Below, piece by piece: positions 1 through 64,000 of a stretch of 64,000 nt of DNA. Position 1 is the first letter of the stretch. Each line of letters begins with the position of its first letter. This stretch comes from Planctomycetota bacterium (GTDB lineage: Bacteria > Planctomycetota > MHYJ01 > JACPTZ01): positions 84,287-148,286 of the forward strand of contig JACPTZ010000059.1 in assembly GCA_016192525.1 (NCBI GenBank), given 5' to 3'. Position numbers and translations under genes: made by a program. Under the pieces are notes generated by a model. It saw only the letters and a list, made by a program, of their open reading frames with translations, was not told the origin of the DNA and did no database searches.

Positions 1-169
1 GCGTGGCCCCCTTCGTCCGTCGTTCGCGCGTCGGGGGCGGATTATGCACGGGGTGGAGGGAGTTTGCAACGCAAATGCGGCTTCATGGAACCCCGGTCCG
101 ACGTTCCGGCCGAGGCGCGGGATCGCAAGACAAGGAAGAAAGTCGAAGGCCGCGTGATCGACGCCCCCC

Positions 170-1453
170 CTACGACCCGGATCCAATAGGGAGCAGGAAC
201 TCGGCGGTGAGATGGTCGGCGTCTTCCACCCTGATGATGAGCGTGTGCGGACCCGGTTCGAGGTTGTTCGGCAGCACGAGGGGAAACAGTCGCCGCCAGG
301 GGAGCATCCGGGGATCGGTGGGGCTTTCCTGTACTTCGAGAAGGATGTCCTCCGGCCCGTCGAAATCGTCGATCAGATGTTGGTCGTCATCCAGGAACAT
401 CTTGAGATCGACCTCCTTCTTGCGATTCTCGAGGACCTCGATGAACTGTCCCCCCACTTCCCGCACGAACTGGACGCTCAGCAAAGGCGGCAACTTCCTC
501 GACGCCGCCCTCCAACAGGCCGAACTGTAGGCCACCGCGTCTCCGAGGCGGCGGTTCAGGAACGGGATGTACCAGGATTCGTGCCAGCCTTCCGGATAGC
601 GGGGGGCGCCCGTGACCCTGTCGGGGCGCCTCGCGTCGGGCATGAGGCCGAGTCCGTTCGCGCCGCGGGGGAAGCGATTCGGTCCGTACTCCCCGGGGAA
701 TACGTCCTCGGACTCCCCGAAAAGGGGGATGCGCTGCGGAACCGAGGCGGGCCCCCCCGCTCGCAGGCGCCAGTAGAAAGGCCAGCCATTGGTTTCGGCG
801 ACTTGCGGCTTCGGTTGACCGGGACCCCCCCAAAGTGGCGGGCTATCGAGGTCGTCGTTCACCGCGTCTCTCGTTGCAGTACGGACCAGCCCATATGCCG
901 CTCGCGGATCGTCAAGTTCTGCGATGCCAGGAATCGTCGGAGCAAACACCGAATCCGCATACCACTCCATGTTGTCCCCGATCTTGTGATCTTCGTACTT
1001 CACAGGCCACTCCCACGTCTTGTCGTAGACGGCGTGAGGGATGTCGAATGCGTGTGCCGGGGAGGCCATGTCCTGAACAAGGTGTCCCATGATGCCCAGT
1101 CGCTCGTAGGCGAAAGCGAAGTTTCGTGCGCTGTACATGTCTTGAACGTACTGCCAATCCTGTGTCAGGCTGTCATTCGGGGCGCCGTTGACGAACATCG
1201 ACGGGTGCCCTTCCTCCGAGGCCGCCCCGCGCAAGAGCCTCGGTTGAAAATGGTGGAGGTCTTTGTAGTCGTCTTCGGGAACAAGTTCCTGCTTTAGTGC
1301 CTCCCTGGCCAGGTTCCGGTGCCCGTCCCCGCCGAAGAACACCAGGAGCCGGGTCGTCCACCCGGAGACGATACCGTCCAGACAGAGGAGCCCCATGACG
1401 GCTACTGCGACAGAGAGGACACGGCATGTCGGAGAAGGCCTGCGCCGAATCAT
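170..1453 (-). CDS. Secreted phospholipase C / S1-P1 nuclease-fold-like protein
   Basis: N-terminal hydrophobic signal; motif GHLVQDMASPAHAFDIPH resembles zinc-dependent PLC/P1 nuclease family; 3 nt downstream of the HEAT gene. Confidence 0.55.
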   Translation of the reverse strand: MIRRRPSPTCRVLSVAVAVMGLLCLDGIVSGWTTRLLVFFGGDGHRNLAREALKQELVPEDDYKDLHHFQPRLLRGAASEEGHPSMFVNGAPNDSLTQDWQYVQDMYSARNFAFAYERLGIMGHLVQDMASPAHAFDIPHAVYDKTWEWPVKYEDHKIGDNMEWYADSVFAPTIPGIAELDDPRAAYGLVRTATRDAVNDDLDSPPLWGGPGQPKPQVAETNGWPFYWRLRAGGPASVPQRIPLFGESEDVFPGEYGPNRFPRGANGLGLMPDARRPDRVTGAPRYPEGWHESWYIPFLNRRLGDAVAYSSACWRAASRKLPPLLSVQFVREVGGQFIEVLENRKKEVDLKMFLDDDQHLIDDFDGPEDILLEVQESPTDPRMLPWRRLFPLVLPNNLEPGPHTLIIRVEDADHLTAEFLLPIGSGS

Positions 1454-1456
1454 GGA

Positions 1457-2842
1457 TCATTTCTCCTTTTGGGGGGCTTTCAGGCGGTCGGATTCTTCCT
1501 GTCGCAGTTGATTTGCCCTGCGGGCGTATTCACGACGGTTCGCAGGATCCAGGTCAGAGAGCGCCCCGCCCGCTTGGCATCTCATCATGCAAGACTCCGA
1601 TTCGTCGTTGAAGATGGCGAGCAGGCGCGGCAACGCCGAGGCGATCTTGTGCTTTCCGACCTCCGTGATGATGGGGAATCGGATGTAGGCGTCGATGTCG
1701 CGTCCGAGGCCTCTCTTTCCGAGCATGTCGATGGCCCACGCGACGACTGCGGGGTCCTGAGTGGGAATGACCGCCGTCACCGCACTGCCCGCTTCTTCCA
1801 GCGAACGGTAGGCCTTCCGGAGCGCCGGATCGTCGATCCTCTTCTGGACAAAGGACAGAAGGTAGTCGATGTCCTCCCTTCGCCGGCCCGCCCCGAGCAC
1901 CTTGATCGCGGCCGCCCGTTCCATGATCGTTCCCTTGCCCCCCTCCAGCATCTCCCTCCACAGCGCGGTGTCCACGGGGGCGCCCAGCGCCATCAGCCCC
2001 TCAGTGGCCGCCACCCGCACCTCGGGGTCGGGGTGCCGGAGAAGGGCCTCCAGATCCGGAATCCCGTCCGGGTCCTTCGTGTACCTCAGGACGTTGAGGG
2101 CCTCCATCCGATGGTCCTTCGAGGACTGCGCCGCCTCCGCCATCGACGGGATCGCGGCCTTTCCGAATTCCACGAAGATGTGCCGCCACAGCATGCCGAA
2201 CATCCGGAGCGCGCCCGGTTGGGCCAATTCCCGCGCCGCGGGCCCGTATCGCATGCGCTCCAGCACCTGCACGAGCATCAGAAAGAAGGCGTCGTCATCG
2301 TCCGTCTCGTCCAGCATCCGCCCCATGCCCGGCCGAGCCAGACGGAGCAATCTCTCCCCGAACGAGTCGGAAAGATTCCACTTCGGATGGAGGCGGCCGG
2401 GCTCGAGGTCGTCGGCGAGCTTGAGGTCTCCAGCCCGTGCGTACGCCAGGAGCGCCCGGCGGAGCGCGGCGTCGTCCTCGTCCATCAGGTGTCGCATGAG
2501 GGACTCCAGCCCTTCATTCGTCAGCGGCTCCGCGATGCCGTACTTCGCCATCAGGCGCCGGAATTCGGGAGTGCCGCTGGTCGGGACCGATCCCGGTTCA
2601 TCCGGCGACCCTTCGTCGAGGGGCTCGACACTCCCGTTCATCTCGGAGGGCTCTGAGGACGTCTTGCTCGCGATTTCCGGTGGGTTGGAAGAGGTGGCCG
2701 GGCGGGCGCCCCGGTCACGGGAGAAGGCCGTCGTGCCCTCGGGAGCGGCGGTTCTCGGCGTGTTCCGACAGGATCCCACCGTCAGCCAGGTGACGGCGGC
2801 TATCGCGATGGGGAGCAGGACGACGGCAAGTCTGCGGGGCAT
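1457..2842 (-). CDS. HEAT-repeat lipoprotein-like protein
   Basis: Start set at MPRRLAVVLLPIAIAAVTWLTVGSC; repeats such as DPDGIPDLEALLRHPDPEVRVAATEGLMALG; SD-like GGAGGAG upstream of this ATG. Confidence 0.65.
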   Translation of the reverse strand: MPRRLAVVLLPIAIAAVTWLTVGSCRNTPRTAAPEGTTAFSRDRGARPATSSNPPEIASKTSSEPSEMNGSVEPLDEGSPDEPGSVPTSGTPEFRRLMAKYGIAEPLTNEGLESLMRHLMDEDDAALRRALLAYARAGDLKLADDLEPGRLHPKWNLSDSFGERLLRLARPGMGRMLDETDDDDAFFLMLVQVLERMRYGPAARELAQPGALRMFGMLWRHIFVEFGKAAIPSMAEAAQSSKDHRMEALNVLRYTKDPDGIPDLEALLRHPDPEVRVAATEGLMALGAPVDTALWREMLEGGKGTIMERAAAIKVLGAGRRREDIDYLLSFVQKRIDDPALRKAYRSLEEAGSAVTAVIPTQDPAVVAWAIDMLGKRGLGRDIDAYIRFPIITEVGKHKIASALPRLLAIFNDESESCMMRCQAGGALSDLDPANRREYARRANQLRQEESDRLKAPQKEK

Positions 2843-2943
2843 GGAAGGCTCCTCCGCCCATCCCCCCACAGGTCGCGGGCCGCCCCCATGGGGATGCGGA
2901 TGATCGCGGGCCTCCACCGGAGGGATGTCGCAGAGAAGCCGTC

Positions 2944-2975
2944 ACCATAGAAGAAGAAGAAGAAGACCGGGTCAA
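2944..2975 (-). promoter_or_regulatory. Candidate sigma70-type promoter with an (AGA/TTC)6 tract in its spacer
   Basis: Minus strand TTGACC - 20 nt including (TTC)6 - TATGGT upstream of the HEAT gene. Confidence 0.45.
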
Positions 2976-3133
2976 GGCAAATCCATCCGCCCGGGGAACC
3001 GGTTGCCGCGCACGGCTGGCTTGGCTCGATCGCCCCGCGGCGGGTTGACAACGGTTGCCGATGGGGTGGATTCCGGGGAGTAGGGAGGACCGGGGAGCAG
3101 CGGCTCACCCCCCGCAGGCACAAGGTGGACGGA

Positions 3134-4816
3134 TCACCCGGAGCCCCTCCCCAGTCTCAGGATGAACGAGCTCCCCTTCCCGGGCGCGCTCTCGACGGTC
3201 ACCTCTCCCCCGTGAAGTTGCGCGATGTGTTTCACGATCGCCAGGCCGAGGCCGGTCCCGCCCGCCTCGCGCGAACGGGACTTGTCCACCCGGTAGAATC
3301 GCTCGAAGACCCGCTTCTGGTCCTCGGCGGGAATGCCGACCCCGGTGTCCCGGACCTCGATCTCGCCCGGGGCGCGGACCGTCACCGTCACGCTTCCCCC
3401 TTCCGGCGTGTACTTGATGGCGTTGTCCACGAGATTCGCGACCGCCCGTTCGATCATGTCGGCATCCACCTCCGCCATGAGGGGAGGGGCCACAACCATC
3501 ACCGCGATCCGCTTTCGGGCCGCCGCCGGGGCGAGGGTCTCGCGGACGCGGGCCGCGAGTTCGTCAAGACGCGTCGGCGCCCGGCGGGGCTCGAATCCCG
3601 CATCCAGCCGTGAGAGTTCGAGCAGGTCCTCCACGAGGGCGCTCAGCCGCTGCGCGTGCCGCGAGATCAGGGCGAGGAACTCGGCCGCCTTCGGACGGTC
3701 GTCCAGGGCGCCGCCTTCGAGCGTCTCGACGCATCCCCGGATGAGCGTCAGGGGGGTCCGCAGTTCGTGCGAGACGTTGGCCACGAATTCGCGGCGGAGG
3801 GCGTCGTAGCGCCGCTCCTCCGTGACGTCGCGGACCACCAGCACCCCTCCACCGGAGGAGACCGGAGCGGCGGTGATCTCCAGGAATCTTCCCTCCCGCT
3901 CGAGGGTTCCGCGGGAAGGCCGGCCCGTCTGGGCGGCCCGGCCGGCGGAGGCCAGCGCCGGCTCGCGCAGCAGTTCCCACAGTTCGCGTCCCGCCGCCTC
4001 CCCCGAAAAGCCGAGCATTTGTCCCGCCGCCTGGTTCGCGATCTCGACCCGCCCGTCGGCGCCGAGCGCCACCACCCCGTCCTGCAGGGACCCGAGAACC
4101 GCCTGGATCCGGGCCGTCTCTGCGCGCAACGCCTCGAGACGGCGCTGCAGGGTCTCGCTCATGGTCTCCAGCGATCGCGCCAGCGCGACGAGTTCCGGCG
4201 GTCCCGGCTGAAGCGGGGCGCGCCGCGTGAAATCGCCCGCGGCGATCGCCCCCGCGACCTCCGTCATCCTCCTGAGGGGGCGGACGATCCCCCGGGCCAC
4301 GATCCACCCCGCCGCGGCCGCGGCCAGCGCCACAGCCCCGAATGCGGCGGCCAGAAAAAGGTACAGGACGCGCAGTTCCGCGTCGATGGCCGTCAGCGGA
4401 AGGGCCGCCCGAAGCACCGTGCCGTCCGGTTCCGCGACCGCGACATACATGTATTCCACCCCCACCGACCCGCTTCGCCGGACGTCGGTGCCCGCGCCGT
4501 CCCTCCGGGCCGACCGCACCTCCGGCCGGTCGTCGTGATTCTCCATCGTCTTCGGGACCCCGACTGAATCCGCAAGAACGGTTCCGTCCGGCGCGATGAG
4601 CGTCAGGCGGGTGTCCGACTGCGCCGCCATCCACTTGAGCGCTGCGTCGGGGTCGGGTTGCCCCAGGGCCCAGCGCGAGAGATGGGCCTCCGAACGGAGC
4701 CGGAGGGCCGCTTCGCCCAGCATCCGTTCCCTCGTGATGAGCGTGGCGGCCGTCGCCAGAGCGATCAGGCCGGTGAGCGTGACCCCGAGATAGGCGCTGA
4801 AGATGCGGCGAAACAC
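3134..4816 (-). CDS. phoR: Phosphate regulon sensor histidine kinase
   Basis: TM, HAMP, PAS, HisKA (FVANVSHELRTPLTLIRG) and HATPase (NLVDNAIKYTPEGG, GTGLGLAIVKHI) motifs; adjacent to phoB/phoU/pst. Confidence 0.9.
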   Translation of the reverse strand: MFRRIFSAYLGVTLTGLIALATAATLITRERMLGEAALRLRSEAHLSRWALGQPDPDAALKWMAAQSDTRLTLIAPDGTVLADSVGVPKTMENHDDRPEVRSARRDGAGTDVRRSGSVGVEYMYVAVAEPDGTVLRAALPLTAIDAELRVLYLFLAAAFGAVALAAAAAGWIVARGIVRPLRRMTEVAGAIAAGDFTRRAPLQPGPPELVALARSLETMSETLQRRLEALRAETARIQAVLGSLQDGVVALGADGRVEIANQAAGQMLGFSGEAAGRELWELLREPALASAGRAAQTGRPSRGTLEREGRFLEITAAPVSSGGGVLVVRDVTEERRYDALRREFVANVSHELRTPLTLIRGCVETLEGGALDDRPKAAEFLALISRHAQRLSALVEDLLELSRLDAGFEPRRAPTRLDELAARVRETLAPAAARKRIAVMVVAPPLMAEVDADMIERAVANLVDNAIKYTPEGGSVTVTVRAPGEIEVRDTGVGIPAEDQKRVFERFYRVDKSRSREAGGTGLGLAIVKHIAQLHGGEVTVESAPGKGSSFILRLGRGSG

Positions 4817-4820
4817 GAAA

Positions 4821-5504
4821 TCACCGATCCTTGAACCGGTACCCCACCCCCCGGACCGTCTCGATCCGGTCCGCGTGCCTTCCCATCTTCCGGCGTATCG
4901 AGGCGACGTGCACGTCGACGGTCCGGTCGAGAATCACCGCCTCGTCACGCCGGACGGCGGAGATGAGGTCGTCGCGGGAGAAGACCCGGCCGGGCCGCCC
5001 CACGAGGACGCGCAGGAGGTCGAACTCCGTGGTGGTGAGCGGGACCGGCTTTCCGGCGACGGCGACCTCGCGCCGCCCCGAGTCGAGCGTCATCGAACCG
5101 ACGCGGAGGACCTCCGCCGGGGAGGCGGCCGCCTCGAACCGGCGTCGCACCGCGCGAAGTCGCGCGATCAGTTCGCGCACGCCGAAGGGCTTCGTGATGT
5201 AATCGTCGGCGCCGAGTTCCAGGCCCAGGACGCGATCGGCCTCCTGCGACTTCGCCGTGAGCATGACGATGGGGACGGGGGCCGTTCGCGGATCCCCGCG
5301 GAGCCTCCGGCAGACTTCCCAGCCGTCCATTCCCGGCAGCATGACGTCGAGCAGTACGGCATCGGGCGCGTGGTCGCGTGCGATCCGGAGTCCCGCATCG
5401 CCGTCCCTCGCCGAAAGGACGAGCCAGCCCTCCTTTTCCAGATTGTACTCGACCATCCGGATCAGGTCGGGTTCGTCGTCGATGACCAGAACAGTGAGGG
5501 GCAT
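4821..5504 (-). CDS. phoB: Phosphate regulon response regulator
   Basis: Receiver domain (MPLTVLVIDDEPDLIRMVEYNLEKEGW, VLLDVMLPGMDG) and C-terminal winged helix; start at MPLTVL. Confidence 0.9.
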   Translation of the reverse strand: MPLTVLVIDDEPDLIRMVEYNLEKEGWLVLSARDGDAGLRIARDHAPDAVLLDVMLPGMDGWEVCRRLRGDPRTAPVPIVMLTAKSQEADRVLGLELGADDYITKPFGVRELIARLRAVRRRFEAAASPAEVLRVGSMTLDSGRREVAVAGKPVPLTTTEFDLLRVLVGRPGRVFSRDDLISAVRRDEAVILDRTVDVHVASIRRKMGRHADRIETVRGVGYRFKDR

Positions 5505-5577
5505 GTCGGTCTTCCCCGCAATCCTCGTCGCGCCGGACACGACACACGGCGCCGCGGAACGACACGGAGGCTCCGCT

Positions 5578-6258
5578 CTATCCGTTCGCGGCGCGCTTCC
5601 GCTGCTCGAAGTGGTGCCGAACATCGCGACCCTGGACCAGGTAGATCACCTCCTCGGCGATGTTCGTCGCGTGGTCCCCGATCCGCTCCAGGTTGCGCGA
5701 GATCAGGATGAGCGAAAGCGATCGCTGGATGGTCCTCGGATCGCCCATCATGTACGTGAGGAGTTCCCGGAATACCTGGTTCTTGTAGGCGTCCACCGTG
5801 TCGTCGGTGTCGAGGACGGAGTGCGCGAGAGGAACATCGCTCCGGACGAAGGCGTCGAGGCTGTCGCGCACCATCCGCTGGACGGTCTGCGCCATGACGG
5901 GGAATTCGATGAGGGGCTTGATGGCGGGGGACTCCAGCAGGAACCGCGTGCTCTCGCAGACGTTCACGGCCTGGTCGCCGATCCGCTCGAGATCGTTCGA
6001 GATCTTCGACGCCATCACCAGCAGACGCAGATCCGCCGCGACGGGGTGCTGGAGGGCGAGGAGTTCCACCACCCGTTCGTCCGTCTCCACATGGAGATCG
6101 TTCACCTCCAGCTCCGCCGCCATGACGCTGTCGATGGACGCCGACGACCGTTCGACGAGGGCGCACACCGCCTCCGCGATCATGCGCTCCGCGAGGGCGC
6201 CCATATGGACGAGCCGCTCCTTCAGGGCCCGGAGTTCGTCTTCAAAGTGTCGGTGCAT
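5578..6258 (-). CDS. phoU: Phosphate transport system regulatory protein PhoU
   Basis: MHRHFEDELRALKERLVHMG... and ISRNLERIGDHATNIAEEVIY; typical PhoU repeats. Confidence 0.93.
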   Translation of the reverse strand: MHRHFEDELRALKERLVHMGALAERMIAEAVCALVERSSASIDSVMAAELEVNDLHVETDERVVELLALQHPVAADLRLLVMASKISNDLERIGDQAVNVCESTRFLLESPAIKPLIEFPVMAQTVQRMVRDSLDAFVRSDVPLAHSVLDTDDTVDAYKNQVFRELLTYMMGDPRTIQRSLSLILISRNLERIGDHATNIAEEVIYLVQGRDVRHHFEQRKRAANG

Positions 6259-6260
6259 GG

Positions 6261-7040
6261 TTATCCAAATCTCCCCGTCACGTATCCCTCCGTCCTCGGG
6301 TTCTTCGGACGGGTGAACATCTCGGTCGTCGGCGCGAACTCCACCAGTTCGCCGAGCCACATGAACCCGCACTCGTCGGAGCAGCGCGTGGCCTGCTGCA
6401 TGTTGTGCGTCACGATGACAATTGTATAGCGCGCCTTCAGATCCTGCATCAGTTCTTCGATCCGCATCGTGGCGATCGGATCGAGGGCGGAGCAGGGTTC
6501 GTCCATGAGCAGCACCTCGGGCGCCACCGCCAGCAGCCGGGAGATGCAGAGCCGCTGCTGCGCCTCGCCGGAGAGGGAGAGGGCGGAGGCGCCCAGACGA
6601 TCCCGGACCTCCGCCCACATCCCCGTGGCGCGAAGGCTCCGTTCGACGATCGCGTCCAGCTCCGATCCCCGCGCCAGCCCGTGGATGCGCGGGCCGTAGG
6701 CGACATTCTCGTAGACCGACAGGGGGAACGGGTTTGGACGCTGAAAGACCATGCCTACCCTCTTCCGGAGCGAGGTGAGGTCGCGGCGACGGAGGATGTC
6801 CTCGCCGTCGAGGAGGATCCGGCCCTCGGCGCAGAAGCCGCGCACGTCGTCGTTCATCCGGTTGAAACTGCGGAGCAGCGTGGATTTCCCGCACCCGGAC
6901 GGTCCGATGATCGCCGTGATGCTCTGCTCCCGCAGCGACATCGTGACCTCGCGCAGGGCCTGAAAGCCCCCGTAGTACGCGGAGAGCCGTTCCGCGGCGA
7001 GCTTGGACGTCCTAGCCGAAACGGCCGCTGATGTATTCAA
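6261..7040 (-). CDS. pstB: Phosphate ABC transporter ATP-binding protein, copy 2 (degenerate ABC signature LSGEA)
   Basis: Walker A GPSGCGKST, Q-loop GMVFQRPNPFP, Walker B VLLMDEP, H-loop VTHNMQQA; signature LSGEAQQ. Confidence 0.9.
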   Translation of the reverse strand: MNTSAAVSARTSKLAAERLSAYYGGFQALREVTMSLREQSITAIIGPSGCGKSTLLRSFNRMNDDVRGFCAEGRILLDGEDILRRRDLTSLRKRVGMVFQRPNPFPLSVYENVAYGPRIHGLARGSELDAIVERSLRATGMWAEVRDRLGASALSLSGEAQQRLCISRLLAVAPEVLLMDEPCSALDPIATMRIEELMQDLKARYTIVIVTHNMQQATRCSDECGFMWLGELVEFAPTTEMFTRPKNPRTEGYVTGRFG

Positions 7041-7767
7041 GCGTCCTCCGGTCCGAGGGATTCGTGAACAGACGGCGGGTCTCCGAGACCTCCACCAGTT
7101 CCCCCTGCAGGAAGAAGGCGGTCCGATCCGAGATGCGGGAGGCCTGCATCACGTTGTTCGTCACGAGTACGACCGTCACCCGGGCCTTGAGTTCCGTAAG
7201 CGCCTCCTCGATCTTGGCCGTCGAGATGGGATCAAGCCCGGAGCAGGGCTCGTCCAGCAGCAGGACGTCCGGATCGAGCGCGAGGGTCCGCGCCAGGCAG
7301 AGACGCTGCTGCTGCCCGCCCGAGAGACGCAGGGCGGAAAGCGAGAGGCGGTCTTTCACCTCGTCCCAGAGGGTGGCCGCTCGAAGCGTGCGCTCCACGA
7401 CCGCGTCCAGGTCCGCGCGGCGGCCCCCTCCGCGCAGCCGCGGCCCGAGGGCGATGTTGTCGTAAATCGATCCGGGGAGCGGCACGGGGACGGCGAAGAC
7501 CATCCCCAGCCGCCGGCGCAACTCCGGGATGTCGACCGGAACCCGGTAGAGGTCGATCCCGTCGAAGAGCAGGGCGCCCTCGATCGAGCGTTCCGGCACG
7601 AGGTCGTTGATCCGGTTGAGCGAACGGAGAAAGGTCGTCTTGCCGCCGCCGGCCGGGCCAATGATCGCGAAGATCTCGTTCGAGCGGACCTCGAGCGAAA
7701 TGTCCTTGAGCGCCGGGGCGGCGCGGTAGCGGACGCCGAAGGAGCGGGCTTCGATGCGGACGGTCAT
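7012..7767 (-). CDS. pstB: Phosphate ABC transporter ATP-binding protein, copy 1 (altered Q-loop and H-loop)
   Basis: Walker A GPAGGGKTT, signature LSGGQQQ, Walker B VLLLDEP; Q-loop GMVFAVPVPLP, H-loop VTNNVMQA. Confidence 0.88.
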   Translation of the reverse strand: MTVRIEARSFGVRYRAAPALKDISLEVRSNEIFAIIGPAGGGKTTFLRSLNRINDLVPERSIEGALLFDGIDLYRVPVDIPELRRRLGMVFAVPVPLPGSIYDNIALGPRLRGGGRRADLDAVVERTLRAATLWDEVKDRLSLSALRLSGGQQQRLCLARTLALDPDVLLLDEPCSGLDPISTAKIEEALTELKARVTVVLVTNNVMQASRISDRTAFFLQGELVEVSETRRLFTNPSDRRTLEYISGRFG

Positions 7768-8666
7768 GCGGCACGCAGTCGGGCCCGGACCCGGGCGCGG
7801 ATCAGGACGGCGACGAAGTTGAGCGCGAACGTCAGCGCGAGGAGCACGAAGACGGTGGCGTAGAGGACCGGCCGCGTCGCCTCCACGTCGGGCGACTGGG
7901 TGGTCATGACGTAGATGTGGTAGCCGAGTTCCATGAACTGGTCGTTCAGCCGGTCGGGCAGTTGCGGGAGAAAGTAGGCGGCGCCGGTGAAGAGGATGGG
8001 GGCCACCTCACCGGCCCCCCGCGAGACGGCCAGGATCGTCCCGGTCAGGATCCCCCCGATCGACTGGGGGAGGACGACGTACCGGACCACCTGCCAGCGC
8101 GTGGCGCCGGCCGCGTAGGCCGCCTCGCGGTAGGCGCGCGGGACGGCCCGGAGGGCCTCCTCCGTGGCCACGACCACCGTCGGCAGGGTGAGCACCGCCA
8201 GCGTGAGCGCCGCCCACAGGATGCAGGGCTGGCCGAAGGTCAGCTCGCCGCTGAAGAAGAGCCGGTCGATCCCCCGGCCCGTGAACTGGATGAAGAACCC
8301 GAGGCCGAAGAGGCCGAAGACGATGGCGGGGACGCCGGCGAGGTTCTCCAGGGCCAGCCGCACGGCGAGGACCGCCTTCGAGTCCTGCCGGGCGTATTCC
8401 TGGAGATAGATCGCCGCGGCGACGCCGACGGGGACCCCCGCGACGGTCATGAGGAGGACCAGGGCGAAGGTGCCGAAGATGGCGGGGAAGATGCCGCCGT
8501 GGGTCATCTGCCGCGGGCTCTCGCTGAGGAACTCCCACGACAGGCGTTCGGTCCCATGGAGGGCGATGTTTCCCAGGACCACCGCCGTCATCGCCACGAT
8601 GAGGAGGCAGGCAAGGCCCGTGAGTCCGGTGAAGCCGAGGGCGGCGGCGCGGGTCCGTCCGGTCAT
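7764..8666 (-). CDS. pstA: Phosphate ABC transporter permease
   Basis: Start at MTGRTRAAALGFTGL; multiple TM; EEALRAVPRAYREAAYAAGATRWQVV EAA loop. Confidence 0.9.
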   Translation of the reverse strand: MTGRTRAAALGFTGLTGLACLLIVAMTAVVLGNIALHGTERLSWEFLSESPRQMTHGGIFPAIFGTFALVLLMTVAGVPVGVAAAIYLQEYARQDSKAVLAVRLALENLAGVPAIVFGLFGLGFFIQFTGRGIDRLFFSGELTFGQPCILWAALTLAVLTLPTVVVATEEALRAVPRAYREAAYAAGATRWQVVRYVVLPQSIGGILTGTILAVSRGAGEVAPILFTGAAYFLPQLPDRLNDQFMELGYHIYVMTTQSPDVEATRPVLYATVFVLLALTFALNFVAVLIRARVRARLRAA

Positions 8667-9625
8667 CTCCGGCCTCCTCCCTCGAGCCGGGTTCGCAGTC
8701 GGGCGGCCCAGGCGTGTCCCGCGAGGTTGAGCAGGAAGGTGATCACGAAGAGGAGCGCCCCGAGAAAGAACAGGACGTGATAATGCGCGCTGCCGTGGAC
8801 GACCTCGCCGAGTTCGGCGGCGATCGTCGCGGAGATGCTTCGGAACGATTCCCGCGGGTCGAGCGAGGAGATGGCCGCGTTCCCGCTCGCCATGAGCACG
8901 ATCATCGTCTCCCCGATCGCGCGGCCGAATCCGAGCACGCCCGCCGCCATCACCCCGGGCATCGCCGCCGGCAGGACCACCCGCCACGCGGTCTGCCACC
9001 GGTTCGCCCCGAGTGCGAGCGAACCGTCCCGGAATGACTGCGGCACGGCCGAGAGGGCGTCTTCGGCCACCGTGTAGACGATCGGGATGACGGCCAGGGA
9101 GAGGCCGATCCCGGCCGTGATGGCGTTCAGACGGTAGACCAGCCCGAAGGCCTCCTGGACCCACGTGGCCACGACCATGAGGGCGAAGAACCCGATCACC
9201 ACCGACGGGATTCCCGCGAGGAGTTCGATCACCGGCTTGATCACCTCGCGGAGCCCCGGCGGAGCGAACTCCGAGGTGAAGATCGCCGCCCCGACCGCCA
9301 GCGGGAGGGCGATGAGCAGCGCGACGAGGGTGACCTTGAGGGTCCCGGCGAGGAGCGGAAGCAGCGAGTACTTCGGGACGGTCGAGACCGGCTGCCAGGA
9401 GAACTTTCCGTTCGGAAGCGGGGCCACCATCCGGGAGACGGTGACCTCCTCATGTACCTCGGCCGACGTGAGGAGTGGAACCGCCTCCCGGGCGATGAAG
9501 ATGAAGATGAGCGCCAGGGCCGCGATCACGAAGAAGGCGCTCAGACGGATCGCCGCCTCGATGGCCTTCTCGGCCAGTCGCGGGTTCCTGCGGATCAGGG
9601 GGTGATCACTTGGGGGGGAGGGCAC
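8663..9625 (-). CDS. pstC: Phosphate ABC transporter permease
   Basis: EAA loop EDALSAVPQSFRDGSLALGANRWQTAW; likely GTG start (VPSPPSDHPLIRRNPRLAEK) overlapping the end of pstS; ATG-initiated ORF extends to 9694. Confidence 0.85.
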   Translation of the reverse strand: MPSPPSDHPLIRRNPRLAEKAIEAAIRLSAFFVIAALALIFIFIAREAVPLLTSAEVHEEVTVSRMVAPLPNGKFSWQPVSTVPKYSLLPLLAGTLKVTLVALLIALPLAVGAAIFTSEFAPPGLREVIKPVIELLAGIPSVVIGFFALMVVATWVQEAFGLVYRLNAITAGIGLSLAVIPIVYTVAEDALSAVPQSFRDGSLALGANRWQTAWRVVLPAAMPGVMAAGVLGFGRAIGETMIVLMASGNAAISSLDPRESFRSISATIAAELGEVVHGSAHYHVLFFLGALLFVITFLLNLAGHAWAARLRTRLEGGGRR

Positions 9626-10547
9626 CCGCGTCCTCCCAGTTCTTCGCGCTCCCGGTGTAGATCGCCTTGAGACGCGCGAGTGTGATCTCCGCAAGCGGGT
9701 TGGACTCGTGCACGAACACGGCGAGGCCGTCCATGGCCACCGCGATCTCGACGACCTCCTTCCCCCGCTTCGCCCGCGCCTGCTCCCGCTCCTTCGGCTT
9801 CATCGGGCGGGACGCCTGACACAGGTCGGTGGCGCCGTCGATCAGGGCCGCGATCCCCGTCCCCGAACCGCCGCCCGTCACCTGGATCACCACGCCCGGG
9901 TTCTTCTCCATGTAGGCCTCGGCCCACCGCTGCCCGAGGATCACCATGGTGTCCGATCCCTTCACGGTGACCGTCTTGCGGGAATCCCCCCCGCTCCCCG
10001 CGGCCACCTTCGGCCGCTTCTCGACCGGCATCGGATAATAGCCCACCGCCTCGCAGACCTTCTGTCCGTCGTCGCCGACCGTCCAGGCGATGTAGCGGGC
10101 CAGTTCCCCGCCGGGTTCTCCGATCGCATAGAAATACAGGTAGCGGCTGATGGGATAGGCGCCGCTCACCACGTTCTCGATCGTCGGCTCGACGCCCGGC
10201 GTGGCGTCGTCCTTCTTCACCTTGAGGGCGCGGACCCCCTTCGCGTACGCGATGCCGCCGTATCCGATCGATCGCGGGTCCTTCGACACGGCGTTGATGA
10301 CGGCGGCCGTTCCGGGGAGGGTCTGCACGCGCGCGTCGAAGTCCTCCTCCTGGAGGACATGCTCCTTGAAGTAGGCGTAGGTTCCCGAGTTGTTCTCGCG
10401 GCCATAGGTGACGATCGTGCCGGAGAGCGGGGCGGGGGACTCCCCTTCCGCCGGTTTTGGGGCCGGAGCGGAGCTGTCTGAACCGCATCCCGCGAGCGCG
10501 AGAATCGCGAGCAGGGGGATGATACGCGAGAGTGTTCTGATCCTCAT
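9606..10547 (-). CDS. pstS: Phosphate-binding lipoprotein PstS with circularly permuted halves
   Basis: Lipobox LALAGC; C-type half (IVTYGRENNSGTYAYFKEHVL...GYYPMP) precedes N-type half (VTVKGSDTMVILGQRWAEAY...VTGGGSGTGIAALIDG...IYTGSAKNWEDAGALPPK). Confidence 0.88.
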   Translation of the reverse strand: MRIRTLSRIIPLLAILALAGCGSDSSAPAPKPAEGESPAPLSGTIVTYGRENNSGTYAYFKEHVLQEEDFDARVQTLPGTAAVINAVSKDPRSIGYGGIAYAKGVRALKVKKDDATPGVEPTIENVVSGAYPISRYLYFYAIGEPGGELARYIAWTVGDDGQKVCEAVGYYPMPVEKRPKVAAGSGGDSRKTVTVKGSDTMVILGQRWAEAYMEKNPGVVIQVTGGGSGTGIAALIDGATDLCQASRPMKPKEREQARAKRGKEVVEIAVAMDGLAVFVHESNPLAEITLARLKAIYTGSAKNWEDAGALPPK

Positions 10548-10576
10548 CGTAGGCTCCTTCCTTGAGACTGGAAAGC

Positions 10577-10630
10577 AGTTTGCCGGGGGAGGGTGAATTC
10601 CGTGAGAAGAGTCTGTGAAGGAACGGCGAA
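10577..10630 (-). promoter_or_regulatory. Candidate Pho box and promoter of pstS
   Basis: Minus strand TTCGC-N6-TTCAC-N6-TTCTC-N6-TTCAC-N10-CAAACT, 11-nt phased. Confidence 0.6.
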
Positions 10631-10631
10631 G

Positions 10632-10805
10632 GTCCGAGGTGGCCGCCTGTCGCTGTCATCCTGAGCGTCGGGCGCAGCCCCGCAGCACGTGCTGCGGGGC
10701 GCAGCCCGACGCGAAGGATCACCAGCGCATACGGCAAGTTCGCTCCAGTTCTGGTGATCCTTCGCTCTGCCCGCCGGACGGAGGCGGGCAGGGCTCAGGA
10801 TGACA
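10632..10805. repeat. Nested inverted repeat, TGTCATCCTGAG family, copy A
   Basis: TGTCATCCTGAGC...GCGAAGGATCACCAG...CTGGTGATCCTTCGC...GCTCAGGATGACA. Confidence 0.9.
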
Positions 10806-10881
10806 ATCTGACGCCTCGCTCGTCCGCGCATTTCTTCTCAGGCTCTGAGCCTGCCGAAGAGCTCGGAATGACAAAGTCGCG

Positions 10882-12411
10882 CTAGAAGTCCACCTGGAAC
10901 CGCATCAGGACCGCGTCCTCGGAGTCGATCGATCCGGCCCCGGCGCCGAATCCCACCCTGTCGTCGAACTCGTTTCGGACCCAGTTGAGCGACCAGCGGA
11001 CGTTCGGATTGGGCCACCAGTTCAGGCCGATCGTGTACTCGTCGAGCCCCTCCGTCGAACGGGTTCCGCCCGTCTTCGTGGCGATCCCCATCCCGCCGCC
11101 GGCCGTCGTCTTGAAGATGTCGTCATCCACCCGGAACTGGCCGAACCGGGCGGCGACCTCCCACTGACCCCACCCTCCGTCCTGGAGGAATCGGGCGGCC
11201 GGCTTGCGTCGCCCCATCTGAACGTCCTCGCCGGTCAGCACGCAGAGCGCCTCCACGTACCAGGCGTCGAACTCGATCTCCTGGCTGCGCTGGCTCGCCA
11301 GCGTGGCCACGCGATTCCGGAGTTCGACCTCCGAGGCGGAGTACTCGGCCTGCAGCTTGAACGGCCCCACGGTCCAGACGAGGTCCCCGCCCCAGCGGGT
11401 GCGGCCCCCCCGCGCCTGGGTGGTGGCGGCGGTCTGAAGGAACGCCGTCCCCGTGTTCGGGCTGGAGATGCTCCCGAAGGCGCCTTCCTGGTTCCCTTCG
11501 GTGACGTTCGCCCCGAGCTGGATCCCCTTGATCCACTTGTTGTCGGCGGCGGCGAAGGGCTTCAGCACTATCCGACCCGCGACGTCCTTGTCGTCGTTGT
11601 TGTCGCGGGCGTTGTGTCCGTTGCCGTTGAAGATCCCGATCTCGTACGCGATCCAGGGGTCCCAGGGCTTCCCGGAGATTCCCAGCCCGGTGTCGTATTC
11701 CGGGGCCAGGGTGCTCGCGACGGATCGCTCGACGAAGTCGATGAAGCGGGAGGAGGTGGTGACCTCGAGCGAGTACGGCTCCTTCCATTGACCCGCCCGG
11801 AGGGCGAGTTTCGGGTGCCGGTGCCAGTCGACCCATCCCTCGCGGACGCGGGCGGCGCCGTTCGAATTGGCGAAACCCCCGGCCACGGTCAGGATGTCGT
11901 ACTGCACCTTGTAGCCCCAGTCCTTGTAGAAGCTCCCCTCCGCCTGAAGCCGCGCGCCGCGGTTGAAAAATGTGCTGTCTCCCGGATTCTTCGACGTGAA
12001 GGTCCGGGTCTGGAACTGGAGCCGGCCGCCGAGGTCGAGGGTGAAGTTGCCGTCGGCCGACTTGAGCTTCAGCCCGTCCTTGAAGCACCCCTGGACGGGG
12101 ATGTCCTTTCCGCCGGGATCGGGCAGGTGCTTCGTCTTGCCCTCCACGGACGCGAGGCGCTCATCGAGCGATTTCCTCTCCGTCTCCCGCATCTCCTCCC
12201 CGTCGGGGATCGCCGTTGGAGCGCCGGCCTTGAGGGACCTCCGCAGATCCTCGATGGCCCGGGACTGCTCCTGCAACATCCTCTGCTGTTCCTCGATTCT
12301 CCGCTCGAGGGCCCGGATGCGTTCTTCAGACGGGGTGCCCTCGGCGGGTGCCGACCCGGCGACGCCCAGTGCGAGAAGACAAACTGCCCCAGCCACAAAC
12401 CGGCGCTTCAT
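10882..12411 (-). CDS. OprP/OprO-type phosphate-selective porin
   Basis: Signal peptide, N-terminal coiled coil, barrel ending in ...DAVLMRFQVDF; paralogue of the 12792 gene. Confidence 0.82.
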   Translation of the reverse strand: MKRRFVAGAVCLLALGVAGSAPAEGTPSEERIRALERRIEEQQRMLQEQSRAIEDLRRSLKAGAPTAIPDGEEMRETERKSLDERLASVEGKTKHLPDPGGKDIPVQGCFKDGLKLKSADGNFTLDLGGRLQFQTRTFTSKNPGDSTFFNRGARLQAEGSFYKDWGYKVQYDILTVAGGFANSNGAARVREGWVDWHRHPKLALRAGQWKEPYSLEVTTSSRFIDFVERSVASTLAPEYDTGLGISGKPWDPWIAYEIGIFNGNGHNARDNNDDKDVAGRIVLKPFAAADNKWIKGIQLGANVTEGNQEGAFGSISSPNTGTAFLQTAATTQARGGRTRWGGDLVWTVGPFKLQAEYSASEVELRNRVATLASQRSQEIEFDAWYVEALCVLTGEDVQMGRRKPAARFLQDGGWGQWEVAARFGQFRVDDDIFKTTAGGGMGIATKTGGTRSTEGLDEYTIGLNWWPNPNVRWSLNWVRNEFDDRVGFGAGAGSIDSEDAVLMRFQVDF

Positions 12412-12497
12412 GTTTCGCTCCTTCCTTGCTTCTAAGAGCGCGGCAGACCGGACCCCCGTCCGCGCGGACGGTCGCGGGTGCGGTCGCCACGCCCCGA

Positions 12498-12551
12498 AGT
12501 CTAGCCGGCGGAGGCGAAGGGACCGTGAGGAAGACATGAAATTGCGGCGAA
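12498..12551 (-). promoter_or_regulatory. Candidate Pho box and promoter of the left porin
   Basis: Minus strand TTCGC-N6-TTCAT-N6-CTCAC-N6-TTCGC-N10-TAGACT. Confidence 0.55.
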
Positions 12552-12626
12552 CGGCGGGAAGGGGAAGGATCGGCGGCGTGCTGCTCCGCGCAAGCGGAAT
12601 CGAAGGGCGGCAGGGGCGGTCGATAG

Positions 12627-12680
12627 TTCTTCCTCTCCCCATCGCCCATTCCGATTTGATTCCTCGTTTTCGCCTATGCT
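12627..12680 (+). promoter_or_regulatory. Candidate Pho box and promoter of the right porin
   Basis: TTCTT-N6-CCCAT-N6-TTCCG-N6-TTCCT-N10-TATGCT. Confidence 0.5.
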
Positions 12681-12791
12681 ACCCTGTTCGCCCGGTCGCC
12701 GACCTGGTCGCGTTTCCGGCGTCGCGCGGCCGCCGCGCGGCGTGACGCGCGTGTCCGCGTCCGACCGTCACGACTCCCCGGGAGGTATCTC

Positions 12792-14267
12792 ATGAAATTT
12801 GCGTTTGTCTTCGGGACGGCCGTCCTTCTGACCCTCACGGGATCGCTTCGGGGGCAGGACAGCGACGTGGCCCAGCTCCGCCGTGAGATGGAGGAGATGA
12901 AGCGGCAGATGGCGGAGCAGAAGGAGATGCTGGAGCGGCAGAACGCCGTGATTGAGGAGCTTCGGGCGCAGGTCAAGGCGGCGCCCCGGGACGGCGCGGG
13001 CGAGACGCCTGCGCCACGTGGGGCCGGCGTCCCCGCCGGCCCCGGCGCAGGCGAGAAGGCAAAGGCGGATTCGGTCGAGATCACCGCTTCCTTCAAGGAC
13101 GGACTCAAAATGAAGTCCGCCGACGGGAACTTCACGATCGACATCGGCGGACGGATGGAAATCCAGAGCCGCACCTTTCTCTCCGACAACCCCGGCGCCG
13201 ACACCTTCTTCATCCGCGAGGCTCGGATTCAGGCCGAAGGGTCCTTCTACAAGGAGTGGGGCTACAAGGTGCAGTACGACTTCTCCCCCAGCGCCACGGC
13301 CGGGATGAGCACGCCCCGCCTCCGGGAGGGGTTCGTCGAGTGGAGGCGGTATCCGGAGTTCAGCCTCCGCACCGGGCAGTGGAAGGAGCCCTTCTCGCTC
13401 CAGCAGACCACCTCTTCACGCTTCATCGACTTCGTGGAGCGGGCGGTCCCCGACCGGCTCGTCCCCTCCTACGACCTCGGCGTGGCCGCCTACGGGAAGC
13501 CGTGGGACCCGTACCTCTCGTACGAGATCGGGCTCTTCAACGGGAACGGCTTCAACACCACCGATGCGAACGACGACAAGGACCTCGCCGCGCGGCTGCA
13601 GATCCGGCCGTTCGCCGGGGCGGAGTCGAGGTGGGTGAAGGGGCTCATGCTCGGAGGGGCGGTCACCACCGGCAACCAGACCGGTTCGTTCGGCAGCATC
13701 TCCTCTCCCTCGACGAACACCACGTTTCTCACCCTGAACCCCGGGGTGACGGCGCGCGGAGAGCGGACCCGGTGGGGGGGGGAACTGGCCTGGATCGTCG
13801 GGCCGTTCAAACTGCAGGGGGAGTACCTGGCCTCGACGGTCGATCTGAAGCGGTCGTCGATTTCCTCCGAGACCCGTGAGATCGACTTCGACGGCTGGTA
13901 CCTCCAGGGGCTGTACGTCCTGACCGGGGAGGAGGTCCAGATGCAGCGGCGGCGGCCGTCGAGCCGGTTCCTCGAAGAGGGCGGGTGGGGGCAGTGGGAA
14001 GCGGCAGCGAGGTACGCCCGATTCGATTCGGACGCGGAGCTCACCCGAACCGCGGCCTCGGGGGGGAGCGCGCTCGTCTCGCCGACCGGTTCCACGCGGG
14101 GGCTGGACGAGTGGACGATCGGCCTCAACTGGTGGCCCAACCCGAACACGCGGATCAGCCTGGACTGGGTGCGGAACGAATTCGACCGCCCGGTGTCCTT
14201 CGGCGGCGGGGCCGATCCCGAAGACCGCGAGGACGCCCTCCTCATGCGGTTCCAGATCGACTTCTAG
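12792..14267 (+). CDS. OprP/OprO-type phosphate-selective porin (second copy, divergent)
   Basis: Signal peptide, coiled coil, barrel ending EDALLMRFQIDF; strongly similar to the 10882-12411 product. Confidence 0.82.
   Translation: MKFAFVFGTAVLLTLTGSLRGQDSDVAQLRREMEEMKRQMAEQKEMLERQNAVIEELRAQVKAAPRDGAGETPAPRGAGVPAGPGAGEKAKADSVEITASFKDGLKMKSADGNFTIDIGGRMEIQSRTFLSDNPGADTFFIREARIQAEGSFYKEWGYKVQYDFSPSATAGMSTPRLREGFVEWRRYPEFSLRTGQWKEPFSLQQTTSSRFIDFVERAVPDRLVPSYDLGVAAYGKPWDPYLSYEIGLFNGNGFNTTDANDDKDLAARLQIRPFAGAESRWVKGLMLGGAVTTGNQTGSFGSISSPSTNTTFLTLNPGVTARGERTRWGGELAWIVGPFKLQGEYLASTVDLKRSSISSETREIDFDGWYLQGLYVLTGEEVQMQRRRPSSRFLEEGGWGQWEAAARYARFDSDAELTRTAASGGSALVSPTGSTRGLDEWTIGLNWWPNPNTRISLDWVRNEFDRPVSFGGGADPEDREDALLMRFQIDF
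13006..13053. repeat. GGCGTCCCCGCCGGC-type palindrome inside the porin ORF
   Basis: CGCCTGCGCC...GGGGCCGGCG-TCCC-CGCCGGCCCC...GGCGCAGGCG nested arms; encodes PAPRGAGVPAGPGAG. Confidence 0.75.
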
Positions 14268-14304
14268 TGGGCCTTCAAAGTCGTTCCGGCAGGTAGCCGT
14301 TGTT

Positions 14305-14405
14305 GTACCCCTCTCCCCCCGGGAGAGGGGAGGGGGAGGGGCGCGGCCCTTCCCCGCGCTGGCCCTCGCCCCCTTCCCCACCCTCCCCCCTGCGGGGGGG
14401 TGCAA
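14305..14405. repeat. CTCCCC/GGGGAG-rich intergenic repeat
   Basis: cccctctccccccgggagaggggaggggg ... ccctcccccctgcgggggggtg. Confidence 0.7.
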
Positions 14406-14535
14406 GCTATTGCCTCGGGTTGCTTACTTGTTGACCCCCGCCCCATGCCATGCTACACGGGCATGGTGAGTAATCCGCCGGCCATCCCACGCTCGGCCGG
14501 CCTGTCCGCCGTTCGTCGAGTGGAGGGACTCTACC

Positions 14536-15318
14536 ATGGCCTGGAATTTCGGCGACCGAAAGCCCAAGCCGCCGGAGGATAACGCCGCGCTTATCGCCGC
14601 TTACGCCGCGGCGATGGTGGACGGCGATTCGCCCAAGCGGCGGGCCCTCTACGAGGAGTTGCTGCAGTGCCGGCTCAGGGTCCCCGCGGCCGGTCCCCCG
14701 GAAGGCGATAATCTGAGGCTCCTGACGGTGACGAACGACCGGGGCGAAAAGGGGCTTCCGGTGTTCACGGACGAGAGAGAGTTTCACAAACTCTCCCGGG
14801 AGGGAATCGGGCTCGTCGTCATGGACGCGAAGGCGGTCTTTGAAATGGCGGTCGCCGCGGGCATGAGCGCCGTCATCATCGACCCCGAGGGGATGGGATG
14901 GGCGATAGAACGCACGCAGATGCAGGACCTGGCGGCGGGTCGGATCCCCCGGAACACCTCATTGCCGCTCAATATCATATCCTCAGCCTCGGAGGGGATC
15001 CTGCCGGTATCCCCGCCCCCCGCGAGAATGCTCCTGTTCAAACTGCGACAGGCGGCGGAGGCCCGCGAGCCGATCCGGGGATGCTACCTGTTCATGAGGC
15101 GCGTGGATGAAGGAGACCCCCGACTCTTCTTGGGATTCGACATCGATCAGAGTGGGATTCCGGCCGTTCAGGGGCTCATGGCCGAGATCAACGAAACGGT
15201 CAGCCAGGAGGAACTGGGCGACGTTAATATCATGCCGTTGGACCCTGAAACACTCGAAGAGGTCCGACGCCGCGGGACGGTGGTGTTCGAGAGGACGAAT
15301 CCCCGGGTCCTCTATTGA
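14536..15318 (+). CDS. SseB-domain protein
   Basis: GLPVFTDEREFHKL...VVMDAKAVFEMAVAAGMSAVIIDPEG and C-terminal VQGLMAEINETV; SseB N- and C-terminal-like regions. Confidence 0.65.
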   Translation: MAWNFGDRKPKPPEDNAALIAAYAAAMVDGDSPKRRALYEELLQCRLRVPAAGPPEGDNLRLLTVTNDRGEKGLPVFTDEREFHKLSREGIGLVVMDAKAVFEMAVAAGMSAVIIDPEGMGWAIERTQMQDLAAGRIPRNTSLPLNIISSASEGILPVSPPPARMLLFKLRQAAEAREPIRGCYLFMRRVDEGDPRLFLGFDIDQSGIPAVQGLMAEINETVSQEELGDVNIMPLDPETLEEVRRRGTVVFERTNPRVLY

Positions 15319-15357
15319 AGAGCCGGTCCGCGTCCACCGAGACGGGGCGCCGAGATC

Positions 15358-15513
15358 ATTCGGGTGTGCGAGCCCCAGAAGATGATGATGCTCGCGGATC
15401 GAGTGGAGCTCCTGGAGGCGCAGGATCGCTTCGATCCGCGCTGCAGGATCGAGGCGAATGAGGTCTTCCTGCTTGTTGTCCGCACCGCGGATGGCGGCTT
15501 GGTTCTTCGTTGA
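15358..15513 (+). pseudogene. Detached C-terminal fragment duplicating the end of the 21799-22680 gene
   Basis: IRVCEPQKMMMLADRVELLEAQDRFDPRCRIEANEVFLLVVRTADGGLVLR* vs IRVCESRKMKTLANRVELLEAQHRFDPHCKIGASEMFLLVYRSPDGGQVLR* (36/51 identical by eye). Confidence 0.85.
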
Positions 15514-15699
15514 GGACCCCCGGCGTCGTCCCCACCCGTCGTCGAGGCATCCATGATCCTGAGTGTCTCTTCTTCAAGCCTCAGACTGCCGATCTGCTGT
15601 GCGTGTTGCATGAGGATCCCAGTCGAGGAGGAACTCGCCACCAGTGCCCGGAAGAGCAGGCTCACGCTCAAGGGACACAGAACCTGGCTCCTTACGTCG

Positions 15700-16318
15700 C
15701 CGGACTCAGGCACGACTGGAGCGGCCGATACTCCGACGCTCATCGGGCGTTCGACGACGGTCAGATCGACGAGGCCCAGGACGCCCTGGAGACGCTCAGT
15801 CGAGAGAGGCCCGATTGGCCGCAGGCGCATCATTGGATCGGGCGCTGCCACCGTCAGCGGGGGGAGATGAATGAAGCCGTGGCTTGCTACCGCAAGGCCC
15901 TCAGACTCTTTCGTTCCGATGGGCAGAAGACCCTTCCCCCCTTCGCGGCCGAGATCCTCTCGGACACATGGGCGTTGCCTACAAGAAATGCAGAGACTTC
16001 GACCGCGCCGCGGTCAGCCTCAAGTGGTCGCTCACCCTCAGGCCCAACCATCCGGAAGCCTTGGGGACCGCCGCCGCCCTCCTATCCGGAAATGAGGGCA
16101 TCTTCATGGACGCGCTGACGCGGATGCTGGCCATCGGCAGCCGCGACGAGCTCGCCGAACGGTTGGCCGGTGCCTACGCGCAGGCGATGGGAGCGGATCC
16201 GGATGCGCTGCTCTCCCAGGCTCGAAGAGCGGCCAAGGACTGTGACTTACAGCGCGGCCTGCCCTTCGTCGACCCGCCCCTCACGGCCGAGCGTTTCTTC
16301 GCCGAGATTGACAGGTGA
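15700..16318 (+). pseudogene. Frameshifted TPR-protein remnant
   Basis: RAFDDGQIDEAQDALETLSRERPDWPQAHHWIGRCHRQRGEMNEAVACYRKALRL...FAAEIL in one frame continues as GHMGVAYKKCRDFDRAAVSLKWSLTLRPNHPEAL in another (break near 15957). Confidence 0.7.
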
Positions 16319-16494
16319 AATGAATTCTCCATTCCGTTCCTGACGGGTATGCTGCAACGGATGGCTCGGGAGTACACCGTCCCGATGGCCTTCTCCGAAG
16401 TGGCCCCCCAGGGGCCGGATCAGTCTGAAGATCTGCCCGAAAATCTGGCGACCATGGGAGGCGCCGATGCGGTATTCTAGCCCTGGGAGGCGAC

Positions 16495-18048
16495 ATGGAA
16501 TCTTCCGCCGAACATGATCTCGGCCTTTGTCTCCGCTCCCGGGTCACGCTGCTCGTGGCCGTCTCCGTGGACGAGGATCGCGTTCTCTCCCTCCTTCGCA
16601 CCGTCTGCAAGCGGCTCAACTACTCGCTTTTCACCTGGGACCACGCCGATTTCCTGCAGCAGGCCGGGGGAAAGCCGTCGGCCCCCCCGCCGGCCAAGGA
16701 CGCCCTGAGCGCGCTCGAGATGATCGACAAGATGGCGGGTCCCGCCGTCTTCGTCCTCCGCGACTTCCACCAGTGCTGGGAAAACCAGCCGCGCGTCGTG
16801 CGAAAACTGCGAAACCTCGCCGAACGGCTCAAGTACACGAAGAAGACGATCGTCGTGACGATGCCCTGCATGAAGCTCCCCGAGGAACTGAAAGACGCCG
16901 CGGTCATCTTCGATCTGGCGCCGCCCGACACGGCCCAGCTCGACGATCTCCTCTCCGGGCTGCTCTCCGGGCCGGGGGTCAAGATCCATCTTTCGGCCGA
17001 CGCCCGGAAGCGGCTCATCCGGTCCGCGCTGGGACTCTCGACGAACCAGGCGCAGCGGGTCTTCGCGAAGGCGATCGTGTCGGAAGGGGTCCTCGACGAG
17101 CGGGACATCGATCTCATCGCCCTCGAGAAGAAGCAGATCATCCGCGAATCGGGGGCGCTGGAGTTCTTCATCCCCCGCGAGACCGTGACGGATGTCGGCG
17201 GCCTGGGCGCGCTCAAGGACTGGCTGCATCTCCGCGAGCGGGCGTTCAGCGAGGAGGCGGAGGCGTACGGATTGCCCCCGCCGAAGGGAATCGCCCTCAT
17301 CGGGATCCCCGGGTCCGGGAAATCGCTGTCGGCGAGGATGATCGCGGGACTCTGGCGGCTCCCGCTGCTCCGGCTCGACGTGGGCGCGCTCTTCGGCCAG
17401 TTCGTCGGACAGTCCGAGGAGAACACGCGCCGGGCGCTGCGGCTGGCGGAGACCGTTTCGCCGTGCGTCCTCTGGATCGACGAGATCGAGAAGGCGCTCT
17501 CCGTGGGCCAGGGAGACGGGGGGACCTCGATGAGGGTCCTCGCCACCGTGTTGTCCTGGATGCAGGAGAAGCGGAAGCCGGTCTTCATCGTGGCGACGGC
17601 CAACCGGATCGAACTGATCCCGCCCGAACTGCTCCGCCGCGGTCGCTTCGACGAGATCTTTTTCCTCGACCTGCCCACCGCGGAGGAGCGGCGCGCGATC
17701 TTCGAAGTCCACCTCCGCAAGCGCGGCCGGAAGCCCGGGGCGTTCGATCTCGACGCCCTGAGCGCGGCCTCCGACGGCTACGTGGGGGCGGAGATCGAGC
17801 AGGCCGTGATCGACGCGATGTACGTCGCGTTCAATGACCGGTCGCAACCCGGACGGGAGATTGTGAACCCGGACATCCGTTCCGCCCTGTCCAGACTGGT
17901 CCCGCTCAGCCGCTCGCAGCGGGAGGTGATCAACGCCCTGCGACAGTGGCTGGTGGAGGGTCGCGCGCAGTCCGCCTCGGCGCCGGACGTCCGGGTCTCC
18001 GGCACTCCGTTCGTGAGGATCCCGATCGACCCGGTTCAGGAGTCCTGA
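16495..18048 (+). CDS. Ycf46-like AAA+ ATPase
   Basis: Walker A GIPGSGKS, Walker B CVLWIDEIEKA, NRIELIPPELLRRGRFDEIFFLDLP; N-terminal non-catalytic region as in Ycf46-type proteins. Confidence 0.82.
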   Translation: MESSAEHDLGLCLRSRVTLLVAVSVDEDRVLSLLRTVCKRLNYSLFTWDHADFLQQAGGKPSAPPPAKDALSALEMIDKMAGPAVFVLRDFHQCWENQPRVVRKLRNLAERLKYTKKTIVVTMPCMKLPEELKDAAVIFDLAPPDTAQLDDLLSGLLSGPGVKIHLSADARKRLIRSALGLSTNQAQRVFAKAIVSEGVLDERDIDLIALEKKQIIRESGALEFFIPRETVTDVGGLGALKDWLHLRERAFSEEAEAYGLPPPKGIALIGIPGSGKSLSARMIAGLWRLPLLRLDVGALFGQFVGQSEENTRRALRLAETVSPCVLWIDEIEKALSVGQGDGGTSMRVLATVLSWMQEKRKPVFIVATANRIELIPPELLRRGRFDEIFFLDLPTAEERRAIFEVHLRKRGRKPGAFDLDALSAASDGYVGAEIEQAVIDAMYVAFNDRSQPGREIVNPDIRSALSRLVPLSRSQREVINALRQWLVEGRAQSASAPDVRVSGTPFVRIPIDPVQES

Positions 18049-18050
18049 GC

Positions 18051-18458
18051 ATGTCCGCCTTCACCACCCTCCAGACGGAGTTCGTCTCCGCCGAGCATCT
18101 CCGGCGCGCCCTGACGGATGTGGGGTTCGCCAAGGTTGAGGTCCACAACACTCCGCAGCCGCTCGTCGGATTCATGGGTGACCGGCGGTCGCAGAGCGCT
18201 GAGATCATCATCCGGAGGAGCCACGTCGGCGGCTTCAGCAACGACATCGGGTTCAAGCGCGATCAGAACGGTCGATTCGTCGCCCTGATTTCGGACTATG
18301 ATCGACAGCAGTACGATGCCCCGTGGCTTCGCCGGCTCACTCAGCGCTACGCGTACCACGTCGCGAAGGACACCCTGGAGAGGCAGGAGTTCGAGATCGT
18401 CGAAGAGACCACGCAGGCCGACCAGACCATTCACCTCACGGTGCGTCGGATGGTGTGA
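18051..18458 (+). CDS. DUF1257 / Ycf35-like protein
   Basis: MSAFTTLQTEFVSAEHLRRALTDVGF...VGGFSNDIGFKRDQNGRFVALISDYDR...QRYAYHVAKDTLERQEFEIVEE. Confidence 0.75.
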   Translation: MSAFTTLQTEFVSAEHLRRALTDVGFAKVEVHNTPQPLVGFMGDRRSQSAEIIIRRSHVGGFSNDIGFKRDQNGRFVALISDYDRQQYDAPWLRRLTQRYAYHVAKDTLERQEFEIVEETTQADQTIHLTVRRMV

Positions 18459-18460
18459 CG

Positions 18461-19090
18461 ATGGCGCCCCCTCCAGGACCGCAACAGGTCGGATCCTCTC
18501 CCGCGGACGTCACGCGGGCCTTGGTGAACATTCTCCAGGGGTACGAGGCCTCACGCTCCGTATCGAGCCGAATCTGGATCTATGGCTGGATCGTATTCTT
18601 CCTTCTGGGATGGCGCCAGTGGATCGCCTCATATCTGGAACTGTCGGGCTATGCGCGAGGCGGATACTGGCCGTTTGTCGCCGGCGCCTTCGCGCTCCTG
18701 GGTCTCTGCTTCGTCTGGAAGCGTCTGGCCCTGCGTCGCGCAGTTCGGTCCTTCAACCAACGCTTCCCCGCCGACTCTGCCGATCGCACCCTGGCGATGG
18801 AGATGCTCCCAAGTCTATGCGCGCATTCGATGCGGGGAGCTGTGGACGATCTCCTGCGTGCCGTCGAACGAGAGTCGCCTCCGCTTTCCCCCGCCGCCCC
18901 GCCGTCGCCGTCCCCGATCGACGCCCCGGCGTCCTATCCACAACTCGCCCCGACACCTGTTCCATGGAACCCGGGCTTTCCCCGCGCCTCGAGTCCGGAC
19001 GAGGTGAAGCCCACGCCCATCCCGCTCGAACCCGAGCCGCTCGTGCCGCCGAACCTCCGGGGCCAAAGGTTTAGGGGGAAACGAACATGA
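18461..19090 (+). CDS. Membrane protein with Pro-rich tail; related to the 19979 product
   Basis: Two TM segments then FNQRFPADSADRTLAMEMLPSL...AVDDLLRAVERES. Confidence 0.6.
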   Translation: MAPPPGPQQVGSSPADVTRALVNILQGYEASRSVSSRIWIYGWIVFFLLGWRQWIASYLELSGYARGGYWPFVAGAFALLGLCFVWKRLALRRAVRSFNQRFPADSADRTLAMEMLPSLCAHSMRGAVDDLLRAVERESPPLSPAAPPSPSPIDAPASYPQLAPTPVPWNPGFPRASSPDEVKPTPIPLEPEPLVPPNLRGQRFRGKRT

Positions 19091-19129
19091 CGCGCCGACA
19101 CCGGTCCTGCACGCCAGGAGGTCGCACCC

Positions 19130-19354
19130 ATGTCTGAGATCCAGGAAGTAGACGTCTTCATCGGGCGGGACGGCCGTGTCCGGGTGGAGATCCGCGGAGT
19201 CAAGGGCCCCGCTTGCACGGAGATCACGAAGGAGATGACCGAACTCTTGGGGGGACGGGTCGTGGATCACCAGCGGACCGACGAGTACGATCAGTCTCCG
19301 CTCTCCCAGGACCAGGACGATCGCCCCCGGCTCGGCGGCGATTCCGGGCGCTAG
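19130..19354 (+). CDS. DUF2997-like small protein
   Basis: VDVFIGRDGRVRVEIRGVKGPACTEITKEMTELLGG; small, next to DUF1257/Ycf46. Confidence 0.7.
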   Translation: MSEIQEVDVFIGRDGRVRVEIRGVKGPACTEITKEMTELLGGRVVDHQRTDEYDQSPLSQDQDDRPRLGGDSGR

Positions 19355-19381
19355 GCAGGGAGCCACGCGGAAAATCGGCAC

Positions 19382-19960
19382 ATGAGCGACGATCCGACGC
19401 TGAACCTTCACGCCATCCTGCCGCGGAGTCGCGCGAACGGCCCCGGGCTTCGCACCGTCATCTGGTTCCAGGGCTGCACCCTCGGCTGTCCGGGGTGCTT
19501 CAATCCGGAAACGCACTCCGCCGAACCCCGAAACGTCGTCTCCAGTAAGTCGCTGCTCTCCGACGTGGTGCGCGACGCGGCCGGAATCGAGGGGGTCACG
19601 ATCAGCGGGGGGGAACCGCTCCAGCAAGCGGAGGGGCTCCTGAGTCTGCTCGCCGGGATTCGGCGCTCGACCCCTCTGTCGATTATCCTCTTCTCGGGGT
19701 ATCGCCGGTTCGAGATCGAACTCCTCCCGCTGGGACCGCAGATCCTGGAGCATCTTGATGTCCTCATCGATGGTCGCTATGTCGAGAGGCGGCATCTCGG
19801 GTCAGGCCTGCGGGGCTCGTCGAATCAGATCATCCATCTCCTCACGTCGCGGTACACGGTGGGCGATCTCCTCCGAACTCCCGAGGGCGAGATTCTCATC
19901 GATCCCGCAGGGAAGCTGACGCTGAGCGGGGTGTGCGCCCCGCGGATGGAAGCCGTCTGA
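19382..19960 (+). CDS. 4Fe-4S single-cluster radical SAM protein (activase-like)
   Basis: FQGCTLGCPGCFNPETH (CxxxCxxC), TISGGEPLQQ. Confidence 0.82.
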   Translation: MSDDPTLNLHAILPRSRANGPGLRTVIWFQGCTLGCPGCFNPETHSAEPRNVVSSKSLLSDVVRDAAGIEGVTISGGEPLQQAEGLLSLLAGIRRSTPLSIILFSGYRRFEIELLPLGPQILEHLDVLIDGRYVERRHLGSGLRGSSNQIIHLLTSRYTVGDLLRTPEGEILIDPAGKLTLSGVCAPRMEAV

Positions 19961-19978
19961 TGGAGCGGAGAGACCTGT

Positions 19979-20725
19979 ATGGCGCCTCCGGCCGAATCCA
20001 CCGGCGGAACACCCGAGGCCACCCATGCGGTTCGACAGATTCTCACCACGTGGGAGAAAAGCGTCGCGCGTTTGGACTCTGGTTGTGGCGTAGGCTGCTG
20101 GTGTCTCTGCCTCGGCGTCGCAGTGGCGGCCTATGGATCCCTGTGCGGGCATTCCCCGTGGCCAACGCTGTTCATCGCCGGCGCATGTGCTGTCCCCCTG
20201 GGCCTTCTGGCGAACTGGGACAATTCCAGACGCCGCAGTTCGGCCACGACTCTGGCAAGGTCTGCCTTCGAGAAGGCGTTTCCCGCGGGGACAGAGGGGA
20301 GAATCAACGCGCTCACGGCGATGGAGAGTCTCGCCGCGCCCCAGAACCAGGAGTTGGTGTCAGAGCTGATTCGCGTATTCGGTCCGTCCCCGTCTCCGGG
20401 GGGGCAGCCTGTTCACCAGGCCTTGGCCCAGATCCCGGGGACGAATGCGATCCCCCCGGCTTCGCCTCCGATGGCCGCGGAGCCGCCTGCCGTCGAGAGT
20501 GCAGGCTGGGCCGGGTCGCGGTCAGAGTCCGTCGTCTACGAGTTCATTCCCCTCGAGCCTGAAGCGCCTGCGGAGCAGGGCGCGGCGCCGGTGGAGAATC
20601 GAGGGCCGGCACGAGCGCGCGAGATGCGGATCCGATGCCCGACCTGCCGCTCCATCGCGACCATCCCGGAGGGGACGCGGGAGACGCTCTGCGCCGTGTG
20701 TCATAGCCGCTTGCGCGCGCCGTAA
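19979..20725 (+). CDS. Membrane protein with C-terminal zinc ribbon
   Basis: Two TM segments; FEKAFPAGTEGRINALTAMESLA; RCPTCRSIATIPEGTRETLCAVCHSRL. Confidence 0.6.
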   Translation: MAPPAESTGGTPEATHAVRQILTTWEKSVARLDSGCGVGCWCLCLGVAVAAYGSLCGHSPWPTLFIAGACAVPLGLLANWDNSRRRSSATTLARSAFEKAFPAGTEGRINALTAMESLAAPQNQELVSELIRVFGPSPSPGGQPVHQALAQIPGTNAIPPASPPMAAEPPAVESAGWAGSRSESVVYEFIPLEPEAPAEQGAAPVENRGPARAREMRIRCPTCRSIATIPEGTRETLCAVCHSRLRAP

Positions 20726-20749
20726 AGTTGCCTGGTCAGGAGGACAGCC

Positions 20750-21745
20750 ATGAATGACGCCGGATCACGGGTTCTGGTGATCGCAAGGGGGAAGACCCCG
20801 GAAGTGCTGGAGGCCCATGCCGAAGATGCCGCCCTCTACGAGGGATTCTACCCAGGCGCCGAAAGACGTGTCGTCGCCGATGGAGAGGAGTTGCGTTCCG
20901 TGATTCGGGCCGGCCGCCACGATATCGTCCATCTTCTGGGGGACTTCAAGGAGGACGGCTCCTTACGCGTCGGGCCCGGCACCCGAATTCCTCTCGCGGA
21001 TCTCCTGGCCCTCTGTGAAGACGCCGGCGTGAAGCTGCTGTGGCTCGCGAACGTCCAGTGGTTTGACCGGGGCGATGAGCTTCCGCGCGACTCGGCCATG
21101 CATCTGATCATCACCCACAGCCGAAACGAGTACTTCAGTTCTTTCCTGAGGAGCGTGCTCGAACGAATGTCCCAAGGGGTTCCGCTGCCCAAGGCGCTCA
21201 CGGAAACCGCACCCGAGGCGAGCGGCCGTCCGCCGAAGGGATTCCCCGGGATCCTCGCGACAGGGAGTCCCCGCCAACAGGAGGTCTTTCTGCCGGGAGG
21301 GGAGGCGAGAGGTCTCGTCCGCAAACCGATCGAGAGCGGTCGCGAGATCGAGGAGGAAGAGGCGGAGGATGCGCTGACCCAGCTCGACTCGGCGTTCGAC
21401 CGCGCGCGAGCGGACCCCGAGAATCCGGAGCAGGTGCAGGCCTACTACACGCTCCTGTTCAATTCCCTGGTGTATGTTCCCACGGCCGGCCCCAGCAACA
21501 CCGGACCCGCAGGGGAGGTGGGGCTTCGTCCCCTCGTCCTCGATCCCGGGGGAACTCCGTGCGTGGCGATGTTCGATCGGCTGACTCGTCTTGCCGCCTG
21601 GGCGAAGCGGGAGGTCCCGTTCGCCGCCATGAAGGCGGGCGAGGTCATCATGGGGCTCGATCCCAAACTCGGCATCGCCCTGAACCTGGGAACCGACCAC
21701 TTCACGGAGATCCAAGCCGATGAGCTGGCCGCCAGAGGAAGTTGA
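20750..21745 (+). CDS. Degenerate CHAT-like domain fused to C-terminal SseB-like domain
   Basis: DIVHLLGDFKEDGSLRVGPGTRIPLADLLALCEDAGVKLLWLANVQWFD resembles CHAT; YYTLLFNSLVYVP...PCVAMFDRLTRLAAW...LNLGTDHFTEI resembles SseB. Confidence 0.6.
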   Translation: MNDAGSRVLVIARGKTPEVLEAHAEDAALYEGFYPGAERRVVADGEELRSVIRAGRHDIVHLLGDFKEDGSLRVGPGTRIPLADLLALCEDAGVKLLWLANVQWFDRGDELPRDSAMHLIITHSRNEYFSSFLRSVLERMSQGVPLPKALTETAPEASGRPPKGFPGILATGSPRQQEVFLPGGEARGLVRKPIESGREIEEEEAEDALTQLDSAFDRARADPENPEQVQAYYTLLFNSLVYVPTAGPSNTGPAGEVGLRPLVLDPGGTPCVAMFDRLTRLAAWAKREVPFAAMKAGEVIMGLDPKLGIALNLGTDHFTEIQADELAARGS

Positions 21746-21798
21746 TCTCTCGCACGCCGAGGACCTGAGACTGGAGTTCATTGGAAGGTGTCCCCGCC

Positions 21799-22680
21799 AT
21801 GAAATGCCCTCAGTGTGGAACGACTCGTCCGGATTGGGTGAAGAGATGCGGAAAGTGCGATCCCCCCAGGGACGCTCCTCAGGCCGGCGTCTCAAGTCCG
21901 GCGAGAGACTACCGGAAGGAGCTGTCGGACCTTTTCGGCACGGGTCGCGAACAGGCGATCGAGCAGACTGTCGCGGAGGCGTTCAAGGACCCCGGCGTTC
22001 CGGAGTCGCTCCTCGCCTATTGCTCGGCGATCACCTATGAGGCGCGATGCACCAACTCGCCGACATTCCTCAGGGCCTTCATCGACAGGTATCCGGAATC
22101 GGCGCACCCCATTCGGGTCTATCTCGCGGATGTATTCGCCTACCTGCGTGATGCCGACAGTGCGACGGACGGCGCCCGCGTCTATCTCAGGCAAGCGTGG
22201 CCCACTATTCGTGATCCCGATTTCCAGCGGATCACACACGAGCCGAACATGCGGCGATTGATCGCCAATGGGGTCGCCCAGGCCCTCCTCCTGACCACGC
22301 TCGCCTACACGGAGGTGGGGGCCAGGAGCTACAGTCTGCGGGTGCTCGACCGGCATCGCGAACTGCTGGGGCACGAGATATGGACCCGCGTGGATGAGTG
22401 CTGGAAGCAGGCATTCGAGAGGGAATACGCCCGTCTGAAGGAGGAACTCCGGGGCTGGGGCGCCGGGGCCCAGGACACGGCGTGGGAGGAGTTCTTCTCG
22501 AAAGGGGATCGGGGCCCCGAGCTCATTCGGGTCTGCGAGTCGCGGAAGATGAAGACACTCGCGAATCGCGTCGAGCTCCTGGAGGCGCAGCACCGCTTCG
22601 ATCCGCACTGCAAGATCGGCGCGAGTGAGATGTTCCTCCTCGTCTACCGCTCCCCGGACGGCGGCCAGGTCCTGCGCTGA
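21799..22680 (+). CDS. Zinc-ribbon protein with helical-repeat-like region
   Basis: MKCPQCGTTRPDWVKRCGKC; ATG 21799 (ORF track uses TTG 21781). Confidence 0.6.
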   Translation: MKCPQCGTTRPDWVKRCGKCDPPRDAPQAGVSSPARDYRKELSDLFGTGREQAIEQTVAEAFKDPGVPESLLAYCSAITYEARCTNSPTFLRAFIDRYPESAHPIRVYLADVFAYLRDADSATDGARVYLRQAWPTIRDPDFQRITHEPNMRRLIANGVAQALLLTTLAYTEVGARSYSLRVLDRHRELLGHEIWTRVDECWKQAFEREYARLKEELRGWGAGAQDTAWEEFFSKGDRGPELIRVCESRKMKTLANRVELLEAQHRFDPHCKIGASEMFLLVYRSPDGGQVLR

Positions 22681-22746
22681 GGAGGGAACCGGGGAATGTC
22701 GCCGCCATTCCATTTCGAACGCCGCGGCTCACAGGAAGAGGTGATG

Positions 22747-22775
22747 TTGACACCCCGCCTTCCCGGCGATAGTAT
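22747..22775 (+). promoter_or_regulatory. sigma70-like promoter for the 22884 gene
   Basis: TTGACA-17-TAGTAT. Confidence 0.6.
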
Positions 22776-22883
22776 TCCCCCCGCCCGCCTGCTCCGCGGC
22801 GCAGCCCGTCCACAGGCGGGCGGCCGCGAGGGCCGCCCCTGCAAGGGCTCACCCTACCGAGACAGGCTCCAAGGAGGCGCCCC

Positions 22884-24503
22884 ATGCACCGCATGATTCT
22901 CGCGTCGATGCTCCTGGCCGTGGTGGCGGTCGGGGGATGCATCGACCTCGAACAGGAGTTCACGCTCAACCCGGATGGTTCCGGCAAGGCGCAGATCAAG
23001 TCGGTCTTCGCGCCGACGGAGTTCGGCATGGGCAAGGCGTCGGACCCCCAGAGCCTGGCCCGGAAGGCCGCGCGCGAGGAGGTGGAGAAGGCCGAGGGGA
23101 TCGACGCGTGGAAGGACGTCTCGTGGAAGCTCCAGGACGACGGGCGCACCCTCTTCCAGGGCACCGCGTACTTCAGGGACGTGGCGAAGGTGAAGTTCCA
23201 TCACCAGGGGGTGAGCGCCGAGTTCCTGCGCCTCAGATTCTCGAAGGCCGACGACGGCGCGATCACGGTGGAATGTCCCACCGGATCGAAAGGGCCGAAG
23301 CCGGCGCCCCGGAAACTGTCGGAGGACGAGCTCAAGGCGGAGATGCTGGCCCAGCGCGCCAAGTACCAGCAGATGAAGCCGCTCGTCGACTCGATGATGG
23401 GCTCGCTCAAGATGCGGGTGAAGGTGAATCTGCCGGCGCGCGTGGCGTCGAGCAGCAATTTCAAGGAAGAGGAGGGCGGCGACGCCGTCCGCCTGGCCGT
23501 GGAAGGCGCGACGTTCGCCAAGGGGCTGGACCAGTTCATGATGGATGACGCCGCGCTGCGCGCCTCCCTTCAGGAGGGTTTCGATCTGGAGAAGTCAGAA
23601 GGGGGGCTGGACGACGCCCTCCTGGAGAAGCTCTTCGGCGAGAAGGGACCGATCCGGGCGGTCACCGCCGCGGGAGGGAAGAACCGGTTCGACTACGAGG
23701 CGGAGGCGGCGCCCGCAAGGGCGGGGATGGCGGCGATCATGGAATCGCTCGGGGGGGCGTCGAAGACGGTCGGGCCCGCCGCGAAGGGGGAGGGGTTCAA
23801 GAGTCTCCGGGTGGTCGGCCTCCGGGTGGTGTACGAGGCGGACATGGAGAGCGGCGTCTCGCCGTTCAACGGGTCGAGCCCGGGGGTGGCGCTCGCGCTG
23901 GTCGGGGAACTGGCGGGCCGCGCCCTCGGGGCGAAAGAGGGCATGCTCGTGAAGGCGGTGGCCGGGGATGGCAGCGACCTGCTGCCCGAGAGCGAGTTCA
24001 ACCGCAAGATCCACTGGCCCAAGCTCACCGAGGACAAGACGGGCATTCTGTTCGAGGTGGAAATGGGTCTGCCCTCCGGCGCCGTGAGGTCGTTGAAGGA
24101 GGTGGCCGGGACGATCCAGTACACCGTCGGGGGAAAGACCAAAGAGATGGACTGCGGATTCGGCCGGATCGAGGCCGGCGCCTCCGGCCAGCCGTTCCAG
24201 GCGAAGATCGCGGAACTCAAGGCGAGCGAGTTCCAGCCGGGTCATCAGCAGCTGCAACTCGAGCTGGAGACCTCGCGTGACGGAATCCAGGCGGTCCTGT
24301 TCTACGACGAGGCGGGGAAGGCGATCGAGGTCGAGTCGCAGGGCGAAATGTCGATGGGCGAGTCGGTGACGATGAACTTCTCGACCCGCGGGACGTTTCC
24401 CGCCGGGGGGAAGATCGTGCTCCGGGTCTACGAAGACGTGAAGACTTTCGAGATCCCCTTCTCGGTCACGAATCTGGACCTTCCGGGGAGGCCGGCGAGG
24501 TAG
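22884..24503 (+). CDS. Secreted lipoprotein, function unknown
   Basis: Lipobox VVAVGGC; long uninterrupted ORF. Confidence 0.6.
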   Translation: MHRMILASMLLAVVAVGGCIDLEQEFTLNPDGSGKAQIKSVFAPTEFGMGKASDPQSLARKAAREEVEKAEGIDAWKDVSWKLQDDGRTLFQGTAYFRDVAKVKFHHQGVSAEFLRLRFSKADDGAITVECPTGSKGPKPAPRKLSEDELKAEMLAQRAKYQQMKPLVDSMMGSLKMRVKVNLPARVASSSNFKEEEGGDAVRLAVEGATFAKGLDQFMMDDAALRASLQEGFDLEKSEGGLDDALLEKLFGEKGPIRAVTAAGGKNRFDYEAEAAPARAGMAAIMESLGGASKTVGPAAKGEGFKSLRVVGLRVVYEADMESGVSPFNGSSPGVALALVGELAGRALGAKEGMLVKAVAGDGSDLLPESEFNRKIHWPKLTEDKTGILFEVEMGLPSGAVRSLKEVAGTIQYTVGGKTKEMDCGFGRIEAGASGQPFQAKIAELKASEFQPGHQQLQLELETSRDGIQAVLFYDEAGKAIEVESQGEMSMGESVTMNFSTRGTFPAGGKIVLRVYEDVKTFEIPFSVTNLDLPGRPAR

Positions 24504-24547
24504 TGTCGCGTCCCTGTCGGGAATCCCCCCGCGGCCGGACCGAAAAA

Positions 24548-24576
24548 TTGCCTCCACCCTCAGGGGCCGTTATACT
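24548..24576 (+). promoter_or_regulatory. sigma70-like promoter, possible leaderless transcript
   Basis: TTGCCT-17-TATACT ending 10 nt before ATG 24586. Confidence 0.5.
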
Positions 24577-24585
24577 CCCCGGATC

Positions 24586-25563
24586 ATGGCCTTCTCGGTC
24601 GCTCAAGCATCGGTCTTCGTCGCCAAAAACGGGACTTCGCTGGAACGGGCGGCCTGGAGGATGGTCGCGTCCCTCGGCGGCGCCCCCGCCGCGCCCTGGG
24701 CCGGCGGGGACGCCGGCCCCACGGGCGGCGCGCGGGTCGAAGCCCTCGAGGCGCTCTCCCGCCACCAGAATCCCGACGGCGGGTGGTGCCGCGGGATCGA
24801 TCCCGACTACACCGGCTCGACCTCAAGCGTCTGCGCCACCGTCGCCGGCTGCCGCTGGCTGGAACTCCTCGGCGGGACCGGAACGGAGATCGCGGCCCGG
24901 ACCCGCACCTTTCTCCTCGCGCGCCAGCGGCCGGACGGGGCGTGGGACGAGGACCCCGACGTCGCACGCCTCACGCCGCCTCCGCCGCCGAAGGAACGCG
25001 ACGACGAGTCCCGTCCGCCGCTCCCCGATCCCCCCCCGTGGTACGCCTCGGGGAGTCCCGCGACCCGCCTCTGGCTGACCACCTCCCTCGCCGCCTACGC
25101 CGAGGCGCTCGATCTGGCCCCGCCGGATCGGGTGAATGCCGCCCGTGTCCGTGTCGCCCGCGACTGGTTCGACTCCGCGCACTTTCCGAACGGTCCGCTC
25201 ATCTTCTGGATGGCCCTGCGACTCTTCGGGTCGGAGGACGACTCCGCCGTGGAAGGCGAGGTGGCGGACGAGATCCTCCGCCGGTCGATCGGGGGCATCC
25301 GGAACGAGATCGAGTGGGAGCGCCTCGATCTCTTCGACGCCGCCTGGGTGCTGGAGACCTGCCACGCCGTCGGCTTCCCGATCTCGCACCCGCTCGTCGC
25401 CTCCTGCTGCGAACGTCTGCTGCTGGGGCAGGAGTTTGACGGCGGCTTCGTCAGCCTCTACGGCGTGAAGCACCGGGCGGCCGCCACGCTTTTCGGCTGC
25501 GCGGCGCTCTCCCGGTACGGGCTCGTGAAGTGGGAGGAGGCGAGGGAGGCGGGGGCGCTGTAA
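24586..25563 (+). CDS. Prenyltransferase/squalene cyclase-repeat protein
   Basis: RHQNPDGGWCRGIDPDYTGSTSSVCATVAGC, LARQRPDGAWDEDPDV, GQEFDGGFVSLYGVKH. Confidence 0.7.
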   Translation: MAFSVAQASVFVAKNGTSLERAAWRMVASLGGAPAAPWAGGDAGPTGGARVEALEALSRHQNPDGGWCRGIDPDYTGSTSSVCATVAGCRWLELLGGTGTEIAARTRTFLLARQRPDGAWDEDPDVARLTPPPPPKERDDESRPPLPDPPPWYASGSPATRLWLTTSLAAYAEALDLAPPDRVNAARVRVARDWFDSAHFPNGPLIFWMALRLFGSEDDSAVEGEVADEILRRSIGGIRNEIEWERLDLFDAAWVLETCHAVGFPISHPLVASCCERLLLGQEFDGGFVSLYGVKHRAAATLFGCAALSRYGLVKWEEAREAGAL

Positions 25564-25570
25564 GGGCAGC

Positions 25571-26437
25571 TCAGCTCCGGGGACGCACCTCCCCATATCG
25601 CGTCGGCCACATCTTCTCGATCCGCTCGAGGAAGAGCGGAATCTCCGACAACCGGTGGGCGATGAGGTCGGGCGTCGTCTCCTCCACGGGGGCGGAGACC
25701 GCCGGCGCCACCGACATCAGCGACTTGACCAGCTGCGACGTCTTCGCCCGCCGGCGCTTCCGGCGATGGCGGAATTCCGATCCGCGGAACTGGATCGCCC
25801 AGAGGCCGGACTGCTTCGCGCCGAAGACGTCGAGCGTGGGATCGTCGCCGACGTGGACGGCGCCGTTCGGGACGGCCTTGAGATGTTCGAGGGCGCGGGC
25901 GAAGGCCAGCGGCGAGGGCTTCCGCTCCAGCGTCTCGTCGGAGAAGAGGAGGGTCTCGAAGCAGGGGAGAAGTCCGTTCGCGCCGAGAAAGCGGCGGAGG
26001 GCGGCGCCGGGGGTGCGCCCCGTGTTGCAGAGGAGACCGAGACGATATCCCGCGGCACGGAGGCGGTCGAGGACCTCGCCGGCGTCATCCACGACGCGGG
26101 GCGGGATATCGTCGAAGGCATCCACATAGGCCGATTCCAGCTCGGCCCACTCGCTTTCCCGGAACTGCGCGCGGCCGGCCGCGCCGCAGCACTGGAGGAA
26201 GAGGGTGACCTGTTCGCGAATCGACACATCGACGTTCGTCGCCCACACCTCGCCCAGCCGCTGCCAGACCGCCTCGTGGGCCTCCTCGAGAACGTTCTCG
26301 GCCACCGGAACGTGCAGTCGCCGGAGGACCTGGCGGACGCGCTGGATCCGCCGGGCGCCGCGCATCATGTCGTCTTCGGGCGTGTCGTAGATGAGGGTGT
26401 GCCAGCAGTCGAAGGTGACGGCCTGGATGTGTCGCAT
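25571..26437 (-). CDS. HAD-superfamily hydrolase
   Basis: VTFDCWHTLIYD, LLCNTGRTPG, AVHVGDDPTLDVFGAKQSGL. Confidence 0.82.
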   Translation of the reverse strand: MRHIQAVTFDCWHTLIYDTPEDDMMRGARRIQRVRQVLRRLHVPVAENVLEEAHEAVWQRLGEVWATNVDVSIREQVTLFLQCCGAAGRAQFRESEWAELESAYVDAFDDIPPRVVDDAGEVLDRLRAAGYRLGLLCNTGRTPGAALRRFLGANGLLPCFETLLFSDETLERKPSPLAFARALEHLKAVPNGAVHVGDDPTLDVFGAKQSGLWAIQFRGSEFRHRRKRRRAKTSQLVKSLMSVAPAVSAPVEETTPDLIAHRLSEIPLFLERIEKMWPTRYGEVRPRS

Positions 26438-26540
26438 GGCTGGAGACACGCTACGCCGGGCCGTCGGGGAAGTCAAGGATGGGGTGGCCTCCCTGAGTCC
26501 GTTCCTCTTCAAGAGTAAGAGACTCTCTCAGAAGACCGCC

Positions 26541-26570
26541 GTAGGGGCACGGCGCCGCCGTGCCCCTATG
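26541..26570. repeat. GTAGGGGC palindrome
   Basis: gtaggggcacggcgccgccgtgcccctatg. Confidence 0.7.
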
Positions 26571-26601
26571 GGCGGCGAGTTTCGAGTCCGTCTCCAATTC
26601 A

Positions 26602-26630
26602 TTGACCATGTTCATCGATGTCGCTACCCT
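26602..26630 (+). promoter_or_regulatory. sigma70-like promoter for the comF-like gene
   Basis: TTGACC-17-TACCCT. Confidence 0.4.
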
Positions 26631-26650
26631 CCGCCCCGCGGGAGGCCGGC

Positions 26651-27439
26651 ATGCGGCGAGTCCTTGGCGAAGCGGTGGAAGCGGTCCTCGATCTCGTCTA
26701 CCCCCGCCACTGCGCCGGGTGCGAGGCGCCGCTGGCGACGACACGCGAGCCGTTCCTCTGCGGCGTGTGCCGCGCGGCGGTCGCCCGGATCGACCGCGAC
26801 CGCTGCCTGCGGTGCGGACGCGGACTCGGGCTTCACACCGGACTGAAGAACTCCTGCCGGGACTGCCGCAGCCGGGCCACCCACTTCCGGCGGGCCGTCG
26901 CCGCCGCCGAGTTCGAGGGGGTGTGGCGGCGGGTCCTTCTGCGGTTCAAGTTCGCCCGGGAACAGGTGCTCGCGCGGCCGATCGCGGAGTTCATGGTGGA
27001 GCGGCTGATCGCGGACGGGATCGTCCTGGACGGCGCTCCTTCCGCGTCCCCGCTCCCCGACCGCTGGTGGATCGGCGTCATCGACGCCTTCCTCCCCGTC
27101 CCGCTCGGCTCGAAGCGCGAGTGGAAACGCGGGTTCAACCAGTCGGCGGTCCTCGCGCGCGAATGCGGGCGGCGCCTGGGGATCCCCGTTCTGGAGGGGG
27201 CGCTCGAACGCGAGGTGGAGACTCCGTCGCAGGTGGGGCAGTCGCGATCGGAGCGGTTTGCGAATCTGGCGGGGGCGTTTCGCGTGCGGCCGAAGGCCCG
27301 GGAGCACGTCGCGGGTAAGCGCCTCTGCGTCGTGGACGACATCCTCACGACGGGCGCGACGGCCTCGGCGGTGGCCCACGCGCTCAAGCGGGCGGGGGCA
27401 AAGGCGGTGTTCGTGGCCGCCGCAGCGCGGAAGTCATGA
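26651..27439 (+). CDS. ComF family phosphoribosyltransferase-like protein
   Basis: N-terminal Cys pairs CAGCEAPL/CRDC; GFNQSAVLAREC; CVVDDILTTGATASA PRPP motif. Confidence 0.88.
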   Translation: MRRVLGEAVEAVLDLVYPRHCAGCEAPLATTREPFLCGVCRAAVARIDRDRCLRCGRGLGLHTGLKNSCRDCRSRATHFRRAVAAAEFEGVWRRVLLRFKFAREQVLARPIAEFMVERLIADGIVLDGAPSASPLPDRWWIGVIDAFLPVPLGSKREWKRGFNQSAVLARECGRRLGIPVLEGALEREVETPSQVGQSRSERFANLAGAFRVRPKAREHVAGKRLCVVDDILTTGATASAVAHALKRAGAKAVFVAAAARKS

Positions 27440-27441
27440 GG

Positions 27442-28674
27442 TCAGGCTGACTTCTCGATCAGGCAGGCCCGGCGCAGGACGTCCATCCCCTTCTCGAAGA
27501 TCGGGTCGCGGCCGTCGAGGTACTCGTCCGGCTCGGTCACCTCGATGTCGGGCGCCACCCCCTTCCCCTCGAGGCTCTTGCCGCCGGTCAGGTTCTTCAC
27601 GTCCATCACCGGCATGAGGAGCGCCGAGCCGTCCGAGAGCACCACGAAGGTCGAACCCAGCACGGCGCCCGGCGTCTTGCGGCCGACCACCGTCCCGAGC
27701 CGCTCCTTCCGGAAGAGCCAGGCGAAGACCTCCTTGGCGCTCCGACTTCCCTCGTCGATGAGGAGCACCACCGGCTTCTTCCACGCCCCGCGCGGGCGGA
27801 TCGCGGAGAGGACGGCGTTCATCACGAACGGGGAGCCTCCCCGGCCGCGAATGTCGAGGAGGAGGCCGTCGGCCTCCTGAAACTCGTTCTTCACCGCCCG
27901 GTTCATCAGGATCCCCATCTCGGCGGACAGGAAATGCCAGAGATGGATCACCCCGAGCTTGATTCCGCGGCGTTCCTCCACCCGCACGCTCGCCCTCGAT
28001 CCGGCGACCATCGAGGTCTTCTCCGGCATGATCTCGAGCGGAACCGGTTCCCCCCCCCTCGTGCGCCGGACCTCGAGGCGGACCGGCCGGCCTTCCACGA
28101 CCCGGCAGACGAGGTGCGGGTCCGCCACGATGCCCGGGTCGCTTCCGGCATCGGCCAGGTCGGGGCACTCCGCGGGCGGGAGACCGTTGATGGAGACGAT
28201 TTCATCTCCGAGGTGGAGGCCGGCCCGGGTGGCCGGTCCCCCCTCGATGATGGCGTGCGCGAAGTACCTGCCGTCGTGAAGGCGGACTTCGAAGCCCGGG
28301 CGAAGCGTTTTCTTCCCGGCGAACTCCGGGACGAAGTGCGTGAGGTAGATGTCCTTCTCGACGACGACGAGGTGGGAGGCCTTGAGTTCGGCGAGCATCT
28401 CGTTGATGACGGCATGGACCTCCGCCTGCGTTCCGGCCGTCTCGGCCCGGGGCCTGTACTTCTCGCGCACGGCCTCCCAGTCGACGCCGTGGAGATTCTT
28501 GTCGTAGAACGATTTCTTCACCGTCCGCCACGCCTCGTCGAGCACCCCGGGACGGACATCGGCGGCGCGCGCCGGCCGGGAATCGGCCTCTTGGGCCGGA
28601 AGCCGGGCTGAGGCGAGGAGGCTGGAGAGAACGAGGAAGGTCAGGACGGGTATGGCGGGGCGGCGGCGGAGCAC
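27442..28674 (-). CDS. S41 family peptidase with PDZ domain
   Basis: PDZ GPATRAGLHLGDEIVSINGL; LLLDIRGRGGSPF; VLLIDEGSRSAKEVFAW; GTG start at 28674 inferred. Confidence 0.82.
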   Translation of the reverse strand: MLRRRPAIPVLTFLVLSSLLASARLPAQEADSRPARAADVRPGVLDEAWRTVKKSFYDKNLHGVDWEAVREKYRPRAETAGTQAEVHAVINEMLAELKASHLVVVEKDIYLTHFVPEFAGKKTLRPGFEVRLHDGRYFAHAIIEGGPATRAGLHLGDEIVSINGLPPAECPDLADAGSDPGIVADPHLVCRVVEGRPVRLEVRRTRGGEPVPLEIMPEKTSMVAGSRASVRVEERRGIKLGVIHLWHFLSAEMGILMNRAVKNEFQEADGLLLDIRGRGGSPFVMNAVLSAIRPRGAWKKPVVLLIDEGSRSAKEVFAWLFRKERLGTVVGRKTPGAVLGSTFVVLSDGSALLMPVMDVKNLTGGKSLEGKGVAPDIEVTEPDEYLDGRDPIFEKGMDVLRRACLIEKSA

Positions 28675-28830
28675 GGGGACCTCACGAAAAAGTGGGAACG
28701 GGGGCCGGTCGACCGTACGATGATACGGGGACGGGGCCGCGAGCGCGAGGGATTTTCCCGCCGGACGCCCGTCCCGGCAACCTATGGGGGCGCCTCCGGC
28801 GGTTCTGAGTTGTGCACGGGGAGACGCCGC

Positions 28831-29092
28831 TCCCCTCTCCCCCGTCCCCTCCCCCCTGCGGGGGGAGGGGCGATCGGCCCTCCCCGGATCGGAGTCGGGT
28901 GCCGACGGGTCGGTCCGGGAGCCGTTCGTTGTCTCCTCCTCCCCGGAGGAGAGGGGGCTCGCGAGGTTGGTGTCGGAGAGCCCCTCCGTTGTTTCCCCCT
29001 CCCCGCAGGGGAGGGCCAGGTCGGCCGATAACTCGGTCGGAAACGGCCGTTGTTTCCCCCTCCCCGGAGGGGAGGGGGTAGGGGGAGGGGAG
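28831..29092. repeat. CTCCCC/GGGGAG repeat array, left of the DUF559 gene
   Basis: 49-nt segment 28831-28879 identical to 29493-29541; right end shared with 29715-29752. Confidence 0.85.
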
Positions 29093-29115
29093 AGCCCTGT
29101 GAGGGAGAGGACGTC

Positions 29116-29742
29116 ATGACCGTTGGAAGGCCGATCCCGGGGAGGCATCTGAGTCCGAAGATGCGGCGGGTCGTGAAGAAGCTCCGTCGCCCCATGACCC
29201 CCGCCGAGCGCAGGTTGTGGTCCCGCCTACGGGCGCATCGACTCGCGGGGCTGAAGTTCAAACGCCAAGTGCCGATCGGGCGGTACGTGGTCGACTTCTA
29301 TTGCGCCGAACATCGACTGATTGTAGAGGTGGGTGGTGTCTCACACGTCTACGCGGCCATCCGCGATGACGAGCGAGAGCGGTCACTCGTCGCCATGGGC
29401 CATCGGGTCATTCACTTCGGGAATCGGGACATCTTCCAGCGCGTCGAGGACGTGCTCCAGGCGATTCTGAGCCATACGTGCGGCGAAGGCGTTCCCCTCT
29501 CCCCCGTCCCCTCCCCCCTGCGGGGGGAGGGGCGATCGGCCTCTCTTCTGAATGAGCCACCGTCGGGCGGGAGGGCCGGTGGACCAGCCGCGGGTCTCGT
29601 TCCGTCACAAGGGGGGCGGTGCGGAAAAGTCGCCGACGCGCCGTCCTCCGCTGCTTCCCCATCGCTGGGAGGGCCGGGGTTCGTGGGAGGCGAGACGGAG
29701 GAGCCTTCCCTTGCTTCCCCCTCCCCGCAGGGGAGGGGGTAG
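29116..29742 (+). CDS. DUF559 (Vsr-like endonuclease-fold) protein; C-terminus reads into repeat
   Basis: MTPAERRLWSRLRAHRLAGLKFKRQVPIGRYVVDFYCAEHRLIVEVGG; conserved part ends near 29480. Confidence 0.82.
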   Translation: MTVGRPIPGRHLSPKMRRVVKKLRRPMTPAERRLWSRLRAHRLAGLKFKRQVPIGRYVVDFYCAEHRLIVEVGGVSHVYAAIRDDERERSLVAMGHRVIHFGNRDIFQRVEDVLQAILSHTCGEGVPLSPVPSPLRGEGRSASLLNEPPSGGRAGGPAAGLVPSQGGRCGKVADAPSSAASPSLGGPGFVGGETEEPSLASPSPQGRG

Positions 29743-29752
29743 GGGGAGGGGA
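29493..29752. repeat. CTCCCC/GGGGAG repeat array, right of the DUF559 core
   Basis: Direct repeat of the 28831-29092 ends, offset 661-662 bp. Confidence 0.85.
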
Positions 29753-29762
29753 GCGCGCCTTC

Positions 29763-30599
29763 ATGCCAACCGGGTCTCCATCTGAGCATCACGCCTTCTC
29801 GGTCCGCCGCGCCTTCAACACGCCGGACGTGGTCGAGGACTACACCCGCGGGGTGGCGTTCGGGCTGACCGATCTGGAGCGCGAGGTGCTTTGCGGGGCG
29901 CTCGCCGGGGCGGGCCGGATCCTCAACCTTGGCTGCGGGGCCGGCCGCGAGGCGCTCGGCGGGGCAGGGGAGGGGCGGTCGCTCATCGCCTGCGACGTCG
30001 CCCTCGAGATGTGTCGTCGCGCCCGTTCGCAGTTCACCGCCGCCGGCAAGGCGTGGCCGCTGGTCGCGACAGACGCGCGCCGACTCCCGTTCCGGGACGA
30101 GGCCTTCGACGCGGTCCTCGCCACGAACACGCTGATTCAGTACATCTCGCGTCGTCGGATGCGGATCAGGGTCCTGCGGGAGGTCGGGCGGGTCCTCCGG
30201 CCCGGCGGCAGGGCCGCCTTTCACCTGCTTCATCTGGGGCTGTCGCCGACCGCCCCGGGGTATCTCGGCCCCGCGCTGATCCGGAACGGGCTTCGGGCCG
30301 GATTCGGCTTCGCGGTGGGGGGCCTCAATGCGGCGCACAACCTCTTCCGCGGCCTCGCGGGCGCCCTGCTCGGCGACGTCTGGCCGGGCCTCGAACCGGG
30401 GGACTTCGCCACCGGACGCTCCAGCTTCGCCTTCTTCCACTGCTATCAGGCGTCCGAGTTCCGCGCCGACGCGCAGGCGGCGGGGCTCACGGTCCTCGAA
30501 CAGCACGAGGACCTCCCCCTCGCCCCCACGGGTCGCCCGGCCCGGTTTCGCTCTCTTCACGGGTGGAACACGATGATGGTGTGCGAGAGACCTGTGTGA
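29763..30599 (+). CDS. Class I SAM-dependent methyltransferase
   Basis: ILNLGCGAGREAL, DARRLPFRDEAFDAVLATNTLIQY, GRVLRPGGRAAF. Confidence 0.8.
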   Translation: MPTGSPSEHHAFSVRRAFNTPDVVEDYTRGVAFGLTDLEREVLCGALAGAGRILNLGCGAGREALGGAGEGRSLIACDVALEMCRRARSQFTAAGKAWPLVATDARRLPFRDEAFDAVLATNTLIQYISRRRMRIRVLREVGRVLRPGGRAAFHLLHLGLSPTAPGYLGPALIRNGLRAGFGFAVGGLNAAHNLFRGLAGALLGDVWPGLEPGDFATGRSSFAFFHCYQASEFRADAQAAGLTVLEQHEDLPLAPTGRPARFRSLHGWNTMMVCERPV

Positions 30600-30706
30600 T
30601 CCTGTCGCCTCGACGCCAGCCCATCCTCCGAATCTCTGCGCACTTGTGAGACCCCCAGGAATCGGGAGCAGGCCGGGCCAAGCTCGCCATTTCCATGAAA
30701 TCGCCC

Positions 30707-30735
30707 TTGACCTTTTTTCACCTTTGCGGTAGAGT
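30707..30735 (+). promoter_or_regulatory. sigma70-like promoter of the 30772 gene
   Basis: TTGACC-17-TAGAGT. Confidence 0.5.
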
Positions 30736-30771
30736 TTCCTTGTTCACTTCAGCGAACTCCATGGGAGGAGG

Positions 30772-33700
30772 ATGTGCCATGTCAATTCAGACCCTCGTCC
30801 GTCCGTCCGTCCGTCCGTCCGTCCGTCCGCTGTCTGCCTCCTCCTGACCGTGCTCTTCGCCTGGCCGGCGATGGCGCCTGGAGCCACGGGTGACCTCACC
30901 GTGTCCGACGCAACCGCGGCCCCTGCGGCGATCAGCCCGAACGGCGACGGCGCCCTTGATGCGGCGACGATCTCCGCCGCGATCCGCATCGCCGGCAAGT
31001 GGGGTCTCGCCGCGGACAGCGAGAAGGCCCTCGCCGAATCCAGGCGGACTCCCTTCTTCCTCGATATAGCCGTCGTCGTGTCTCAATCCACCACGATTCG
31101 CGTTCTCGCCCGGCGCCTCCCTGTTTCGCCCGTTCTACGCCCGAAGGGGACCCCGGCCGGCGAGTTCTTTCTGTCGGTCCCCTTCTCCCTCGAGTGGGAC
31201 GGCACGATGACCGACGGCGCCGTTGCGCCCGACGCCCTCTACACCCTCAGCATCTCGGCGGTGCTCCGTCGCGGGTCGAACGGTAGCGGCGCCGGGGAGC
31301 AGGTCCTGGCTGTCTCCAATACGGAGACCGCCGGCGTCACGGTGGACACGCGGCCGCCCCGGATCGTCTTCACCCCGGCCAACGGCGAGGCCGCGGCCGC
31401 CGCCATCGGCTTTTTTGTCAGGGTCGAGGTGATTGACGAAATCTCTGCCGTCCATGAATCGGGCGCTGTCCTGCGGGTCAACGGCATCGATCGTACCGCG
31501 CTCTTCCAACGCGGGAGTCCGATCTTCACCTTCACCCCCACCCCTGACGAGTTGGGCGGCCTGATCCTCGGCGCCAATCTCATTGAAGTCGCCGTCTCCG
31601 ACGTTGTCGGAAACTCGACGAGTGATTCGGCCTCGTTCACCCTGACGCCGCCCCCCGAAGGGACGCCGTCGCTCTTTCCGCCGACGGGCGGTGCGGCGAT
31701 CGTCCTGGAAATCGTCTCCGGAGACGGCCAGGGCGGGCCGTCTCGTCGCCCCGCGCGCGACGACTTTGTAGTCCGGGTGCGACGAGGAAGTCGGGCGGTT
31801 CCCCGCGCGCGGGTCGCCTTCTCCGCCACCGGGGGCAACGGCGTTGTCGAGAGGACCCCCGCTCGATCCTGGGTCACGGATGCCCATGGGGAGGCGGGCG
31901 GGCGCTTCACCCCCTTTGATGTCCGCTTCGATCCGGATACCTTCGAACTTCAGGACACGGAAATCGTCGCCTCGCTTCCCGACGATCCCGAAGTGCCGCC
32001 GGTCCGTTTCACCTACACCGTGACTCCCCTTCGCGTCGTGGGAGCGACGCCGTTCTTTGGCCGTACGCCCTGCGGGGATCGGGTCTTTCCCGGCGCGATC
32101 ATCCCCATTCGCAGTCTGGAGATGGTGAAGAACAGCGCCGTCGGGCTCGACACGCTCTTCTTCGCCGAGGAACGCGTGCAAACGACCGCCGGCGTAAGAA
32201 CGAGCGAGATCCGCCCCATGGAGGGGCTGGAGATGGCGGCGGAGATCGGCACGTTCGGCGAGGCGGGCGGGCCCTTCACGGCGGATCCGGAGGCCGCCAC
32301 CTTCCTCCCCCGGCGAGCACGCACCGGACCGGACGGTCGGGTGCGGTTCTATGCGGTCGCGAGAAAGGCGGGAGACTTCGCGATCAGGCTGGTTCCCGCC
32401 GGATTCGGTTTCGCCGACCGGTACTTCGGCTTTTGCGCGCAGGCGGACTTCAAGGTCTGGTTCGACGGTCAGGATACCGCGCCGCTGGCCCCGCTCATCG
32501 TTGGGGGAAACGGCCAGGTCGGACTGGCCGGGACGCCGCTCGCCCGACCTCTCCAGGTGGACGCCGCCTCAGCGTTCGGTATGTTCGCGGTCCTGGTGGC
32601 GGCCCGGTCCGCACCAAACGCCGAGTACGCCCTCGTTCAATCGCGGGTTCGCTTCACGGGGAGAGACGGGAGCGAGGATGTCGTGCGGATCGGCGTCGGA
32701 CTCGCCGAGATGACGCACACCCCGCTGGGACCCGGACCGGCCCTGATCCGGTCGGTCGTCCTGGAGGGCACGGTTCGGTTGACCGTCACCAATCCGGAGA
32801 CGGGCGAGGTTTCGACCTACGAGTGGGACGAGGTCTTCGTGGATCGCGACAACGACTTCGCCTTCGGTCCCCCTGAGGTGGACATTCTGGCGGCGAGTAC
32901 GCTCACTCCGTCCGCGCCGCGTTCCACCGACGCGAACCGCGTGGATCGGGAATCCCCTCCGTCGGGCGCGCAGTTCATCGTGGAGGCCCGCCTGCCCGAG
33001 GGGTTGTCGGGCCCCTCCTGTCTCATCTCGGCCATGGGTATCGGGTACGCGGTGCACGCGGACACGGAGATTCCGTTTCCGACGAGAGGGTTGTCGCTCG
33101 GCGATGCCGACGGCGGATTCTATCGCTCGGACATTCTGGTGGGACTGCGCGAACCCCGGCCGTGGCGCCGGGGCAGCGGAGAATCGTCCGGCGGCGGCGG
33201 AGGCGAGGCGCCGGAGCCTCTGCCGGACGAACTGCCCGACAACGTGGTGCGCGTGGGAGACGTACTGAGGATGGAGGTTTCGCTGGGGGCGGGGGGACCC
33301 GTGGTGGCGCGGTCGGAGAACGGCGCCGGGGCCCTGATCGAGCCGCCGTATGCGCCGTTCCAGTATGACACCGAGGAGGGGGTCAAGAAGGAGTGGTATG
33401 TGAGCAACCGGCTCCTCATCTGTGCGGGAGATCCACCTCCGAGGTTCATCGTGTACTTACCCGAAGGTCCCAGGTACCGAACGCAGCTCTTCTCAGGCGA
33501 CAGGGACATGAACCGGTTCCTGGGCGGACCGCCGTACGAGAACGTGCCGATCGGGACGTTCGAGCCCGTCCCGCCGGCGGCCGGGGGCGGAGGGGATCTG
33601 GGGTGGCCCTCGAACGCGGACTTCGGGAGCCGGTTCCTTTCGAAGGCGGCGAGCGAGGTCCCGGAAGGGCTCGGGTTTTCGCGCGGGATGGTGCAGTATG

Positions 33701-34623
33701 TTCCGCCGGCGGGACTGACGGAGTTCCAGGAACTGGTGATCTGGAATCAGGACTACAAGGCTGAAGAGTACGACGACGAGAGCGCCGTGGCGCAGGACGA
33801 GTTCGCGGTTCGGACCAAGTTCCGGGTGGTCCGAATGGGGCCGGCGCGGAAGAAGGTGAAGGTGCGATTCGTGTTCTGCGGGGATCCGAACGAGACCCCA
33901 ATAACCGATCCAACAGGGACCAAGAGACAAGTCTTGCTTTTTGAAGACGAGCGAGAGCAAACGGTGGTTTTGAAACGGGCGCAGAGCATCTGGGACCAGG
34001 CGTGTTTGGCGCTCGAACTGGCCGAACCCGCGCCGACGGAGGCGCGTGAGCTCGTGAACGAGGCGATCGGAGGCGAGCAGGGGGCCGGATTCAATATGTC
34101 TTCCTACGAACAGTTTGCGTTCGCGGGCGGGCGAGACGGGGGAGCCGTCGTAACGGTGTTTGTGGTCAATGCACTGTTCTTCTGGGACAACGGGGCAAGG
34201 CTCCCAGACGCGGGTTTATCCCAGCCGTTCGTCGGGACGGGCCATCTGGGCGGGATGTTGTTTGTGAAGCGACAGGCGACGCAGGCGGACTCCAACATCA
34301 CGCGGGTCGAGGCTAATCACACGGAGGGGGTGATTCTAGCGCACGAGTTGGGCCATCTTCTGTCCCATGCGGCCGATCTCTATCGCGCCAACGGACAGGA
34401 CGTGCCGCCGGACAAGGACGGCGGAGATATGATTGACGGGTCCGAGATTCCGAACATTCGGAGACTGATGTGGAAACTGAACGGGCAGAGGGGCTACTAC
34501 ATCCCCTTGGGCCAATCAGAGGAAGCGGGTGGAAGTCCGTACGTGAACGGCGGGACAGACGGCGGGGAGAATGGCGACGGGGGCGGTCCCCCTCCCGGAC
34601 CGCCGTCGCCCCTACGCGAGTAG
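30772..34623 (+). CDS. Large secreted protein with HExxH metalloprotease-like motif
   Basis: Signal-peptide-like AVCLLLTVLFAWPAMA; Ig-like N-terminal part; EGVILAHELGHLLSHAADL near the C-terminus. Confidence 0.7.
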   Translation: MCHVNSDPRPSVRPSVRPSAVCLLLTVLFAWPAMAPGATGDLTVSDATAAPAAISPNGDGALDAATISAAIRIAGKWGLAADSEKALAESRRTPFFLDIAVVVSQSTTIRVLARRLPVSPVLRPKGTPAGEFFLSVPFSLEWDGTMTDGAVAPDALYTLSISAVLRRGSNGSGAGEQVLAVSNTETAGVTVDTRPPRIVFTPANGEAAAAAIGFFVRVEVIDEISAVHESGAVLRVNGIDRTALFQRGSPIFTFTPTPDELGGLILGANLIEVAVSDVVGNSTSDSASFTLTPPPEGTPSLFPPTGGAAIVLEIVSGDGQGGPSRRPARDDFVVRVRRGSRAVPRARVAFSATGGNGVVERTPARSWVTDAHGEAGGRFTPFDVRFDPDTFELQDTEIVASLPDDPEVPPVRFTYTVTPLRVVGATPFFGRTPCGDRVFPGAIIPIRSLEMVKNSAVGLDTLFFAEERVQTTAGVRTSEIRPMEGLEMAAEIGTFGEAGGPFTADPEAATFLPRRARTGPDGRVRFYAVARKAGDFAIRLVPAGFGFADRYFGFCAQADFKVWFDGQDTAPLAPLIVGGNGQVGLAGTPLARPLQVDAASAFGMFAVLVAARSAPNAEYALVQSRVRFTGRDGSEDVVRIGVGLAEMTHTPLGPGPALIRSVVLEGTVRLTVTNPETGEVSTYEWDEVFVDRDNDFAFGPPEVDILAASTLTPSAPRSTDANRVDRESPPSGAQFIVEARLPEGLSGPSCLISAMGIGYAVHADTEIPFPTRGLSLGDADGGFYRSDILVGLREPRPWRRGSGESSGGGGGEAPEPLPDELPDNVVRVGDVLRMEVSLGAGGPVVARSENGAGALIEPPYAPFQYDTEEGVKKEWYVSNRLLICAGDPPPRFIVYLPEGPRYRTQLFSGDRDMNRFLGGPPYENVPIGTFEPVPPAAGGGGDLGWPSNADFGSRFLSKAASEVPEGLGFSRGMVQYVPPAGLTEFQELVIWNQDYKAEEYDDESAVAQDEFAVRTKFRVVRMGPARKKVKVRFVFCGDPNETPITDPTGTKRQVLLFEDEREQTVVLKRAQSIWDQACLALELAEPAPTEARELVNEAIGGEQGAGFNMSSYEQFAFAGGRDGGAVVTVFVVNALFFWDNGARLPDAGLSQPFVGTGHLGGMLFVKRQATQADSNITRVEANHTEGVILAHELGHLLSHAADLYRANGQDVPPDKDGGDMIDGSEIPNIRRLMWKLNGQRGYYIPLGQSEEAGGSPYVNGGTDGGENGDGGGPPPGPPSPLRE
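30797..30828 (+). repeat. (GTCC)8 tetranucleotide tract in the 5' coding region
   Basis: Direct reading: accctc(gtcc)8gctgtctgcc. Confidence 0.95.
34573..34616. repeat. CGTAGGGGCGACGG-type inverted repeat at the end of the 30772 ORF
   Basis: GGCGACGGGGGCGGTCC...GGACCGCCGTCGCCCCTACG. Confidence 0.75.
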
Positions 34624-34734
34624 CCGTTCGGGCACTTTGATCACATGCGGCGTGAGCAAGGGGAGGCCCTGCGACCATCCGGTTTCCGGCTCTCTTCGTT
34701 CGTGCTGTTTTCCCCATGCGATTTCGAGGGATCC

Positions 34735-35793
34735 ATGAGTTCATCCTCCGATCGAGTACCGACCTGGCCGCACTTCCTCTGCATCGTCCTGGTTTTCTGC
34801 GCGCTCATCAGACCGACCTTGGCTGGTGATGATCTCGGCTCACCGACAAAGTCCGACTTTGTTCAACAACTTCTGGATACGGGTGGCTACACGTGCGGCG
34901 GAGACACGAATGGCTATCTAGCACGTCTGGAAAGAGACGGAGACGTCAAGACCACGCTGCTCGAGATCATGCGATCAATTTGTGCTACGGGAGAGCATGG
35001 GGATCGGCGCTACTCAGCAAGGGATGATCTGCCGTCAGCCGCTGCCCAGTACCTTGCTCGCACCGGCGACACACGGATGAAGGACGAGGCGATGAAGTTC
35101 TACCAGTCGTGGCTGAATGATCCACATTCTCGGCGGCCACCGGGCGAAAACCCGGAGGAACCCCTCTTCGACGTGCGAAACGAGTTCTACGGCATCTACT
35201 TGATGGCAAGCAACTTCACCGATTCGCGCGACCTCTTTCAGAAGATCATTTGGACTTCTCCGCACGCCGAGCTCCTGAGCGCGGTGGGGCATCATGTCTT
35301 TGGAGTACCTTGGAGTGTCACTGACGAGGGTTACTGGTGGTGGAAAGCGGAGACGCTTCGAGGCTACCTGAATCGTCCCGAATGGACGGATCCCCCGCCG
35401 GGTTGGCCGCCCCCGGATCCCCCCCCTCCCACGCCGGGCTTCGGGCCGCGGCCCAAGAAGAGATCTTCCAACTGGTACCGGGACTCGGGCTATCGGAGTC
35501 TTCAGAAGGATCTGGCGGCTTGGGAACAGGGGAGGGATCCAGCCAACGGCAACCCCCTCAAAGGTTGGAAGCCACCACCCCCGAAGTCGCCTGAGACCGC
35601 GGAGACATCGAGTTCCGCCGTCCCCTCGACGAGCCCTGCCGGCGGCTTTCCTGCCGGCACCGCTCCGGACAAAGGGACCGCGGCGCCGGTCTCCCCTCCA
35701 AGGGACTCCGCGCCCGCGATCTACGGCGTGGTTGGCGCTGCGGGGGTCATCGGGTGTATCCTCGCATGGGTCGCCCTGCGCCGTCGCATGTAG
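34735..35793 (+). CDS. Secreted/anchored protein with C-terminal TM, unknown function
   Basis: Signal FLCIVLVFCALIRPTLA; C-terminal IYGVVGAAGVIGCILAWVALRRRM. Confidence 0.55.
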   Translation: MSSSSDRVPTWPHFLCIVLVFCALIRPTLAGDDLGSPTKSDFVQQLLDTGGYTCGGDTNGYLARLERDGDVKTTLLEIMRSICATGEHGDRRYSARDDLPSAAAQYLARTGDTRMKDEAMKFYQSWLNDPHSRRPPGENPEEPLFDVRNEFYGIYLMASNFTDSRDLFQKIIWTSPHAELLSAVGHHVFGVPWSVTDEGYWWWKAETLRGYLNRPEWTDPPPGWPPPDPPPPTPGFGPRPKKRSSNWYRDSGYRSLQKDLAAWEQGRDPANGNPLKGWKPPPPKSPETAETSSSAVPSTSPAGGFPAGTAPDKGTAAPVSPPRDSAPAIYGVVGAAGVIGCILAWVALRRRM

Positions 35794-35823
35794 CGTGCGG
35801 TGCGGCCTCGCGCCCTTCGCGGT

Positions 35824-37257
35824 TCAGAACGGCCCCTGATACATCCAGATGCCGTTCCGCTGGACCCAGTTCCAGGTCATCTGGACCGATCGCTCCTTCG
35901 GCCCCCCCTTGCCGAGCAGATCGATCTTGGCGAGCGGATCGCCGGCGTCGCCGCCTCCCGGCGGCGGGGTCGGCGGCTCGGGGAGCGAGATGGTGATCGA
36001 TACATAGGTGGTGGCCCGGGTCCCGGTGACGGCGACCTGCTCCAGGAGGACCCGCTTCACCGACTCCCCCTCTCTCTCGATCTTGGCGACCGCCTTCAGT
36101 CGATCCTTCACCGCCTTGCCGTCGATCACGCCGCTCTTCGACTGCGGGTCGATCATCCGCGCCAGGCCGTCGTAGTTCTCGTAGGAGAGGGCCTTCTCGA
36201 ACTCCCCGAAGGCCTTCCGCACCGCCGTCTCCTCCGCCCCGATGAGCTGCTCGCTCGCCTTCTCCTTCAGCGACGAAGAGTTCCGGTAGAGCCAGCCGAC
36301 GACCACGATCAGGAGGATCAGATAGACCCACCCCATCCGGTCCTTCACGAACTGCGCGACCGATTTGCCCGCGTTCTCCGCCTGCACCGAGGCCGCCGCG
36401 CGGTCGAAGGAGGTTCCGCACACGACGCAGACCGTCTCCATCCCGCTCGCGACGATCCCGCACCGGGGACACTTGCGTTTGGTCAGCTCGCCGATCATGC
36501 CGGTCTGGACGTTCGCCCCGCACGACTTGCAGAACTTGTTCTCGGGCGGCTGGACCGTCCCGCAGTTCGCGCACTCCTCGAGGATTTCGAGCTGCTCGAA
36601 GAGCGACCCGCACCAGCGGCACGACTTCGCCTCCTGCTTGATCATCTCGAAGCAGTTCGGGCACTCCTTCAGCGCCTCGCCCGCGCGCACGACCTTGGTC
36701 GGGTTGCGTCGCAGCCCCTTGTTCATCGCGCGGACGATCGACTGGTTCTGCTCCACGGTGAAGAATCCGCGCTCGACCATCATCTCGCTGATCGACGTGT
36801 AGGCCTGGCCGGAGGCGGTCAGTTGCCGGAAGAGGGCGAAGTACTTCTTGGCCCCGTCGGCGTTCAGCACCCCCTTCTCGCAGGCGAGCTTGAGGTAGGA
36901 CTGCGCCTCGGTCAGGACGGTCGACTTCTGGGCGGGCGGGGCGGCGACGGCGGTGCCCGTTCCTCCTCCGGCGTGACCCGCGGCGGCGCCGCCGGAGTGC
37001 GCCGCAGAAGCGCCGCCGGAGTGCGCCGCAGAAGCGCCGCCAGAGTGCGCCGCAGAAGCGGCGCCGGAGTGCGTCGCGGAAGCGACGCCCGCGGCCGCGC
37101 CGGAGGACATCGGCTTGACGGTCGTCGAGCCGGCCCTCGGGATCTCGATCAACTCCTCGCAGTGCGGACACATCCCCTGTCGTCCGGCGAATTTCTCGCT
37201 GAACGAAAGGTCGCTCTCGCACTTCGGGCATTTCAGGCTGATCGGCACGGGGCTCAC
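35824..37257 (-). CDS. Multi-zinc-ribbon membrane protein with octapeptide repeats
   Basis: CPKC/CPHC, CPNC/CRWC, CANC/CKSC, CPRC/CVVC pairs; TM GWVYLILLIVVVGWLY; (SAAHSGGA)n. Confidence 0.7.
   Translation of the reverse strand: MSPVPISLKCPKCESDLSFSEKFAGRQGMCPHCEELIEIPRAGSTTVKPMSSGAAAGVASATHSGAASAAHSGGASAAHSGGASAAHSGGAAAGHAGGGTGTAVAAPPAQKSTVLTEAQSYLKLACEKGVLNADGAKKYFALFRQLTASGQAYTSISEMMVERGFFTVEQNQSIVRAMNKGLRRNPTKVVRAGEALKECPNCFEMIKQEAKSCRWCGSLFEQLEILEECANCGTVQPPENKFCKSCGANVQTGMIGELTKRKCPRCGIVASGMETVCVVCGTSFDRAAASVQAENAGKSVAQFVKDRMGWVYLILLIVVVGWLYRNSSSLKEKASEQLIGAEETAVRKAFGEFEKALSYENYDGLARMIDPQSKSGVIDGKAVKDRLKAVAKIEREGESVKRVLLEQVAVTGTRATTYVSITISLPEPPTPPPGGGDAGDPLAKIDLLGKGGPKERSVQMTWNWVQRNGIWMYQGPF
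36973..37087 (-). repeat. In-frame ~24-nt tandem repeat
   Basis: gccgccggagtgcgccgcagaagc repeated with variations. Confidence 0.85.
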
Positions 37258-37336
37258 GTCCCTCCAGAGGGCGACCGCGCATCCTAGCAGCGGGCCGCGG
37301 GGGCGTCAAAGGGAAACCGCGGGCCCGGCATTTCCC

Positions 37337-37366
37337 TTGACCCTCCCCGCGGAGGCAGCCTATCAT
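37337..37366 (+). promoter_or_regulatory. sigma70-like promoter, possible leaderless transcript
   Basis: TTGACC-18-TATCAT ending 8 nt before ATG 37374. Confidence 0.5.
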
Positions 37367-37373
37367 CGGCCGC

Positions 37374-38150
37374 ATGATCGCCACCGAAAAGCACGAGTAC
37401 CTGAAGTCCTGCGAACTCTTCGCCGCGCTCTCCGACGACGTGATCGAGAAGATCGCCTCCCGCTGCGGCGTCCGCGAATGCCCCGCCGGGGAGCTGCTGT
37501 TCCACGAAGGGGACCACGGCGACACGATCTTCTTCATCGTCACCGGCAAGATCGAGATTTACAAGGGGGCGGACGACGCCCCCACCGTGATCGCCGTCCT
37601 CGAACCGCCCGACTTCTTCGGCGAAATGGCCGTTCTGAGCGAGGGGATCCGCACCACCTCCTGCCGCGCCAAGACGGCCGTCACGATGCTTTTCCTCAAG
37701 CAGAAGGCGATCCGCCTCCTCATCCAGACGATCCCGAACGTCGCCTTCGGCCTCTTCAAGGTCCTGATCCACCGCCTGCGCCAGACGAACGACTACCTGA
37801 TTGCGCTCCAGGAGAAGGAGCATGTTCGCGCCGTCCTTCACGTGATGACGGGGCCGCAGCAGGGGAAGTCGATCCGGATGATGCGGGACCGGCTGGAACT
37901 GGGCCGCTCGTCGGGGGCCGACCTTCCCGACCCGGCGCGCTGCAATCTCGAGGACCCGCAGCACAACATCTCGCGCCGACACGCCGAACTCACCTACAAG
38001 AACGGGCACTTCTTCCTGAAGGACCTCGAGTCGTCGGGGGGAACGGTCCTGAACGGGGAGCCGATCAACGGCTCGGTGGCCCTCCAGAACGGCGACACTT
38101 TCCGCCTCGGCGGCACCACGATCCGGTTCAACACCGCCGCGCCCGCGTGA
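37374..38150 (+). CDS. Cyclic-nucleotide-binding + FHA domain protein
   Basis: ELLFHEGDHGDTIFFIVTGKIEIYKG...PDFFGEMAVLSEG; FHA: LELGRSSGADL...HNISRRHAELTYKNGHFFLKDLESSGGTVLNGEPI. Confidence 0.88.
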   Translation: MIATEKHEYLKSCELFAALSDDVIEKIASRCGVRECPAGELLFHEGDHGDTIFFIVTGKIEIYKGADDAPTVIAVLEPPDFFGEMAVLSEGIRTTSCRAKTAVTMLFLKQKAIRLLIQTIPNVAFGLFKVLIHRLRQTNDYLIALQEKEHVRAVLHVMTGPQQGKSIRMMRDRLELGRSSGADLPDPARCNLEDPQHNISRRHAELTYKNGHFFLKDLESSGGTVLNGEPINGSVALQNGDTFRLGGTTIRFNTAAPA

Positions 38151-38167
38151 GCGTCGCGGAGCGGTCC

Positions 38168-38305
38168 GCCGACAGGGACGCCGACCCGCCCGGCGCGGGC
38201 GGGGACGCCCGCGCCACGGCGAGGGGATGTGCGGGGCAGGCGTCTCCGCCTGCCCGGCCCGACCGGCGCCGCGCCGGCGGGGACGCCCGCGCCACGCGCT
38301 CGCGG
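38168..38305. repeat. GGCGTCCCCGCC-type intergenic palindromes, two copies
   Basis: gcgggcggggacgcccgcgccacggc and gccggcggggacgcccgcgccacgc with ggggcaggcgtctccgcctgccc between. Confidence 0.75.
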
Positions 38306-38310
38306 ACGCC

Positions 38311-38418
38311 GTAGGGGCGGGGACCGACCGGTCCCTGGAACGAATGGGATCAAGCCGTGGGTACATGCCCGGAACGATGCGGGGTCCGAGAATGCGATGC
38401 CGAGGTCGGGACCCGTCC
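38311..38418. repeat. GTAGGGGCGGG...GAGGTCGGGACCCG element
   Basis: gtaggggcggggaccgaccggtccctgga ... gaggtcgggacccgtcc. Confidence 0.8.
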
Positions 38419-39604
38419 GGGGCGGCGAATCGGCGCCTTGGCGGGCCTGACCTTCGCGCTCGCCCTCCTCACCCCCGGCGCCTCCCCGCCCCTCGTCGCC
38501 GATCCCTTCGAGGCCGAGCCGACGATCCGCGTCTGCATCGGCCAGGGGGTCAGCTCCTTCGAACTCGAGATCGACGGTCCCTGGACGATCACGGAACTGG
38601 ACAAGCCGGCCGTCCTCGCCCGCGGGGCCCGCTTCGAGAAGGGGGAGGTGAAGGCGGTCAAGGATGCCCTCCAGTGCGGGAAGACGCCCGTCCGCGAGAA
38701 GAAGATCTCGGTCATCCCCGCCAAAGACGAACCGGTCCGGTTCAACGGGGCGAAATATCCGGGCCGGCTCGATGTGATCCGCCTCTCCACCGACCGGCTC
38801 CTCGTCGTGAACGCGGTCCCGATGGACCGTTACGTCGAGGGGGTGATCGGGAACGAGATCGGGAGTGGCTCGCGTCCGGCCGCGCTGGAGGCGCAGGCGG
38901 TGGCCAGCCGTACCTACGCCCTCGCCTGCATGGAGTCGGAGCGACAGTCGCGCAAGCGGCAGTACTACGACGTCTTCAACGACACCCGCTCCCAGGTCTA
39001 TCGGGGTGTCGCCGGAGTCGATGCCGGGGTTCGGAAGGCGGTGGCCGCCACTCGGGGTCAAGCGCTGACCTGGAAGGGAAAGGTCTTCACGACGTTCTTC
39101 CACTCCACCTGTGGCGGGCAGACGGAACCCGGGAAGGACATCTTCGGCGACGACTGTCCCGCCCTCGCCGGCGGTCCTGACCCGTGGTGCGAGAAGGCGG
39201 CGCTCAACGACTGGGACTTCAAAGTGAAGGCGGAGACGCTGCGCAAGACGCTCGCGGCCGAGACGGGGGAGGAGGTCGGCGCGATCACCGCCATCATCGT
39301 GGACGAAGCCCGTCCCAGCGGTCGCGTGATCCGTCTCAAGATCTCGCACACGAAGAAGCCGGAGAAGCCGCTCAAGGTGCGCGCGGTGGACCTCCGCGAT
39401 GCGCTGGGCCCGGACGACCTGAAGAGCATCTGGTTCACGGTCGAGAAGAAGGGCGACGACTGGGTTTTCCACGGCCACGGCTGGGGCCACGGGGTGGGGA
39501 TGTGTCAGGAGGGGGCGAAGCGGATGGCGTCGAAGGGGAAGACGTGCGCGGAGATCCTGCGGCAGTACTATCCGGGGGGGCAGGTGAAGGCGCTCTGGAA
39601 GTGA
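38357..39604 (+). CDS. SpoIID/LytB domain protein
   Basis: VPMDRYVEGVIGNEIGSGSRPAALEAQAVASRTYAL; HSTCGGQTE; HGHGWGHGVGMCQEGAKRMA; start uncertain because the N-terminus overlaps a repeat. Confidence 0.82.
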   Translation: MGTCPERCGVRECDAEVGTRPGRRIGALAGLTFALALLTPGASPPLVADPFEAEPTIRVCIGQGVSSFELEIDGPWTITELDKPAVLARGARFEKGEVKAVKDALQCGKTPVREKKISVIPAKDEPVRFNGAKYPGRLDVIRLSTDRLLVVNAVPMDRYVEGVIGNEIGSGSRPAALEAQAVASRTYALACMESERQSRKRQYYDVFNDTRSQVYRGVAGVDAGVRKAVAATRGQALTWKGKVFTTFFHSTCGGQTEPGKDIFGDDCPALAGGPDPWCEKAALNDWDFKVKAETLRKTLAAETGEEVGAITAIIVDEARPSGRVIRLKISHTKKPEKPLKVRAVDLRDALGPDDLKSIWFTVEKKGDDWVFHGHGWGHGVGMCQEGAKRMASKGKTCAEILRQYYPGGQVKALWK

Positions 39605-41625
39605 ACCGGGTCTCGTCGCGCGAGGCGCACGGCATGCCGCAGGGCTCATCCTCAAGAACGACTCGCCGAAAGACGGTGATCGTCTTGGCCTCCAGCCTGC
39701 TGGCCGTGGGGCTGTTCGTCATCCTTCGCGAGCCGGACGACTGGCGAAATCGCAACTTCGCTGCACCCCCGCCGGAGGCGGTCCTCGTCTCCCGGAACTC
39801 CAGAATCACACTGGCGAACATCCTCGGCGACCGTCGATGGCGCCACGCCGGCTCATCTGGGCACCTGGCCTTCAGTCCTGACGCCCGGCGGGCGCTCTCC
39901 GGTGGGGCGGACATCAAGCTGTGGGAAACGTCCACCGGCCGCGAAATCAGATCGTGGGATTGGCCGACCCCTGGATACACCGTTGCCCTGGGTTTCGCCC
40001 GTGCGGGGTCGGAGGTCGTCGCCTCGGACGGGCGGGAGTTTTTTGTCTGGGACGCCGACACGGGGCGCCTCCTCCGCACGTGGAAGGGGAAAGACGACCG
40101 GATGCTTCGCATCGCTCTCTCGGGCGATGGAACGAGGGCCCTGTCCGGGACCGGTACCGTGATTCGATTCTGGGACATCTTGCGCGGTGTGGAGATCGCG
40201 CCATGGGAGTCGAACACGAAATGGGTCAAGTCGCTTGCCCTGACCGCGGATGGAAAGCGGGCGCTCGTCGGGAGTGAGCGATTCGGGGATTACGGAAAGG
40301 ACTCCTCGGGCACACTGGATCTGTGGGACGCGGAGAGGGGTGTCCTCCTGGCTGAGTGGGAGGGGAAGGCATCGGACACCGCCTTCGTTGAGTTCTCTCC
40401 GGACGGCCGCCGCGCCGTTTCCGGGAGCCGCTTCACGGCGGACGTCAGTTCCTGGGATGTGACAACCGGCGCCACGCTCGCGTCATGGCATGCCTGCGAA
40501 GGCCAGCTTCAATCCCTCACGATCAGCTCCGACGGGGCACGGGCGCTTTCAGGCGGCCCGGACGGCCTCCTGCGGCTCTGGGACGTCTCGATCGGAAGAC
40601 TGATTAGTGCGTGGCAGGCGCACGGGGGTCCGGTCACGGGAGTCGCCTTTGAGGCGCAGAGTCGACATCTTCTCTCCGCAGGCTACGACAATGTCCTCCG
40701 GATGTGGCCCGCCGACGGAACGCCCGAGGAGGGACACCCTTCGGGTGTTGGTGCGCTCGCCGTCGATCTTCAGCGTGGGCGTCTTCTTTCAGGTTCGCAT
40801 GACGGGACCCTGATCCTCTGGGACACGGCCGCGGGACGGGAGCTTCTCCACTGGGAGGCGCATCGGGGCGGGGTGACCTCGGCCCAGTTCTTGCCGGAAC
40901 GCGCCTCCGCGATTACGGCCTCATCGGATGGGACGCTCAAGGTCTGGGACTTTGACACGGATCGGGACCCCGCCACGTGGGAATCCGGAGATCGCCTGTT
41001 CTACTCCCTCGCCGTCAGCCCCAGCGGGACGTCCGTCGTCACCGCCACATTCCTGCCGGACCACCCGGACCGGCGCGACTGTGAGACCGCCGCGCTCGGC
41101 ACGGCCACGATTGATTTCTGGTCTGCGGAACGCGGGATCAAGACCGCCACGTGGTTCAGCGATCGCGAGAGCCTGGTCACCGCGGTACTCTTCAACCCGG
41201 ACGGAACCCGCGTCCTCTCGACGGACACCGGAGGATACTCCCTCTGGGAGGCGGCCACCGGCAAGAGGCTGGCCTCCTGGAATGCGAGTCAGGGCGCCTT
41301 CGGCAGCGCCGTCTTTCTTCCCGACGGGGTGCGCGTTCTCGGCGTAGACTGTCCCCACGGGCTCCGTCTCCGGGACTCCACAACGGGGGAGGTGCTTGCT
41401 TCCTGGGCCGGGACCCGGGAGGTCCGCGACCTGGCGCTCCTCGACGACGGGACCACGCTCGTGACCGTCGGATCCGATCGGACGCTTCGGCTCTGGGACA
41501 TTGAGACGGGGCGTGAGATCGACCGGATCAGGCTCCTGAGTCCGGCCTCCTGCATCGCCGTCCTTGGAGATACGGTCTTCACCGGAAACGACGACACCAC
41601 CATCTCGGTTTACAAGATCCGATAA
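39601..41625 (+). CDS. WD40-repeat protein, membrane-anchored
   Basis: Many LWD/FWD-terminated repeats; N-terminal TM VIVLASSLLAVGLFVIL; GTG 39601 or ATG 39634. Confidence 0.8.
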   Translation: MNRVSSREAHGMPQGSSSRTTRRKTVIVLASSLLAVGLFVILREPDDWRNRNFAAPPPEAVLVSRNSRITLANILGDRRWRHAGSSGHLAFSPDARRALSGGADIKLWETSTGREIRSWDWPTPGYTVALGFARAGSEVVASDGREFFVWDADTGRLLRTWKGKDDRMLRIALSGDGTRALSGTGTVIRFWDILRGVEIAPWESNTKWVKSLALTADGKRALVGSERFGDYGKDSSGTLDLWDAERGVLLAEWEGKASDTAFVEFSPDGRRAVSGSRFTADVSSWDVTTGATLASWHACEGQLQSLTISSDGARALSGGPDGLLRLWDVSIGRLISAWQAHGGPVTGVAFEAQSRHLLSAGYDNVLRMWPADGTPEEGHPSGVGALAVDLQRGRLLSGSHDGTLILWDTAAGRELLHWEAHRGGVTSAQFLPERASAITASSDGTLKVWDFDTDRDPATWESGDRLFYSLAVSPSGTSVVTATFLPDHPDRRDCETAALGTATIDFWSAERGIKTATWFSDRESLVTAVLFNPDGTRVLSTDTGGYSLWEAATGKRLASWNASQGAFGSAVFLPDGVRVLGVDCPHGLRLRDSTTGEVLASWAGTREVRDLALLDDGTTLVTVGSDRTLRLWDIETGREIDRIRLLSPASCIAVLGDTVFTGNDDTTISVYKIR

Positions 41626-41650
41626 GTCAGAGCCGGAGACGGTTCGCGAC

Positions 41651-41866
41651 ATGCCCTTCTCCGACGGGAAGGCGATCTCCCGCTTCGCCCTCTCCGCCAC
41701 GCATCGCACCTGGGGTGACGTGCGCGACTCAACGATCTACTTCCACAAACTCGGGAAGTTTTGCTTCATGGTAGAGGTCTCTCGCTCGCGGGCCCTCCCC
41801 GAGGGTGTGGACCGGGAGGTCGACTTCCTCTTGTCCCACCTTCGGTTCACGCCGGTCCGGGACTGA
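41651..41866 (+). CDS. Small hypothetical protein
   Basis: Short ORF after the WD40 gene. Confidence 0.35.
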   Translation: MPFSDGKAISRFALSATHRTWGDVRDSTIYFHKLGKFCFMVEVSRSRALPEGVDREVDFLLSHLRFTPVRD

Positions 41867-41880
41867 GCGGGAAGAGGCCA

Positions 41881-41946
41881 TTGACATCACACGGCGGCAT
41901 GTTGTATGCTTGTGAACTGTTGGAAGAGCACACTCACAAGGCGTAC
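41881..41946 (+). promoter_or_regulatory. vapBC promoter with inverted-repeat operator
   Basis: TTGACA-18-TATGCT; arms GTATGCTTGTGA (41904-41915) and TCACAAGGCGTAC (41934-41946). Confidence 0.6.
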
Positions 41947-41963
41947 GATTGAGGAGTCGAAGT

Positions 41964-42215
41964 ATGCGTACCACCCTCGTTCTCGATGATGCCGTCATGG
42001 TCCGCGTCATGCGACAGACCGGCGAGACCAAGAAGGCGCGGGCCGTGGGGAAGGCACTGGAGGAGTACCTCGCGTGGAAGGGGCGCGAGGCCGCGGCGGC
42101 GATGCTGGGGACGTTCCATTTCGACCTGACGTGGAAACAGATGAAGGCGCAGGAGCGGGCCGCGATGCGACGAAAGGAGCGCCTGTGGAATCGGATCCGG
42201 CGGGGCAGGTCCTGA
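41964..42215 (+). CDS. vapB: VapB-type antitoxin
   Basis: MRTTLVLDDAVMVRVMRQTGETKKARAVGKALEEYL; overlaps the PIN gene. Confidence 0.78.
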   Translation: MRTTLVLDDAVMVRVMRQTGETKKARAVGKALEEYLAWKGREAAAAMLGTFHFDLTWKQMKAQERAAMRRKERLWNRIRRGRS

Positions 42216-42595
42216 TCGAGACGTCGGCCTTGATCGACGCCATGCGGGGAAGCCCCAGCGACCTCCGTGATTCCGTTCACGAATTGATCGTCTCCGGGCA
42301 AGGTTGCATCACCGGCGCCGTGATGGCGGAGATGATCGCCGGCATGAGGCCGCCGGAAGAGGCTCGACTCCGGAGATTCCTCGCGGCCCTTCCGCTCCTG
42401 TCCGACCCCTCTGATGTCTGGGAGCGGGCTGGGGAATTGTGCTACGGACTGCGTCGTCGCGGACGAACCTTGGGCCTTCCGGACGCGCTCATTGCCGCGG
42501 TGGCGTTGGCGCACGATGTTCCCCTGCTAACCCTCGATTCCGACTTCGCGGATATTCCGAGATTGCGCCTCTGGCGACCATCGATCAATTCGTGA
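42185..42595 (+). CDS. vapC: VapC-type PIN-domain toxin
   Basis: VLIETSALIDAM...GLPDALIAAVALAHDVPLLTLDSDF; GTG start overlapping vapB. Confidence 0.8.
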   Translation: MESDPAGQVLIETSALIDAMRGSPSDLRDSVHELIVSGQGCITGAVMAEMIAGMRPPEEARLRRFLAALPLLSDPSDVWERAGELCYGLRRRGRTLGLPDALIAAVALAHDVPLLTLDSDFADIPRLRLWRPSINS

Positions 42596-42684
42596 TGTGC
42601 CCCAATACTCCGCGCCCTCGCTCGTATCACCCCACGTCCGCGAGTCCGCAACCTGAGCCGGTCCCCCGGGTTTAACCCCTCGTG

Positions 42685-43260
42685 ATGCGCTCCGCCCCGC
42701 TCCTCGAACGGTCCGACGCCGACCTCCTCATCGCCCACCGCGAGGGGGATCCGGCCGCCTTCCGCATCCTCTACGAGCGGTACGCCGACCGGGTCTTCGC
42801 CACCTGCGCCCGGGTGATCGGCGACCCCCACGAGGCGGCCGACGCGGTCCAGGAGATCTTCATCACCATCCACCGCGAGGGGGCCACCTACCGGGGCGAG
42901 GCGGCCGTGGGGACCTGGTTTTTCCGGATCGCCACGAACGCCGCGATCGACCGCGCCCGGGCGCTCGACCGTCGCCGCGGTACCCCGCTCCCCGACGAGG
43001 ACGCCGCGGATTCCCCCCGCCTCGGGGCGGGGATCGAGGCGCCCGAGATGCTCGTGGCCAAGGCGGAACTCCGCGGTCTCGTCCAACAGGCGATCGGCAA
43101 ACTCTCGCCCAAGCTGCGCGCCATCGTCATTCTTCGCTACATCGAGGGCTTCTCGTACGAAGAGATCGCCCAGATCCTCGACACCTCCCTCGGGACGGTC
43201 AAGTCCCGCCTCTGCCGCGCCCATGAGGCGCTGGCCGGGTCGCTCGGGCCGATGGTGTAA
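42685..43260 (+). CDS. ECF-type RNA polymerase sigma factor
   Basis: FRILYERYADRVFATCARVIGDPHEAADAVQEIFI; LRYIEGFSYEEIAQILDTSLGTVKSRLCRAHEAL. Confidence 0.92.
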   Translation: MRSAPLLERSDADLLIAHREGDPAAFRILYERYADRVFATCARVIGDPHEAADAVQEIFITIHREGATYRGEAAVGTWFFRIATNAAIDRARALDRRRGTPLPDEDAADSPRLGAGIEAPEMLVAKAELRGLVQQAIGKLSPKLRAIVILRYIEGFSYEEIAQILDTSLGTVKSRLCRAHEALAGSLGPMV

Positions 43261-43367
43261 TCCCACGGAACATTTCTCCCCCCCCATCCGTCAAAAGGCC
43301 GTACGTCGCCGAGCGCGCGCGGACTGGAAAGTCTGCGCCCCCGCTCGGAGGCCACGAGGATCGGGCC

Positions 43368-43895
43368 ATGGACAAGCCGATGGACTGCGCGGGGGTGCGG
43401 GAAGTCATTCCGCTGTATGTGGATGAGGCGTGCGAGCCGACCGTGGCCGATGCCGTTCGCGCCCACCTCGCCGGCTGCGTCGAGTGCTCCGAGGCCGCGA
43501 AGAAGGCCGTCGCCCTCCGCGGACTCCTCCAGCGGCAGCCTCCGCTTCACGCCCCGGATGCGCTGTGGGCCGCGATTTCGGATCGGGTGGCGGCCTCCCC
43601 GTCCCAGCACGGGCGGCCGGCGGCCCGGGCCAACCTGTTCCGGGCCCTGTGGAAGCCGAAGATCCTCGCCCTCGCGGCGGCCACCCTCCTCGGCGTCGGG
43701 CTTGGATACTCCGTCGGCCAGCCCCGCGAGAGCGCGGCGACGGTGACTCCGAGGCCGCTCCAGGTGGTCGATGTGCCGTCCCCCGAGGGGCTCGAGGTCG
43801 CCTTCCTCCTCGCCGAACACGGCCGCACGGGCGATGCCCCGGCCTTCTCCACCCATCCCGCCGTCTTCACCGGAAACAACCCCTCCGACCACTAG
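43368..43895 (+). CDS. Anti-sigma factor with zinc-finger (zf-HC2-like)
   Basis: CAGVREVIPLYVDEACEPTVADAVRAHLAGCVEC; one TM. Confidence 0.8.
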   Translation: MDKPMDCAGVREVIPLYVDEACEPTVADAVRAHLAGCVECSEAAKKAVALRGLLQRQPPLHAPDALWAAISDRVAASPSQHGRPAARANLFRALWKPKILALAAATLLGVGLGYSVGQPRESAATVTPRPLQVVDVPSPEGLEVAFLLAEHGRTGDAPAFSTHPAVFTGNNPSDH

Positions 43896-43907
43896 CGGAC
43901 CTCTCCG

Positions 43908-45167
43908 ATGCGACGCCTCCTCATCATCCTCGTTTCCGCGATCACCGCCGTCGGCGCCCTCACCGCCGGCGCGGCCGTGCTCGCGGAACGGTGGGAGGCC
44001 GCCCGCAGCCGCGAACTCCTCCAGCGGCTCACCGATCAGGAGGGGCGTCACTCGTACCTCGGCGTGGCCCGGCTCTCCTTCCACTCCGGGGAGCACCAGG
44101 CCGAGATGAGACTCCGTCTGGCCGGTCGCGGAGTGGAGCGGGCGATGGAGGTCCTGGAGCATCACCACTCCGGAGGGGAGGGCGGACATCGCGAACACGA
44201 CGGTCGCCGCGGGTCGCGCGAGCCGGGTCAGGGGAACGCGGAGGTCTGTCCCCCCGGACCGGCCCAGGCGGGTACACCGGTGCCGCCCTCAGACAGTCCG
44301 TCGGCGGCGCCGGCCGGGGAACGCGGGTCCCGCTTCGGATCGCGCGAGGGGCGCGGGGGCGGCGGTCCCTTCCGCCGCTTCGGGGCCGACTTCCTCGCCT
44401 GGCAGCACCGGATCCACGACATCGATCTCCTCTTCCAGAACTATGAGGTACGCCGCGACGGCCGCGAATCGGTGGCGGGACGCCTGGCCGAGCGCGTCAT
44501 CGTGAAGCCGCTCCGGCCCGGTCGCCCCAGCCGCACGATGTGGATCGATCCGGAGAGCGGGTTCCTCCTCGCGGCCGAGACGGTCATGCCGGAGGACGGA
44601 TCGACGGCCACCTTCCGGTTCGACGAGCTGGAGTTTCAGCCCGAGTTTCCGCCCGGGACGTTCGAGACCGACCCGAAGCCGGAGGCGGTCGACGCCCCGT
44701 CGGAGGCCGCTCCGAAACAGAAGTCGCCCGCGGGGGGATTCAGCCTCTTCTCCGGCTTCGCCCGGACGAACACCAATCTCGAGACGGCGCGCGCCGAGCT
44801 GAAGTTCCCCGTCCTCCTCCCGCAGTCTCTCCCCGCCGGCTTCGCGCCGGACGAAACGGCCGTGCTCCGGCTCGGCGATGCCTCGGCGCTGCACCTCGTC
44901 TACACCGACGGCCTCGCCACGCTCTCGCTCTTCGAGTACGATCTGAAGCAGATCCCCTGGCTCGGGCTCTTCAAGTGGCGGGGGAAGGGGAAGCCCGGGG
45001 AGGTCGCCCCGACGGCTCCGGTCGCGCCGGGGGAACCGGTGGTGCGCCGGTTCCGGATGGGCCCGGTGGCGGTGCTGCAGTACGAGCAGGCGGGGACAAA
45101 CGTGGCGCTGATCGGATCGATCCCGTCGGAGGAGATGGTGGCGATGCTGGGGACGCTGAAGGAGTGA
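43908..45167 (+). CDS. RseB/MucB-like sigma-factor regulatory protein
   Basis: Signal/TM N-terminus; ERVIVKPLRPGRPSRTMWIDPESGFLLAAETVMPEDG; C-terminal ALHLVYTDGLATLSLFEYD. Confidence 0.7.
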   Translation: MRRLLIILVSAITAVGALTAGAAVLAERWEAARSRELLQRLTDQEGRHSYLGVARLSFHSGEHQAEMRLRLAGRGVERAMEVLEHHHSGGEGGHREHDGRRGSREPGQGNAEVCPPGPAQAGTPVPPSDSPSAAPAGERGSRFGSREGRGGGGPFRRFGADFLAWQHRIHDIDLLFQNYEVRRDGRESVAGRLAERVIVKPLRPGRPSRTMWIDPESGFLLAAETVMPEDGSTATFRFDELEFQPEFPPGTFETDPKPEAVDAPSEAAPKQKSPAGGFSLFSGFARTNTNLETARAELKFPVLLPQSLPAGFAPDETAVLRLGDASALHLVYTDGLATLSLFEYDLKQIPWLGLFKWRGKGKPGEVAPTAPVAPGEPVVRRFRMGPVAVLQYEQAGTNVALIGSIPSEEMVAMLGTLKE

Positions 45168-45238
45168 CGGTGTAAGAGAGTAAGGGGGCACCTTAGAAAT
45201 CCCGAATTCTCAGTTCCCAATTCACAGGAGGCCGGACC

Positions 45239-46363
45239 ATGAGGACGTGGATGAAGAAGGTAGCGGTAGCGGCGGTGATGACGGTGCTGGTCGCCGGCGG
45301 CGCGTGGGCTCAGGACAACGGCGGGGGCACGCCGCCTCCGGAGGGCGGCGGGGAGCAGCCGCCGGTCGCGAATCCTCCCCCCCCGGCGGGCGGAGACCCG
45401 ATGTCGGATTTCATGGTGAACGCCCTCAAGGAGCGTCTCGGCCTGAGCGACGAGCAGACCGAACAGGTCCGCGGCTTCCTGAAGGAGGCCGGCGACCAGA
45501 TGTCTGCCATCCGGAAGACGCAGGAGGAGAGGATCGGCGGCATCCTCACCGACGAGCAGAAGCCGAAATTCGAGGAGGTCAAGAACATGCTGCAGGGCGG
45601 ACGCCGCATGATGGGCGGCGGCCCGGGCGGCGAGCGCGGCGGCCGCGGCGGCGGGGGACCCTTCGGGATGGGACGCTTCTTCGAGCAGGCGGTCGAGGAC
45701 CTGAAGAACGAAGTCGGACTCTCCGAGGAGCAGGCCACCCAGGCCAAGGCCGTTTTCGACGAGGCGCAGCAGAGCGGTCAGAAGATGTTCGAGGAGATGC
45801 GCGGCCAGGGCTTCGGCGGATTCGACTTCAACAAGATCCGCGAGACCTTCGAGTCGCAGTGGAACGACGTCAAGACCAAGCTCAACGGCATTCTCACCGA
45901 CGAGCAGAAGCCGAAGTTCGAGTCCTACGCGAAGTCGCGCGAGGAGATGATCAACGGCTTCATGTCCCGCTTCGGAATGGGGGGACGCCGCGGTGGCGAG
46001 GGCGGAGGCGGGGAGGGCGGCGGGGGGCGGAATCCGGAGGAGCGGATCCAGCGTCGCGCGCAGCGGGCCCTCGAGGCGCTCGCCCTCGACTCCGAGGAGG
46101 AGCAGGTGGTGGAGCCGATCCTGAAGCAGATCCTCGAGGCCCAGGTGGCGCTCGAACAGAAGAACCGCGAGAACGGCGAGGCCATCCAGAACGCCCTCAA
46201 GGACGAGGACCTGACCTCCGAGGGGATCGGACCCGCGGTCGAGAAGGCTCGGGTGGAGCGGGACGAGCTGGAGAAGAAGATCGCCGGACTCCAGCCGCAA
46301 CTTCGGGAACTCCTGACCCCCAAGCAGGAAGCCGCGATGGTGGCGCAGGGGATTCTGAGGTAA
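45239..46363 (+). CDS. Spy/CpxP-like (LTXXQ-type) periplasmic protein
   Basis: Signal peptide; ERLGLSDEQTEQVRGFLKE, NEVGLSEEQATQAKAVFDE, EILTDEQKPKF-type repeats. Confidence 0.6.
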   Translation: MRTWMKKVAVAAVMTVLVAGGAWAQDNGGGTPPPEGGGEQPPVANPPPPAGGDPMSDFMVNALKERLGLSDEQTEQVRGFLKEAGDQMSAIRKTQEERIGGILTDEQKPKFEEVKNMLQGGRRMMGGGPGGERGGRGGGGPFGMGRFFEQAVEDLKNEVGLSEEQATQAKAVFDEAQQSGQKMFEEMRGQGFGGFDFNKIRETFESQWNDVKTKLNGILTDEQKPKFESYAKSREEMINGFMSRFGMGGRRGGEGGGGEGGGGRNPEERIQRRAQRALEALALDSEEEQVVEPILKQILEAQVALEQKNRENGEAIQNALKDEDLTSEGIGPAVEKARVERDELEKKIAGLQPQLRELLTPKQEAAMVAQGILR

Positions 46364-46400
46364 CGGAGTCACGGAGTAACGGAATAACAGAGTAAAACAG
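46361..46400 (+). repeat. GGAGTAACG short tandem repeat
   Basis: taacggagtcacggagtaacggaataacagagtaaaacag. Confidence 0.7.
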
Positions 46401-46478
46401 TGAGGTAAGGCCATTCTCTCGAAACCCCCTCTCTCCCGCTCCGCGCGGGGGAGAGGGGGAGGCGAACAGGTACCCCCC

Positions 46479-48170
46479 ATGCGCCTCGGCGAGCTGCTCC
46501 TGAGAAAAGGCGTCCTGAACGACACCCAGCTCTCGCAGGCCCTCACGGCCCGCGAGGGGGCGGAGCGGATCGGTCAGACCCTCATCCGGCTCAAGATCGC
46601 CTCCGAGGAGCAGGTCATGCGCGGCCTCGCCGAACAGGCCGGGCTCGAATACGTCGATCTCTCCACGATCACCATCGACCCCGCCCTGGCGGAGGGGATG
46701 CCGCTCAAGGCGATCTTCACCAAGAAGGTCATCCCGATCGCCCGGGCGAACGGGGCGGTCCGGATCGCCACCGCCGATCCGCTCGATCTCCACGCCCTCG
46801 ACGACCTCCGCCTCCTCCTCGGCTGCCGCGTCGAGGCCTGCGTGGCGAAGGAGTCGGAAATCGTCAAGGCGGCCAAGCGCTTCTTCGGGATCGGCGCCGA
46901 GACGATCGACCAGATGATGGACCAGAAGCGAGACGATCTCCAGGTGGTCGACGCCGACCGGGAGTCGTCGGCCGACATCGAGGACCTCGCCGAGGACGCC
47001 ACCCTCATCCGGTTCGTCAACCAGATGCTCCTCGAGGCGCTCCAGGAGCGGGCGAGCGACATCCACATCGAGCCCTTCGAGGAGGAGTTGCGCATCCGGT
47101 ACCGGATCGACGGCGTCCTCCAGAAGGTCCCCACGCCCGCCACGATCAAGCGGTTCCAGGCCGCCATCGTCTCGCGGCTCAAGATCATGGCGAGTCTCAA
47201 CATCGCCGAGAAGCGGCTCCCGCAGGACGGCCGCATCAAGCTTGTCGTGCAGGGGCGCGAGATCGACCTGCGCGTCTCGATCATCCCGAACCTGTACGGC
47301 GAGGGGGTGGTGCTCCGCATTCTCGACCGGTCGAACGTCCTCTTCGGTCTCCGCGAACTGGGGATGCCGCAGTCGATCTTCGAGATTTTCGAGAAACTGA
47401 TCGCGGAGCCGCACGGCATCCTGCTCGTCACGGGGCCCACCGGGAGCGGGAAGACCACCACGCTCTATGCGGCGCTCCAGCAGATCAACTCGCTCGACCA
47501 GAAAATCATCACGGTCGAGGACCCGGTGGAGTACTACCTCCCGGGCATCGAGCAGATCCCGGTGAAGCCCAAGATCGGGCTCACCTTCGCCTCAGGGCTG
47601 CGGGCGATCCTCCGGCATGACCCGGACATCATCCTGATCGGCGAAATCCGGGACCTCGAGACGGCCGAGATCGCCGTCCAGGCCTCGCTCACCGGCCACC
47701 TCGTCTTCTCGACGCTCCACACCAACGACGCCCCGGGGGCGCTCACCCGCCTCACCGACATGGGAGTGGAGCCGTTCCTGATCGCGTCCACGGTCGAGGG
47801 GATTCTCGCGCAGCGACTCGTCCGGAAGATCTGCCAGAAGTGCCGGACGCCGGTGGGGAAGAAGGAGTTCGAGGTGATGCGACCCACCCTCCCGGAGGAC
47901 ATTCGCGAGGTGTTTCACGGCGTCGGCTGTGAGTCCTGCCGCGGGACCGGCTACCGCGGCCGGAGCGGGATCTTCGAGATGCTGCCGATGGACGAGAAGA
48001 TCCGCGAGTTCGTCATGGAGCGGACCAACGCCGGGGCCATCAAGAAATTCGCGATCGAGAAGCGCGGCATGCTGACCCTCCGCGACGACGGGTGGGAGCG
48101 CGTCCGGGCCGGCCTCACCACCCCGGAGGAGGTGCTGCGCGTGACCAAGTCGGATGAGTACACGGCGTGA
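46479..48170 (+). CDS. gspE: Type II secretion ATPase GspE
   Basis: GPTGSGKTTTLYAAL, GEIRDLETAEIAVQASLTGHLVFSTLHTNDA, CX2C zinc region CQKCRTPV/CESCRGTGY. Confidence 0.93.
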   Translation: MRLGELLLRKGVLNDTQLSQALTAREGAERIGQTLIRLKIASEEQVMRGLAEQAGLEYVDLSTITIDPALAEGMPLKAIFTKKVIPIARANGAVRIATADPLDLHALDDLRLLLGCRVEACVAKESEIVKAAKRFFGIGAETIDQMMDQKRDDLQVVDADRESSADIEDLAEDATLIRFVNQMLLEALQERASDIHIEPFEEELRIRYRIDGVLQKVPTPATIKRFQAAIVSRLKIMASLNIAEKRLPQDGRIKLVVQGREIDLRVSIIPNLYGEGVVLRILDRSNVLFGLRELGMPQSIFEIFEKLIAEPHGILLVTGPTGSGKTTTLYAALQQINSLDQKIITVEDPVEYYLPGIEQIPVKPKIGLTFASGLRAILRHDPDIILIGEIRDLETAEIAVQASLTGHLVFSTLHTNDAPGALTRLTDMGVEPFLIASTVEGILAQRLVRKICQKCRTPVGKKEFEVMRPTLPEDIREVFHGVGCESCRGTGYRGRSGIFEMLPMDEKIREFVMERTNAGAIKKFAIEKRGMLTLRDDGWERVRAGLTTPEEVLRVTKSDEYTA

Positions 48171-48173
48171 CGG

Positions 48174-48240
48174 CAGGGGTCAGGGGTCAGGGGTCAGGGG
48201 TTGGGGGGTTAGGGGTTGGGGGGTGGGGGTTAAGGGGGAG
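48174..48240 (+). repeat. G-rich heptamer spacer, potential G-quadruplex
   Basis: aggggtcaggggtcaggggtcaggggttggggggttaggggttggggggtggggg. Confidence 0.85.
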
Positions 48241-48314
48241 CGGGCACGGGATGCGAGACGTGAAGGGGACGAGAGGTTAAGGACAAACAGGCGGTGACGG
48301 GCCATAAAACACAA

Positions 48315-48390
48315 CTTCCTTTTCGCCCCGAAGGGGCGAGAAGGAAATAGCCGGGGGCGAAGCCCCCGGGACAGCACAGGGGGCGAAGCC
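48315..48390. repeat. CGCCCCGAAGGGGCG / GGGGGCGAAGCCCCC hairpins
   Basis: tcgccccgaaggggcga and ccgggggcgaagcccccgg. Confidence 0.75.
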
Positions 48391-48402
48391 CAGAGAAACC
48401 GA

Positions 48403-49671
48403 ATGCCGACGTTTACCTACAAAGCCAAGAAATCCTCCGGCGAAATCGTCCGCGGATCGCTGACGGCTGAGAACGAGCGGACGGCGCTCGCCGCTCTCGA
48501 CCGGATGCAGGTCTTTCCGATCGAGGTGAAGTCCTCCGACAACGGGAACGGCGCGGAGCCGGCCCCGTCCGTGATGACCCAGTCGGGGCGGCTCAACCTC
48601 AAGGCGATCCCGGCCGTCCTCAAGAGCCGGAGCCGGAAGGTCCGGGCGGACGACCTCAGCCTCTTTCTGCGGCAGCTCGCCGATCTCCTCAAGGCGGGGA
48701 TTCCGCTCAACCGGGCGCTCCAGACACTCACCCGCCAGACCACGAATCCCGCCTTTGCGGAGATGATCGCCGACATCCGCACCTCCGTGTCCGGCGGGTC
48801 CTCGCTCGCGACGGCCTTCGCCGCCTTTCCCGAGTCGTTCACTCCGCTCCACGTCGGGATGGTGAAGGCCGGCGAGGCCGGCGGCTTCCTCGAAGAGGCC
48901 CTCGCCCGCTGCGCGCTTTTCACCGAGAAGGAACAGGAACTGCGGAACCGCGTTTCGGCGGCGATGGCTTACCCCGCGCTGCTCCTCGTCCTTGGCGTGG
49001 CGGCGGTGGTCTATCTGCTCACGTTCTTCATCCCGCGTCTGACGCCGATCTTCTCCGATCTCGGCGGGGCCCTCCCGCTCATCACGCGCGTCCTCATCAC
49101 GACGAGCAACTTCTTCGCCGCCTACTGGGTCATCATCGTGGGCGCGATGGCGGCCGCCGTCCTGGTCTCGGCGCGGGCCCTCCGCACCCCGGCCGGAAAG
49201 GCGTGGCTCGACCGTTTCCTGAGCCGCGCTCCGGTCGTGGGTCCGATCTTCCTCAAGACGGCGATCGCCCGGTTCGGCCGGATGCTCGGGACGCTCCTCA
49301 AGAACGGGGTCCCCATGCTCCAGGCGCTTGAGATCACGCGCGACGCCGTGGGGAATCTGCTCGTCGGCGAGGAGATCGACCGGGCGCGCGGAGCGGTCCG
49401 CGAGGGGGCGGGCCTGGCCGAGCCGCTCCGGACGGGCGGGGTCTTTCCGCCCGTCGTCGTGGACATGCTGGCGGTGGGCGACGAGTCGGGCAATCTCGAC
49501 GAGGTCCTGCTCAGCCTCGCCGATACCTACGACACGCAGGTGGACCGCGCCGTCAAGGTGTTCATCTCGCTCCTCGAGCCGGCGATGATCCTCGTGATGG
49601 CGGCGATCGTCGGATTCATCGTGATCGCCATGCTGCTGCCGATCTTCTCGCTCAATGCGATGGTGCATTAG
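48403..49671 (+). CDS. gspF: Type II secretion inner membrane protein GspF
   Basis: MPTFTYKAKKSSGEIVRGSLTAENERTALAALDRM; FLRQLADLLKAGIPLNRAL; GspF-type TM domains. Confidence 0.93.
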   Translation: MPTFTYKAKKSSGEIVRGSLTAENERTALAALDRMQVFPIEVKSSDNGNGAEPAPSVMTQSGRLNLKAIPAVLKSRSRKVRADDLSLFLRQLADLLKAGIPLNRALQTLTRQTTNPAFAEMIADIRTSVSGGSSLATAFAAFPESFTPLHVGMVKAGEAGGFLEEALARCALFTEKEQELRNRVSAAMAYPALLLVLGVAAVVYLLTFFIPRLTPIFSDLGGALPLITRVLITTSNFFAAYWVIIVGAMAAAVLVSARALRTPAGKAWLDRFLSRAPVVGPIFLKTAIARFGRMLGTLLKNGVPMLQALEITRDAVGNLLVGEEIDRARGAVREGAGLAEPLRTGGVFPPVVVDMLAVGDESGNLDEVLLSLADTYDTQVDRAVKVFISLLEPAMILVMAAIVGFIVIAMLLPIFSLNAMVH

Positions 49672-49714
49672 GGGTTTCGGGTTTCGAGTTGACGGAAAGA
49701 AAAGGAGAAAAAAG

Positions 49715-50245
49715 ATGAGGACATGCCCCCCCCCCGGCCGCTCCGGCTTTCGCTCCTTCTGCGGCGAGGAGCATGACCCACGCCACACGAAACGTCGCGA
49801 TCGCCGGTCGAGGGCCGGATTCACGCTCATCGAACTTCTGCTCGTCATCGTGATCATCGGCACCCTGGCCGCGATCGTGATTCCGAAGTTCACCGGCCGG
49901 TCGCAGGAGGCCCAGGTGGCCGCCGTGAAGAGCCAGATCGCCAACTTCGACACCTGTCTCGACATGTACGAGATGGACAACGGGGTCTATCCGACCACCG
50001 ATCAGGGACTCAAGTCGCTGCGCGAGAAACCGACCGCCGCCCCGGTCCCGTCGAACTGGAAGGGGCCTTACCTCAAGAAGGAAATCCCGCTCGACCCGTG
50101 GCAGAACCCGTACAAGTATGTCTGCCCGGGGTTGCACAACACGAAGGGATACGACCTCTGGTCCTTCGGACCGGACCGGATGGAGGGCGGGTCCGACGAC
50201 ATCGACAACTGGACCGTCGGCGGCGGAGCCAGCCCGAACAAGTAG
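49715..50245 (+). CDS. gspG: Major pseudopilin GspG
   Basis: RAGFTLIELLLVIVIIGTLAAIVIPKFTGRSQEAQVAAVKSQI...DNGVYPTTDQGLKSL. Confidence 0.93.
   Translation: MRTCPPPGRSGFRSFCGEEHDPRHTKRRDRRSRAGFTLIELLLVIVIIGTLAAIVIPKFTGRSQEAQVAAVKSQIANFDTCLDMYEMDNGVYPTTDQGLKSLREKPTAAPVPSNWKGPYLKKEIPLDPWQNPYKYVCPGLHNTKGYDLWSFGPDRMEGGSDDIDNWTVGGGASPNK
49726..49735 (+). repeat. Poly-C (10) tract in the gspG leader
   Basis: acatgccccccccccggccg. Confidence 0.95.
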
Positions 50246-50349
50246 GGGCGGGGCCCGTCCGGTGCTGGACGGCCCAGAGTCGAATGTCGAGTGCTGTCTC
50301 TAACCGGTCTCGGGACGTTGAAAAGGGTGGCGAGGATGGGACCCGCCCG
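50242..50349. repeat. GTAGGGGCGGG...GGGACCCGCCC element; supplies the gspG stop
   Basis: aagtaggggcggggcccgtccgg ... gatgggacccgcccg. Confidence 0.7.
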
Positions 50350-50391
50350 AATCCGTTCGGCGGGGACCTTCCGGTTACTGGAATGGGATGT

Positions 50392-50572
50392 GGTTACCGC
50401 ATTGTCATCCTGAGCCTCGCCCCGCAGGGCGAGGCGAAGGATCGCCAGGCCTGCCGCAGGAAGGCGTTTGCTCCGAGTCAAGGCTGGCGATCCTTCGCGC
50501 CGGGCTGCGCCCCGCAGCACGTGCTGCGGGGCTGCGCCCGACGCTCAGGATGACAACGCGGTAACCTCGTAC
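50392..50572. repeat. Nested inverted repeat, TGTCATCCTGAG family, copy B
   Basis: ttaccgcattgtcatcctgagc...gcgaaggatcgccag...ctggcgatccttcgc...gctcaggatgacaacgcggtaacctcgtac. Confidence 0.9.
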
Positions 50573-50594
50573 CTGAAATAGATGGGATGGCGCC

Positions 50595-51257
50595 GTGACA
50601 GGAATCGCCGAACCATGCCGGCCTCCCCGATGCGGTGACGAGGGCGCGCCCCGCCCACGGGGCGGCTACACGCTCCTCGAGCTGCTCGTGGTGCTGGCCA
50701 TCCTCGCCATCTTTGCGGGGCTGGCGGCGCCGCGATTCGCCGACTTCCTGCCGGGGTACCGCCTCGACCAGGCGGCGGTCCGCGTGATGACGCTCGCCCG
50801 CAAGGCGCGGACCGACGCGGCGACGCAGAGGCTCCGGACCCGGCTTACCTGCGCCGTGGGGGCCAACACCTACGGGATCACCGTGGAGGCCGATCCGCTC
50901 CGCGCCGCCGGGGTGTACGTTCCGCCCGCGAACGGCTGGGGCCAGTCCTTCCCGCTCCCGGACGGCGTCAGGTTCGCCGAGGTCGATCTCGCGGACGGAA
51001 CCGTCGTCACGGCCGGTTCGGGGACGATCCGCTTCCATCCCGACGGGACGGCCGATGAGGCGATCGTGATGCTTGAAGACGTCGCGGGTCACCAGCGGTT
51101 CGTCTATGTCCGCGGACTCACGGGGCGCGTCAGCATCCTCCCCGTCGATGAGGAGGGCCTGGTCGCCCCGACGCTCCAGGGCGCCGGCGATCCCTCGCTC
51201 CAGCGCGGCGCCCTCGAGGGCGGCCTGGGCGGGCAGGGGGGAGTGATCGGAAAGTAG
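50595..51257 (+). CDS. gspH: Pseudopilin GspH-like
   Basis: GGYTLLELLVVLAILAIFAGLAAPRFADFLPGYRLDQAA. Confidence 0.82.
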   Translation: MTGIAEPCRPPRCGDEGAPRPRGGYTLLELLVVLAILAIFAGLAAPRFADFLPGYRLDQAAVRVMTLARKARTDAATQRLRTRLTCAVGANTYGITVEADPLRAAGVYVPPANGWGQSFPLPDGVRFAEVDLADGTVVTAGSGTIRFHPDGTADEAIVMLEDVAGHQRFVYVRGLTGRVSILPVDEEGLVAPTLQGAGDPSLQRGALEGGLGGQGGVIGK

Positions 51258-51259
51258 CC

Positions 51260-51676
51260 ATGAAATCCACGAGCACCCGCGGTTTCACCCTCGTCGAAGT
51301 CCTGTGCGCCCTCGTGATTCTCACGAGCGCGATCATCCTTATCGCCCAGGGCTTCAGCACGGGGATCCGCGGGACGGAACTCGCCCAGCGGGCGACGCTC
51401 GCGCAGATGCTCGCCGGGGATGTCATCGGCCGCCTCGAAGCCGGGGAGATTCCCGTCAACAAGGACGCCGACGGCGATTTCGGGGAGGACTTCCCGGGTT
51501 ACGCGTGGTCCATGACCAGCCTTACGGAGGGACTGCCCGGCCTCTATCAGGTGGTGCTCCGGGTCACCTGGACCGACCGCGGCGAACCGCGCGAACTCGT
51601 GGTGGCGCGCCTCATCAACGAGCGGGAGCAGACCTCGAGGTCGGCCGGGAAGAAGCAGGAGAGCGAGCAGAAGTGA
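51260..51676 (+). CDS. gspI: Pseudopilin GspI-like
   Basis: TRGFTLVEVLCALVILTSAIILIAQGFSTGIR. Confidence 0.8.
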   Translation: MKSTSTRGFTLVEVLCALVILTSAIILIAQGFSTGIRGTELAQRATLAQMLAGDVIGRLEAGEIPVNKDADGDFGEDFPGYAWSMTSLTEGLPGLYQVVLRVTWTDRGEPRELVVARLINEREQTSRSAGKKQESEQK

Positions 51677-51712
51677 CGAGGGGCGGAGGACGAGGGATGA
51701 AAGTAGAAGGAC

Positions 51713-51878
51713 GGTACGAGGTTGCCGCATTGTCATCCTGAGCCCAGCCGGCCGCTCCGCCACACGTATGGCGGACAGGCGTTTGGCCGGCTGGGCGAAG
51801 GATCACCAGCGTCGGAGTCTACAACCGCACACGCTGGTGATCCTTCGCCTCGGCCTGCGGCCGAGGCTCAGGATGACA
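51713..51878. repeat. Nested inverted repeat, TGTCATCCTGAG family, copy C
   Basis: ggtacgaggttgccgcattgtcatcctgagc...gcgaaggatcaccagcg...cgctggtgatccttcgc...gctcaggatgaca. Confidence 0.9.
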
Positions 51879-51946
51879 ATGGGGCGGGACGGAAACCTCG
51901 AACGAAAGACGAAAACGGACAGACACAACGGAGTGAAGAGACGCCG

Positions 51947-52618
51947 ATGATCAACGGGCGCCGAAACGGTTTTACCCTGATCGAACTCCTCGTCGCCATG
52001 ACGATCTTTTCGCTCGTGGCCACGGCCGTCTACGCCACGCTGTCGGCCGGCCGGACGGCCACGGTCCGGGCCGATCGTCGAGGAGAACTCTTCCAGATCG
52101 GACGATCCGCCATGGCGCTCATCACGCGCGATCTCAAGGGAATCCTCTCCTCGCAGTCGGCCTACGATGCGGGACTGGTCGGCGAGGATGCGGGCGATTT
52201 CGACGGGATCTCGTTCTACACCGCCTCGAACGCCCCCGATCCGAACCGGATCGGCGAGGCGGATCTGATGCAGGTCCGCTGGTACGTCGGACCCGAGTCC
52301 GACGGCCAGACGATCGCCCTGCAGCGATCCACCGTCAAACTGCTCACCGCGATCGCCGCCTTCGAGGACGACCTCTATCTGATCGAACCGGTGGCGTCCG
52401 AGGTGACCGCGCTCAACTTCCGCTACTTCGACGGCAGCACCTGGCTCGACTCCTTCGATTCCGTCCAGAGCAACACGATGCCCACCGCCGTCGAAGTCAC
52501 CCTCCGGGTGACCGTGGGGCCGGACCTGGACTACGAGTCCCAGATCTTCCGGACCGTCGTCTATCTGCCGATCGAGCAGGTCGATTTCACCGCCCAGAAA
52601 TCGGGGGCGAAGAAATGA
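51947..52618 (+). CDS. gspJ: Pseudopilin GspJ-like
   Basis: RRNGFTLIELLVAMTIFSLVATAVYATLSAGR. Confidence 0.82.
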   Translation: MINGRRNGFTLIELLVAMTIFSLVATAVYATLSAGRTATVRADRRGELFQIGRSAMALITRDLKGILSSQSAYDAGLVGEDAGDFDGISFYTASNAPDPNRIGEADLMQVRWYVGPESDGQTIALQRSTVKLLTAIAAFEDDLYLIEPVASEVTALNFRYFDGSTWLDSFDSVQSNTMPTAVEVTLRVTVGPDLDYESQIFRTVVYLPIEQVDFTAQKSGAKK

Positions 52619-54027
52619 CCCTTTCCGGGACCCCGGCGACAAGGACTTCTCGGTTCTCTCCCCCTCCTCGCAGGGGAGCGGGCCGGGCTGGCGGAGGGAG
52701 GCGGGAGCGGACTCAGAACCGCGGCCTGGCCCTTCTCGCCGTCCTCGGCGTCTCCGTGATCCTGTCCCTCATGGCCTGGACCTTCCTTCAGGCGATGCGG
52801 GTGGAGGTCAGCATCGCGAAGGGAAACGACGCGCAGATCCGCGCCCTCGAGGCGGCGAAATCGGGCGTCGATTACGCCGTCGCCCAGCTCGCCAACGACA
52901 ACACCGGGTTCGACGGGGCGAACGACGTCTGGCGCGACAACGCCGGCCTCTTCCAGAGTCACCCGATGACCGACGGCGACCTCACGATGGCCGAGTTCAC
53001 CTGCTTCTACCCGAACCCGAACGAGAGCGGCACCACGAACTACGGCTGCTGGGACGAGAACGGCAAGGTGAACATCAACTATCTCCCGAAGGACGTCCTC
53101 CAGAAACTCCCCCGGATGAACGAGGACCTCGCCGAGGCGCTTCTCGACTGGATGGACGCCGACGACAAGCCGCGCGCCAAGGGGGCCGAGGACGACTATT
53201 ACCAGCAGCTCGACCCGCCCTACGCCTGCAAGAACCAGCCCATCGAGACGATCGAGGAGATGCTCTTCGTGAAGGGGTTCGACTGGGTGGTGCTCTACGG
53301 CGAGGACACGAACTTCAACGGCACCCTCGATTCGGCCGAGAACGACGGCGACGTGAGCTTCCCCCCCGACAATCAGGACGGTGTCCTCGACTACGGCCTG
53401 GCCCACTTCGTCACCGTCTACTCCTACGATCCGAATACCACGGGCACCGGGGCGAAGCGGACCAACGTCAACAGCGCACCCGACTCGGAGCTCAAGTCGG
53501 CCGTCGGAAAACTGGTGACGTCGGCGCAGATGGACGAACTCCTCAAGCGGCGGAAGACGGCCCCGCTGACGAGCGTGGGCGATCTCCTCGACATCAAGGG
53601 ATGGACCGAGGAGGCGGCGAGAAAGGTGATGGACCTCCTTACGGTCCACGACAACGAATACGTCCCGGGCGTCATCAACATCAACACCGCGCCGCGCGAG
53701 GTGCTGAAGGCCCTTCCCGACATCGATGAGGCGACCGCGAACAAAATGATCGAGTTTCGGACCACGACCGAGGAGAATCTGTCGGACATCGGCTGGGTCC
53801 TGCGCGTGATCGGCAAGAACAAGTTCAAGCGGATCGCCAATTTCATCAGCGTGCGGTCGAGCCAGTTCATGATCCAGTCGGTGGGTCGCATCCCGGGCTC
53901 GCCGGTCTTCACCCGGCTGAAGGTGGTCGTTGACCGCGCCTCGAAGCCGTGGAAGGTGCTGTACTGGAAGGACATTTCCGATCTCGGAGTCCCGTATGTG
54001 GAAGCCGCGCCGGATACTGAGCGTTGA
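52615..54027 (+). CDS. gspK: Minor pseudopilin GspK-like
   Basis: NRGLALLAVLGVSVILSLMAWTFLQAMRVEVSIAKGNDAQIRALEAAKSGVDYA; helix-hairpin-helix-like NINTAPREVLKALPDID. Confidence 0.88.
   Translation: MTLSGTPATRTSRFSPPPRRGAGRAGGGRRERTQNRGLALLAVLGVSVILSLMAWTFLQAMRVEVSIAKGNDAQIRALEAAKSGVDYAVAQLANDNTGFDGANDVWRDNAGLFQSHPMTDGDLTMAEFTCFYPNPNESGTTNYGCWDENGKVNINYLPKDVLQKLPRMNEDLAEALLDWMDADDKPRAKGAEDDYYQQLDPPYACKNQPIETIEEMLFVKGFDWVVLYGEDTNFNGTLDSAENDGDVSFPPDNQDGVLDYGLAHFVTVYSYDPNTTGTGAKRTNVNSAPDSELKSAVGKLVTSAQMDELLKRRKTAPLTSVGDLLDIKGWTEEAARKVMDLLTVHDNEYVPGVININTAPREVLKALPDIDEATANKMIEFRTTTEENLSDIGWVLRVIGKNKFKRIANFISVRSSQFMIQSVGRIPGSPVFTRLKVVVDRASKPWKVLYWKDISDLGVPYVEAAPDTER
52656..52709. repeat. CTCCCCGCAGGGGAG repeat inside the gspK leader
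   Basis: tctccccctcctcgcaggggagcgggccgggctggcggagggaggcgggag. Confidence 0.65.
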
Positions 54028-55477
54028 TCTGGGCGAACGGTACGTGAAGGTGGTGGAGGCCGAGCCCGGCCCGCGAGGCTTCGTGGTCCTGCGCGCCCGG
54101 TCGGCCCCCGTTCCGGAACCGGTGTGGGGGAGGCCGGTCGCGGAACGCGCGGCGACGCTTCGCGCGCTCCTCTCCGAGGGCGGGTTTCTGGCCCGCGAGG
54201 CGGTGCTCGCCCTTCCCCGCCATCTCGCCTTCCTCCGTCAGCTCGATCTGCCCCCCGGCGACCCGCAGGAACAGGCCCAGATGGTGCGGTATCAGGCGGA
54301 GAAGGAACTGCCGCTGCCGCTGGACCAGATCCGGTTCGCCTACGCACCCCTCGGCCGGTCTGTCGAGGGCGCCCCCACGCCGGTGCTGATGGCCGGGGTG
54401 CAGCGGGCGGCGGTGGACCAGTATGTGGACGCGGCCGAATCGGCCGGCCTCAGAGTGGTTGCGGCGACGGTGAGCACCCTGGGGATGTTTCACGCTGTCG
54501 CCTTCGCCCCGGCCGGAAGCCTGCCCTCCGCGATCGCGGGGAACGGGACGATCTGCGTCGATATCGGCGCCATGATGACCGAGATCGCGATTGTGGCGGG
54601 CGGACGACTCGTCTTCACTCGCAGCGCCTCGATCGGGACCGCGACGCGTCCCTCGGCCCCCGCCGAAACCCCCGCCCCGGCGGGCGACTGGCTGAACGAC
54701 CTCGCGGGGGAGATCCAGCGGACGCTCCGGGCCTATGCCGCGCAGCCGGGATCGGTCGCCGTGACCGGACTCGTCTGCGCCGGAGGCGGGGCGGTCGTTC
54801 CCGACCTGGTCCCGACACTTTCCGCGCGCACCGGGGTCCCCTCCGCCCTGCTCCGCCCCTGGGCGGCGTGGCCGGGCGGAGCCCTGTCCGACTCCGAGGC
54901 CGCCGCCTTCGCCACCTCCTTCGGGATCGCCGGGGCCTTCTGCACCCCGGAAGCCCTTCGCCTCGACCTGCTCACGGATCCCTTCCCGGCCCCCCCCCGC
55001 TGGCAGTGGAAGACGATGTCGCGTCCGCTCGCGGCGGCCGCCGCCGCGGTCTTTCTCCTCATCGCGGGCGGAATCGCCCTCGCGGCGCGGGACCGCGAAC
55101 TCGAGAACCTGCGCTCTCAGATCGCCTCCGAGAAGCCGAAGGTGGACGAGATCCGCGCCCTGAGCGAAAAGTGGTCGCTCGCGCGCGAGTGGTCCGACCG
55201 GCGTCTCTCCTGGATCGAGGTGATGCGCGAGATGACGGAGATCTTTCCGGACGACGTCTACGTGACCACGCTCAACTTCGACGACAAGGGGCAGATGACG
55301 CTCGTCGGACGGTCGAAGAGCGATCAGCTCGTCGGGACCCTGGTGACGGCGCTGAACAAGTCGACCTACTTCGAGGAGGCCAGGTACCTCGGGATCAAGC
55401 AGAACAGCTCGAAGGACGGCTTCGGATTCGATTTCACGATCCAGGCCCGGCTGACGGCGGCGGCGGTCGCCAGGTGA
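53996..55477 (+). CDS. gspL: GspL/PilM-like assembly ATPase-fold protein
   Basis: RILSVDLGERYVKVVEAEPG; actin-fold motifs TICVDIGAMMTEIAIVAGGRLVFTRS; single TM then PilN-like C-terminus. Confidence 0.78.
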   Translation: MWKPRRILSVDLGERYVKVVEAEPGPRGFVVLRARSAPVPEPVWGRPVAERAATLRALLSEGGFLAREAVLALPRHLAFLRQLDLPPGDPQEQAQMVRYQAEKELPLPLDQIRFAYAPLGRSVEGAPTPVLMAGVQRAAVDQYVDAAESAGLRVVAATVSTLGMFHAVAFAPAGSLPSAIAGNGTICVDIGAMMTEIAIVAGGRLVFTRSASIGTATRPSAPAETPAPAGDWLNDLAGEIQRTLRAYAAQPGSVAVTGLVCAGGGAVVPDLVPTLSARTGVPSALLRPWAAWPGGALSDSEAAAFATSFGIAGAFCTPEALRLDLLTDPFPAPPRWQWKTMSRPLAAAAAAVFLLIAGGIALAARDRELENLRSQIASEKPKVDEIRALSEKWSLAREWSDRRLSWIEVMREMTEIFPDDVYVTTLNFDDKGQMTLVGRSKSDQLVGTLVTALNKSTYFEEARYLGIKQNSSKDGFGFDFTIQARLTAAAVAR

Positions 55478-55484
55478 CAGGAGG

Positions 55485-55546
55485 CAGGGGTCGGGGGTTG
55501 GGGGTCAGGGGTTGGGGATTGGGGTCAGGGGTGAGGGGTGAGGGGG
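55485..55546 (+). repeat. G-rich heptamer spacer, potential G-quadruplex
   Basis: aggggtcgggggttgggggtcaggggttggggattggggtcagggg. Confidence 0.8.
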
Positions 55547-55586
55547 AAGAGAGTGACGGAGTAAGTGAGTAACGGAGTAACGCTAC

Positions 55587-56783
55587 ATGTTGGCTTCCGG
55601 ACGTGAACGCACACTGGCCTTTCTGACCGCCGCGATCGTCGGACTCCTGGCGCTCGACCGGCTTCTTCTGTCGCCCGGGCTGGCCCGGTGGGACGCGCAG
55701 ACGGCGGGGCTGGCTGAGGCGCGGGAGACGCTCCTCAAACATGGGGAGACGCTCTCGCGGGAGGAGGATCTCCGACAACGCTGGTCGGCCATGGCGGCGC
55801 GGCTCTCCCGCGTGAATGCGGAGAACGTCGGCACCGACTTCCTGACGGCCCTGAAGGGATTCGCCCGGGACTCCGGAATCGACTTCTCCGACATCCACCC
55901 GAACCGGAAGGTCTCGCGCGGCGACTTCGACGAGTACACCTTCGAGACCTCGACGAAGTGTCCCACGCGGGGGTTGTCGCAGTTCCTGTACCGGATCGAC
56001 GGCTCCCCGGAGTTCATCGCCATCCCTCAGTTCAGCGTCACCGCCGGGAATGACGGACCGTCGTCCCTGAACATCGCCCTCCGACTCTCGACGATCGGTC
56101 CCTCCGGACGCATCGGCAACGAGGCGGCGGGCGGGACGCCGGAGCCGGCCCAGAAGCCGAACACCCACCCGTACGAGGCGTATCGCGTCGTCGAGGACCG
56201 GAGCATCTTCGATCCGCACCGGCCGAAGAAGGGGACCCCGCCGCCGAAGCCGCCGCCGAAGCCCCGCATGAAGGAAGTAGAGATCCACCAGCAGGTCGTG
56301 CGGCTGAAATTCACCGGGACGGTCTGGGTGACGGACCCGGACGGCTTCCGGGCCCTTGTGCACGACGTTTCGACCGGCGAGACGAAGCCGCGCGGGATCG
56401 GCGACGCCGTGGGGAACGGCAAGATCACCGCCGTGGAGTTCGGGAGTCTCACGGTGGGCGAAGGCGATACCGTGCGGACGGTGAACGTGGGCGAAGTCCT
56501 CCTCATGGAGGAAACGGTGACGCGGACGAAGATCCCGATCGACGCCGCCGTTCCCCCGGGCGGGAAGGAGACGGGGGCCACTTCGGTCGAGGAACCCGAG
56601 TCCCGGGTTTCTCCCGCTCCGCCGACCCCTCCGGCCGGCGGCGGCGCCACCCCGGTGCCTCCCGCCGCCGGCTCCACCCCACCGGCCCCGCCCGCGGCCG
56701 CGATCGATTCCGCCACGGCGGAGGAGATCAGGAAGCGGATGATGGAGAAGCGGAAGAAGGAGCAGGAGGGGAAGAAGCCATAG
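55587..56783 (+). CDS. GspM/PilO-like protein with C-terminal GspC/PilP-like domain
   Basis: N-terminal TM + coiled coil + ferredoxin-like region; C-terminal YRVVEDRSIFDPHRP...RLKFTGTVWVTDPDGFRALVHDVSTGETKPRGIGDAVGNGKI. Confidence 0.65.
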   Translation: MLASGRERTLAFLTAAIVGLLALDRLLLSPGLARWDAQTAGLAEARETLLKHGETLSREEDLRQRWSAMAARLSRVNAENVGTDFLTALKGFARDSGIDFSDIHPNRKVSRGDFDEYTFETSTKCPTRGLSQFLYRIDGSPEFIAIPQFSVTAGNDGPSSLNIALRLSTIGPSGRIGNEAAGGTPEPAQKPNTHPYEAYRVVEDRSIFDPHRPKKGTPPPKPPPKPRMKEVEIHQQVVRLKFTGTVWVTDPDGFRALVHDVSTGETKPRGIGDAVGNGKITAVEFGSLTVGEGDTVRTVNVGEVLLMEETVTRTKIPIDAAVPPGGKETGATSVEEPESRVSPAPPTPPAGGGATPVPPAAGSTPPAPPAAAIDSATAEEIRKRMMEKRKKEQEGKKP

Positions 56784-56867
56784 TATCGAATGCGGAATGG
56801 GGAATGACGAATTGTGGATCGGTCAGGGGATTTGCGGGAGTTTGGGCGCGAGAGGAGAGACGAGATC

Positions 56868-56979
56868 GTAGGGGCGGGGACCGACCGCTCGCTGGATTGA
56901 ATCCGACGTGGATCGCGGGATGGGTCTCCGTGCGGAGTCATGACCTCTCCTGCAACAACGAGGTCGGGACCCGCCCGTA
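56868..56979. repeat. GTAGGGGCGGG...GAGGTCGGGACCCGCCC element
   Basis: gtaggggcggggaccgaccgctcgctgga ... gaggtcgggacccgcccg. Confidence 0.8.
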
Positions 56980-57006
56980 CACGGCTTCAGTGCCCTTAAG
57001 GAGTTG

Positions 57007-59100
57007 ATGATGACGACATTCTCGTATCCCCGCGCCCTGCGTTCCGCCGGGATTCTGGCGCTGCTCCTGATGGGCGGCGCCGTTCCGGTCCCGGCCCAGG
57101 ACGTCCCGCCGCCGGCGAAGGGGGACGCCGACCTCCAGCGGAAGAAACTCCGCTTCAACTTCCAGGACACCGACATCAACACCGTCCTGGAATACGTCGG
57201 CAACGCCACCGGCACCATCATCGTGAAGGAGATGGCCGTCACCGGCAAGGTGCGGGCCATCGCCCCGAACGAGATGACCGTCGAGGAGGCCTTCGACTTC
57301 CTCAACACCGTGCTGAAGCCGCTCGGGGCCACCACCCTCCGGATGGAATCGGTGGTCAAGATCGTCTCGATCGACGAGGCGAAGCGGCGCAACATGGAGA
57401 TCCGCATCGGCTCCGACCCCGAAGGGATCGAGATCTCCGACAAGGTCATCACCCAGATCATGCCCGTCCACTACGCCGACGCCCCGGAGATGCAGAAGGA
57501 GCTGGCCCCGATCCTGCCGAAGACGGCCGATCTCATCGTCAACGTCCGCTCGAACACGATGGTGATGACCGATACCTCCGCCAACATCCACCGGTTCGCC
57601 CGCATCGTGCAGGCGCTCGACCGCCAGATCTCGGATGTCTCGCGGCTCAAGGTCTACACTCTCAAGAATGCCGACGCGACCAACATCGCCGAGAGCATCA
57701 CGGAGGTGTTCAAGAGCGGTCCCACGCAGGAACAGCAGCAGCCGCAGAACTTCGGCGGGCGTCTCATGAGGATGTTCGGGATGGGCGGCGGCGGGGGCGG
57801 GGAGGAGTCGTCGTCCCGGGGGACTCCCGTCACCCGGGCGGAAGTCAGGGCCACCCCCGATGAGCGCACCAACTCGGTCATCGTCACCGCCACCGAGGAT
57901 CAGATGAAGCTGATCGACGAGCTGGTCACGCGGCTCGACGAAAACGAGTCGGAGCAGGAGGCGACGCTCGTCTATCCGCTCCGCAACGCGGCGGCCGACA
58001 ACGTGGAGAAGACGCTCAAGGAACTCCTGACCGGGCAGAGCACCAGCACGGCGACCCCGGCGGGCGGACAGCAGGGACAGCAGGGAGGAGGTTTCCGCGG
58101 TTTCCTGGGCAACCTCATGGCGGGGCAGGGCGGGGCGGGCGGGGCGGGGTCGCAGACTGGCACGTCAGCCCCCGGGCTCATCGGCAGCACGAAGGTGAAA
58201 TCGGACAAGGACACGAACAGCGTGATTCTCATCTCCTCGCCCCGGAACTTCGACACGCTGCGCCAGATCCTCGCCTCGCTGGACGCGCAGCGGGCGCAGG
58301 TCCTCGTGAAGGTGGTGATCGCCGAGGTCACGCTCGACAACGGCTACGAGTTCGGCGTCGAGGGGACGTGGGAGAACTCCTCGCGCCAGCAGACCGTGAA
58401 CCAGAACTTCGATCTGGCCGCGAAGGCGCTCGGGTTCCGGTACCGGTTCGCGGGGGAGGAAATCGACGCCCAGCTGCACATGCTCCAGAAGGACGGGAAA
58501 CTCAGGGTGATCTCGGCCCCGCGGATCCTCGCCCTGGACAACCAGGAGGCGACGATCAACGTCGGCCGGCGGGTGCCGTTCGTCCGGAACTCCCGGCTCA
58601 CCGATCAGGGGACCACGCTGAACACGATCGAGTACGAGAACATCGGGATCATCCTGAAGGTGACGCCGCACGTGAACTCGGACGGCCTCGTGAAGATGAC
58701 CGTGGCGCCGGAGGTGTCGCAGGTGGCGCCGGAGTCCGAATCGGTGCCGATCACGCAGGGGGTGACCTCGCCCACCTTCATCACGAACACCGCCTCGACC
58801 ACCGTCGCCGTGCAGAACGGCCACACGGTGATCATCGGCGGCCTCATCCGCGACGAGGACAGCAAGACGACGAGCAAGACCCCGCTCTTCGGCGATCTGC
58901 CGCTCATCAACCTCCTGTTCCGGTTCCAGGACGACCGCCGCAAGCAGACGGAACTGATGATCTTCCTCACCCCGCACGTGGTGACCTCTTCGACGGAGCT
59001 TCAGAGCCTGTCGGACCTGGAGCAGTCGAAGCTGCGGCTCGTGGAGCCGGGGATGATCGAGAACGAACGGGCGCAGTGGCTGAAGCAGAGAAGGAAATGA
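57007..59100 (+). CDS. gspD: Type II secretion secretin GspD
   Basis: N0/N1 domains; VISAPRILALDNQEATINVGRRVPFV; TVAVQNGHTVIIGGLIRDEDSKTTSKTPLFGDLPLINLLFR. Confidence 0.95.
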   Translation: MMTTFSYPRALRSAGILALLLMGGAVPVPAQDVPPPAKGDADLQRKKLRFNFQDTDINTVLEYVGNATGTIIVKEMAVTGKVRAIAPNEMTVEEAFDFLNTVLKPLGATTLRMESVVKIVSIDEAKRRNMEIRIGSDPEGIEISDKVITQIMPVHYADAPEMQKELAPILPKTADLIVNVRSNTMVMTDTSANIHRFARIVQALDRQISDVSRLKVYTLKNADATNIAESITEVFKSGPTQEQQQPQNFGGRLMRMFGMGGGGGGEESSSRGTPVTRAEVRATPDERTNSVIVTATEDQMKLIDELVTRLDENESEQEATLVYPLRNAAADNVEKTLKELLTGQSTSTATPAGGQQGQQGGGFRGFLGNLMAGQGGAGGAGSQTGTSAPGLIGSTKVKSDKDTNSVILISSPRNFDTLRQILASLDAQRAQVLVKVVIAEVTLDNGYEFGVEGTWENSSRQQTVNQNFDLAAKALGFRYRFAGEEIDAQLHMLQKDGKLRVISAPRILALDNQEATINVGRRVPFVRNSRLTDQGTTLNTIEYENIGIILKVTPHVNSDGLVKMTVAPEVSQVAPESESVPITQGVTSPTFITNTASTTVAVQNGHTVIIGGLIRDEDSKTTSKTPLFGDLPLINLLFRFQDDRRKQTELMIFLTPHVVTSSTELQSLSDLEQSKLRLVEPGMIENERAQWLKQRRK

Positions 59101-59140
59101 CGGGGGTCAGGGGTTGGGGGGCGGGGGACAGAGGATTGGG
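59101..59140 (+). repeat. G-rich spacer, potential G-quadruplex
   Basis: cgggggtcaggggttggggggcgggggacagaggattgggg. Confidence 0.7.
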
Positions 59141-59231
59141 GACCCCCGGAGGGGGAGAGGGTAGGGTGAGGAGGCGGGAGTCGGCCCGGCCTCCTGCCTG
59201 ACACTTGTTGTCCTACGACCCGGAGAACATC

Positions 59232-59876
59232 ATGAACTTCCGTCTCACGCCCGTCGTCCTGGTCCTTCCGATGCTGGTCCTGTCCTCCTGCTTCGCCTCC
59301 CACAAGCCGCCGGAGCCGGACCCGGGGCGGGCGAAGAGGTACGTCGCCGCCGGGATGGTGAAACTCGAGGAGAAGATGCCGCGGGCGGCGCTGGAGGAGT
59401 TCGACGAGGCGGTGAAGTATGATCCCAACTCCTCCGAGGCGCACTATCAGCGCGGGAACGCCCTCGTGGACATGGGGAACCCCTCCGACGCGGTGCCGGC
59501 CTACGGGACGGCGATCTTTCTCGCCCCCTCCTTCGTGAACGCCCTCTTCAACCGCGCGCTCACCTATGCCGCGCTCGGCTCCTACAAGAACGCCGTGCGG
59601 GACTTTCTGGAGGTGATCCGCGTGGCGCCGGACGACCGCGAGACGCACCGCAACCTGGGCGTCCTCTACGACCGGTATTTCGAGGGGGAGAAGGAGAAGG
59701 CGATCGCTGCCTATCGCAAGTACCTCGAACTGGGCGGCCAGGACCCGGACATCCGGACCCGCATCGAGCAACTCGAGTCGGCCGGTCCCCGGGGCGCGCT
59801 CACGCCGGAGCAGATGGAGGCGTTGCGCCGCCAGGTGGAGGAGATGCAGGGAACGCAGGGGCCGCCGAGAAGGTAA
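59232..59876 (+). CDS. TPR-repeat lipoprotein
   Basis: Lipobox LVLSSC; ALEEFDEAVKYDPNSSEAHYQRGNAL and following TPRs. Confidence 0.8.
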   Translation: MNFRLTPVVLVLPMLVLSSCFASHKPPEPDPGRAKRYVAAGMVKLEEKMPRAALEEFDEAVKYDPNSSEAHYQRGNALVDMGNPSDAVPAYGTAIFLAPSFVNALFNRALTYAALGSYKNAVRDFLEVIRVAPDDRETHRNLGVLYDRYFEGEKEKAIAAYRKYLELGGQDPDIRTRIEQLESAGPRGALTPEQMEALRRQVEEMQGTQGPPRR

Positions 59877-59920
59877 GGCGCACGGCGCAGCGATCCATTC
59901 CGGAACCGGCGTTCGTCCGA

Positions 59921-60081
59921 AGGTACGAGGTTGCCGCCCCTGGCGTTGTCATCTTGAGCCCCGTAGCACGTGCTACGGGGCGAAGGATCACCAGCATTGG
60001 AGCGAACTTGACGTATGAGCTGGCGATCCTTCGCGTCCGCCTGCGGCGGACGCTCAGGATGACAATGCGGTAACCTCGTAC
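59921..60081. repeat. Nested inverted repeat, TGTCATCCTGAG family, copy D
   Basis: ggtacgaggttgccgc...tgtcatcttgagc...gcgaaggatcaccag...ctggcgatccttcgc...gctcaggatgacaatgcggtaacctcgtac. Confidence 0.9.
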
Positions 60082-60250
60082 GTTCGAAGAACGTCGAATG
60101 GGAACGGGCTGTTGCCCCACGGGCGACCACCGGTCCGTTTTGCGGAATCGGTCTCTTCTGACCCGAGATTCGCGCTTGACGCGCCAAGCCGCGCATGTCA
60201 CACTCCGGGGTCGTCACGCGGGCGTGAGGCCCGCGACCCACCCCATCCTC

Positions 60251-61576
60251 ATGGAGGAACCGGAATGGCAGCCCCCCCCCCCTCTGTGCCTTCATCGTGA
60301 TCTCCGTGACGGTGCGCGCGGGCGCCGCGTCGGTGCGCCTTCGGGCCGTCGCGCTTGGGCTTCCGGCGCCATCTTTGGTTTCGCTCTTGTCGCCCTCTTC
60401 ATCGTTTCATCCCCGTGCTCTGCGCAGCAGACGGATCACCACGTCTGGCGAGGCAGTCCAAGTGCGGGTGCTCCATACTCAACCTGGAATACCGCGTCGC
60501 ACACTGTGGCGCCGGCGGTCGCGGCGGCGCAACCGGGCGAGACGGTCTTCATCGCCGCCGGGACCTACAACAGGGAGCCCGCGATGACCGTGCCGTCGGG
60601 GGTCCACATTCGAGCCGGAACCCTCACTCTGCCGGCCCAGACCTTCACCGACGGCACGTGCGCCACCACGATCATCGGAAGCAACGCGGGACCGATCTTC
60701 ACCTGTCTCGGAGATGCGCAGATTTGCGGAGTCACCCTCACCTCCAACAAGATCCCGGGAGAAGGCGCGGGGGTCCGCGCCAACGCCGGGATCGTGGCCA
60801 TCTCAAACTCCTGCCTGGAACACCTTGAGGCCAGGGATGGAGCGGCCGTTTTCGCCACAGGGACCACCCTTTCGCTGGCGAATACCATGGTCGTTGATTT
60901 CCGGATTCTCGACGCCCACTTCACCGGGAATACCGGCAAGTCTGACGAATTCTCTCGACTGCCGGTTGACGGCATTCTCGCCGTCAACCCGGGCCGCCAG
61001 TCGTCGTTTCCTCACTCGATGGCGGATAACGATCTTGCCGGTCCGGACAAGGCGGGACTTGCGATCGGCCTCTTCGAGGAGTCGCAGGAGGCTGAAACCG
61101 TGGATCTGGCGCGGAATATCATCACCCGGCACACGATCGGCGTCCACTGCAGCCTGGGAGACACCGACTTCGAGGGGAACGAGATCAGGGACATGAGGGA
61201 CACGGGCATTCTGTTTTCGCACGCCACAGGACGTCTCTTCCAGGCGAACCACCTGATCCAGAACCGGGTCTATCAGGTTCAACTCCAGGAAGAATCCGAT
61301 GTGGATATCGTCGAGACCCGATTGGATGGCGGCGGACTGAGTCGATTCGGGATCTCAGTGGACGCCACTTCAGACGCGTTCATCGGCATGAACGACATCT
61401 ATGGCCACACCCGGTTCGGAGTCGAGAAACTCGGGGCAGGTCCGAGTGTCGTCACGCTGCAGGCGATCTTCAACTGGTGGGGTCACCCCTCCGGCGCCAA
61501 CCCGCCGGGATCCGGAGACAAGATATCGGCGAACGTCAACGCCGCGTTCCCGCGTCCAGCCGCGTTTGGGTGGTAG
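60251..61576 (+). CDS. Secreted right-handed beta-helix-like protein
   Basis: AQPGETVFIAAGTYNREPAMTVPSGVHIRAG; DFEGNEIRDMRDTGILFSHATGRLFQANHLIQN; start ambiguous (ATG 60265 has the better SD). Confidence 0.65.
   Translation: MEEPEWQPPPPLCLHRDLRDGARGRRVGAPSGRRAWASGAIFGFALVALFIVSSPCSAQQTDHHVWRGSPSAGAPYSTWNTASHTVAPAVAAAQPGETVFIAAGTYNREPAMTVPSGVHIRAGTLTLPAQTFTDGTCATTIIGSNAGPIFTCLGDAQICGVTLTSNKIPGEGAGVRANAGIVAISNSCLEHLEARDGAAVFATGTTLSLANTMVVDFRILDAHFTGNTGKSDEFSRLPVDGILAVNPGRQSSFPHSMADNDLAGPDKAGLAIGLFEESQEAETVDLARNIITRHTIGVHCSLGDTDFEGNEIRDMRDTGILFSHATGRLFQANHLIQNRVYQVQLQEESDVDIVETRLDGGGLSRFGISVDATSDAFIGMNDIYGHTRFGVEKLGAGPSVVTLQAIFNWWGHPSGANPPGSGDKISANVNAAFPRPAAFGW
60272..60282 (+). repeat. Poly-C (11) tract after the ATG at 60265
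   Basis: atggcagcccccccccccctctgtgcc. Confidence 0.95.
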
Positions 61577-61586
61577 GGGGGCCGTC

Positions 61587-63191
61587 ATGAACCGGTACGT
61601 CGCACTATTCGGTGTGGGAGTTCTTCTTGTCCTCGGCGGTCTCCTGTGGATGTACCACCGGCGATCCGAGGACAGGCTCAAAGGGGATGGGGGGTGGGTT
61701 CGTGACGCCGAAGGCGAGTGGCAACGGGTTGTTCCCCTACCTCCGCCTCTCTCAGATCATCGGAGCTCGGAGAATGAGGCATACTCGCTAGATGCTCTGG
61801 AGGAATTGCACACGAGAGAGTGCGATCGGCTGATACGGGAACAGGCCGCGTGGGCTGAACGGCAGGAGCGCGTCAATCCCGACGATCCTTCACCGATGAG
61901 GGGGACGTCCGAGGAGGTGCGGATCAAGACAGAACGGTACAACCAGTTCGTCGGCCAAATCCGCCAGGCGGCCATGGAGATGAAGGACGATCTGGTGGAA
62001 CGCCTGGTCTCAGAGGCGCAGCGATTGTTCAATCCCCACACGGAATCCTGGTGGATCGACCGACTCGAGGACGAAGGCTCCCGCGCGAAGATGGTCGCCC
62101 GCGGAGTGATCCCGGATTTCTCCGAGGATCCCGCCATTGCCCAGCGGCGCGTGCTCCGCACCCTGACCGCCAGGGAGTGGGTCCAGGCCGTGGGGCCCGT
62201 GCCGTACGTGCGGGACGGGATCGCGATCGACCCGTACGTGGCGGCGGACTACGTGGACTCGGAGGTGGCCAGGATTTCGCCCCGCGGCGTCTTCGGCGAA
62301 GAGGAGACGAAGTATCTGCTCAGTCTGCTTCCGGCCGACAACGAGGATCGGTTCCTCGCGATTGTCAAGATGCTCGGCCAGTCGAGTCACCGCAGCGCCT
62401 GGGACTTCGCCGTGCAGCAGGTGAGCCTCCTGGCTTCTCAACCGCCGCCCGAGCGACCGGATTTCGCGGCCGTGAACCCGCTCAAGGTTTGGTCCGGAAT
62501 CCTCGTCCCCCTCGCCGAGCGTCCGGGGGTCCACGATTCCGGTTCCTGGAACGCGCTCGAACAGGCTTACCGTGCCATGGCCCGACTCGTGTCTGAGGAA
62601 AGAGGTTCGATCGACCCGCGCAGCGACCTCGTGGAGGCCATGCGGATCATCGCACCCAACGAGGCGCGTGGGTTCTTCCGAGACGTGGTGCGGTCCTATG
62701 AGGATAAGTCCGGTGCCACTCCGCCGTGGCGCGTCCGCAAGGCTCTCGAGGGCCTCTCCGGAATGGACCCGGCGGACTACTCGCTCCTCGTAGAAACTGT
62801 GGACTCGTCGAAGTACTTCAGCGATTTCATGGCCAGTCAAGCCATAGACCGACTCTTCGGCACGATCAAGCAAGAGCACCCGAACGACCCTCCTCCATCA
62901 GGCGAAGTGGTGTATGGATCTCCCGAACTGCTTCAGGACCTCGCGAATCAACTGCGGCGTTGGTCCGACGAACACCCCAGCCACAGGATCCGAATCCGGG
63001 CCGGCCGGAGCATTCACAGTTTCATCGACGACAACACGCTGGAGTGGTACGCCGAGGTTCGTCAAAGGGCCCAAAACGCCCGCGATCCCGAAGTGCGCGA
63101 GTGGATGGCGAAGTACCTCAAGACATGGGGGTACAAAGAGGAGCGCCTGCGCCGGATGATGATGGAGCAGCAGGCGGAAGTGCCGAAATAG
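61587..63191 (+). CDS. Membrane-anchored hypothetical protein
   Basis: N-terminal TM MNRYVALFGVGVLLVLGGLLWMYHRR; long ORF. Confidence 0.6.
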   Translation: MNRYVALFGVGVLLVLGGLLWMYHRRSEDRLKGDGGWVRDAEGEWQRVVPLPPPLSDHRSSENEAYSLDALEELHTRECDRLIREQAAWAERQERVNPDDPSPMRGTSEEVRIKTERYNQFVGQIRQAAMEMKDDLVERLVSEAQRLFNPHTESWWIDRLEDEGSRAKMVARGVIPDFSEDPAIAQRRVLRTLTAREWVQAVGPVPYVRDGIAIDPYVAADYVDSEVARISPRGVFGEEETKYLLSLLPADNEDRFLAIVKMLGQSSHRSAWDFAVQQVSLLASQPPPERPDFAAVNPLKVWSGILVPLAERPGVHDSGSWNALEQAYRAMARLVSEERGSIDPRSDLVEAMRIIAPNEARGFFRDVVRSYEDKSGATPPWRVRKALEGLSGMDPADYSLLVETVDSSKYFSDFMASQAIDRLFGTIKQEHPNDPPPSGEVVYGSPELLQDLANQLRRWSDEHPSHRIRIRAGRSIHSFIDDNTLEWYAEVRQRAQNARDPEVREWMAKYLKTWGYKEERLRRMMMEQQAEVPK

Positions 63192-63220
63192 TCAGCGGCA
63201 AGAAACACCCGGGGCCTGCC

Positions 63221-63249
63221 ACCCGCGGCAGGCCCCGTTTCGCTCCTCA
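63221..63249. terminator. Bidirectional hairpin terminator candidate between convergent genes
   Basis: GGGGCCTGCC-ACCCGC-GGCAGGCCCC then GTTT. Confidence 0.65.
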
Positions 63250-63305
63250 CGTCCTTCCTCCGGCTTCCGTCCGCGCCGCGCGCGGCCGGGTCCGGGCGCC
63301 ACACC

Positions 63306-63998
63306 CTACTGCGGGCTCTGACCCGGAGGGGTCCCGCTTTGCCCCGGGGCGTCCCCGCTCTGTCCCGGAGCCGAAGTCGTCGAGGAGGTGCTTCCCGCCC
63401 CCGGGTCCGGCGGAGAGTAGAGGCCCGTGCCGAAGCTCGTCGTCGCCGAGGTGGAGGACCAGGTCGGATCGCCTTCGTAGATCTGGCCCGGGTCGCCCGA
63501 GGTGTTCGGCGTGCCGGAGAGGGTGAAGGAGGTCTCGGTGATCTCGCGCCAGGCCAGGGTGCGGTAGCCCACGTCCAGGGGGTTCACATTCGGCAGCCGG
63601 CCGAGCACCGAACTCGAGAAGTTGATGTCCGAGTCGCCGTTTCCGAAGGCGTTCCCCGCCGCGCTCGTGGCGAAGGCGGCCAGGGCCCCGAGGATCTGCG
63701 TCCCCGAGTTCACGTGATCGATCCCGTCCGCGATGAAGAGCCCCTTGAACATCCCGTGCAGGTTTTTCGCCACCGCCGTGCTTCCCTCCTGATGGTGGAC
63801 CAGGATCGAGGGCGGATCGTTGAAGGAGGAGCCGAACTCGGCGTCCGGGCCCCACGTCGGGAAGTCGAGATAGACCACCCGGCCGCCCGGGACCTTCCCG
63901 CCGTTCGCCGTCACCGCCGCGTCGAAGTCCGTCTCCGTCGTGAAGTACGTCCCGCTCGCCAGCGCCAGCGCCTTGAGCGTCCCCGGCGCCACCCCCAC
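63306..63998 (-). CDS. C-terminal part of a protein running off the window; APGQSG-type repeat tail
   Basis: ORF open to the window edge; tail APGQSGDAPGQSGTPPGQSPQ. Confidence 0.5.
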   Translation of the reverse strand: MGVAPGTLKALALASGTYFTTETDFDAAVTANGGKVPGGRVVYLDFPTWGPDAEFGSSFNDPPSILVHHQEGSTAVAKNLHGMFKGLFIADGIDHVNSGTQILGALAAFATSAAGNAFGNGDSDINFSSSVLGRLPNVNPLDVGYRTLAWREITETSFTLSGTPNTSGDPGQIYEGDPTWSSTSATTSFGTGLYSPPDPGAGSTSSTTSAPGQSGDAPGQSGTPPGQSPQ

Positions 63999-64000
63999 GA

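What the first reader, a model, noticed from the sequence alone, without database searches (positions are those of the whole stretch)
14536..22680. Compact Ycf46-DUF1257-DUF2997-radical SAM-SseB/CHAT-like gene cluster
Eight same-strand, tightly packed genes from 16495 to 22680: Ycf46-like AAA+ ATPase, DUF1257 (Ycf35), TM protein, DUF2997, 4Fe-4S radical SAM, TM + zinc ribbon, degenerate CHAT-like + SseB fusion, and zinc-ribbon/helical protein; an SseB protein lies just upstream at 14536. Ycf46, DUF1257 and DUF2997 genes occur together elsewhere (e.g. cyanobacteria/plastids) without a clear function. Adding a radical SAM, membrane partners and CHAT/SseB-like sensors looks like an ATP-dependent peptide-modification, stress-response or conflict system. 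This is the best candidate here for an undescribed multi-gene system.
Basis: partly seen in the sequence, partly recalled or inferred. Interest (0 to 1): 0.72.

Follow-up and report, generated by a model that had tools for sequence, protein, structure and literature searches.

The report
AAA+ / DUF1257 / DUF2997 / radical-SAM operon
A planctomycete genome carries one version of a widespread but apparently undescribed four-gene module (an ATP-driven protein remodeller, two small proteins of unknown function and a radical enzyme) that recurs in at least 13 bacterial and archaeal phyla with different accessory genes, and whose small protein keeps one invariant cysteine that may be the radical enzyme's target.

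Summary
Eight tightly spaced + strand genes (16495-22680; gaps of 2-39 nt) encode an AAA+ ATPase, DUF1257, a membrane protein, DUF2997, an NrdG/PFL-activase-like radical SAM (rSAM) protein, a membrane/zinc-ribbon protein, a CHAT-like/SseB fusion and a zinc-ribbon protein. Of 80 rSAM-anchored loci, 62 carry at least one core partner, 51 carry DUF2997 and 38 carry all four, across at least 13 phyla including archaea. Even where rSAM is unlinked, 16 of 23 genomes have DUF2997 elsewhere. The AAA+-DUF1257-DUF2997 triad is the more general core; rSAM joins a subset. Accessory genes swap: Hsp70/GrpE/HEAT-WD40, Mokosh-like helicase, pentapeptide-repeat protein, membrane proteins. The window's two membrane proteins belong to a new family ending in a PLEPE-like motif, found beside the same core in three other lineages. 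The CHAT-SseB fusion had no full-length relative in its phylum, and the zinc-ribbon protein none in the loci examined. DUF2997 has an invariant G/G/C motif. Known glycyl-radical enzymes are absent from the host genome. Best reading: an ATP-driven remodeller with rSAM-modified DUF2997. The function, defence or stress control, is unproven.

The parts
16495..18048 (+). AAA+ ATPase, 517 aa: N-terminal half without Walker motifs (possibly a degenerate AAA domain), and an intact C-terminal AAA domain (Walker A GIPGSGKS 270, Walker B VLWIDE 325, Arg-finger region RRGRF 381)
   Evidence: Pfam AAA 5e-31 and AAA_lid_3; motifs; N-half vs C-half profile match P=0.0013 over the lid region only, probability 18%; nearest solved relatives Cdc48/p97
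18051..18458 (+). DUF1257 (Ycf35 family), 135 aa, alpha/beta protein
   Evidence: Pfam PF06868 2e-16; AlphaFold pLDDT 94; no PDB fold match at E<=0.001, one viral-protein match TM 0.71
18461..19090 (+). TM1: membrane protein, 209 aa, helical segment, Pro-rich linker and C-terminal IPLEPE motif
   Evidence: leave-one-out HMMs of the five family members each rank the omitted one first among non-members in 20,894 ORFs; motif search
19130..19354 (+). DUF2997, 74 aa, beta-beta-alpha-beta, G23-x2-G26-x2-C29 with the Cys in the first turn of the helix
   Evidence: Pfam PF11211 4e-13; G15, G26 and C29 invariant in 74 aligned sequences, the Cys in all 110 non-redundant ones; low-to-moderate confidence model
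19382..19960 (+). radical SAM protein, 192 aa, NrdG/PFL-activase type, C32x3C36x2C39, no SPASM domain
   Evidence: Fer4_12 5e-30; NrdG 1e-30, below the family cut-off; nearest solved relative PFL-activase
19979..20725 (+). TM2: same membrane family as TM1 (FIPLEPE motif) plus C-terminal zinc ribbon, 248 aa
   Evidence: same architecture at L264, directly after a 62%-identical AAA
20750..21745 (+). CHAT-like domain that has lost both catalytic residues (by eye) fused to SseB, 331 aa; lineage-specific
   Evidence: SseB 3.5e-9; motif reading; no full-length relative in 246 phylum genomes
21781..22680 (+). zinc-ribbon (CxxC...CxxC) + helical protein, 299 aa; start codon uncertain (TTG 21781 or ATG 21799)
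   Evidence: 174-bp copy of its 3' end at 15343-15516
14536..15318 (+). SseB protein, 260 aa; not contiguous with the operon; membership uncertain
   Evidence: Pfam SseB 3e-12 and SseB_C 9e-5; 1,176-nt gap
15343..15516 (+). 80% direct repeat of 22510-22683 (remnant of the zinc-ribbon gene's 3' end)

Best explanation
The operon is one version of a modular, partly mobile system. Its core is an ATP-driven protein remodeller: the AAA+ protein (a probably inactive and an active AAA half, Cdc48-like) working with two small partners, DUF1257 and DUF2997. In this version an NrdG/PFL-activase-like radical SAM enzyme, using its single [4Fe-4S] cluster and SAM, most likely modifies DUF2997 at or near its invariant G-x2-G-x2-Cys segment, so that the remodeller is switched or chemically completed in a redox-dependent way. 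The remodeller's client module differs by lineage. Here it is a pair of membrane proteins whose C-terminal PLEPE-like tag would dock on the core, possibly with the CHAT-SseB and zinc-ribbon proteins as sensors. SHOWN: operon, intact catalytic motifs, recurrence of the four-gene core, invariance of the DUF2997 Cys, the membrane-protein family. INFERRED: complex formation, DUF2997 as rSAM substrate, PLEPE as docking tag, sensor roles.
For: Of 80 rSAM loci, 62 have at least one core partner and 38 have all four; DUF2997 is usually next to rSAM. Where the rSAM locus lacks DUF1257 and DUF2997, 16/23 genomes still have DUF2997 elsewhere (background 26/113; binomial 3e-6). In Myxococcota close rSAM homologues and DUF2997 co-occur, odds ratio 15, Fisher 7e-5. 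The nearest solved rSAM relatives are PFL-activating enzymes, yet 7 of 8 rSAM-bearing genomes, the host included, lack PF01228 and all 8 lack NrdD, so another substrate is needed. DUF2997 has one invariant Cys at a helix start. In cyanobacteria the Fe-S neighbour is a ferredoxin, pointing to redox chemistry. TM family.
Against: The DUF2997 Cys is equally invariant where no rSAM is adjacent, including a cyanophage copy, so it cannot serve rSAM alone. Many DUF2997 loci have no rSAM nearby (about 26 of 29 in Myxococcota) and 17 of 26 DUF2997+ Myxococcota genomes had no rSAM hit at 1e-20. Seven of 23 unlinked-rSAM genomes had no DUF2997 found. No complex was modelled. The host MAG is 82% complete, so 'absent' enzymes could be missing from the assembly.
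Confidence: 0.42

Rival explanations
1. Conflict/defence system: the core is an immune signal relay, with the variable partners as sensors and effectors; here the membrane proteins would damage the membrane on activation and the inactive CHAT-SseB would sense or restrain.
For: Patchy: DUF1257 in 20/246 phylum genomes; plasmid-borne in Bacillus, Paenibacillus and cyanobacteria; rSAM tree ignores species boundaries; variants with a reverse transcriptase and FGE-sulfatase genes, a MkoA-like helicase at 1e-74, and RloB and toxin genes nearby.
Against: No cluster protein matches a PADLOC defence system specifically (AAA hits to IetA are general AAA similarity); the window context is housekeeping: phosphate transport, type II secretion; cyanobacteria keep DUF2997/DUF1257 (Ycf35) beside a ferredoxin and a cyanophage carries both.
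Confidence: 0.3
2. Housekeeping redox or stress quality control: a chaperone-like remodeller that protects or assembles Fe-S or membrane complexes, as the plastid/cyanobacterial Ycf35/Ycf46 genes may do; rSAM or ferredoxin only supplies redox control.
For: DUF2997-ycf35-fed7 cluster in Synechocystis; DUF2997-DUF1257-ferredoxin in an Oscillatoriales contig; Hsp70 in 34 loci and GrpE in 12; a study of red algal plastids relates the presence or loss of ycf35/ycf46 to habitat and suggests iron limitation (PMC5940233).
Against: Very patchy outside cyanobacteria; plasmid carriage; association with a reverse transcriptase and a Mokosh-like helicase; rSAM is not an electron carrier.
Confidence: 0.23
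3. The rSAM is an ordinary activase for an anaerobic ribonucleotide reductase or pyruvate formate-lyase, adjacent by chance.
For: Best named families are NrdG and PFL-activase.
Against: NrdG score is below its cut-off; no NrdD in 8/8 and no glycyl-radical domain in 7/8 rSAM genomes; recurrent linkage.
Confidence: 0.03
4. Member of the FtsH-ternary systems of Kaur et al. 2020, which also pair rSAM and a small protein with a double-AAA ATPase.
For: Similar plan: inactive+active AAA protein, rSAM, small partner.
Against: No MoxR or vWA found among the scanned cluster and flanking proteins; the rSAMs I assign to that type (L155, L160) form a separate supported group, 99/91.
Confidence: 0.02

Closest known systems
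FtsH ternary (MoxR-vWA) conflict systems, simpler type with radical SAM and peptide (Kaur et al. 2020, PMC7159879)
   Same: Protein with an inactive plus an active AAA half; standalone rSAM; small standalone protein thought to be modified; found in Planctomycetes, Actinobacteria and Deltaproteobacteria
   Different: No MoxR or vWA found here; small partner is DUF2997 with DUF1257; different rSAM clade; also plasmid-borne and in archaea
Cyanobacterial/plastid ycf46, ycf35 (DUF1257) and DUF2997 genes; Synechocystis cluster DUF2997-ycf35-fed7 (PMC4284462)
   Same: DUF1257 and DUF2997 adjacent; Fe-S protein next door
   Different: A ferredoxin replaces the rSAM; AAA not adjacent in the contig examined; no membrane PLEPE proteins seen. 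Homology of the window AAA to Ycf46 was not tested against a named Ycf46 sequence
NrdG / PFL-activase radical SAM enzymes
   Same: Short single-cluster CX3CX2C enzyme; E. coli PFL-activase is the best solved relative
   Different: Below the NrdG cut-off; known glycyl-radical partners absent from the host; recurrent partner is DUF2997
Mokosh (MkoA) anti-phage helicase
   Same: The helicase of one variant (L111, L122) matches MkoA at 1e-74
   Different: Only in that variant; not in the window; the other partners differ

Membership tests
FtsH ternary conflict system (Kaur 2020) | MoxR AAA+ ATPase and vWA protein in the operon | tested here: not met
   No vWA or MoxR family hit among cluster proteins or the flanking window proteins scanned
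FtsH ternary conflict system (Kaur 2020) | ATPase with inactive N-terminal and active C-terminal AAA | tested here: inconclusive
   C-terminal AAA intact; N-half has no Walker motifs and matches the C-half only weakly, P=0.0013, probability 18%
NrdG / glycyl-radical activase with known partner | Passes NrdG cut-off and genome has NrdD or PFL-type enzyme | tested here: not met
   106 vs cut-off 126 bits; no PF01228 or PF13597 in the host (MAG 82% complete)
Radical SAM superfamily | CX3CX2C cluster motif with SAM-binding GGEP | tested here: met
   C32-C36-C39 and GGEP 76; Pfam
DUF1257 (Ycf35) | Pfam gathering score | tested here: met
   60.6 vs 22.2 bits
DUF2997 | Pfam gathering score | tested here: met
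   49.4 vs 24.1 bits
Known anti-phage systems (PADLOC) | Specific match of cluster proteins | tested here: not met
   Only general AAA hits to IetA and a marginal viperin hit
CHAT protease | His/Cys catalytic dyad and CHAT profile match | tested here: not met
   No Pfam CHAT hit; positions read HLLGD and ANVQW; fold not modelled
Ycf46 | Orthology to cyanobacterial/plastid Ycf46 | not tested
   Nearest relatives with annotation are cyanobacterial plasmid 'AAA family ATPase' proteins, 57-59% identity
Four-gene core (AAA+/DUF1257/DUF2997/rSAM) | Recurrence in unrelated genomes | tested here: met
   38/80 loci with all four, 13 or more phyla with at least DUF1257 or DUF2997 linked

The most novel reading that the evidence does not exclude
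DUF2997 is a new kind of small protein cofactor: a 70-residue carrier whose invariant Cys/Gly segment is radically modified by a dedicated activase, and which, with DUF1257, arms a Cdc48-like remodeller. That would be a previously unknown way to couple radical chemistry to ATP-driven protein remodelling, shared by bacteria and archaea and related to plastid Ycf35.
Probability: 0.25. Interest if true: 0.88.

Novelty: new variant of a known kind. Interest (0 to 1): 0.66.

Why it matters
The AAA+, DUF1257 and DUF2997 families are widespread (cyanobacteria, plastids, cyanophages, many bacteria, archaea) yet have no known role. Tying them to a dedicated radical SAM enzyme and to swappable partner modules turns them into a testable system with a specific prediction (modification at or near the invariant Cys of DUF2997). 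Plasmid-borne four-gene copies such as Paenibacillus polymyxa M1 pPPM1a make it accessible in culture, and it may help explain why some algae keep ycf35.

Tried and rejected
(1) Apparent unlinked co-occurrence of rSAM and DUF1257 in several Planctomycetota genomes was discounted: most of those rSAMs belong to another subfamily (CCNPHxW) next to a different protein. (2) Chance adjacency and ordinary NrdG/PFL activase: rejected. (3) FtsH-ternary membership: rejected. (4) Simple phmmer searches found no relatives of TM1, TM2, CHAT-SseB, SseB or the zinc-ribbon protein at other loci; only motif- and profile-based comparison recovered the TM family. (5) Foldseek: DUF1257 and DUF2997 gave no PDB match at E<=0.001; the DUF2997 model is too weak to interpret (mean pLDDT 64). 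(6) Promoter/terminator scan uninformative. (7) The two membrane proteins after rSAM in P. polymyxa M1 lack PLEPE and were not shown to be homologous. (8) One PADLOC call failed on coordinates and was repeated.
Full report
OBSERVATION. The eight same-strand genes are present as described. Gaps from the AAA+ gene to the last gene are 2-39 nt, so one operon is likely. Pfam confirms AAA, DUF1257, DUF2997, Fer4_12/Radical_SAM and SseB above gathering scores. The AAA domain keeps Walker A, Walker B and the arginine-finger region; the rSAM keeps CX3CX2C and GGEP. The N-terminal half of the AAA+ protein has no Walker motifs; profile comparison with the active half matches weakly over the lid region (P=0.0013, probability 18%), which suggests but does not prove an inactive AAA half. 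The 'CHAT-like' label has no profile support and both catalytic positions are lost on reading. The SseB gene at 14536 is 1,176 nt away, beyond a frameshifted TPR gene and a 174-bp repeat of the last gene's end, so I do not count it in the operon.

HOST. The window lies on a 159.7-kb contig of a 4.18-Mb MAG (82% complete, 0.6% contamination). Its phylum is Planctomycetota by inference: G034, 'same phylum', holds the public contig JAJFFH010000029 of a Planctomycetota MAG (both 149,675 bases). The surroundings are ordinary: phosphate transport, porins, type II secretion.

THE CORE RECURS. A profile of four rSAM homologues was used to scan one genome for each of about 85,000 species; the best 80 loci with flanks up to 10 kb were kept. 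With iteratively built profiles, 62/80 carry at least one of AAA+, DUF1257 or DUF2997, 51 carry DUF2997 and 38 carry all four; many loci are cut by contig ends. Linked loci come from at least 13 phyla, including Nanobdellota and Thermoplasmatota archaea. RefSeq annotation shows the four genes in a row on plasmid pPPM1a of Paenibacillus polymyxa M1: AAA, DUF1257, DUF2997, 4Fe-4S protein, then two hypothetical (membrane, by sequence) proteins. The rSAM tree does not follow species: the window groups with Armatimonadota, Thermodesulfobacteriota and Gammaproteobacteria sequences.

TRIAD AND rSAM ARE SEPARABLE. Anchoring on DUF1257 in 246 Planctomycetota genomes gave 20 positive genomes; their loci all had adjacent DUF2997 and most had AAA+, but only four had rSAM within the flanks examined, the window included. 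Anchoring on DUF2997 in 113 Myxococcota genomes gave 29 loci, nearly all with AAA+ and/or DUF1257 adjacent and three with rSAM. So the triad is the general core and rSAM belongs to a subset. But of 23 tested genomes whose rSAM locus lacks DUF1257 and DUF2997, 16 have DUF2997 elsewhere, against 26/113 background in Myxococcota (binomial 3e-6; relatedness not corrected). In Myxococcota rSAM (E<=1e-30) and DUF2997 co-occur with odds ratio 15, P=7e-5. In cyanobacteria the Fe-S neighbour is a ferredoxin (PMC4284462; confirmed in L220).

ACCESSORY MODULES. (a) Hsp70 (34 loci) and HEAT/WD repeat proteins (34), GrpE (12), sometimes with a DGR-type reverse transcriptase and FGE-sulfatase genes (L052, L214); template and variable repeats were not searched, so DGR function is not shown. 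(b) SF1 helicase similar to MkoA of Mokosh (1e-74) and two unknown proteins, shared by Myxococcota, a Rhizobiaceae MAG, Bacteroidales and a Methanomassiliicoccaceae archaeon. (c) Pentapeptide-repeat protein, or zinc-ribbon/TPR/PilT-like sets, in rSAM-less Planctomycetota triads. (d) Membrane proteins: the window, L027/L064, L045 and L264. A C-terminal PLEPE/PLDP motif led to this family. Leave-one-out profiles rank each omitted member first among non-members of 20,894 ORFs (E from 7e-10 to 0.05). The window has two copies; TM2 and L264 also share a C-terminal zinc ribbon. In L264 the gene overlaps a 62%-identical AAA+ gene.

MECHANISM. DUF2997 has G15, G26 and C29 (window numbering) invariant in 74 sequences, the Cys also in all 110 non-redundant ones. 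The model, of limited confidence, is beta-beta-alpha-beta with the Cys in the first helical turn, a position that commonly makes a Cys reactive (general knowledge). The rSAM is most like PFL-activase among solved proteins, but the host lacks the usual glycyl-radical partners, so a non-canonical protein substrate is needed and DUF2997 is the nearest candidate. Against a simple substrate model, the Cys is equally conserved without rSAM, including in cyanophage P-SSM2, where the DUF2997 and DUF1257 genes overlap. I therefore propose that the Cys has its own role in the core and that rSAM modifies it, or a residue near it, in a subset. DUF1257 models with high confidence (pLDDT 94) and has no solved relative by sequence or fold at the thresholds used. 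Its only confident fold match is a viral protein.

KNOWN SYSTEMS. The closest is the simpler FtsH-ternary type of Kaur et al. [quoted passage not shown] That type needs MoxR and vWA, not found here, and the rSAMs I assign to it by neighbourhood (L155, L160) group apart. No PADLOC system fits the window. Papers naming DUF1257/DUF2997 number three in the library and none describes this system as far as their titles, abstracts and the one passage read show; subscription papers are mostly missing from that library, so novelty is provisional.

VERDICT. A real, conserved, modular and partly mobile system, apparently undescribed. Function is unproven: regulated remodelling is my lead (0.42 for the specific mechanism), with defence and housekeeping stress control as live rivals. 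I label it a new variant of a known kind because AAA+-centred operons with rSAM and a small partner are known in outline, although it fails membership of the only described one.

Noticed in passing
15343-15516 and 22510-22683: 174-bp direct repeat, 80% identical: the 3' end of the zinc-ribbon gene is copied behind the upstream SseB gene, suggesting an earlier tandem duplication or rearrangement.
   Followed up: partly
15510-16318: TPR-repeat gene apparently broken by a frameshift (two overlapping reading frames), between SseB and the operon.
   Followed up: no
10882-12085 / 13091-14267: Two divergent porin-like genes in opposite orientation, about 71% identical in DNA.
   Followed up: no
L278 (Treponema succinifaciens plasmid pTRESU01), 6333-8488: rSAM protein directly followed by a related AAA+ ATPase inside a contractile-injection-system gene cluster (VgrG/Pvc8, baseplate V).
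   Followed up: no
L126 (Prochlorococcus phage P-SSM2), 5802-6381: Genes 178 and 179, annotated hypothetical, are DUF2997 and DUF1257 and overlap, next to the phage replication genes.
   Followed up: partly
L111, L122, L100, L108, L149, L152: Conserved set AAA+, MkoA-like SF1 helicase, two proteins without Pfam hits, DUF2997, DUF1257, rSAM shared by several bacterial groups and an archaeon: a good defence-system candidate.
   Followed up: partly
L155 and L160: A second rSAM subfamily (CCNPHxW): at L155 beside a protein with MSQSYVIRVSASVKE, at L160 with MoxR-like, AAA and a 99-aa protein, as in the FtsH-ternary systems.
   Followed up: partly
L217: Three FGE-sulfatase genes interspersed with AAA+, two DUF1257, DUF2997, Hsp70, GrpE and HEAT/WD genes in a Hydrogenedentota MAG.
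   Followed up: no
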